NCBI GenBank assembly: GCA_021204005.1
Contig: JAJQAD010000079.1
Span: 1-38,529, forward strand
Source of the DNA: Clostridiales bacterium
GTDB lineage: Bacteria; Bacillota; Clostridia; Lachnospirales; Lachnospiraceae
Length of the DNA stretch: 38,529 bases
Direction: 5' to 3'
The notes beneath the pieces were generated by a model, which saw only the letters and a program-made list of their open reading frames with translations, did not search any database and was not told where the DNA came from. Every line of letters starts with the position of its first letter. The first letter of the stretch is position 1. Positions 1-38,529 of the stretch are shown in pieces. The position numbers and the translations under genes were made by a program.

Positions 1-175
1 TCAAGGCTTGGAGCGATTTTCTAACTGTACCAACTGTCAAAGACAGGATTATAATTACAATCATTTGAAAATGTCAACCAAAGCATGAAAAGATCGGTGA
101 AAGATTAGTGAAAAGCCTTGATTTTATAAGTGCTATACGCTAAGATAGGACAGAAAACACAGAAAGGATAAGTAT

Positions 176-931
176 ATGAAAAAGAAAGCGCTTCTTTCCC
201 TGCTTGCCGCTTTGGCCGCAGGCAGTATATTATTATGCAGCGGCTGCACCGTCGATCTCACCAGCATCAATGAGGAGGATACGACTCTCTCCGCAGAAAT
301 TGAGTCAGACAACCTTTCCGACGGCAACCTGCAGGTGCACAGTGTGTGGTATCAGAATGGCGGCGATAAGCTGACCTCCGCCACAATCACTTTTTCCAGC
401 GAGGACGGCGAGGTTTACTCCGGTGTGACGGACGATTCCGGTAAGCTCGACGCCAGCACGCTGCCGGGCAATACTGTTCTCACCTGTGAGATTACCGACA
501 GCACCGGCGAGGTGATTGCCTCCTCCGATATTATTTTTAAGATTTCCTCCGACTACACGGCTCTCACAATTTACACGCCGTCGGAGGATGAAAACGAATG
601 CATCCTTGAAATCCCGACAGATAAAACGGACATCCGCGCAGCCATCTTCCTGACAGAGAACGGACAGCTTTCCTTTGCGAACCTTACGCCATGGTCCGAT
701 TCCTATGACGAAGAGACAGTCGATGACGGGGATGACGCCTCCGCAGAGGATGAGGATGCCTCTTCCGATGAATCTTCTGAAGGAGAAGACGCCTCCGCGG
801 AGGACGGCACCGACACAGATGACGCGTCGGAGGAAACGACGGACGAATCAGCGGACGATAACGCAGATACGGCCGATGACACAACTGCTGATTCAACCAC
901 GGACGAGACGGACGACACTGCCGCAGAATAA
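176..931 (+). CDS. Putative secreted lipoprotein with acidic low-complexity C-terminal tail
   Basis: ORF 251 aa; N-terminal MKKKALLSLLAALAAGSILLCSGC resembles a lipobox signal; Asp/Glu/Ser/Thr-rich tail. Confidence 0.8.
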   Translation: MKKKALLSLLAALAAGSILLCSGCTVDLTSINEEDTTLSAEIESDNLSDGNLQVHSVWYQNGGDKLTSATITFSSEDGEVYSGVTDDSGKLDASTLPGNTVLTCEITDSTGEVIASSDIIFKISSDYTALTIYTPSEDENECILEIPTDKTDIRAAIFLTENGQLSFANLTPWSDSYDEETVDDGDDASAEDEDASSDESSEGEDASAEDGTDTDDASEETTDESADDNADTADDTTADSTTDETDDTAAE

Positions 932-992
932 GCTAAGAAAGCAGCATCAGGAGCAAAATCCGTCATTTTTTCTTTCCCCTAAGACACGAATA

Positions 993-1030
993 CCCCTCAG
1001 ACACACAATCACGCTGAGGGGCATTTTTTA
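993..1030 (+). terminator. Rho-independent terminator after the lipoprotein gene
   Basis: CCCCTCAG-loop-CTGAGGGG followed by CATTTTTTA. Confidence 0.85.
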
Positions 1031-1096
1031 TATCATATCAAAGGCCTTGATATTTTAAAGTGTTAAAGTGTATGATTTCCTATGATATGATAAATT

Positions 1097-2047
1097 TTAC
1101 GCATCCAGATCAAAATGGTGATGTTCTTCATGATACTCCTGAATCACATCCAGGAACTTTCCGACCTCTCGCCAGGCCGTGCGCGACTCCGGGATCATCA
1201 GCAGCGACATCTGGAACACATGAAACATACCCTCATAGACGCTCAGCCGCACTTTCACCCCGGCAGCCTTTGCCTTCTCCGCCACCAGCTCAGAATCGCT
1301 CCGCAGCATCTCATAGCTTCCCACCTGAATCAGCATCGGCGGGAAATCCGTAAAATTGCCGTAAAGTGGAGAAATATAGGGATTGGTCGTATCCTCCTCA
1401 CCCACATAGTCTTTATTGTAGATCAGACTGTCCTTTGTATTGCCGAACACCGGATCGATAGCGTAATTCATGCGGTAAGATTCGCCGGACAGGGTCAGAT
1501 CCGTCCACGGCGACATGGCAACAATTCCTGCCGGAAGCGGGCGTTTCCGGTCTTTCAGATACATACAGAGCGCCATCACCAGTCCGCCTCCCGCGGAATC
1601 TCCCGCCAGAATAATTTTATCCTCCGTCCAGTGATTTTCCAGCAGCCACTCATATGCACTGACGGCGTCCTGCAGAGCAGCCGGATAAGGATCCTCCGGC
1701 GCAACGCGGTAATCCGGCGTCAGCACCGGAATTCCATGCCCGAGTTCACTGTAAAATCCCGCAAAACTGCGGTAAATGTTGATCATTTTTCCCACATAGC
1801 CGCCGCCGTGCAGCTGCAGCACAACCATTCTGTTCCCGGGCGTATCCGGCTCCAGCAGCTCCATGGAAAAATCCTGCTGTTCAATCACAGAAAGTGAATA
1901 ACCGTTCGGTACTTTCCATTCCGGCTCCGCCATTTTTTTCCGCAGTTCTCCGCTTCTTAATTTACGCCCGATCAGGTTGTCCGAATGCATCCGCGCAACC
2001 AGTTCGCGCAGCACACGCCCCTGCGGGGTGTTTTCATACTGATGCAT
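1097..2047 (-). CDS. Alpha/beta hydrolase (hormone-sensitive-lipase-like esterase)
   Basis: HGGGY oxyanion motif, GDSAGG nucleophile motif, C-terminal GMFHVF. Confidence 0.88.
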   Translation of the reverse strand: MHQYENTPQGRVLRELVARMHSDNLIGRKLRSGELRKKMAEPEWKVPNGYSLSVIEQQDFSMELLEPDTPGNRMVVLQLHGGGYVGKMINIYRSFAGFYSELGHGIPVLTPDYRVAPEDPYPAALQDAVSAYEWLLENHWTEDKIILAGDSAGGGLVMALCMYLKDRKRPLPAGIVAMSPWTDLTLSGESYRMNYAIDPVFGNTKDSLIYNKDYVGEEDTTNPYISPLYGNFTDFPPMLIQVGSYEMLRSDSELVAEKAKAAGVKVRLSVYEGMFHVFQMSLLMIPESRTAWREVGKFLDVIQEYHEEHHHFDLDA

Positions 2048-2176
2048 AAACTCCGCCTCTCTCTTATGGTACTATCATGACTTCAGGAACATAAAGCCCT
2101 TACAGTGTGCGATACCTGCTCTCAAAGTCATGAATCGGATCGTAAGCGCTCCGTTCATGACCTTTTGACCCTGGCA

Positions 2177-2851
2177 TCACACATGGAAGCGTCTGTACAG
2201 CTCCGAACGTGCGCGCTGTCCGCCTACAATCAGCGTCCCGGCAAAGGTCAGCCCCGCAATGATTATGGCAATCAGAGGCATAATCAGGTTTGTCACAATC
2301 CGGAAATGATACAGCACAAACGGGATGATACAAAACACAATATCCAGAATCTGCAGAGGGATATAACTCTGCCAGTTCCGGTTGTTTACCAGCATTAAAA
2401 TGATAATAGTCACATCCACAAGGATATAAGCGGCAGGCAGCACATAGTTCAGAGACCATCCGCCGAACCCGGTTTCCAGATCAATGACAAACAGCACCGC
2501 CACCCCCAGCAGAATCTGCAGGAACATCTTCAGCCGGTAGCCGGTGTGCATCTGGATTGACACTTTCAACGTGATATAACCGTAGATCAGAAATGCTGCG
2601 ATGAGAATCAGCCACGCTGCCGGTCCATCTATCATATAATTGATCACGCAGAGAATCGCCTCCGCCGCGATAGCCGCAAACAGATAAATACTCATAGCCA
2701 GCTGCATCTTCTTAATTCCGCGTTCCGCGTCCAGGTAGGGGTAGATCCGGCTGAGTTCCTCCCCCTCCCCCTGCTCTACGATACACTTGCAGAGAGGGCA
2801 GATCGGAACCGGGTCACGCAGCTGCACGCCGCAGTTTTTGCACATACTCAT
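2177..2851 (-). CDS. Zinc-ribbon multi-TM membrane protein (DUF6320-like)
   Basis: N-terminal CKNCGVQL..CPLCKC zinc ribbon followed by several hydrophobic segments. Confidence 0.7.
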   Translation of the reverse strand: MSMCKNCGVQLRDPVPICPLCKCIVEQGEGEELSRIYPYLDAERGIKKMQLAMSIYLFAAIAAEAILCVINYMIDGPAAWLILIAAFLIYGYITLKVSIQMHTGYRLKMFLQILLGVAVLFVIDLETGFGGWSLNYVLPAAYILVDVTIIILMLVNNRNWQSYIPLQILDIVFCIIPFVLYHFRIVTNLIMPLIAIIIAGLTFAGTLIVGGQRARSELYRRFHV

Positions 2852-2930
2852 AATAAAACCACTTCCTCTTGTTTCGTTTGACTCGTGTTCCTCTACTCCA
2901 TGATACCAGGATTACAATTTTCCCATTGTA

Positions 2931-4301
2931 TCATTCATAATATACCCCATTGGTGTCAATCGTCACGGATATTCCCTGCGAAGTCAGATACCGGAAAAAC
3001 GCACGCTGAAGCCTGGTATCTTTCATCGCGGAGGTGATGGTCGCGGAGAGTGTACCATTATAAGAGCTGAGCGCCATTTTCAGGTTCTGCCCTATAGAAC
3101 GGGAAAGCAGCACATCAAACCGCTCGATATACTCCCGATACTTCGGCGACACGGTAATGTTTCCCATGTTCGTCACGGTAGCGGTGTTCGCCTTCGCATG
3201 CATGTTGTAGATGCCACGCATGCCCGGATTTTTAAAGACCAGCGGCAATGTCCGCAGAATCAATGCTCGCTCTCCGGTCACATTGTAGGAGAGCACTTCC
3301 TCCAGATGCTCCTTTGTCATCTGCTCCCGGAGCGAAGTCTTCACTGCCTCCATCACATCCTCAAACGGCTGATTTTCCCTTGTCGGATGAAAAATCGCCG
3401 TCACCATCACAAAAAAGTTCTTCGTCGTCACCGACTGAAAATACGGGCGCAGGTTCACCGGCACGCTGACCGAAAGTTGATTTTTTGACGGCATCCCCTT
3501 TAAGTAAACCTGATAGACCGCCCAAAGGAAAACCGCCACCAGATACTCATTCAGGGTAGCGTCATAGCGCTTCGCCGCAGCTTTTACTTCCTCCACCGGC
3601 ATATGTCCGTGAATAACCCCCATTTTGTCTGCGGGGAACAACGGCCCTTTTAATATGAAAGCCCTGCCGGCCTTGTATCCGCCGGAAAACCGGGTTTTTT
3701 TAAAGTTCTGGAGATAACTGTCCTCCGTATTCAGGGAAGTCTCACTGCTCAGGCCATCCCCGTACTTTTCCTGCAGTTCCGGATGAGACAGGCGCAGATA
3801 CTGATACGCCAGCTCTTTTAAAAAGTAAAAGGCTCCGGTGCCGTCCGTCAAAACATGAAACGCCTCCAGATTGATCCGCTTTCCGTAATAGGTGACACGG
3901 AAGAGATAATTGCGGTTGCGGTTCTCCTCCATATACCGGCAGGGATAGGTGCTCTCCTCCGCCACCCGGGGCGCTTTCTTTCCGTTCTCCTCAAAATAAT
4001 ACCAGAAAAATCCCTGGCGCAGGCGGCAGTTAAAAATAGAAAATTTGGGCAGAACAATATCAAGAGCCTCCTGCAGGATTCCCTGCTGAATCTCCTCATT
4101 CAGATAGACTGCCACGCGATAGACATTGGTCATGCTTTCCCCTGCGATAGCCGGGAAAAGGTGCGCCGTATTGTCGAGCTTCGCCCAGCGGATCTCGTGG
4201 GAATTGTCGTAAACATGACCTGCTGCATCAGACTTTTCTTTTAAATATTCTGTTTCAAACTGTTGTTTCTTTTTCCGTTTCTTTTTCTTTTCTTTCTCCA
4301 T
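2931..4301 (-). CDS. Condensation-domain/alcohol-acetyltransferase-like acyltransferase
   Basis: 456 aa; HVLTDG matches the HxxxDG active-site motif; condensation/acetyltransferase-like layout. Confidence 0.7.
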   Translation of the reverse strand: MEKEKKKKRKKKQQFETEYLKEKSDAAGHVYDNSHEIRWAKLDNTAHLFPAIAGESMTNVYRVAVYLNEEIQQGILQEALDIVLPKFSIFNCRLRQGFFWYYFEENGKKAPRVAEESTYPCRYMEENRNRNYLFRVTYYGKRINLEAFHVLTDGTGAFYFLKELAYQYLRLSHPELQEKYGDGLSSETSLNTEDSYLQNFKKTRFSGGYKAGRAFILKGPLFPADKMGVIHGHMPVEEVKAAAKRYDATLNEYLVAVFLWAVYQVYLKGMPSKNQLSVSVPVNLRPYFQSVTTKNFFVMVTAIFHPTRENQPFEDVMEAVKTSLREQMTKEHLEEVLSYNVTGERALILRTLPLVFKNPGMRGIYNMHAKANTATVTNMGNITVSPKYREYIERFDVLLSRSIGQNLKMALSSYNGTLSATITSAMKDTRLQRAFFRYLTSQGISVTIDTNGVYYE

Positions 4302-4393
4302 AAAACCATTCTTACATTACTCAATGAACGAACTCATTTCAACGATCCGACTATTGTAATACCTTTTTTCGCCTGCCGGCTGCTTTTCAACCG

Positions 4394-5188
4394 TCAGACA
4401 TAACGCCGGATTTTCACGCGGATCCGGCCTTTTTTCGTCTCATTTAAACATCCATCAAATATAAACTTTCCGAACCCGCGGACGGATACCGCATCCCCGG
4501 GCTTTAAGGCACCGCTGTTATTCTCAAACTGCCGCCCGTTGACAAACACTTTCTTTGCCTGAAACAGCCGGATGCTCTGGCTGCGCGACAGGTTGTACAC
4601 CTTCGCAGCCACCGCATCGCAGCGCTCCGCGCTGACCACCAGCTCCTCCTCAGAAAAAACCGGTCTGGCGGCTGCCGGGCACTCCTTTGTGATCTCACAG
4701 AGCACACTGGTATGCTTCACCTTATCCAGATGCTCCTGCAAAAACGCCGCCATGGCATCCTCGCAGAATACATATCCGACATTATCCTTTACTATAATAT
4801 CTCCCAGAACATCCCGCTCAATTCCCAGATTCATCAAAGCGCCCAGGAAATCCCGATGCGTGAGATTGTCGGCAAACTTCTGCATCAGCGGCTGTACGAC
4901 CAGACAGGAGATGGGAAATTCTTCCTCATAGCCGAGCATCTCCTCCGAGCCAAACCGGAGTATCCGCCGTTCGCAGTCCTCACCGCCGCCGAACAGTGTC
5001 CACGGGACAAAGGAGACCTCCCGCTCCATCTCATAGAAAAGCGCCTGGTCGCCCTGGTTTAAAAAGCCCGAAAATGTGTAGACATTGGACTGATAGCAGC
5101 GGTTTGCCAGATCCAGTATTCTTCTTTTTAAAGCCTGTTCTTCCTGCATGCTGCACTCCTGCCCGGAAACGTTATAAGGGACCGTCAC
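4394..5188 (-). CDS. ylmH: YlmH-like RNA-binding protein with C-terminal S4 domain
   Basis: RSQSIRLFQAKKVFVNGRQFENNSGALKPGDAVSVRGFGKF is S4-like; overall YlmH architecture. Confidence 0.85.
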   Translation of the reverse strand: MTVPYNVSGQECSMQEEQALKRRILDLANRCYQSNVYTFSGFLNQGDQALFYEMEREVSFVPWTLFGGGEDCERRILRFGSEEMLGYEEEFPISCLVVQPLMQKFADNLTHRDFLGALMNLGIERDVLGDIIVKDNVGYVFCEDAMAAFLQEHLDKVKHTSVLCEITKECPAAARPVFSEEELVVSAERCDAVAAKVYNLSRSQSIRLFQAKKVFVNGRQFENNSGALKPGDAVSVRGFGKFIFDGCLNETKKGRIRVKIRRYV

Positions 5189-5246
5189 AAACTAACTTAT
5201 GCATCTTACATTGGCATATATTATGATGCGCCAGTTTATAACCTTC

Positions 5247-5807
5247 TTACAACACCTCTTCTATCTCTGAAAAATCAATATACAAATCCTCATAAATATT
5301 TACTCTGATAGAAGAACTAAAAGGATAGGTTATACTGATCAAATTCTTCTCAAAGCAATTGACCGTCACTGTTTTACGTCCCGGATCCACAATCCAGTAT
5401 TCACGGACACCATAAATCTTATAATAGTACAACTTACGGATATAATCATCCGACGGATTACCGGGAGAGACAATCTCAATTACAAAATCCGGTGCACCAT
5501 TGCAGCGTTTTCCATCCAGTTTATCTTTGTCACAAACCACTATAATATCAGGCTGCACAATTGTAAGCGGCGCATCGTTTAACTTTACGTCAAACGGAGC
5601 CGGAAAGACGGAACAGGCTCCGCTCTTTCCTTTGATGTAATTGCGCAACAAAACAAGCAGTTCCGTGAGAATTGTCTGATGAATCTGTGATGGGCTGGCC
5701 ATATCATAAGCGATACCTTCAAAGACTTCTACTCTCTCATTCTCTGGAAGATTCTCATACTGCTCCAAGGTAAAATCGTCATTAACCCATTGCTGCAATG
5801 CTGGCAT
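5247..5807 (-). CDS. Uma2-family (DUF820) putative PD-(D/E)XK endonuclease
   Basis: FTLEQYENLPE..VEVFEGIAYDMASPS..VQPDIIVVCDKDKL..GAPDFVIEIVSPGNPSDD. Confidence 0.85.
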   Translation of the reverse strand: MPALQQWVNDDFTLEQYENLPENERVEVFEGIAYDMASPSQIHQTILTELLVLLRNYIKGKSGACSVFPAPFDVKLNDAPLTIVQPDIIVVCDKDKLDGKRCNGAPDFVIEIVSPGNPSDDYIRKLYYYKIYGVREYWIVDPGRKTVTVNCFEKNLISITYPFSSSIRVNIYEDLYIDFSEIEEVL

Positions 5808-5885
5808 AATTACAAATCCTTTCCTGATTTCTTTTTATTATACTCAAAAAACACCTGCTCCGCAACCAGAAACGCGGAAACGCCC

Positions 5886-7022
5886 TCACTCCTCCACTTT
5901 TTGTTTCACATGAATCCCGTTGACGACCACCTCATTGGTCAGCGGAATCACCAGGCAGGGAACGCCGTCCACCATGCGGGTCTCCACCATATCCGCGCAA
6001 TCCGCCTGCACTTTCACCGTCACCTCCGGCGTCTTCACCTCAAAGGTTTTCGTGTCGGAGATATGCGCCGCCATGACCGTCGCCTGCGCGCCGATCTCCT
6101 CGTCGTACTCCTGCTCAAACCGCTCCATATTCTCCTCCGGGGCGCCGCACCGTTCCAGCAGCCTCCGAACATCCGCTTTGTCCAGCTCCAGCGGTTCCGG
6201 GTCGTCCGCTTTTTCCTCGATCATCTCATTTAAAGTGTCATGAATATGCAGCACCGCATCGTAGACACAGGCGTCCCCCAGGGCATCCTCAATGATCGTC
6301 TGGAAGGACTCTTTCTGCTGCGCCGCCGGCAGCGGCTGCGTACACCCCAGGAACTGCTCGATCATCTCCGGGCAGAACTCTTTCGCGTTTTTGGAGTAAA
6401 ACAGGATGCTATGTAAATCCGTATTCCGGTCGTTAAATGCAGGAAAGAGAAACGCCTGCTCCGGCATGCCGACGATCCAGTCCCGGATCCGATCCTGGAA
6501 ACTGTTCGTCTCCGCATTGTAGCTGAGACCGGCTTTGGAAAGCTCAACCGGGCACAGGCAGCAGAGAATAAAATTGTATACGTAATCAGAGGCGTCGTCC
6601 ATCATCAGCCCGTCGGACGCCTTCGCCGGGATATCATACGCGCCGTGGATCAGCAGAATCAGATAATTTTCCGGGTGATACCAGGTCTCAATCACCTGGT
6701 CATAAAACGCGTCCAGAACCTCGTCATTTTTCAGCTCCCCGTCCCGCAGCACCAGCAGGCGCTTCTGGGTGCCGTCCCCCATCTCCTGGTCTAACGGGAA
6801 TTTCAGGTTCAGCAGATTTTTTCCGATCGCACCGGAAAACGCCTTGCGGAAAATATCCAGATACTTGTACATCTCCTCCTCCGGGATGGAGAGAAACGGC
6901 TCCTTAAACTGCAGCACTTTTTCCTTCTCCGCATTGACGTAGCAGCCTGCCATGCGGGTGATGCAGCACCGCTCTTTCGTAAACTGTTTTTTTATCTCTG
7001 TAATTTCATTCTTGTTCATCAC
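5886..7022 (-). CDS. DUF4317 family protein
   Basis: 378 aa; ITEIKKQFTKERCCITRMAGCYVNAEKEK start resembles DUF4317 proteins. Confidence 0.8.
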   Translation of the reverse strand: MMNKNEITEIKKQFTKERCCITRMAGCYVNAEKEKVLQFKEPFLSIPEEEMYKYLDIFRKAFSGAIGKNLLNLKFPLDQEMGDGTQKRLLVLRDGELKNDEVLDAFYDQVIETWYHPENYLILLIHGAYDIPAKASDGLMMDDASDYVYNFILCCLCPVELSKAGLSYNAETNSFQDRIRDWIVGMPEQAFLFPAFNDRNTDLHSILFYSKNAKEFCPEMIEQFLGCTQPLPAAQQKESFQTIIEDALGDACVYDAVLHIHDTLNEMIEEKADDPEPLELDKADVRRLLERCGAPEENMERFEQEYDEEIGAQATVMAAHISDTKTFEVKTPEVTVKVQADCADMVETRMVDGVPCLVIPLTNEVVVNGIHVKQKVEE

Positions 7023-7042
7023 TGTCTCCTTCGCAAAACCTT

Positions 7043-7336
7043 TTACAAAAAAGCGTTATACCATTTCATAATGGATTCATCGTCATTCTTATAAAGGTTA
7101 TCTCCGAAAATATAATCCAGGATTTCCTCCTGCGCATTGGACAATTCTCCTCTGCGATTTACATTTTTCGGATCCTGTTTTGTATAACCCAGCATCTCAA
7201 TCGCATGGATACAGAATTCCTGTGCTCCCTGCATATCATGTTTATTCTTCCTCCGAATTGCCCTGGAAACCTCGCTGCCCGCGTTGCCGATCTGCTCACC
7301 GATGGACAGATTCCACCACTTTACCTCTGCAGCCAT
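7043..7336 (-). CDS. Small hypothetical protein overlapping the DUF5674-like gene
   Basis: 97 aa ORF; start overlaps the 3' end of the upstream ORF by 16 bp. Confidence 0.65.
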   Translation of the reverse strand: MAAEVKWWNLSIGEQIGNAGSEVSRAIRRKNKHDMQGAQEFCIHAIEMLGYTKQDPKNVNRRGELSNAQEEILDYIFGDNLYKNDDESIMKWYNAFL

Positions 7337-7665
7337 TGATCCACCACCTCCTCAATCCGTTTTCTCGCCTCCGGGTCTGCGACATATCTTCCTGCCCGTG
7401 GAAACCCCGCTTCTCTGTTGCGGGGCGGATTAATTAACGAATCAAATTCAATCTCACCATCCTCCAGAATATTAAATCCATATAAATCAGACTGACGGGA
7501 TCCCTGCTCCAGCAGATACGATTCCAGATCTGCATGCAATTCCGCATTGACAGCCAGAAGCCCTTTTCCCACATCAACAACACACTTCATCATATCATAG
7601 AAAAACGTCTGAGTTTCTATATGCATCAACTCATCCAACGTGACTTTTTCCTTTAAAATAACCAC
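7321..7665 (-). CDS. DUF5674-like small protein
   Basis: VDVGKGLLAVNAELHADLESYLLEQGSRQSDLYGFNI resembles DUF5674. Confidence 0.7.
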   Translation of the reverse strand: MVILKEKVTLDELMHIETQTFFYDMMKCVVDVGKGLLAVNAELHADLESYLLEQGSRQSDLYGFNILEDGEIEFDSLINPPRNREAGFPRAGRYVADPEARKRIEEVVDQWLQR

Positions 7666-7859
7666 TGAAATTTCCTCCCGCTCATCTAAAATACATCTGT
7701 TTTATTATTCCAAAAGTTCAACTGTTAATCATTATATAAAAAAAAGATATGCCTGCAAGGTGAACCGTCAGATCCCACAAAAACTCTTTTTATTTCCGGT
7801 TACCCCATCTTTTTCAGTATACAAAAAGAACAGAACATTACCGTATCATGTAATGCCCT

Positions 7860-7960
7860 GTCCTTTTCTTTCGTGTATGAAATGCCGCCTGTAACCGGTT
7901 TACCCTTTTGGTACTTCGCATAAACGATTGTACCCAAAGGGCAGCCCCGGCGCAAAATCT
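7860..7960. repeat. Palindromic intergenic element, same apparent family as 19165-19260
   Basis: AAATGCCGCCTGTAACCGG..GGTACTTCGCATAAACG aligns by eye with AAATGCCGCTTGCGACAGG..GGTACTTCACGCGCAAATAG at 19168; contains near-inverted arms ACCCTTTTGGTAC/GTACCCAAAGGGC. Confidence 0.5.
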
Positions 7961-7993
7961 ATTGTAACTGTTCAGTGCCTTCACAGTTACAAT
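7961..7993 (-). terminator. Possible terminator hairpin downstream of the radical SAM gene
   Basis: Perfect 11-bp arms ATTGTAACTGT/ACAGTTACAAT; only a weak U-tract. Confidence 0.45.
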
Positions 7994-7998
7994 CTATT

Positions 7999-9405
7999 TT
8001 ACACCTCCGCGCCGTCTTTGATCATGCTGGTCTTGTCCTCCTGGATCTCTTTCCAGAGCTTCTCAGCGGTGGGAGCCCAGGCTTCGGCGTAAGGCTTTGT
8101 CTTTGCGACCAGATCCTCCACTGACTCCTCCGCCTGCATATCGGTGGAATGTGCGCCGGATGCCTTGACCATCCGCTCGATGCACTCCGGGTTCTCCAGC
8201 ATCGGGCAGGGCTGCAGCATATTGTTGTTAAACGGCATGTTGTCATGGTACTGCATGAACAGTGGCTGCTGCAGGCATTCCAGGAAGGATTTCTCCCGGA
8301 TGTTTGCTCCGGAGTAATGGATGAATACGCAGGGCTCCACGTCGCCGTTGGCGTTGATATGCAGATAGTTCTTACCGCCGGCGATACAACCGCCTACAAA
8401 CTCCGCATCATTCTGGAAGTCCAGGGTGAACAGCTTGATCGGGCAGTATCTGCTGCGGACGTAACGCACACGCTTTACCACGTACTCACGCTGTTCCGGC
8501 GTCAGAAGCAGGTCGGTGCTTGCGTCTTTTCCAACCGGCATGTAATGGAAGAACCAGGACAGGATCGCTCCCTTGTCCACCAACATCTGAAGGAACTCGT
8601 CGGAGGTAACCACCTTGTAGTTCTTGCTGGTGTAGCAGACGGAAGTGCCGAAGATCAGCCCGTACTCTTTCATCAGATCCATGGCGTGCATAACCTTCTC
8701 AAACACGCCCTGTCCGCGGCGGTCGTCGTTGGTCTCCTCATATCCCTCAACCGAAAGGGCAAAGGAGATATTGCCCAGCTCCTGCACTTTCTTGCAGACT
8801 TCCTCGTCAATCAACGTACCGTTGGTGAAGATATGGAACGCGCAGTCATTGTGCTTCTCTGCCAGCATCAGGATATCTTTTCTGCGGACCATGGGCTCGC
8901 CGCCGGTCAGGATGAAGAAATGGATACCCAGTTCTTTCGCCTCGGTGATGATGCGGTCCAATTCCTCATTGCTGAGGGAAAGGTTGTGGCCGTACTCAGC
9001 GGCCCAGCAGCCGGTGCACTTTAAATTGCAGGCGCTGGTGGGATCCATCAATACCAGCCACGGCACGTTGCAGTTGTACTTTTCGCGGTTTTCTTTGACT
9101 TTTTTAAAGCCGGTCAGGCCGGTCTCAAATCCCATGTTGAGCACGTGGGTCTTGACCAGGTTCGGATGCAGCTTGTCAAACGCATCGTAAATCTGCTGGG
9201 TCCACTTGCAGTTCGGATCGCCAAGGACCTCATTTGCATTCTCCCAGAAGGTATCTGGAAAGTTCTTGCCGGCGATTTTCCGCGCCATGTTCATCAGCTT
9301 GACAAGGTTTTCCTCTTTGTTCTTGTTGATATATTTGTATACGCCGTTAAAAGCAACCTCAAAAGATTTTCTCGCAGCGGCATGTTTCAGATCAGCCATT
9401 CTCAT
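7999..9405 (-). CDS. Radical SAM protein with SPASM-like auxiliary Cys region (paralog 1)
   Basis: CNLKCTGC (CxxxCxxC), GGEP motif, C-terminal GGCIAGG..EPCVFIHYSGANIRE..QPCPML. Confidence 0.9.
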   Translation of the reverse strand: MRMADLKHAAARKSFEVAFNGVYKYINKNKEENLVKLMNMARKIAGKNFPDTFWENANEVLGDPNCKWTQQIYDAFDKLHPNLVKTHVLNMGFETGLTGFKKVKENREKYNCNVPWLVLMDPTSACNLKCTGCWAAEYGHNLSLSNEELDRIITEAKELGIHFFILTGGEPMVRRKDILMLAEKHNDCAFHIFTNGTLIDEEVCKKVQELGNISFALSVEGYEETNDDRRGQGVFEKVMHAMDLMKEYGLIFGTSVCYTSKNYKVVTSDEFLQMLVDKGAILSWFFHYMPVGKDASTDLLLTPEQREYVVKRVRYVRSRYCPIKLFTLDFQNDAEFVGGCIAGGKNYLHINANGDVEPCVFIHYSGANIREKSFLECLQQPLFMQYHDNMPFNNNMLQPCPMLENPECIERMVKASGAHSTDMQAEESVEDLVAKTKPYAEAWAPTAEKLWKEIQEDKTSMIKDGAEV

Positions 9406-9428
9406 ATCCTCCCGTTCGTATTTTTATA

Positions 9429-10829
9429 TTAGATGGTATCCTTGTAGTTCGTGTAGCCCTTTTTCACAAAGTGGTTCTCATTCCAGATTTTCTCTGCGTA
9501 AGGCGCCCAGTCTTTCGCATAATCCTCACACTTGCCGCAGAGGTGCTCCACCGTCTCGGGAGCCTGCAGGTCTGTGGAATGAGCGCCTGATTTGTGTACC
9601 ATCTCCTGCAGCTTCTCCGGATTCTCCAGCATCGGGCAGGGGCGCAGGTGATTCTCATTGAACGGCTGGCCATCACGGTATGCCATAAACAGCGGCTGCT
9701 GCAGGCACTCGAGCAGCGTGTTCTCGCGGATGTTTGCTCCGGAATAATGGATAAACACGCAAGGCTCCGCGTCGCCGTTTGCATTGATATGGAAATAGTT
9801 CCGTCCGCCGGCGATGCAGCCTCCTACGAACTCACCATCATTCTGGAAGTCAAGCAGCATGATCTGCTTGCCGCCCTCCCAGCCGCGGACCTCACGGACG
9901 CGCTTGTGGATGTATTCACGCTGCTCCATGGTGGGCAGAAGATCGACATCCGCCTCATGTCCCACCGGCATATAGTGGAAGTACCACGCATAACGGCAGC
10001 CATGCTCAATCATCAGGTCAAAGAACTCATCGGAGGTAACGGCGTCCATATTTTTTCTCGTGTAGCACACGGAGGTTCCGAAGAACAGTCCGTATTTTTT
10101 CATCAGATCCATCGCTGCGAGCGTTTTCTGGAACGCGCCCTCACCGCGGCGGCCGTCGTTGGCCTCCTCAAGTCCCTCCAGAGACAGGGAAAAGGAGAAG
10201 TTGCCCAGCTTCTGGACTTCCTTGCAGAAGTCCTCGTCGATCAGCGTGCCGTTGGTAAAGCTGTGGAACTCACAGTCATTGTGCTTCTTCGCCAGCTTCA
10301 GCAGATCCGCCTTGCGCACCAGCGGCTCACCGCCGGTGAACATATAGAAATACACGCCCAACTCCTTACCCTGTGTCACGATGCTGTCCATCTCATCGTA
10401 TGTAAGGTTCATCTTATATCCATACTCCGCGGCCCAGCAGCCGGTACACCGCAGGTTGCAGGCACTGGTGGGATCCATCAGGATCAGCCACGGGATATTG
10501 CACTGGTGCTCTTTTCTCTTTTCACGGGTAACCTTTGTCCCGTAAAGAGCAGCCTCAAATCCAAGGTTTAAGATGGTCATCTTCGCCACATGGGGATCCA
10601 GCTCATCCAGCATCTTGTTGGTGAATCGAACCCACTTGTTGTCCGGATCCTGGATCATCGCGCGGATGTTTTCGTAGGTTTCCGGTTTAAAGTTGTCGCC
10701 CATAAACCGCTGCGCCAGGTCAAGAACCTGAAGATACCCTTTCTCGCGATTCTTGTTTAATCGCTTTAACACGACGTCGATGGCCGTGCCAAACGCTTTT
10801 CTCTGCATATTGTGTGATAAACTCGCCAC
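9429..10829 (-). CDS. Radical SAM protein with SPASM-like auxiliary Cys region (paralog 2)
   Basis: CNLRCTGC, GGEP, GGCIAGG..EPCVFIHYSGANIRE..RPCPML; closely similar to paralog 1; extra C-terminal CGKC. Confidence 0.9.
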   Translation of the reverse strand: MASLSHNMQRKAFGTAIDVVLKRLNKNREKGYLQVLDLAQRFMGDNFKPETYENIRAMIQDPDNKWVRFTNKMLDELDPHVAKMTILNLGFEAALYGTKVTREKRKEHQCNIPWLILMDPTSACNLRCTGCWAAEYGYKMNLTYDEMDSIVTQGKELGVYFYMFTGGEPLVRKADLLKLAKKHNDCEFHSFTNGTLIDEDFCKEVQKLGNFSFSLSLEGLEEANDGRRGEGAFQKTLAAMDLMKKYGLFFGTSVCYTRKNMDAVTSDEFFDLMIEHGCRYAWYFHYMPVGHEADVDLLPTMEQREYIHKRVREVRGWEGGKQIMLLDFQNDGEFVGGCIAGGRNYFHINANGDAEPCVFIHYSGANIRENTLLECLQQPLFMAYRDGQPFNENHLRPCPMLENPEKLQEMVHKSGAHSTDLQAPETVEHLCGKCEDYAKDWAPYAEKIWNENHFVKKGYTNYKDTI

Positions 10830-11220
10830 TGTAAAAATCTCCTTTCAACTCAATCATACAGCTGATGTTTCCCCGTACTGGATTCTGACATCGTGTTAAA
10901 AAATAGTCATTCTGTATAATTACCAAATGGTGTCTGTTTTATAACCCTCTGTCTTTTTTCCAACATATTGTTGCATTATCAACTTTTGTATATTATAATC
11001 AATATAAAAGAAATATCAACCGACAATTTTATTTTTTATGTCAATTATCCCACACGGGAATTCTTTTTTGTCGGAAAATTGACAAAACCATATTACATTG
11101 TTTTTACTTTGAAAATGTCGTGAACAGACTGGCAGATGGGCACGCGAAATGCAAGGCTGCAAAATGTAATAAGACAGATAAAATTCCGGCAATTAATCAC
11201 ACGAAATGGAGAAACTATAA

Positions 11221-11762
11221 TGGCTAAAGACCGCAGAACACAGTACACAAAATCAGTCATCCGGCAGGCGCTTTTCGACCTGATGCAGGACAAACCGATC
11301 AACAAAATCACTGTCACGGATATCTGCAAACTCGCGGATATCAACCGCAGCACCTTTTATTCATACTATGAGGATGTATACTCACTGCTCTCGAGTATAC
11401 AGACAGAATTGTTTGAAAATGTCGTCGTCACCCTGAGCAAGGAAGACTGGTACAGCGACCTTCTCCGCCTGGTAGACGATAACAAGGACCTCTGCCAGGT
11501 TCTGATCGGTCCCCATGGGGATTCCTCTTTCATCCGCCAGCTCCTCTACCTGGGATATGAGAACAGTATGCAGATGTGGAAGAAAATGTACCCGAACGCC
11601 TCCATGGACCTGCTGGACTACGCCTACGCCTACATGTCCTCCGGCGTCATCGGCGTGCTGGAAAACTGGGTCTGCAGCGGTTATAAGCTCAGCACGGAGG
11701 AAGTCGGCAGTATCCTGTGGGGGATTTCCATACAGGGGCTGGAGTATTTGAAGACGGTGTGA
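11221..11762 (+). CDS. TetR/AcrR-family transcriptional regulator
   Basis: Likely start MAKDRRTQYTKSVIRQAL (track ORF begins at 11136); HTH KITVTDICKLADINRSTFYSYYEDVYSL. Confidence 0.9.
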
Positions 11763-11856
11763 GCGTGTGATCTGCCTAAGATATAGTGCCGTTTTGCGGC
11801 AGGTCGTGCGCAAGCGGCTGCGGCAAATCTGCCATGAGGGTGCTTCTGACAGATTA

Positions 11857-12212
11857 TACGGACAAAAACTACTCATTTGCGAAAGATGTCCGTAGACACT
11901 GCCTCCCCATACGGACAAAAATGCCGTCTATACAAGTTTAGTCCGTATAACACAGGAAAATTTACAGACAAAAACGCCGTTTATGCAAGTTTAGTCCGTA
12001 CAGCATAATAGAATTTACGGACGAAAATGCCGTTTGAGCAAGTTTCGTCCGTATAGCACAGGAAAATTTACGGACAAAAACGCCGTCTATGCAAATTTAG
12101 TCCGTACAGCATAGAAAAACTTACGGACAAAAACGCCATTTTTGCAATTTTTGTCCGTATAGCACCGAAAAGTATACGGACGATACTTTCAATCAAATGA
12201 ATATTGTCCGCA
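11857..12212. repeat. Tandem array of seven 38-bp inverted-repeat units, exact 53-bp period
   Basis: Units start at 11857, 11910, 11963, 12016, 12069, 12122, 12175; consensus TACGGACAAAAACGCCGTNTATGCAAGTTTAGTCCGTA; 15-bp spacers. Confidence 0.95.
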
Positions 12213-12271
12213 CGATAGTTGTAAATAAAATCAAGCCCACTCTACTGCGTCATCTTTAGCGGCAAAACACT

Positions 12272-13879
12272 TCAACTCAACTCGGATTCTTTCCCCGCAC
12301 CTTTCTCCTCGGCCGCTTCACAATCCTCATTTTCCACAGTGACTTCCTCCACTGTCTTTTTGCTCTCTTTCTTCTCCGGCTGTGGCTTCGACCAGCGCCC
12401 GGACACTCTCGTAACGTTCGCGATAAACCGGGACAACTCTTCCGTGATCTGATCTTTTGTCAGACGCCACTCCCAGTTGCCGCCTGTGGTGGACGGGAAA
12501 TTGATCCGCGCCTCCTTGCCGAGATGCAGATAATCCTGAATCGGAATAATGCAATACTTTCCGATACTGAGCATCGCCAGGCGCACCAGATTGTCGCACA
12601 ACTGCTCATCATTATCCCAGAACCGGTTCATATAATTCTTAATATGCTCCCGTTCCCTCTCGGAAGCGCCGGTTACATACTGAAACAGTGTCTCATTGTC
12701 GTGGGTGCCGGTGTAGACGACACAGTTTGTCGTGTCATAATTGTGCGGCAGAAAAGCATTCTCACTGTCGCTGTCAAAGGCAAACTCCACCACCTTCATA
12801 CACGGATAACCGCTGTCAGCCACCAGCTTTTTCACGCTGTCGGTAACTACGCCAAGATCTTCCGCGATAATCTCAACATCCGGCACATTCTCCCCGATCG
12901 CCCGCATCAGCTCCATGCCGGGACCCGGACACCACTTGCCTTTTTTCGCGGTCGTCTCTCCGTATGGAATTGCATAATACTCGTCAAAGCCCCGGAAATG
13001 GTCAAAGCGCATCACATCGTACAGTGCAGAAGCATGCCGGATGCGGCCAATCCACCAGGCGTATCCTGTCTTTTTGTGATAGTCCCAGTCGTAAAGCGGA
13101 TTGCCCCAGAGCTGACCGTCCTCGGAAAAGAAATCAGGCGGAACTCCCGCCACAGACTTCGGATTTAAGTCCTCGTCAAACTGAAACAGCTGCAGGTTCG
13201 TCCAGGCATCTGCGCTGTCGTGCGCTACATAGATCGGCAAATCCCCGATGATGCGGATCCCCCGGCTGACCGCGTAAGCCTTCAGCTTTGTCCACTGCTT
13301 CATAAACCAGTACTGTACATGGGCATGGAAAGAAATATCATCCGCCAGCTCTTTCTTTGCCTCCGCGAGAGCCTTCGGATCCCGCTTTCTATAGGGTTCT
13401 TTCCACTCGTACCAGGCCTTCTTGTCGTGCTTATCTTTCAACGCCATAAACAGCGCGTAGTCCGGAAGCCAGTCCGCTTCCTGTTCCCGGAAAGCCTCAA
13501 AACCGGTCTGGTCCTTTTTCTTATCCCGCTGATATGCCTTACGCAGCAGCGGATAACGGTTTTCAAACTGTTTCCCGTAATCCACGTAGGAAGGATTCGT
13601 CCCCAGCTCGGCCGCGTCACACTCCTCTTTTGTCAGAAGCCCTTCTTCAATCAGATCATCCAGCGACACAAAATAAGGGTTCCCCGCAATCGTCGAATAC
13701 GGCTGATACGGAGAATCCCCGTAACTGGTGTGTCCCAGCGGCAGAATCTGCCAGAATGTCTGCCCGCTTTTTTTCAGAAAATCAATCCAATCGTATGCTT
13801 CCTTCGTAAATCCTCCGATCCCATACCGGGAAGGAAGACTGCTGACCGGAAGCAAAATTCCACTTGCTCTCATATACAA
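12272..13879 (-). CDS. malQ: 4-alpha-glucanotransferase
   Basis: RASGILLPVSSLPSRYGIGGFT, PLGHTSYGDSPYQPYS, FRGFDEYYAIP, YTGTHDNET. Confidence 0.95.
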   Translation of the reverse strand: MYMRASGILLPVSSLPSRYGIGGFTKEAYDWIDFLKKSGQTFWQILPLGHTSYGDSPYQPYSTIAGNPYFVSLDDLIEEGLLTKEECDAAELGTNPSYVDYGKQFENRYPLLRKAYQRDKKKDQTGFEAFREQEADWLPDYALFMALKDKHDKKAWYEWKEPYRKRDPKALAEAKKELADDISFHAHVQYWFMKQWTKLKAYAVSRGIRIIGDLPIYVAHDSADAWTNLQLFQFDEDLNPKSVAGVPPDFFSEDGQLWGNPLYDWDYHKKTGYAWWIGRIRHASALYDVMRFDHFRGFDEYYAIPYGETTAKKGKWCPGPGMELMRAIGENVPDVEIIAEDLGVVTDSVKKLVADSGYPCMKVVEFAFDSDSENAFLPHNYDTTNCVVYTGTHDNETLFQYVTGASEREREHIKNYMNRFWDNDEQLCDNLVRLAMLSIGKYCIIPIQDYLHLGKEARINFPSTTGGNWEWRLTKDQITEELSRFIANVTRVSGRWSKPQPEKKESKKTVEEVTVENEDCEAAEEKGAGKESELS

Positions 13880-13888
13880 CCTCCCACT

Positions 13889-14668
13889 TTATAAAAAACT
13901 CTCCTTTAAAAATCCCACGGCATAATCCAGGCGCTGCTGATTATAGGAGAGCGTCGCAAAATCATGATCCGCGCCCTCCACGGGGTACAGCGCGCACCGG
14001 TCGCCCAGCACCTCCTTCAAACGGACAGAATACGAAAAATCTACCGCCGTATCCGCAGTTCCGTGAACGATCTGCACCGGTCCCTTGTACTTTTGAATAT
14101 CATCCCAGACATTCACTTTCCGGCCATCCTCCACATAGATGCAGCCCAGCTTTTCTCCCCGGAAATCAATATACCCTTTCTCGCTGATTCCATCCACGGA
14201 AATGCCCAGCAGCTCATTTCCGTGACACATATCCGGAATACACAGCGCCGGCGCCCACAGACTCAGAGCGCGAACCTGATCCGGCCTTGCTGCCGCTGTC
14301 AGGCAGGAGACAAGACCGCCCTGGCTCATGCCGTGAAAAGCCACGCGATCCCGATCCACAAAATCCAGCGTCCGCACATAATCCAGCACCGCCAATGCAT
14401 CTGCCACTTCCGTCAGCACAGACATTTCTACGAACTCACCGTCACTCTCGCCGCTCCCCATAAAATCAAAGCAGAGAGCCGCGATTCCCTCCGCGCAGAG
14501 TCGCTTCGCCAGACGTTTATGAATAAACAGGTTCTCATTTCGGTCGGCCGTAAACCCATGGCAGATGACCGTCATGGGCACCGGAGAGGCGGCGGAAGCG
14601 CCTTCGGGAATATGAATCGTCCCTCTTATGACATAGTTTCCTCTTTTACACTCCATATATTTCTGCAA
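13889..14668 (-). CDS. Alpha/beta hydrolase
   Basis: CHGFTADRNE, DFMGSGESDGEF, GMSQGG nucleophile elbow, HGTADTAVDFSYS, GADHDF. Confidence 0.85.
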   Translation of the reverse strand: MQKYMECKRGNYVIRGTIHIPEGASAASPVPMTVICHGFTADRNENLFIHKRLAKRLCAEGIAALCFDFMGSGESDGEFVEMSVLTEVADALAVLDYVRTLDFVDRDRVAFHGMSQGGLVSCLTAAARPDQVRALSLWAPALCIPDMCHGNELLGISVDGISEKGYIDFRGEKLGCIYVEDGRKVNVWDDIQKYKGPVQIVHGTADTAVDFSYSVRLKEVLGDRCALYPVEGADHDFATLSYNQQRLDYAVGFLKESFL

Positions 14669-14915
14669 AATATAGTTTCCTCCTTCTCATAGGTAATCCC
14701 AAAACACAATCTGTTAAGATTCTACTATATTTTTCTGTCCGGCGCTACCTTTATTTTTCATTATTTGATTCGCTGATTTTTCATCAGTTGGCTTGCTCGA
14801 TATGGTCAGTAGAACTTTTCTCTGCCTTTCACCGATTCCGGCACTCTCTATTATTCTCTTCCACCCAACCAGAAAAACCTTTCAGAATATACTTCTACCT
14901 GACCGGTACACTTCA

Positions 14916-15206
14916 CTATACGGTTATTATTATAAACACACCCAGTAAGATCTGCAAAGCCAGGATCGCCGGCATTCCCGCCACAAAATACCAGTGCCGC
15001 GTCTTGTGCCGGAATACATACATCCCAATCCAGCTGCCGAGGCTGCCGCCGATTGCCGCAAAAAGGAAGAGGCGCGCTTCCGGAATCCGCCACTTTCTCT
15101 TTTTCGCCCTGTGCTTATCCATTCCCATGGCCGTGAAACCAATCAGATTGACCGCTGTCAGATACGCAGTCAAAATACATTCCGAAACATTGCCGATATT
15201 ACTCAT
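14916..15206 (-). CDS. DUF1294 domain membrane protein
   Basis: MGMDKHRAKKRKWRIPEARLFLFAAIGGSLGSWIGMYVFRHKTRHWYF. Confidence 0.9.
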   Translation of the reverse strand: MSNIGNVSECILTAYLTAVNLIGFTAMGMDKHRAKKRKWRIPEARLFLFAAIGGSLGSWIGMYVFRHKTRHWYFVAGMPAILALQILLGVFIIITV

Positions 15207-15430
15207 ATGCCTGATTTACCTGCCTTTTTGCAAGTCAACACCCGTTTCTCTATTTCACTAATTTCATTCCAACATTTCCCATTCTGACACAATTATCTGC
15301 CATTTCACATATTTCCCGGGTTGCTCGGCTCGCTCTTTACACTACTTTCCCGCTTTATCTTCATTTCTCGGGTTGTTCAAAAATGTACTACAACAATATG
15401 ATACCCGGGAGCATTTGTTTTTCAAGCCGC

Positions 15431-15464
15431 TTCGGGGCCCGGTCATATCCAACCGGGCCCCGAA
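15431..15464. terminator. Perfect 13-bp-stem hairpin downstream of secDF
   Basis: TTCGGGGCCCGGT-catatcca-ACCGGGCCCCGAA; no clear U-tract on either strand. Confidence 0.5.
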
Positions 15465-15513
15465 CTCACAACGCATTTTCTGCGCATTTTTCCTACGCAT
15501 TTTCCTGCGTATT

Positions 15514-17757
15514 CTACTTTTTCTTCTTTTCTGCCTTCTTACCGGACTTAACTGATTTCTTCTCCTGCTTCTGAGTCTTTGCCGTCTCCAGCTTTGCCGC
15601 CTGTTTTTTCAGTGACCTGCTCTTAAACATATACCAGATCGAACCGGTCAGGAATACAGACGAGTATGCGCCGCAGACCACGCCGACCATCAGCGGTCCC
15701 GCGAATTCCCGGATGGAAGACACGCCCAGGATGAAGATCATCAGCACCATGATAAACGTCGTCAGAGACGTGTTGATGCTTCGGGAAAGCGTCTGTGTGA
15801 TACTCTTGTTGACCACCTGCTTAATATCCGGATTCCGGTTGCCCTCTTCCGCCGCCATATTCTCACGGATACGGTCAAAGATAACGATGGTCGCGTTGAT
15901 GGAATAACCGACCAGGGTCAGCATGCAGGCGATGAATGTCGTGCCCACGCTGGTTCTCGACAGCGCGTAGAAAGCCAGCACAATCAGGACATCATGCACC
16001 AGCGCGATGACCGCACTGCCCGCAAAACGGATATCCTTAAAGCGGAACCAGATATAGATCAGCATGCAGATTGTCGCAATGATCACCGCCCAGACCGCGT
16101 CGGAGCGCATCTCGCTGCTGATTGTCGAGCTGATATTCTGAGATTCCGCGATGTCATCCTCGGTGACGCCGAAATTCTCCGTAAGTGTGTCGACCAGCTC
16201 CTGCCGCTCATCCAGAGTAAGTGTACGAGTCTTAAAGATCACGTCCGTGCTGTCCGCCACTTTCTGAGTCTGAACGTTGCTGTCCCCGGTCACTTCCTCC
16301 ACATAGGGAACGATCTCCTCATCAATCTCCTCGATCGTATAGTCTGTATCAAAGGTAACCGTCGTGGAGGTACCGCCCATAAATTCAAGGCTGAAATTCA
16401 GGGCATTGCCGCTGCCCGCCTTGTATGCGCCCATGCCGACAAACCCGGCCGCGATCACTGCCACCGAGATTCCGATGCAGATAAAACGCTTGCCCACAAA
16501 GTTGATGATTTTTCCCTCTTTTTTCTCTCCGTAGAACTTTTTATCCTTAAAGCCCATGCCGTACAGCGCGCGCAGCAGCCATCTTGTGATGACAAGTGCG
16601 GTAAACATGGAGAAAATGATACCAAGCGCCAGGGTGGTCGCAAATCCGCGGATCGAACCGGAACCGCGCAGGTAGAGAACCACTGCCGCAATCAGGGTCG
16701 TCACGTTGCCGTCCAGAATGGCGGAGAACGCTTTCTTAAATCCGCCGGTGATGGAATTATTCACCGCTTTCCCCGCACCGATCTCCTCCTTGATACGGGC
16801 AAAAATAATCACGTTCGCATCCACTGCCATACCGATGGAAAGGATGATACCCGCAATACCCGGGAGGGTCAGCGTGATATGATACAGATGTAAAACGGAA
16901 AGCAGGATGCCGGTATAAATCAGCAGCGCCAGGGATGCCGCCAGTCCCGGAATCCGGTAAAAGATCAGTATAAACACAATGATGATCAGAATACCGATAA
17001 CCGCCGCGATGATGCTGCTGCTCAGTGCCTGAGAACCCAGCTTGGCGCCGACCACCTCGGACTGCAGCTCCTCCAGCTCCAGTGTCAGGGAACCGCTTCG
17101 GATCTGTGTCGCCAGAATCTCCGCTTCCTCGTAACTCTCCATGCCGCTTATGATTGCGGTACCGTTGGAGATCACGGAGTTAACCTGCGGGTAAGTGATG
17201 CACTCGCCGTCATAATAAATCGGCAGATAATCGTTCAGATACTCTTCCGTATACTCTGCAAAAATCTCCGCGCCCTCGTCATTCAGCGTCAGCTCCACGA
17301 CATACTCCGTAGCGCCGGTTGTGCTGTCCGTCTGGGTGCCCGCCTGTGCGTCCACTACATAGTCGCCGGTCATATAGACCTCGCCGTCTGTCGTCTGGAA
17401 CTCCAGGGAACCGGGAGAACCGAGCTCCTCCAGAATCTCATTGGCGTCCGTCACGCCCGGAATCTCTACCGTGATCCGGTTGTCGCCGACCTGATACACC
17501 TCAGCCTCGGTGCTGTATGCGCTGACACGCTGTTCCAACTGATACACGGTGTCCGACATATCCTCGGAAGACGGCGTTTCCTCTCCCGCCACCTGGTAAG
17601 TGATACTGACACCTCCGGCCAGATCCAGCCCCAGCTTGATGCCGGACTCGCTGTCCTTCGCCACCGTGCCCTTGAGGATGCCGTAACAATAGTAGCCCAG
17701 CAGAGCCACAATCGCCACCAGCACGACAAAGACTACGATTGATTTCTTTTTCTTCAT
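15514..17757 (-). CDS. secDF: Protein translocase SecD/SecF fusion
   Basis: 747 aa; GIKLGLDLAGGVSITYQV, GMAVDANVIIFARIKEE, then SecF part LEFMGGTSTTVTF, GYSINATIVIFDRIREN. Confidence 0.95.
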   Translation of the reverse strand: MKKKKSIVVFVVLVAIVALLGYYCYGILKGTVAKDSESGIKLGLDLAGGVSITYQVAGEETPSSEDMSDTVYQLEQRVSAYSTEAEVYQVGDNRITVEIPGVTDANEILEELGSPGSLEFQTTDGEVYMTGDYVVDAQAGTQTDSTTGATEYVVELTLNDEGAEIFAEYTEEYLNDYLPIYYDGECITYPQVNSVISNGTAIISGMESYEEAEILATQIRSGSLTLELEELQSEVVGAKLGSQALSSSIIAAVIGILIIIVFILIFYRIPGLAASLALLIYTGILLSVLHLYHITLTLPGIAGIILSIGMAVDANVIIFARIKEEIGAGKAVNNSITGGFKKAFSAILDGNVTTLIAAVVLYLRGSGSIRGFATTLALGIIFSMFTALVITRWLLRALYGMGFKDKKFYGEKKEGKIINFVGKRFICIGISVAVIAAGFVGMGAYKAGSGNALNFSLEFMGGTSTTVTFDTDYTIEEIDEEIVPYVEEVTGDSNVQTQKVADSTDVIFKTRTLTLDERQELVDTLTENFGVTEDDIAESQNISSTISSEMRSDAVWAVIIATICMLIYIWFRFKDIRFAGSAVIALVHDVLIVLAFYALSRTSVGTTFIACMLTLVGYSINATIVIFDRIRENMAAEEGNRNPDIKQVVNKSITQTLSRSINTSLTTFIMVLMIFILGVSSIREFAGPLMVGVVCGAYSSVFLTGSIWYMFKSRSLKKQAAKLETAKTQKQEKKSVKSGKKAEKKKK

Positions 17758-17778
17758 GCCTGCTTTTTACCTCCAAAC

Positions 17779-19131
17779 TTATTCGGCTTCCGCCGCTTTT
17801 ATCATAATCGCGCACTCGATTCTCTTCTTCTGCAGTTCGCAGCCGATATCGTATGCGTCATTAATGCTCCCATGAAAATGGTAGGAATTCGCTGCACATC
17901 CCCCGCTGCAGTAGAACCGTGCAAAACAGTTCCTGCATTTTTCCTTGGCATAGACATTGCAGCACTTAAATTCATCCCGGATATCCGTCCGTGTCACCCC
18001 GTCCCAGACATTTCCCATCAGGAAATCCTCATTTCCCACAAACTGATGGCAGGGATACAGGTCTCCCCAGGGCGTCACCGCCAGATACTCTGTACCGGAA
18101 CCGCAGCCAGACAGCCGCTTGGCCACGCAGGGACCGCCCTCCAGATCAATCATAAAATGGAAGAAATTGAACCCGCGCCCCTCCGCGTTGCGGCGCACCA
18201 TCTCCGCCGCCAGCTTATCATACTCAGAAAACAGTTTCGGCAGATCCTCCTCCCGGAGCGCGTAGGCCTCGGAATCCTCCGTAACCACCGGTTCCACGGA
18301 AATCTGCTGAAATCCCAGATCCGCCAGATGCAGCACATCCTCGGAAAAATCCAGGTTATAGTGGGTATAGGTGCCCCGGACATAATATTTATCCTGATGT
18401 CTGCTCTCAGCAAACTTCTGAAACTTCGGCACGATCAGATCATAGCTGCCCTGTCCTTTCCGGAACGGACGCATATGGTCGTTGACTTCTTTTCGCCCGT
18501 CAATGCTTAAGACCACATTGCTCATCTCACGGTTAGCAAACTCCATGATTTCATCATTCAAGAGCACGCCGTTGGTCGTCAGCGTAAAGTGAAAGTTCTT
18601 ATCGTGAATTTTCTCCTGTTCACGGCCGTACGCCACCAGTTCCTTTACAACATCCCAGTTCATCAGGGGTTCGCCGCCGAAGAAATCCACTTCCAGATTC
18701 CTCCTGTGACCGGAATTCTCAATCAGAAAATCCAGTGCGCGCTTCCCGGTCTCCAGATCCATCAGCGCCCGGCGGCCGTGATACTCTCCCTCCTCCGCAA
18801 AACAATAGCGGCAGGCCAGATTGCAGTCGTGAGCGATATGTAAGCAAAGCGCTTTCACCACCGTAGGTCTGCGCTTAAAATCCATAATATAATCTTCGTA
18901 TTCATCCTCAGTAAACAACGTGCCATCCGCAACCAGCTGCTTTACCTCGTCATATGCCTCCGACAGTTCCTCCGCCGGATAATCCGATGACAGCTGCCCC
19001 ACGATCTCCTCTTTGCTATAATCCTCATACAGGGCAATGATTTCATAGGTGGCGTCATCCACCACATGAACCGCGCCGCTGTTCACATCAAGGACGATAT
19101 TATAGCCATTGTTCTTATACTGGTGTATCAT
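17779..19131 (-). CDS. scfB: SCIFF peptide maturase, radical SAM thioether synthase
   Basis: MIHQYKNNGYNIVLDVNSGAVHVVDD, CNLACRYC, C-terminal SPASM-like Cys cluster CRNCFARFYCSGGC; next to the SCIFF precursor. Confidence 0.95.
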   Translation of the reverse strand: MIHQYKNNGYNIVLDVNSGAVHVVDDATYEIIALYEDYSKEEIVGQLSSDYPAEELSEAYDEVKQLVADGTLFTEDEYEDYIMDFKRRPTVVKALCLHIAHDCNLACRYCFAEEGEYHGRRALMDLETGKRALDFLIENSGHRRNLEVDFFGGEPLMNWDVVKELVAYGREQEKIHDKNFHFTLTTNGVLLNDEIMEFANREMSNVVLSIDGRKEVNDHMRPFRKGQGSYDLIVPKFQKFAESRHQDKYYVRGTYTHYNLDFSEDVLHLADLGFQQISVEPVVTEDSEAYALREEDLPKLFSEYDKLAAEMVRRNAEGRGFNFFHFMIDLEGGPCVAKRLSGCGSGTEYLAVTPWGDLYPCHQFVGNEDFLMGNVWDGVTRTDIRDEFKCCNVYAKEKCRNCFARFYCSGGCAANSYHFHGSINDAYDIGCELQKKRIECAIMIKAAEAE

Positions 19132-19164
19132 CCGATACTCCTCATTTCATTCTTACTATTACAC

Positions 19165-19260
19165 AACGAAAATAAAATGCCGCTTGCGACAGGACTGCCC
19201 GGCGGGTACTTCACGCGCAAATAGCCGCATCACAAAATCTCCGCCTGTTACAATCCCTAT
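19165..19260. repeat. Palindromic intergenic element between scfA and scfB
   Basis: AAATGCCGCTTGCGACAGG..CCCGGCGGGTACTTCACGCGC, similar to 7860-7960. Confidence 0.45.
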
Positions 19261-19270
19261 AACCGCTGAA

Positions 19271-19298
19271 AGACCGCATGCGTTGCCGCATACGGCCT
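19271..19298 (-). promoter_or_regulatory. scfA-scfB intergenic stem-loop with GCAA tetraloop
   Basis: Minus strand AGGCCGTATGCG-GCAA-CGCATGCGGTCT. Confidence 0.6.
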
Positions 19299-19326
19299 CA
19301 TGTTCCATTCCTATAAACCGACCTGC

Positions 19327-19467
19327 TTATTTATGCTCACAGCTCTGATTGCCGACCGTGCAGGATGTCTTGCATGCGGACTGGCAGGATGTCTGGCACT
19401 CGCCGCAGCCGCCCTTCTTCACGGTATTCTGTAACTTCTTTGTGTTCAATGTCTTAACATGTTTCAT
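19327..19467 (-). CDS. scfA: SCIFF (six cysteines in forty-five) RiPP precursor peptide
   Basis: Manual translation MKHVKTLNTKKLQNTVKKGGCGECQTSCQSACKTSCTVGNQSCEHK (46 aa, six Cys), preceded by AAGGAG; too short for the supplied ORF track. Confidence 0.96.
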   Translation of the reverse strand: MKHVKTLNTKKLQNTVKKGGCGECQTSCQSACKTSCTVGNQSCEHK

Positions 19468-19603
19468 AACAAAAAACTCCTTTTCTTATAAAAATATGTC
19501 AATGTGAGTCCTATATCACTCTGCATCGTACAGCTACCCTCGAGTATAGCACAGTTCCTTTTTTTACGCAAGGGCAAGTATACGCAGGATGCGTCACACC
19601 ACT

Positions 19604-20569
19604 CTACGCCCATTCCAGTATCATCACGCCCCAGGTCAGGCCTGCTCCGAATCCGGCAAGGACGACCTTGTCCCCGGACTTCAGCAGCCCCTTGCGGTTC
19701 ACCTCATCCAGAAGAATCGGCACGCTGCCGCCGGAAGTGTTGCCGACGCGGCTTACATTTTCCGGAACCTTATCCATCGAGATCTTCAGCCGCTTCGCGA
19801 TTGACCGGTTGATGCGGGCATTGGCCTGATGCAGCAGATACCAGTCAATATCATCCGCTGTCAGATTCGCCGCTTTCAGCGTCTCCTCGATCGCTTCCGG
19901 AATCTTTCTTACAGCAAACTTAAAGACCTCTCCGCCGTCCATATAAAGGAAATCCATCGGCTTTTGCTCCGGGACAAAAGGATTAAAATTCTCACGGCTC
20001 TTTACATAGATCGTGCCGCCCTTTCTCCCGTCGCTGCCCGTCGTCGAACCGAGAACGCTCCCCTCCGCCGCACGTACCACGGCGGCTCCAGCTCCGTCCG
20101 CAAAAATCACGCAGGTGCTGCGGTCTTTCCAATCCACAATACGGGAGAGAGACTCCGCTCCGATTACCAGAGCCGTCCTGCAAGTCCCCGCCTGCATCAT
20201 GGAATCCACAACAGTCATCGCAAACACAAAGCCTGCGCAGGCTGCGTTCAGATCGAAAGCCGTCGCATTCACCGCACCGATCTCACTCTGCACGAGACAT
20301 GCAGTGCTCGGAACCAGAGTATCCGCGGTACAGGTCGCCACGATAATCAGGTCGATCTCCTCCGCGCTGACGCCCGCCATATCCATGGCACGGCGCGCCG
20401 CCTCTGTGGACAGGGAGACGGTCGTCTCCTCCACGGAAATATGTCTCTCCCGGATACCTGTCCGGCTGCTGATCCACTCGTCACTGGTATCAACGATGGT
20501 GGACAGGAAATCATTTGTCACTGTTTTTTCCGGCAGACAACTTCCGGTTCCGATAATCTGTGCTCTCAT
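19604..20569 (-). CDS. fabH: 3-oxoacyl-ACP synthase III
   Basis: MRAQIIGTGSCLPEKTVTNDFLS, TSDEWISSRTGIRERH, AACAGF, WYLLHQANARI, GNTSGGSVP; start moved to 20569 because a promoter lies over the longer start at 20635. Confidence 0.95.
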   Translation of the reverse strand: MRAQIIGTGSCLPEKTVTNDFLSTIVDTSDEWISSRTGIRERHISVEETTVSLSTEAARRAMDMAGVSAEEIDLIIVATCTADTLVPSTACLVQSEIGAVNATAFDLNAACAGFVFAMTVVDSMMQAGTCRTALVIGAESLSRIVDWKDRSTCVIFADGAGAAVVRAAEGSVLGSTTGSDGRKGGTIYVKSRENFNPFVPEQKPMDFLYMDGGEVFKFAVRKIPEAIEETLKAANLTADDIDWYLLHQANARINRSIAKRLKISMDKVPENVSRVGNTSGGSVPILLDEVNRKGLLKSGDKVVLAGFGAGLTWGVMILEWA

Positions 20570-20593
20570 ACTGGCCTCCGCTATATATAAAGA

Positions 20594-20622
20594 TTTGATA
20601 TTCAAAGCATCACTTTCAAAGT
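20594..20622. promoter_or_regulatory. Two palindromes resembling a FabT/MarR-type box
   Basis: TTTGA-tat-TCAAA (20594-20606) and ACTTT-c-AAAGT (20612-20622) downstream of and overlapping the fabH -10. Confidence 0.5.
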
Positions 20623-20648
20623 ATAAGATAAGCATTTGAATTTGTCAA
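20620..20648 (-). promoter_or_regulatory. Near-consensus sigma-A-type promoter for fabH
   Basis: Minus strand TTGACA (20648-20643), 17-nt spacer, TATACT (20625-20620). Confidence 0.85.
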
Positions 20649-21056
20649 CGTGAAAGCAGGAATGTTTTTCGTGGTTTCTATTTACCGGAACAAACAGCGC
20701 CTCATCTTTTCTCAAATAAAATATTCCTCTGCCCGCTTCAGAAACGCAGGCAAAGGAACATCTAATGCTTCCTTACATTTGATTTTACTGCAACCAGAAT
20801 TTCTCAGGCGCGACCTTCCAGAGCATTATCCAAAGGTTTTCCTGCTGCCAGACGATACTTATCATCCGTATCTTTTATATATCTGATCCGTCCGTTAAAC
20901 GAATATGTAAACAAACAATAACCGGTACTATCATAAAATTAAGTACTAACCCGCTCCTTTCTACATATATATACTAAAGAAGAATCGTATTCTGTCATCA
21001 CTCAGTATAATCAGAAGTATCTATTTGTTTGCAATGTCAGAAAAAAGGAGCAATAC

Positions 21057-21821
21057 ATGGCATACGACATTATCTTGGACGCCGGGCACGGCGGTTTTGA
21101 CAACGGAGCATCCTACATGGGCCGCGCAGAGAAGGACGATGTCCTCCGCCTCACGCTCGACGTCGGGCAGCAGTTGGAAGCAGACGGCTACAACATTTAT
21201 TACACCCGCACCACCGATGTATACAATTCTCCCATAGAAAAAGCACAGCTCGCCAATGAGTCCGGCGGAAGCTATTTTATCTCCTTCCACCGGAATTCCG
21301 CTGTGGAGGATAACCTGTACGACGGCGTACAGACCCTGGTCTATCAGGAAAACGAGACCGTCAACCGCCTGGCCGACAATATCAACGCGGCTCTGGAACA
21401 GGCCGGCTTTCAAAATCTCGGCATCGAGGAGGTTCCCGGTCTGATCGTACTGCGAAAAACAGAAATGCCGGCCATCCTGGTGGAAGTCGGCTTTCTCAAC
21501 AATGAAAAGGATAACACCATTTTTGACGAAAACTATGACCGGATTGTCACCGCCATCGTCTCCGGCATCGAGGAAAGCATTCCGCTTACCGCCCAGTCTC
21601 TGCCAAAAGAGTACGCCGTGCAGACAGGTCTCTTCCAGTACGATGTCAACGCAGCCTATCAGTTGGAGCGTCTGGAAATGCAGGGATTTACCGGGCAGAT
21701 TACTTTCGACGATCCCTACTATGCAGTCCGGGTAGGGCGGACCGCCTCCCTCGACGACGCCGTCGCAGTGCAGGAGGATCTGAAGCGTCATGGCTACACT
21801 ACACTGGTTGTATCCTCCTGA
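21057..21821 (+). CDS. N-acetylmuramoyl-L-alanine amidase with C-terminal SPOR domain
   Basis: YDIILDAGHGGFDNGA, LVEVGFLNNEKDN, SPOR-like tail YAVQTGLFQYDVNAAYQLERLEMQG. Confidence 0.92.
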   Translation: MAYDIILDAGHGGFDNGASYMGRAEKDDVLRLTLDVGQQLEADGYNIYYTRTTDVYNSPIEKAQLANESGGSYFISFHRNSAVEDNLYDGVQTLVYQENETVNRLADNINAALEQAGFQNLGIEEVPGLIVLRKTEMPAILVEVGFLNNEKDNTIFDENYDRIVTAIVSGIEESIPLTAQSLPKEYAVQTGLFQYDVNAAYQLERLEMQGFTGQITFDDPYYAVRVGRTASLDDAVAVQEDLKRHGYTTLVVSS

Positions 21822-21996
21822 CGCAGATTCGTTTGTCGAAGTGTTGTCCTGTTGTCTGAAAATATATCAATATTACCTGGTGTATCCGTCTGAAAATATA
21901 AAATAAAAATCCGGTACAATAAACCCTTTTCACCCGGGGACAGATCGCGTATAATAAAGTTGTCTTTACCGTCGCTTTTGTATCGCACAGATCATT

Positions 21997-22497
21997 ATGA
22001 ATCATACCTACATCATCGCATTCTGGAGTCTGTCCCCCATCAACTCCCGCCGTTTCTGTATGGACTTTTTTGCGTCCTCCCTGAAACCGTTCGGCGACAT
22101 CCAGTGTCTCGACTGCGGAAACAGACAGGACAGACGCACAGTACAGCTTCTGCATCAGGCTGACCTGGTAGTCATCGCACTGCGGCAGAGCCACAGGGAA
22201 ATCTGCGATCTTTTCTGCAAAAACACGCTGCGGTTTTCCAATTGCATCTATCTTATTGTAGACTACTTTCCAGACCGGGAATTTGATCTGGCTAATATCT
22301 CTTTTGAATTTCGTATTCCGCTCTCCCGCCTGGCCTGCATTCCCTACCATCCCGGCCGCCGGGATCTGTTTCCGGGGGAAGAGCCCGCAGAAAACCGGAC
22401 AGGCCGTTCGATTCTGCGGACAGGACACGGAAGACCGGGGTTCCGCAGAGAACTCTGCCGCGCCCGGCGGGTCATACTGCAGGCGCTGGGCTTCTGA
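21997..22497 (+). CDS. Hypothetical protein, possible degenerate MinD/CpaE-like fold lacking a P-loop
   Basis: 166 aa; LDCGNRQDRRTVQLLHQADLVVIALRQSHREICDLF resembles the post-Walker region of MinD-like ATPases. Confidence 0.5.
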   Translation: MNHTYIIAFWSLSPINSRRFCMDFFASSLKPFGDIQCLDCGNRQDRRTVQLLHQADLVVIALRQSHREICDLFCKNTLRFSNCIYLIVDYFPDREFDLANISFEFRIPLSRLACIPYHPGRRDLFPGEEPAENRTGRSILRTGHGRPGFRRELCRARRVILQALGF

Positions 22498-22505
22498 TAT
22501 GCACA

Positions 22506-22547
22506 GGGGCGCGCAAGGAATATTGTGGCTTACGCCACACGCGCCCC
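22506..22547. repeat. Long intergenic palindrome
   Basis: GGGGCGCG..TGTGGC-ttac-GCCACA..CGCGCCCC nested stems. Confidence 0.75.
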
Positions 22548-22585
22548 GCGCAGACGAGCAGGAGGCAAAGACCGCCTCCTACTCG
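22544..22585. repeat. Dispersed GC-rich hairpin repeat, copy A
   Basis: CCCCGCGCAGACGAGCAGGAGGCAAAGACCGCCTCCTACTCG; near-identical inverted copy at 25701-25738. Confidence 0.65.
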
Positions 22586-22595
22586 ATTAAAGAAA

Positions 22596-22623
22596 TAAAA
22601 GGACCCGCCTACCCGGCGGGTTC
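22596..22623 (-). terminator. Rho-independent terminator containing the stop codon of the hemolysin-family gene
   Basis: Minus strand GGAACCCGCCGGGTAGGCGGGTCC then TTTTATTTCTTT; TAG stop lies in the loop. Confidence 0.8.
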
Positions 22624-23883
22624 CTCCACTTCTTTCTCAGGAATTCTTACATATATTTTCACAATACGGTGTTTTTCTTTCGTCCATACCTGCATATAGA
22701 CGCCCTCCGGCGTCGTGATCGCATCCGTCACTTTCGGAAGCCGGTCCAGCATCCCGATCATATAACCGCCGACGGAATCATAATCCTCCGACTCCAGATG
22801 AAGATTCAGCGCCTCGTTCAGATCGTCCAGCTGCATCTGGCCTTCCACCAGATACTCCCGCTCGGAGATCTGCTGCAGCAATTCCACCTCGTCCTCGTCA
22901 AACTCATCCCGGATCTCACCCACAATCTCCTCGATCAGATCCTCCATCGTGATCAGTCCGTCCGTCATACCGTACTCATCCAGCACAATGGCAATACTGA
23001 TATGATTTTTCCGCATCGCGATCAGAAGATCCGCCGTGTTCTTATGCGTGTGCGTGAAATAGGGTTCCCGCATCAGCGCATGGACAGAAAAATGCTCCTT
23101 ATCGCAGAGAAGAAGATCTTTCATATTCAGAATACCGACCACATTATCCGTCGTATCTTCGTAGACAGGCAGGCGCGTAAACTTATCCTCGGCAAACACC
23201 TCCAGCACCTCATCGTAGGTAGCGTCGATATGTACAAAAGTCATATCGATCCGGCGCACCATCACATCCTCCGCCACCGTGTCCCCGAAATCGAACACAT
23301 TGTTGATCATTTCCTCTTCTTCCGGCTCAATCACACCAGACTCCTGGCTGAGCTCCAGAACCGTGCGCAGCTCACGCTCCGACATAACGCTGTTTTTCTC
23401 ATTGGGATCTACGTTCAACAGCCGCAGAAAACCGGAGGCAAGCAGATTGATAATAAAAATCACCGGCGTCAGGACATTCATCCAGATCCAGATCACTCTG
23501 CTGTAGCGCAGGGAAAGCTTCTCGGAACGGATCGTGGCGACCGTCTTCGGAGATATCTCTCCGAAAATCAGCACCAGCACGGTAAGCACCCCCGTGGAGA
23601 TACCCGCAGCGGCATTGCCAAGCAGCCGGACTGCGACAACCGTAGCCAGCGAGGAGGCGGAAATATTAACCAGGTTATTGCCGATCAGGATAGCGCTCAA
23701 CATCTTCTGGGAGTTGTCTGTCACCCGCAGCACCAGCTGCGCCCGCTTGTCCCCCTCCTCCGCAAGGGTCTTCATACTGATCTTACTTACTGTCGTCAGC
23801 GCCGTCTCCGCAGATGAAAAAAAAGCCGACAGCGCCAGCAAAAGAATCAAAACTAATATAGGTATCGCGACGTCTGGGTCCAA
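22609..23883 (-). CDS. CNNM/HlyC-CorC hemolysin-family transporter-like protein
   Basis: SAFFSSAETALTTVSKISMKTLAEEGDKRA, paired CBS region DEYGMTDGLITMEDLIEEIVGEIRDEFD, CorC_HlyC C-terminus. Confidence 0.93.
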   Translation of the reverse strand: MDPDVAIPILVLILLLALSAFFSSAETALTTVSKISMKTLAEEGDKRAQLVLRVTDNSQKMLSAILIGNNLVNISASSLATVVAVRLLGNAAAGISTGVLTVLVLIFGEISPKTVATIRSEKLSLRYSRVIWIWMNVLTPVIFIINLLASGFLRLLNVDPNEKNSVMSERELRTVLELSQESGVIEPEEEEMINNVFDFGDTVAEDVMVRRIDMTFVHIDATYDEVLEVFAEDKFTRLPVYEDTTDNVVGILNMKDLLLCDKEHFSVHALMREPYFTHTHKNTADLLIAMRKNHISIAIVLDEYGMTDGLITMEDLIEEIVGEIRDEFDEDEVELLQQISEREYLVEGQMQLDDLNEALNLHLESEDYDSVGGYMIGMLDRLPKVTDAITTPEGVYMQVWTKEKHRIVKIYVRIPEKEVEEPAG

Positions 23884-24049
23884 AAAAAAATCACTCTCCT
23901 GTCTTTTTCAAAAATGATAATCTCTATCGTCTGGAACCATGAGGCATGTTCTGAAATCAAAGTCTTCGACGATAAATTTAAGAAAGATGCTACCACATCT
24001 GTTCTATTTTTGCAAGTATAACATAGATATAATGCAGGAGGATTTTATC

Positions 24050-24423
24050 ATGGAAAGAACAAACAGGAAAAAAACAAACCCCTGACCATCATCAGCACGC
24101 TGCTGATCATGTATGTCATCACCGGCCTTGCCCTTCTGGTGCTGGCGCTCCTGCTGTTAAAAATGCAGCTTGGTGAAAATATCGTATCCGCCGGCATCCT
24201 GATTATCTACATCCTTTCCTGCCTGATCGGCGGACTGATCGCCGGGAAACGGATGAAGGTACATAAATTTCTCTGGGGCGTCCTGACCGGCACAACCTAT
24301 TTTCTGATTCTGCTCGCCGGTTCCTTTTTGCTGAACCGCAGCATCAGCGCCGACACGGTCCAGGTCGGAACCACCCTGGTCATGTGCATGGCCGCAGGGA
24401 TGATCGGCGGCATGATCAGCTAA
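24050..24423 (+). CDS. TIGR04086-like small membrane protein, N-terminus apparently frameshifted at an A7 tract
   Basis: AGGAGG (24036-24041) and ATG (24050) lead into TGA at 24083; the ORF continuing from 24109 is one base out of frame across AAAAAAA at 24068-24074. Confidence 0.65.
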
Positions 24424-24428
24424 CCGGA

Positions 24429-24878
24429 TTACAACGGGATTTTCGTGATTTTATAATCCCTTCCGTCAATCTCCATCACCACGAATGAGACTTCGCCGCC
24501 GAACCGCGGCCGTCCGCAGCTTCCCGGATTCAGCCAGAGCCTCCCGTCAACCACTTCCTCAGAATAGCGGTGTGTGTGGCCGTGCACGATCACATCCGCC
24601 TCCGCCGCCATCCGGCCTGCGTCATACCGGTCATGGACAAGCAGAAACTCCAGTTCCCCAATCCGGAAACGGAGCCGCTGCCGGAGATTCTGCGCCCAGT
24701 AAAAGTCATTGTTGCCCCTTACCGCGTAAAGCTTTCCCCGCATCAGGCGGAGTTTATCCAGAATGTGTTCCTCCGCAAAATCTCCCGCATGTAAAATGTA
24801 ATCGCAGTTTTTCAATGTGCCGACCACCTCCGGCCGCAGCAGGCCATGGGTATCGGAAACAATTCCCACTTTTATCGC
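24429..24878 (-). CDS. YfcE/MJ0936-family metallophosphoesterase
   Basis: MAIKVGIVSDTHG, HAGDF, VRGNND, VHGHTHR, LNPGSCGRPR; track ORF extends to 24953. Confidence 0.93.
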   Translation of the reverse strand, partial: AIKVGIVSDTHGLLRPEVVGTLKNCDYILHAGDFAEEHILDKLRLMRGKLYAVRGNNDFYWAQNLRQRLRFRIGELEFLLVHDRYDAGRMAAEADVIVHGHTHRYSEEVVDGRLWLNPGSCGRPRFGGEVSFVVMEIDGRDYKITKIPL

Positions 24879-25212
24879 CATAGACGATTTCCTCTCCCCG
24901 TTTCCCGGCATCCGACATGCCGCAAAAATCATTACCCGTAACTGTTTATCCAAATCAACTATAACATAGTTCCATATGGATGTCGAGCGGCAGGTTCCGC
25001 AAAAATTTCGCCCGAACTTTGCGCTTTATGCTTTTACGCTATACTTTGATCCGTATTCACAGCTGTGTTTAAAGTGACTGATGATTGACGGGAATGACTG
25101 GCGTTAGATTCTTTCATCTTTACATATTTCTCAGAAATATGTTACATTAATGTCAAATGAAATGCCGAGATAAATCAAATTCCAATATCCATCTGATTAA
25201 AAGGGGAAAGTC

Positions 25213-25704
25213 ATGATTGAAAAACTGATTGCAGAAATGATTCAATATTATGCTGGTGACGCGCCGCGTATCCAGCACTTTATGAAAGTCCACGATTTTT
25301 CCAGAACCATTGCGATACTGGAAGGCATGGATCAGAAAACTCTGTTTACCCTGGAGGCCGCAGCCGTCGTCCACGATATCGGCATCCACATCAGCGAAAA
25401 AAAATACGGTTCCTGTGCCGGATCTTATCAGGAACTGGAGGGGCCGCCGCTGGCGCAGGAAATGCTTAGCCGCCTCGGATTCCCGCCGGAAGTCACCAGG
25501 CGGGTCAGCTATCTGGTCGGACATCATCACACCTACAGCAATATCGACGGCGCAGACTATCAGATTCTCGTCGAAGCGGATTTTCTGGTCAATCTTTTTG
25601 AGGATAACTCACCGAAAAGCGCGGTGGAAAGCGCCCTGAATAATATTTTCCGGACAAAAACGAGCATCCGGTTCTGCCGGGAAATGTTCGGATTAATCAA
25701 GTAG
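25213..25704 (+). CDS. HD-domain phosphohydrolase-like protein
   Basis: RIQHFMKVHDFSRTI, AAAVVHDIGIH, YLVGHHHTYSNIDGADYQILVEADFLVN. Confidence 0.88.
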   Translation: MIEKLIAEMIQYYAGDAPRIQHFMKVHDFSRTIAILEGMDQKTLFTLEAAAVVHDIGIHISEKKYGSCAGSYQELEGPPLAQEMLSRLGFPPEVTRRVSYLVGHHHTYSNIDGADYQILVEADFLVNLFEDNSPKSAVESALNNIFRTKTSIRFCREMFGLIK

Positions 25705-25738
25705 GAGGCGGCTTTTGCCTCATACTCGCCGCGCGGGG
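25701..25738. repeat. Dispersed GC-rich hairpin repeat, copy B (inverted relative to copy A)
   Basis: GTAGGAGGCGGCTTTTGCCTCATACTCGCCGCGCGGGG; reverse complement matches 22544-22585; includes the HD gene stop codon. Confidence 0.65.
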
Positions 25739-25854
25739 TGCGGGCAGCACAGCTGTGTACATCCTCATGGAGTGTTTTTTATGTAAAATGCCAATTTTAA
25801 TGCGATGGAAGGGGAAGGCACTTCATGAGACCCGCATGCCCTATAGTCTTCAAT

Positions 25855-26790
25855 TTACAATCCAAATTCCCGAATCAGTTCTTCCTGATAAGCCCTGTCT
25901 GCCGCCGCCCGGGTAATATCATCAATACGGCCAAGCTCCGCCAGCTTAAGAGTCAATGAATTCATTCTTTCCTGACCTTTCTCCATGCCTTCTTTCCGAC
26001 CTTCTTCCCGGCCAGCTGCGTGACCGCGGTCATAATAACTCTTCACCTGCGAATTATAATCGCGCAGTGCCTTTTCACGCGATTCGTATTCCAGACGCTT
26101 CCTCTCATCCGCGCTCATCTTTTTCAGTTCCTCACAGGCCTCACCGATATATTCATCCGTCTGTGCCATGTCTTCGAACTCCTTCCTGTTCTTCCCACTG
26201 AAAAATTTCATCCAGCCGTATACACTGCTGTTATCAGATTCACTCATGCCGGCATTATCAAAGTCATTCCCAACGGTATTTTCCGGAATACTTTTCTGCA
26301 CCTTCTTAAGCTCCAGAATCTGGATCTCCATCATGTCGCTGTAGAGATCCCCTGTCTCAATATCACAAAAAGAGATCGTGCGGTAGCACTTCCTGTCCTC
26401 CGGAAAATGGATAAAATCCAGAATGCTTACATGGACACACTTCTGCAGCTTTTCGTAGGATTCCCCTTTTTTTAACTGCTCCGTATACATCCTGCTGAGA
26501 TAAAAGAGGATCCTTTTCTCCCAGTAATCAAAAGATGCCACCTGCATTTCAAAATCCATCTGTGTCCCGTCAACCAGCTTTACGCGGACATCCAAAATCC
26601 CCTGCTTGTCATCCTCATATTCCTGCGGCAGAATCGTCGGCAACAATTCTGTCTCTTCCACGGTCTCCGGCTTCACCGCCAGCAGCGATGCGATAAACCC
26701 CTGCCTGACTTTCGCGTTCTGCATCAATTCCTTGAAACAGAAATCCACTATGGGAAGCATAATAAAATTGTCATCCGTATTTTTCTTCAT
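25855..26790 (-). CDS. Rpn-family/PD-(D/E)XK nuclease-family transposase-like protein
   Basis: IMLPIVDFCFKELMQNAKVRQGFIASLL..LDVRVKLVDGTQMDFEMQVASFDYWEKRILFYLSRMY. Confidence 0.85.
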   Translation of the reverse strand: MKKNTDDNFIMLPIVDFCFKELMQNAKVRQGFIASLLAVKPETVEETELLPTILPQEYEDDKQGILDVRVKLVDGTQMDFEMQVASFDYWEKRILFYLSRMYTEQLKKGESYEKLQKCVHVSILDFIHFPEDRKCYRTISFCDIETGDLYSDMMEIQILELKKVQKSIPENTVGNDFDNAGMSESDNSSVYGWMKFFSGKNRKEFEDMAQTDEYIGEACEELKKMSADERKRLEYESREKALRDYNSQVKSYYDRGHAAGREEGRKEGMEKGQERMNSLTLKLAELGRIDDITRAAADRAYQEELIREFGL

Positions 26791-27051
26791 CCGTTTCCTT
26801 CTCCATTATAATGAAAAGATGAATAAGTGTAAACTGATTTTTGGCAAAAGCCGCCGGAAAAACCAGAAAGGGCATCATCCTGACGCCACAATCGGACAGC
26901 AGAATCTCAAGAAAAATATCTGTCCTGACTTGTACTTTGGAGTATACTATTCATCCGGTTCAGAGGCAACAGAAAAAGGGAAAAAACATATACAAAGTTT
27001 CACACAAAATTATTATGAAAGATGTACAACGACATCATTTTTAACATCAAG

Positions 27052-27213
27052 CTTAATCATTTCCATATACATATTCTGGAAGATACCGTGAAAAACCATC
27101 AGCAGATTCTGGCCCGCAAGCTGAATGTTAATCCGAATGATGTCTATGCGGCATGTGATGTGATTCGCCGGCCAAACCCCAAGCCGGGCAATTCTTTCAA
27201 CAGCCGGGAACAT
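27052..27213 (+). pseudogene. Probable truncated sigma-54 (RpoN) remnant
   Basis: ILEDTVKNHQQILARKLNVNPNDVYAACDVIRRPNPKPGNSFNSREHLRY resembles the RpoN core (..I.NPKPG..F); no other RpoN parts found adjacent. Confidence 0.6.
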
Positions 27214-27218
27214 CTGCG

Positions 27219-27785
27219 CTACACCGCCCCGACCAGCTTCACCACCCAGTAAATCAGCCCCAGCACCCAGCTGGTAAAAATTCCGTAGAGGATCACTGGG
27301 CCGCCAATCGAAAAAATCTGCGCCCCCAGTCCGAAAACCTGACCCTCTTTTTTATACTCCAGCGCGGCGGAGGTGATGCCGTTTGCAAACCCTGTGATCG
27401 GCACCAGCACGCCCGCGCCGGCAAACTGGGCCAGAGAAGGGTAGATATTAAACCCTGTCAGCACCGCGCTGACCAGAACCAGAATCAGGCTGGTCCACCG
27501 TCCCGCTGTCATCTGGTCCATGCCGCGGACATTCATGCAGAAATTTGTAATCATCTGACCGGCAACGCAGATTGCTCCGCCAACCGCAAACGCTTTAACC
27601 ATATGAAGCGGCGTATTGTAAGTCGGCGTCACTTTCTTCACATAAGCATTATAGGCGTCCTCCCGCTGCTGCTTCCGGATACCGTCCGCCGCATTTTCCC
27701 GCTCCACCACCTCAGAGATCAGGTCCTCCTCCGGGGCATCCTTGTCAATCATATTCTCATTCACTTTTTCACTTTTATTCATCAT
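27219..27785 (-). CDS. spoVAC: Stage V sporulation protein AC
   Basis: YVKKVTPTYNTPLHMVKAFAVGGAICVAGQMI..AGRWTSLILVLVSAVLTGFNIYPSLAQFAGAGVLVPITGFANGI. Confidence 0.92.
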   Translation of the reverse strand: MMNKSEKVNENMIDKDAPEEDLISEVVERENAADGIRKQQREDAYNAYVKKVTPTYNTPLHMVKAFAVGGAICVAGQMITNFCMNVRGMDQMTAGRWTSLILVLVSAVLTGFNIYPSLAQFAGAGVLVPITGFANGITSAALEYKKEGQVFGLGAQIFSIGGPVILYGIFTSWVLGLIYWVVKLVGAV

Positions 27786-27899
27786 ACCTTACTTACCTGC
27801 TCTTTCTCATTCATTACGTTAGTTTGGCGAAGCATTGCCCGGTTGCCTGAAACTATATCATGACATCTGCCGCTTCCGTCCATACATATATAGCCAACA

Positions 27900-28322
27900 T
27901 CACCGAAACAGCACCGCAAAATAGTAAAACGCTCCCGCCGCTTTCCCCACCGCAAACACAAGCACCAGCAGATTCAGCCCCGCCTTCAGCTTTGTCCTCC
28001 GAAACAGAATCGGAAAGACATGCAGTACTTCCGCCAGAGACGTGGACAGACACCCGGCAAAAATTCCCGCGCAGACTCCGTAGACCACGGTAAACCAGCA
28101 GCCCAGACCCAGAGGGATGCCGTCTAACAGTTCAATCACAGCCCCGAAGATCCCGCCAATGATCACGGCATTCTCCAGGGCAATCACGCGGGAAGCCACA
28201 GCTGCCTTACCGGCCATCCGCGGGATGATACCCAGAGCGGCAATCAGCGCAAATGTTCCCGCCGCCACCGCGATCCCGCAGATCATGCCAAGTCCGGTCA
28301 GTACCAGTTCAGTTATCCACAT
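27900..28322 (-). CDS. spoVAB: Stage V sporulation protein AB
   Basis: Likely start MWITELVLTGLGMICGIAVAAGTFALIAALGIIPRMAGK; overlaps the 3' end of spoVAA. Confidence 0.85.
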   Translation of the reverse strand: MWITELVLTGLGMICGIAVAAGTFALIAALGIIPRMAGKAAVASRVIALENAVIIGGIFGAVIELLDGIPLGLGCWFTVVYGVCAGIFAGCLSTSLAEVLHVFPILFRRTKLKAGLNLLVLVFAVGKAAGAFYYFAVLFR

Positions 28323-28965
28323 CAATCTCTTTTCCTTTTCTGCCGCTGTTTTCAATATAAGTATTGTCCACATCCTGCTCGTATTTGCGCATCTGCACCT
28401 GGATCGGGGTCGGATCGTCGGTGATTTTTTTCCTGCCGATATGGTTATAAAAGAAAATGATGCCGAAAGCGAGCCCGATACAAAAACCAATCTCAAGCGG
28501 GGTGACGCCCGCCGGAGCCGCTCCTGTCACACGCGTGTAAAAGCGGTCAAATACTTCCCCCACGGAGACATCCTGTATAAACGTCATAATGGTAAATGCA
28601 GATCCGAAAAACAATATGACGCACAGAAATGCCGTTTTTACAAGCTGTGCGCCGCTCTTCTCCGGGGTCGGCTCATAGCGCACCACAAAGTCCAGTGCTC
28701 CGAGAGAAACGATTTCCAGGGCAGGATAAATTTTATCAATCTCCTCGATGACATCCAGCACAGAGATGACCTGCACATGATTGCCCTGCCGTGATTTTCC
28801 CGAAGCCTCGCAGTGAAAACGATAAATCTCCAGCGCCTTCACTTTCCGGAGGATGCCGACGTCCGCGCACTCCACTTCCGCCACATCCTCCACACGAACC
28901 GCAGGTTCACGCACAATGCTGTTCTGATCCAGCTTCAGATACAGAGTCTGTCCGGTTCCGCTCAT
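28309..28965 (-). CDS. spoVAA: Stage V sporulation protein AA
   Basis: LYLKLDQNSIV.. N-terminus, C-terminal TM region; position upstream of spoVAB. Confidence 0.85.
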   Translation of the reverse strand: MSGTGQTLYLKLDQNSIVREPAVRVEDVAEVECADVGILRKVKALEIYRFHCEASGKSRQGNHVQVISVLDVIEEIDKIYPALEIVSLGALDFVVRYEPTPEKSGAQLVKTAFLCVILFFGSAFTIMTFIQDVSVGEVFDRFYTRVTGAAPAGVTPLEIGFCIGLAFGIIFFYNHIGRKKITDDPTPIQVQMRKYEQDVDNTYIENSGRKGKEIDVDN

Positions 28966-29333
28966 GCGTGCTCCCCGCTCTCAAACATTTCGTCCGCAGT
29001 GTGTTTGATTGCTCCCATATCATCGCGGATATTTTCGACCGCTTTTTTCATATCACTGCGAACATTCTCTCCGGCAGTTTTTACCCCTTCCGCCACATCA
29101 CCGGCTGAACACCGGGCCGCATGCTTTACCTCTGACGCCATATCCTTTGTCTCATCCCTGACACAATCACAGGCATTCACAAATTTATCCTTTTTCCGCC
29201 GAAAATTATCGGCAATCACACAGCCCATCTCCTCGCCATCGGAATTTTTGCTCTTCAGATAATACACTACACCGCCGACCAGAGCCGCAAACAGAATTGT
29301 TTTACAACACTTTTTACACATTTTAAAACACAT
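28962..29333 (-). CDS. Small Cys-rich/YtxH-like membrane-anchored hypothetical protein between sigF and spoVAA
   Basis: Likely start MCFKMCKKCCKTILFAALVGGVVYYLKSK with AGGAG upstream; track ORF begins at 29480. Confidence 0.7.
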   Translation of the reverse strand: MCFKMCKKCCKTILFAALVGGVVYYLKSKNSDGEEMGCVIADNFRRKKDKFVNACDCVRDETKDMASEVKHAARCSAGDVAEGVKTAGENVRSDMKKAVENIRDDMGAIKHTADEMFESGEHA

Positions 29334-29496
29334 GACCTTTTCTCCTTTTGCTTTCCTGATCCGTCTGTAAAACGGATTACTTTTTCTTCTGTTCTTAGTA
29401 TGATATTTTTCAGATCTTATTATTCTGTAATTATTCAGAAATCCACAGCATTTTCGAGCCTGGTTCCGGATAATTATCAAACTTTTCTTTGCCGCA

Positions 29497-30312
29497 CTAC
29501 ACCATCTCTCTCAGCTTCCCCAGCAGCTTTTTTTCTTTCCTGGAAACCTGCACCTGCGTCATTCCCAGCAGCTCTGCGGTCTCCGTCTGCGTCTTTTCCT
29601 GAAAATAGCGCAGGCTGATCAGCTGCCGCTCCTCTTTTCCGAGACTACTCAGCGCCTGCTCCAGGAAAACACGGTTGACCTGCATCTCCATCTCATTATT
29701 TTCATCACGAATCTGCTCCTCGAGCGTCATGTCCTTTCCCTCTTTTCCCGGGACCGGCCGGCAGAGGGAATCTACCTCCGTGCCAGCGGAAAGCGCCAGC
29801 ACAATGTCCTCCGCGGAAAATCCGGTCTGCACAGACAACTCCTCCAGGGTAGCTTCCCGCTCATGCGTATTCCTCCATTTTTCCGCCTCCCGCTGCACTC
29901 TCCACGCCTGATTTTTCAGAGTACGGCTCACTTTTATCATGCCGTCGTCCCTTAAAAAACGCCGGATTTCACCGGTAATAAGAGGAACCGCGTAAGTTGA
30001 GAATTTCACATCGTAATTCAGGTCAAAATGGTCGATGGCTTTGATCAGGCCGATGCTTCCCACCTGAAACAAATCCTCCGGCTCATACCCGCGGTTCGCA
30101 AACCGCCGCACGATACTCCATACCAGACCGATGTTGCTGTGTACCAGCGCGTCCCGTTCCTCCCGGTTTCCCTCCTGTGCGCTGCGGATTTTTTCCCGGA
30201 TTTGGGCATCGTCTCCGCAGCCGGCGATCCTATTCCTTTTTCCGTATGCAACAGTCTGCCTTTCCTTTTCCTCTCCGCGTACCAGTCCTGTCTCATCCAC
30301 CACTGTTCCCAT
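29497..30312 (-). CDS. sigF: RNA polymerase sporulation sigma factor SigF
   Basis: VHSNIGLVWSIVRRFANRGYEPEDLFQVGSIGLIKAIDHFDLNYDVKFSTYAVPLITGEIRRFLRDDG. Confidence 0.95.
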   Translation of the reverse strand: MGTVVDETGLVRGEEKERQTVAYGKRNRIAGCGDDAQIREKIRSAQEGNREERDALVHSNIGLVWSIVRRFANRGYEPEDLFQVGSIGLIKAIDHFDLNYDVKFSTYAVPLITGEIRRFLRDDGMIKVSRTLKNQAWRVQREAEKWRNTHEREATLEELSVQTGFSAEDIVLALSAGTEVDSLCRPVPGKEGKDMTLEEQIRDENNEMEMQVNRVFLEQALSSLGKEERQLISLRYFQEKTQTETAELLGMTQVQVSRKEKKLLGKLREMV

Positions 30313-30315
30313 CGC

Positions 30316-30786
30316 CTATCTGATCTCTTTCTGCATCAGGACTCTGGTGCCCCGCCCCGGCGATGATTCCACTTCTACCGCATCCATAAATGCCTCCATG
30401 AAAGAAAAACCCATGCCGGAACGCTCCCATTCCGGCCTGGTGGTAAACATCGGTTCCCTGGCCTTTTCGATATCCGCAATCCCGCAGCCCTCATCCGTAA
30501 CGGATACGACCAGAATGCGGTCCCAGATGGCAGCATCCAGAAAAATTTTCCCACCCTGCATCTCATATCCGTGAATCACACAGTTTGTCACCGCCTCCGA
30601 AACCGCGGTCTTAACATCGGCCAGCTCGTCCATCGTGGGATTCAGCGGCGCGACAAAAGCTGCGACCGCAGTCCTGGCAAATCCCTCGTTTTCCGGCTTT
30701 GCCTCAAACACAATCTGCATTTCATTGACAAGCTTCCTCCTTTGTTTTCCCTCATTTTCCAATTTTAATTCCTGTTCCACACTCAT
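30316..30786 (-). CDS. spoIIAB: Anti-sigma F factor
   Basis: MQIVFEAKPENEGFARTAVAAFVAPLNPTMDELADVKTAVSEAVTNCVIHGYE. Confidence 0.95.
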   Translation of the reverse strand: MSVEQELKLENEGKQRRKLVNEMQIVFEAKPENEGFARTAVAAFVAPLNPTMDELADVKTAVSEAVTNCVIHGYEMQGGKIFLDAAIWDRILVVSVTDEGCGIADIEKAREPMFTTRPEWERSGMGFSFMEAFMDAVEVESSPGRGTRVLMQKEIR

Positions 30787-30877
30787 TTTCCTTTCTCTGC
30801 CCTGCTTTTTGATCTGCCTGATATTTTTGTATTCCAGTACAGTGTATCCGAAGTCCCTATACCGGGATCATCTGATT

Positions 30878-31189
30878 TCACTGTTCCTCTGTGTCGATGA
30901 TCGACTCCAGACCTGACATTCTCAGAATCCGCTCCGGCCGGGAAGTCACATTGACCGCCCGGATCTGTCCGCCGGAAAACTTCATGCTGCGGTAACGCCC
31001 CAGGATCACCCCAATCCCCGAACTGTCCATAAACTCGGTTCTGCAAAAATCAAAAACCACCCGGCGGATATGATACGTATCCACCAGCAAATCCGCTTCC
31101 TGCCGGATTCCGTCCGCCACGTGATGATCCAGTTCCCGCGGCAAAACAATGCAAAGCTCCATACCGTTGATTCTATACTCGCACTCCAT
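30878..31189 (-). CDS. spoIIAA: Anti-anti-sigma factor
   Basis: STAS domain with RRVVFDFCRTEFMDSSGIGVILGRYRSMKFSGGQ. Confidence 0.94.
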   Translation of the reverse strand: MECEYRINGMELCIVLPRELDHHVADGIRQEADLLVDTYHIRRVVFDFCRTEFMDSSGIGVILGRYRSMKFSGGQIRAVNVTSRPERILRMSGLESIIDTEEQ

Positions 31190-31321
31190 AATTTCCTCCC
31201 GTATTACAATTAAAATAAAAAAAGACGCCTTCCCTCTTCAGAAATGACGTCTTTCGTATCATATATTTTTTGTTTTGTAGTTTCTGCAGTCCCGGTCTGA
31301 AAAACACCCGTAAGACCTGTA

Positions 31322-32716
31322 TTACTCCGCTACTGAATATCCTCTGGCAATCAGATCCTCCGACATACTTGTGGAGGTACTCTTCATCCTGCTGTCGCTG
31401 GTGTTCTCCAGCGTAATCTGAAACCACTTCAGCGCGTTTTCATAATCTTCCAGATAATTATAAGCAAATGCCAGATAATAATCGACTTTGCCATCCTCAT
31501 AGGATGGATCGGTCTCCGCAATGGTCAGGAACTTTTCAATGGCTCCCTCATAGTCTTTATCCATGTATAAGTCTAAGCCTTCCTCCAGAGCGGCAGCCAT
31601 AGTCTCCTCCTGCATATCGGCGACCATCGTATCATAGAGGGATTTCCCATTGTCATCCAGCAGTTCACTATCCACTTCAGCCAGAAGCTCCGAGGCTGTC
31701 GTATAATCCTCCTCTGCATAGGAGACATAAGCGCTCAACAGGCTGGAATAGTTTTCCACCTGGCTCTGTGCGGAATCGGTCGCTGTCTCAGAACTGGACA
31801 GCTGCTCATTGAGCGATTCGATTTCATCCTCCAGACCGGATATCGTCTGCTCCCGGGTGGATATGGTCTGATTGGCCTCCACAAGCTGTGCGGAGGCATC
31901 GGAATTCGCCTGCTGCCTCACCTCCGGTATTACCAGAAAACAGACCACTGCAATGCCTATGGCTGCGCCGATCAGCAGGCTGACCACAGTCTTCACCGCA
32001 GAATTATCCGTAAACTTTGCCGGGCGGATGATAATATCATTGCCGCTCTGGTAGGTGACCGTGTCCTCTTCTTCCCTGGAATGCTTCAGCTTGCCATTGG
32101 CTTTCAGATGCTCCTTGCACTCCATTTTATAGCGCATGGTGTTCGTATTATTGACATCAATCTTCTCCGCATGCCGCAGCGAACGCATTGCCAGATCATA
32201 CCGTTCTTCCCGCATATAAAGCAAAGCCAGAAGCTGATGTCCTTTCACCATCCTCGGATTCAGATCAATCACTTTTTTCAGCTGGATGACAGCCAGATCG
32301 TAATTGCCGTCCCGGCAGTAGGTCAGTGACTGATTAAACTTCTTAATCGTCTGATTTGTTTTCTCCAGTTCGGATTTGCTTTTCTGGACATTCACAAGAA
32401 AATCGGAGGCCGGGTTATCCGCCGGCATCATACTCTTGCTGATCACCCACTCACTCAGGGCATTCACCGTCTCTCCCATCTCATAATAAACCAGGCCAAG
32501 GAGATTCCTCGCCTCGATATTCTGCTTATTGTAACGCAGACTCATCTGAAGAGAAGCGATGGCTCCGCTGAGATCCCGCACCTGCGCCCGGGAGAGACCC
32601 TCATTATAAAAATGGTTGGAAATCCGGTTTACTTTCTTCCAGATATGGACATCCGCATCACAGTCCGGACACACATCCGTATAATCCAGGGATGCGCCGC
32701 AATAATAACACTTCAT
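31322..32716 (-). CDS. Zinc-ribbon TPR membrane protein
   Basis: CYYCGASLDYTDVCPDC, TPR-like repeats, one TM segment, coiled coil, C-terminal TPR. Confidence 0.85.
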   Translation of the reverse strand: MKCYYCGASLDYTDVCPDCDADVHIWKKVNRISNHFYNEGLSRAQVRDLSGAIASLQMSLRYNKQNIEARNLLGLVYYEMGETVNALSEWVISKSMMPADNPASDFLVNVQKSKSELEKTNQTIKKFNQSLTYCRDGNYDLAVIQLKKVIDLNPRMVKGHQLLALLYMREERYDLAMRSLRHAEKIDVNNTNTMRYKMECKEHLKANGKLKHSREEEDTVTYQSGNDIIIRPAKFTDNSAVKTVVSLLIGAAIGIAVVCFLVIPEVRQQANSDASAQLVEANQTISTREQTISGLEDEIESLNEQLSSSETATDSAQSQVENYSSLLSAYVSYAEEDYTTASELLAEVDSELLDDNGKSLYDTMVADMQEETMAAALEEGLDLYMDKDYEGAIEKFLTIAETDPSYEDGKVDYYLAFAYNYLEDYENALKWFQITLENTSDSRMKSTSTSMSEDLIARGYSVAE

Positions 32717-32729
32717 CGCTGTACCTCCG

Positions 32730-32867
32730 TCAGTTTCCGGACTCGCGCAGCATTTCCTGCAAAATGTCCATCATATCAGTCAGATCGCGGTTGTAGATTG
32801 CGTCCTCCGCGTCATCGATCTCCATACTAGGCTGGAATTTTTTTAACTCTTCATCGAAATCTATCAT
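32730..32867 (-). CDS. Small 45-aa acidic hypothetical protein
   Basis: Manual translation MIDFDEELKKFQPSMEIDDAEDAIYNRDLTDMMDILQEMLRESGN; GAAAGGAG upstream; fills the gap between folC and the TPR gene. Confidence 0.75.
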   Translation of the reverse strand: MIDFDEELKKFQPSMEIDDAEDAIYNRDLTDMMDILQEMLRESGN

Positions 32868-34326
32868 AACGGCTCCTTTCCTTCATCAGCTCTCCTATAA
32901 AATACAGGGAACCGGTGCAAAACAATTTCTGTCCGGGTTTCTTCCGGCTTTGCATGACCCGGAACGCTTCCCCGCAATCGTCAAAGCTGTCTACCGTGTA
33001 TGTGAGCGGCCGGCTGCTGCTCTCCGAAAATAATTGGCGCAGCGATTCCGCCGGAACTCCCCGCTCCCCTTTCACTGTAGTGACTGCGACAGACTCCCAT
33101 CGGCAACCGGATGTCAGAAGACGAACGGCAGTACGCAGATCCTTTTCTTTTACCATGGAAAAGAGAAGCAGCGGCGGGCAGGGATCGTCAGCGGCAAGCA
33201 GACGCACAGACTGCACAAATGCTTCGATACCCGACGGGTTATGTGCCCCGTCAAAATAAATCTCCGGGAGCACCTCCTGCATCCGCCCGGGCCACACTGA
33301 GGCAGTCAGCCCCTGCTGTATGCCATCGTCATCCGCCAGGTCCAGCACATGCATAGCTTCAATGGCGAGCGCCGCGTTTTCCGCCTGATAACAGGCATGT
33401 CCCGGGACGGTCCACCTATGGCTTTTTCCATCATGTCTCATCCGATCATCCCACGCATCACTCTGCAGATGAACCTGCACATCACCCAGCGGCTGACACC
33501 GCACATCGTTCCGCGCCTGACCGGTTCTCATGCTTCCAGGCCACTGATCAGATACTGCCTTTTTTTCTGTTCTATCATAGGCAGTTGAAAATGAAAAATC
33601 AATACCCTCCTCTTTTATTTCACAATTTTTAATGTTTTTGTTAGAAATGGCATATTGCGGACATCCCAGCTCTGCTGCCCGACTCCGGATCACCTCCGCT
33701 GCCTCCGGCTCTCCCTCCCAGAACACAAGCGGTACACCGGGTTTTAAGATACCGGCTTTTTCCGCGGCAATCTGCGCAAGCGTGTCTCCCAGTATCTCCG
33801 TGTGCTCCAGGCTGATGGATGTGATCACGGTGAGTACCGGTCTGGGAAAGCTGTTTGTCGCGTCCAGGCGCCCGCCGAGCCCCGTCTCCAGCACAATGTA
33901 CTCTGCCTGCGCTTTTTCAAAGATTACCATACCCATTGCAAAAATAAACTCGAAAAAGGTAGGATGGTTCAGATTATTTTTCACCATCTCCTCAGAAACT
34001 GCCTTCACCAGCTCAAATGCCTCCAGAAATCCGGATACTTCGACCATTTTGCCGTTCACCTGAAACCGTTCCCGAATATCCACCAGGTGAGGCGAAGTAA
34101 ACATCGTCGCAGACTTTCCGCTGCAAAGCAGCATATGGTATAAAAAACAGCAGACGCTTCCCTTTCCGTTGCTGCCTGCCACATGGATGATTTTCCGGTC
34201 AAAACAGGGATCGCCCAAAAACGCGAGAAGCTTCCGGGTGTGATCCAGACTGTTCTTTTTCGTAAATTTGGGGAGGTCGTAGAGAAAATCTACGGCCTCC
34301 TGCATGGTGATACTGTTATTATTCAA
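32851..34326 (-). CDS. folC: Folylpolyglutamate synthase/dihydrofolate synthase
   Basis: HVAGSNGKGSVCCFLYHML, VLETGLGGRLDATN, SLEHTEILGDTLAQIAAEKAGI, YFDGAHNP; TTG start near 34326 (8 nt after GGAGGG) is preferred to the track ATG at 34356. Confidence 0.93.
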   Translation of the reverse strand: MNNNSITMQEAVDFLYDLPKFTKKNSLDHTRKLLAFLGDPCFDRKIIHVAGSNGKGSVCCFLYHMLLCSGKSATMFTSPHLVDIRERFQVNGKMVEVSGFLEAFELVKAVSEEMVKNNLNHPTFFEFIFAMGMVIFEKAQAEYIVLETGLGGRLDATNSFPRPVLTVITSISLEHTEILGDTLAQIAAEKAGILKPGVPLVFWEGEPEAAEVIRSRAAELGCPQYAISNKNIKNCEIKEEGIDFSFSTAYDRTEKKAVSDQWPGSMRTGQARNDVRCQPLGDVQVHLQSDAWDDRMRHDGKSHRWTVPGHACYQAENAALAIEAMHVLDLADDDGIQQGLTASVWPGRMQEVLPEIYFDGAHNPSGIEAFVQSVRLLAADDPCPPLLLFSMVKEKDLRTAVRLLTSGCRWESVAVTTVKGERGVPAESLRQLFSESSSRPLTYTVDSFDDCGEAFRVMQSRKKPGQKLFCTGSLYFIGELMKERSRYDRFR

Positions 34327-34417
34327 GAAACTCCCTCCTGCAGCTTCCTCTTTCATGAATAAGAAGCTTACTCATGCAAAACATACCAACACGTTCTTCC
34401 ATCAGCTATGCCCCGAA

Positions 34418-34666
34418 AACCCATCAATCTGGTATTTCAACTCATTTAATGGGTTTTCTTTTGCCTAGCCAACCCACTACCTGTAGGTTTTAACATATTC
34501 TATGGGTTTTCTTTTGCTCTGCAAACCCACTAATTTCAAAATATCATCTGTTTAGTAGGTTAACACTCCTGTTTTTTACATACTATTATTGTAATACTCC
34601 TATTTCTGTGGGTTTCCATGTTCTTTTTGTACAACCTTTTTCGCGATTTTCCTGTTTTTGTGGGTC
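34418..34666. repeat. Second tandem inverted-repeat array, 38-bp units on a 53-bp period
   Basis: Units at 34418-34455, 34471-34508, 34524-34561, 34577-34614 (AACCCA..TGGGTT, degrading along the array); a degenerate fifth unit ends near 34666, one base off register. Confidence 0.85.
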
Positions 34667-34819
34667 TTATCCGTTTAAACCAATCTGTTGCAAACGCATC
34701 CGTTATCTGGCAAATACGCTTTTCCCACTCTGAAAAGCGCCGCAGATATCCTGCTCAGAACACCTTTGCCGCACCAGGACAGATTCCTGTAAACTTGCAA
34801 TAAGGCTGCATTAGCGAAT

Positions 34820-37465
34820 TTATAATAAACTCTTCAGCCGCGCTTCCACGTCCTCCATCATCGCGGTATATTTCTCCAGTTTTTCCTTCTCCGCAGCGAC
34901 TTTCTCCGCAGGCGCTTTGCTCAAAAATTTCTCATTTTTCAGCATGCCGTTGGAACGCGCCAGCTCTTTGACCAGTTTTGCTTTCTCCTTCTGCAGACGC
35001 TCCCGCTCTTTCTCCAGATCAACCAGCTCTTCCAGCGGCACGTAAACCACTGCATTGGGGATGACGACGGACACAGCGTCCTCCGGGATGCCGGTCTTGT
35101 CCGGCTGCACATGAATCTCCGCCGCGCTGATCAGGTTGCGGTAGACATCCTGGAACGCATCCAGACGCCTGCAGACATTCTCATCCTGGGACACCACATA
35201 GTAGCTGGCCTTCCGGCTGGGCGGAACGTTCATCTCGGAGCGCAGGTTGCGGACCGCGCGGACCAGCGCTTTGATGGCCTCGATGGAAACCTCCGCCTGC
35301 TCAAAATGCAGCGCTTCGTCGTACTCCGGCCAGGAGGTCAGCATAATGGTCTCCTCCTCCGGGCAAAGCGTGCAGTAAATTTCTTCTGTAATAAACGGCA
35401 TGAACGGATGGAGCAGCTTCAGCGCCTGCGCCAGAACCGTCTTTAAGGTCCACAGCGCCGCATTGGCCGCCGCAGGGTTTTCCTTTTTCTGGTTCAGACG
35501 GGTCTTGCAGATCTCAATATACCAGTCGCAGAATTCTTCCCAGATAAAATCAAAGACCTTCTGCACGGCAATACCGAGCTCGTATTTTTCCATGTTGTCC
35601 GTAACATCTTTTGCCAGCGTATTAACTTTGGATAAAATCCACTTATCCACCGGGAACAGTTCGTCCGTCGTCGGTTTCCATGGCTGGTCGTCGCCCAGAT
35701 TCATCATGATAAAACGGGACGCATTCCAGACTTTGTTGGCAAAATTCCGGCTGGACTCCACGCGCTCCCAGTAAAAACGCATATCATTGCCCGGCGCATT
35801 TCCTGTGATCAGCGTAAGGCGCAGCGCATCCGCACCGTACTTGTCGATCACTTCCAGCGGGTCAATGCCGTTGCCCAGGGATTTGCTCATCTTTCTCCCC
35901 TGGGAATCCCGGACCAGGCCGTGAATCAGCACCGTGTGGAACGGTTCCGTGCCGGTCTGTTCCAGCGCGGAAAATACCATGCGGATGACCCAGAAGAAGA
36001 TGATATCATATCCTGTCACCAGGACATCCGTGGGGTAAAAATACTCCAGCTCCTCCGTCTTTTCCGGCCATCCCAGCGTGGAAAACGGCCAGAGCGCGGA
36101 GGAAAACCAGGTATCCAGCGTATCCTCGTCCTGCTTTAAATGCGTGCCGCCGCATTTACTGCACTTGCAGGGTGTCTCCCGGGAGACAATCATCTCCCCG
36201 CAGTCCTCACAGTACCATGCCGGAATCCGGTGTCCCCACCAGAGCTGACGGGAAATACACCAGTCGCGAATATTCTCCAGCCAGTGCAGGTACGTCTTGG
36301 CAAAATTATCCGGGACAAACTTCAGCCGCCCGGTCTTGATTGCCTCGATGGCCGGTTTCGCCATCTCATCCATTTTCACAAACCACTGCGGCTTGATCAT
36401 CGGCTCCACTGTGGTCTTGCAGCGGTCATGGGTTCCCACGCTGTGCGTATGATCCACCACTTTCACCAGAAGCCCCATCTCGTCCAGCTTCTCCACAATG
36501 GCTTTCCGCGCCTCATAGCGGTCCATACCCTCGTAAATACCGCCGTTGGCGTTGATGGTCGCGTCGTCATTTAAAATATTGATTTCTTCCAGGTTGTGGC
36601 GTTTGCCTACCTCAAAATCGTTCGGGTCGTGGACCGGTGTGATCTTCACGCAGCCGGTTCCGAACTCCTTGTCCACATAGGCATCCGCAATCACGGGAAT
36701 CTCACGGTTCACGATGGGAAGCAGGAGTTTTTTCCCGATCAAATCCTGGTAGCGCTCATCCTCCGGGTTCACCGCCACAGCAGTATCGCCCAGCATCGTC
36801 TCCGGACGGGTCGTGGCAATCTCCACAAACCGTCCCTCCTCACCGATGATCGGATATTTGATATGCCAGAAATGTCCCGCCTGCTCCACATGCTCCACCT
36901 CGGCATCCGAGATGGAAGTCTGGCACACCGGGCACCAGTTGATAATCCGGGATCCCTTATAGATATAGCCCTTGTCAAAGAGGCGGACAAAAACCTCATT
37001 GACTGCCTTTGAGCATCCCTCGTCCATGGTAAAACGCTCGCGCTCCCAGTCCGCGGAGGATCCCAGCTTCTTTAACTGGCGTACGATCCGTCCGCCGTAC
37101 TCCTCCTTCCAGTCCCAGGCATATTTCAGGAACTCATCCCGGGTCAGATCCGCCTTGTCGATGCCTTTCTCCTTCAGGCTGGCGATCACCTTCACCTCAG
37201 TGGCAATGGCCGCGTGGTCCGTCCCCGGCTGCCATAATGCAGAGTAACCCTGCATTCTTTTATAACGAATCAGGATATCCTGCATCGTGTTGTCCAAAGC
37301 GTGTCCCATGTGAAGCTGCCCGGTGATATTCGGCGGCGGCATCACGATGGTAAACGGCTTCTTGCTGCGGTCCACCTCCGCGTGAAAATATCCGTTGTTC
37401 TCCCACTTCTGATAAAGTCGATCCTCGATTCCCTTCGGATCGTAGGTCTTGGCTAATTCTTTCAT
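34820..37465 (-). CDS. valS: Valyl-tRNA synthetase
   Basis: [48 protein letters not shown]-terminal coiled coil. Confidence 0.97.
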
Positions 37466-37489
37466 AATGATTGATCTCCTATTCTAAAA

Positions 37490-37829
37490 TATAAAAAGCC
37501 CTCCACACGCATATGCATGCGAAGGGCGAAACTGTTCGCGGTACCACCTTCGTTTTTCGATATCCTGTCATAAAATAATCCTTGTATAGGCAATCGTATT
37601 TCAGCGCCCGGGCAACAGCTGTTATCTGCTTTACCCTTCTTCGGAAAGATATCGAAATCTCTTTCATCCTTTAACGGGGATGAGACGGAATCTCCTACTT
37701 GCCACTTTCAGAAATCCGGTTCCAAAGTCACTTCCGCATCCCGCCTGCCGGACGGCCTTTCAGCCTCTGAGCCATCCTCTCTGCTGCCGCTGCAAACACG
37801 TACTCTTCTTTTTCTTAACCTTTGACAAT
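37490..37829 (-). promoter_or_regulatory. T-box riboswitch leader of valS
   Basis: Minus strand AAGGTGGTACCGCG (37550-37537) then terminator GCCCTTCGCATGC..GTGTGGAGGGCTTTTT; typical long leader before an aminoacyl-tRNA synthetase gene. Confidence 0.93.
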
Positions 37830-37835
37830 GAGAAC

Positions 37836-37864
37836 ATCATAAACAAGAATCTGGAAATTGTCAA
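37836..37864 (-). promoter_or_regulatory. valS promoter
   Basis: Minus strand TTGACA (37864-37859), 17-nt spacer, TATGAT (37841-37836). Confidence 0.85.
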
Positions 37865-37915
37865 GGGTGGGTTACAAATTCTGGTTTATCTGACTGGTTC
37901 AAACATCATATACTA

Positions 37916-38293
37916 TCATTTCCTCAAGTTGTTTTCCTTATCAAAAAATGCTTTCTCCAACATATCAAATTCCGCGCTCGAGCAAACTTCTTTGCATCGT
38001 TTCTGGTAATCCCTGGAACGCTCCAACATACTGCAAATTTTTTCACAAGGAAATTCTGCACACTGATTACATTTTTCCACACCATGCTCTTTTGTACATT
38101 CCACCAATTGATATGTACACTGTTTATTGGAAGAACAGCCTTTGCATTTAATTTCCTCATTTGGTACAATGCGATCCCGCCAGCCTACCCGGTGCCAAAG
38201 CTCTGCCACTTTGTGAAGTTCTTCCTCACTATGTGCATTGTATCGTGGGCACTCTATGCAATTGTCTCCGCACAAGGTTATCTTTTCTTCCAT
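37916..38293 (-). CDS. DUF3795 Cys-rich protein
   Basis: MEEKITLCGDNCIECPRYNAHSEEELHKVAELWHRVGWRDR..CKGCSS..CNQCAEFPCEKI. Confidence 0.85.
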   Translation of the reverse strand: MEEKITLCGDNCIECPRYNAHSEEELHKVAELWHRVGWRDRIVPNEEIKCKGCSSNKQCTYQLVECTKEHGVEKCNQCAEFPCEKICSMLERSRDYQKRCKEVCSSAEFDMLEKAFFDKENNLRK

Positions 38294-38371
38294 ATGACAC
38301 CTTCTCTGTAATCAAAAAATTTGTTTTCCATTATCCGCAGCAACTATAGTAAAAGTGTACTTCGTTCCATT

Positions 38372-38529
38372 ATGCACGTCTTGGTAATCAGCACGATATG
38401 GATGTCTTTTGAGGTCGCAATTTGCGACCTCGAGCATTATCAGAACTATCTGATGAATTTGTATTATCTATTAGAGTCAGACGATCATATAGAATCTTAC
38501 TTTCCTGTGATGAAATATGTAAACGTTCT
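38372..38529 (+). CDS. Possible partial ORF running off the window edge
   Basis: MHVLVISTIWMSFEVAICDLEHYQNYLMNLYYLLESDDHIESYFPVMKYVNV, no stop before the end. Confidence 0.3.
   Translation, partial: MHVLVISTIWMSFEVAICDLEHYQNYLMNLYYLLESDDHIESYFPVMKYVNV

Follow-up and report, generated by a model that had tools for sequence, protein, structure and literature searches.

The described repeats nearest in kind to those analyzed in this study are the BIME/REP arrays and REPINs, which are dispersed among intergenic regions, are built from inverted sequences in alternating orientation and with regular spacing, form tandem clusters and change in unit number. In REPINs, compensatory changes are observed (PMC3116915). 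CGTC-tagged palindromic repeats are also small and intergenic and have no dedicated transposase; they have 8–9 bp stems, 4–5 nt loops and CCA-like tails, with clusters being rare (PMC3733652). TIGR arrays are composed of 8–12-nt repeats and 9-nt spacers, the latter being guides, in units of approx. 36 nt, and adjoin a gene encoding a Nop-domain protein (PMC12045711).

We analyzed a 38,529-nucleotide stretch of DNA (the window) from the genome of a gut-type bacterium of the Lachnospiraceae, in which an array of short inverted half-sites occupies the folC–valS intergenic region. It is one of a set of arrays that share with REP/BIME repeats their dispersed intergenic placement and alternating orientation, as well as regular spacing, tandem clustering and changes in unit number. 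They differ from BIMEs and REPINs in that the half-sites are 7 bp long, have no stem of their own and show no compensatory pairing, the spacing of 31 and 22 bp is strict, there are two non-mixing classes (A and B), and no Y1 transposase was found in the source genome. The likeness to CGTC-tagged repeats lies in the small, palindromic, intergenic form and the lack of a dedicated transposase, and class A often reads CGTCCGTA; the stems, short loops, CCA-like tails and rare clusters set the CGTC-tagged repeats apart, and Firmicutes are not reported as hosts in the cited portions of their description (PMC3733652).

TIGR-Tas loci also contain a tandem array with two alternating distances, but their repeat/spacer layout does not fit the arrays described here, in which the period is 52–54 bp, the gaps are 24 and 15 bp and neighboring units are alike. 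The sopC partition site of the F plasmid consists of tandem repeats of approx. 43 bp, and in each of them a dimer binds to an inverted repeat. Our arrays resemble such centromere arrays in having an inverted repeat in each tandem unit; in contrast, there are about thirty of them, dispersed on the chromosome, with evenly alternating half-sites and no parA/parB neighborhood seen.

The array between folC and valS

The original prediction placed AACCCA left arms at 34418, 34471 and 34524 and GGGTT right-arm ends at 34455, 34508 and 34614; all of these coordinates are correct, and the 15-bp spacers TTCTTTTGCCTAGCC and TTCTTTTGCTCTGCA and the 38-bp units are present on the 53-bp period as described. 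The array (class B; 34418–34666; no strand is assigned to it, to its parts or to the other array of the window) comprises five such periods. It lies 5′ of a folC-like Mur ligase gene (32851–34356, minus strand; PF08245, PF02875) and 3′ of valS, encoding valyl-tRNA synthetase (34820–37465, minus strand; PF00133, PF08264, PF10458).

Units 1 (34418–34455; AACCCAT ... ATGGGTT) and 2 (34471–34508; AACCCAC ... ATGGGTT), each of 38 bp, are separated by a 15-bp spacer (34456–34470) that leaves the flanking half-sites 22 bp apart, and a second 15-bp spacer (34509–34523) precedes unit 3 (34524–34561; AACCCAC ... GTAGGTT). The arms decay rightward, as had been claimed, the left arms of units 4 (34577–34614) and 5 (34630–34666) reading TACATAC and TACAACC, and the right arm of unit 4, GTGGGTT, ends in register at 34614, the position predicted for it. 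We identified two further right arms: the degenerate GTAGGTT of unit 3 (34555–34561), which is exactly in register, and GTGGGTC of unit 5 (34660–34666), which is 1 bp short of it.

The autocorrelation of the array at lag 53 is 0.515, compared with 0.297±0.031 in dinucleotide shuffles (z approx. 7; none of 2000 as high), and thus the proposed periodicity stands. In 1000 dinucleotide shuffles examined at lags of 20–124, this value was never attained. The second-best lag of the array is 106. When 766 stretches of 249 bp across the window were compared, six attained 0.515 at any lag, all of them inside the two arrays.

The other array of the window (class A, TACGGAC/GTCCGTA; 11857–12213) adjoins a 4-alpha-glucanotransferase gene (12272–13879, minus strand; PF02446). 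The spacings of its 14 half-sites alternate between 31 and 22 bp with no exceptions. Tandem Repeats Finder (score 40) detected this array and missed the more decayed one between folC and valS.

Two classes of arrays and their distribution

A pattern search of the source genome (2.62 Mb in 247 contigs, 93% complete) yielded 55 exact matches to ACGGAC-N22..28-GTCCGT (reversed control, 4) and 22 to AACCCA-N24..30-TGGGTT (reversed control, 2). The stretches around these matches contain 31 contiguous arrays, 17 of class A (half-site TACGGAC) and 14 of class B (half-site AACCCAC). Each of the 27 arrays of sufficient length for the test had its best autocorrelation lag at 52, 53 or 54; the same geometry in a different sequence, claimed for the two arrays of the window, is therefore a genome-wide feature, and the period recurs in intergenic regions beyond the window.

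Counts of hexamer half-sites gave 143 of class A and none of class B in the A arrays, and 79 of class B and one of class A in the B arrays. Since the classes do not mix, with this one exception, the two arrays of the window represent two families on one scaffold. The consensus half-sites, TACGGAC-N-AAA-W (class A) and AACCCAC-W-AAA-W (class B), agree at 8 of 12 positions and at 4 of 7 in the core, a likeness that is only suggestive.

Of the gene pairs flanking the arrays, 20 are co-directional, three convergent and three divergent, and some arrays come to 10 bp or less from the end of a gene; therefore, neither terminator nor promoter placement stands out. Two class-A arrays at contig ends (the end of C21 and the start of C173) are probably a single array split in assembly, because one contig of the related genome G001 matches both. 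Other arrays hold runs of N, and it seems that short-read assemblies break at the arrays.

Class-A triple-half-site matches occurred in 10 of the 20 genomes of the source genus; the 41 genomes examined from other genera or families had none (reversed control, 0). Class B was present in four of the 20 (G000, G001, G006 and G017), each of which also carries class A. No such arrays were found in 373 kb of four array-less relatives scanned irrespective of arm sequence; 66-bp repeats inspected there were read as protein-coding.

Among genomes with a readable gap, only the source genome (G000) and G001 contain the folC–valS array, which in G001 is longer by approximately one 53-bp unit; in G006, whose valS is 98% identical, the gap measures 78 bp. 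At another locus, G001 carries an array (spacer of approx. 426 bp) in place of the 23 bp present in G000 and G006, with no target-site duplication evident on comparison of the filled and empty states.

In a scan of named genomes, the matches listed included other Lachnospiraceae MAGs, Ligilactobacillus ruminis DSM 20403, Gracilibacillus timonensis and a few Bacteroidales loci, and most of the remaining matches listed were single chance matches. There are 80 ACGGAC inverted pairs in L. ruminis (control 2; inner distance 29 bp, outer 22 or 33 bp) and 89 in G. timonensis (control 1; inner 32 bp, outer 19 bp), with a period of approx. 51 in both; other Gracilibacillus species have a few arrays, with their own interiors and a period of 51–52. 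The core ACGGAC is thus common to distant Bacillota, and its high-copy use in Gracilibacillus and L. ruminis argues for a conserved putative recognition.

The L. ruminis arrays (L432–L446) are of one to three units, and some have similar flanks at several loci (GCAGCACTGCATTTGGCAAAATCACTGCCG...), in the manner of a dispersed mobile element. Among the matches listed, five Bacteroidales loci (L181, L183, L213, L214, L222) show short GTCCGTAAA-N-TTTACGGAC arrays with a period of 50–51, either related or convergent. Viral contigs with pattern matches contained no such array, and BLAST searches for the arrays in viruses, plasmids and phages gave none.

Spacing, conservation and pairing of the half-sites

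In both classes the half-sites alternate in orientation and are placed 31 bp (inner distance, across the 38-bp unit) and 22 bp (outer distance, across the 15-bp spacer) apart. In class A, the inner distance is 31 bp in 268 units, 30 in 45 and 32 in 15, and the outer distance is 22 bp in 268 cases and 23 in 16; in class B, the inner distance is 31 bp in 40 units and 30 in 20, and the outer is 22 bp in 59 of 61. These distances correspond to approximately three and two helical turns, so that the half-sites would share one face of the helix; the fit to whole turns is good in the source genus and rough in L. ruminis and Gracilibacillus.

Between arrays, the sequence separating the half-sites has drifted: in class A the identity of interiors is 0.37 and of spacers 0.39 (0.32 when shuffled), and in class B 0.41 and 0.39 (0.37 and 0.35 when shuffled). 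Lengths this exact would be unexpected in such drifted sequence if descent were the sole cause, and they therefore point to selection on spacing. Neighboring units within a class-A array are 0.50–0.63 identical, versus 0.37–0.39 between arrays, and this likeness of adjacent interiors and spacers does not fit a CRISPR array, in which a constant repeat alternates with mutually unrelated spacers.

The 22-bp outer distance is the most rigid in the source genus, where the 38-bp unit varies by approximately 1 bp. For this reason GTCCGTA-N15-TACGGAC may be the better choice of unit, although rigidity runs the opposite way in L. ruminis. A whole-unit palindromicity score was uninformative as a descriptor, the symmetry being confined to the arms.

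Comparison of class-A ortholog pairs with relatives revealed a divergence of 8.5% in the 7-bp cores (somewhat biased, as cores were picked by motif in one genome), versus 23.8% in interiors, 29.0% in spacers and 12.4% in the adjacent flanks; this choice of cores is unlikely to account for the threefold difference between core and filler. The two class-B pairs show no clear difference (core 26.1%, interior 27.4%, spacer 30.1%), and core conservation is therefore claimed from class A.

In 96 non-redundant class-A units, pairing at mirror positions 8, 9 and 10 is seen in 30%, 51% and 36% of cases, compared with 34%, 50% and 39% expected, and core substitutions are without compensation, with a slight excess at position 1 only (82% versus 77% expected). 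Class B agrees in showing no covariation of mirror positions beyond the core. Consequently, a long hairpin is not the feature that has been maintained; a 7-bp stem lies outside the reach of covariation, because the core barely varies.

Candidate explanations for the arrays

The retention of class-A cores and of whole-turn spacing in the source genus, combined with drifting filler, would be expected of sites for a dimeric protein that binds duplex DNA cooperatively. We regard each array as a run of double-stranded sites for a putative sequence-specific DNA-binding protein, a reading to which we assign a probability of roughly 0.55. With all half-sites on one helix face, a dimer would bind one pair of inverted half-sites and neighboring dimers would stack cooperatively at the second fixed distance. 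The non-mixing of the classes suggests that each class has its own protein, the two being related but differing in their recognition residues. Unequal recombination may add or remove whole units, and copying may seed arrays at new intergenic loci.

The traits that the arrays have in common with REP/BIME repeats (intergenic dispersal, inverted pairs in alternating orientation, tandem clusters) would suit mobile elements of this kind, i.e. single-stranded hairpins moved by a RAYT (Y1) transposase whose gene would be flanked by the repeats, as would the occurrence of related arrays at unrelated loci and of many Y1_Tnp genes in array-bearing L. ruminis and Gracilibacillus. This origin is nevertheless improbable, because Y1_Tnp (PF01797) is absent from the 93% complete G000 and from the array-bearing G005 and G017, its presence within the source genus is not correlated with arrays, and the Y1 loci examined had no array. 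Moreover, the loops of such hairpins would be of 24 or 15 nt, versus 4–5 in CGTC REPs and 2–20 in GTAG REPs, and the arrays lack the compensatory changes of REPINs, mirror positions 8–10 pairing at chance. Hairpins acting in RNA, as terminators, processing sites or mRNA stabilizers, are an even poorer candidate. Both arrays of the window do fold better than shuffles (z of −4.5 and −4.3), but good folding follows from any inverted repeat and is not decisive; mirror covariation is absent, no terminator-like site was found in the folC–valS gap and no Rfam match to the arrays, the arrays occur on either the 5′ or the 3′ side of genes, in all three flanking arrangements, and the rigidity of both distances would be superfluous for RNA.

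Some L. ruminis copies combine similar flanks with varying unit number, and certain loci are filled in one species and empty in a close relative, as might be seen if a double-strand-acting transposase bound the inner or terminal repeats of a non-autonomous transposon and the arrays were its remnants. We give this little credence, since common flanks are not seen in the source genus, the empty site compared shows a replaced spacer with no evident duplication of a target, and no transposase recurs beside the arrays. Ordinary tandem repeats made by slippage and devoid of function would explain why units are alike within an array and why copy number shifts by units; they are strongly disfavored, because about thirty arrays with unrelated interiors agree in arms, both distances and period, and the search patterns gave up to 55 matches, compared with 0 to 4 for their reversed controls.

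For arrays bound by a protein, candidate roles are local DNA organization, insulation or silencing, or the persistence of the element itself; we think a structural intergenic role, as proposed for BIMEs, the most likely by analogy. Rather doubtful, in our estimation, is a broader version: a chromosome-wide system of protein-bound sites in Bacillota, present in two orthogonal copies in one genome, in which paralogous proteins, each on its own approx. 15 arrays, would organize or insulate intergenic DNA, much as dispersed insulator sites do outside the bacteria.

A cognate binding protein was not found in the BLAST comparison of array-flanking genes, which recur only as housekeeping families and include no common non-housekeeping gene; beside the arrays of array-poor genomes, L. 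ruminis and Gracilibacillus there was no obvious partner gene. The occurrence of the same spacing with different letters in one genome amounts to a natural experiment, in which the machinery must measure the spacing and recognize the letters, and that machinery becomes findable when the A and B arrays serve as controls for each other. The arrays would add to the repeats of Bacillota a system apparently independent of hairpins and RAYT transposases. No description of them was found by sequence or terms in the literature covered, from which subscription journals are largely missing, and breaks induced by arrays in short-read assemblies may help to explain an earlier oversight.

Other tandem repeats were observed in the genomes compared. 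In G001, an intergenic AACTACATAAACCCAGCACTATATGAGTTC-like repeat (L347:1990–2180) lies just downstream of a class-A array, and in a related MAG a 32-bp tandem array (ACAGTCTTGCAAAATAACAGTCTTATAAAATA; L147:3153–3449) is located near another. The array-less relative G012 contains a 54-bp tandem array (TACGCACAAGCAGATGAGTGCGAAATGCGTC...; L394:7603–7908) of a different layout, which adjoins a terminator-like hairpin.
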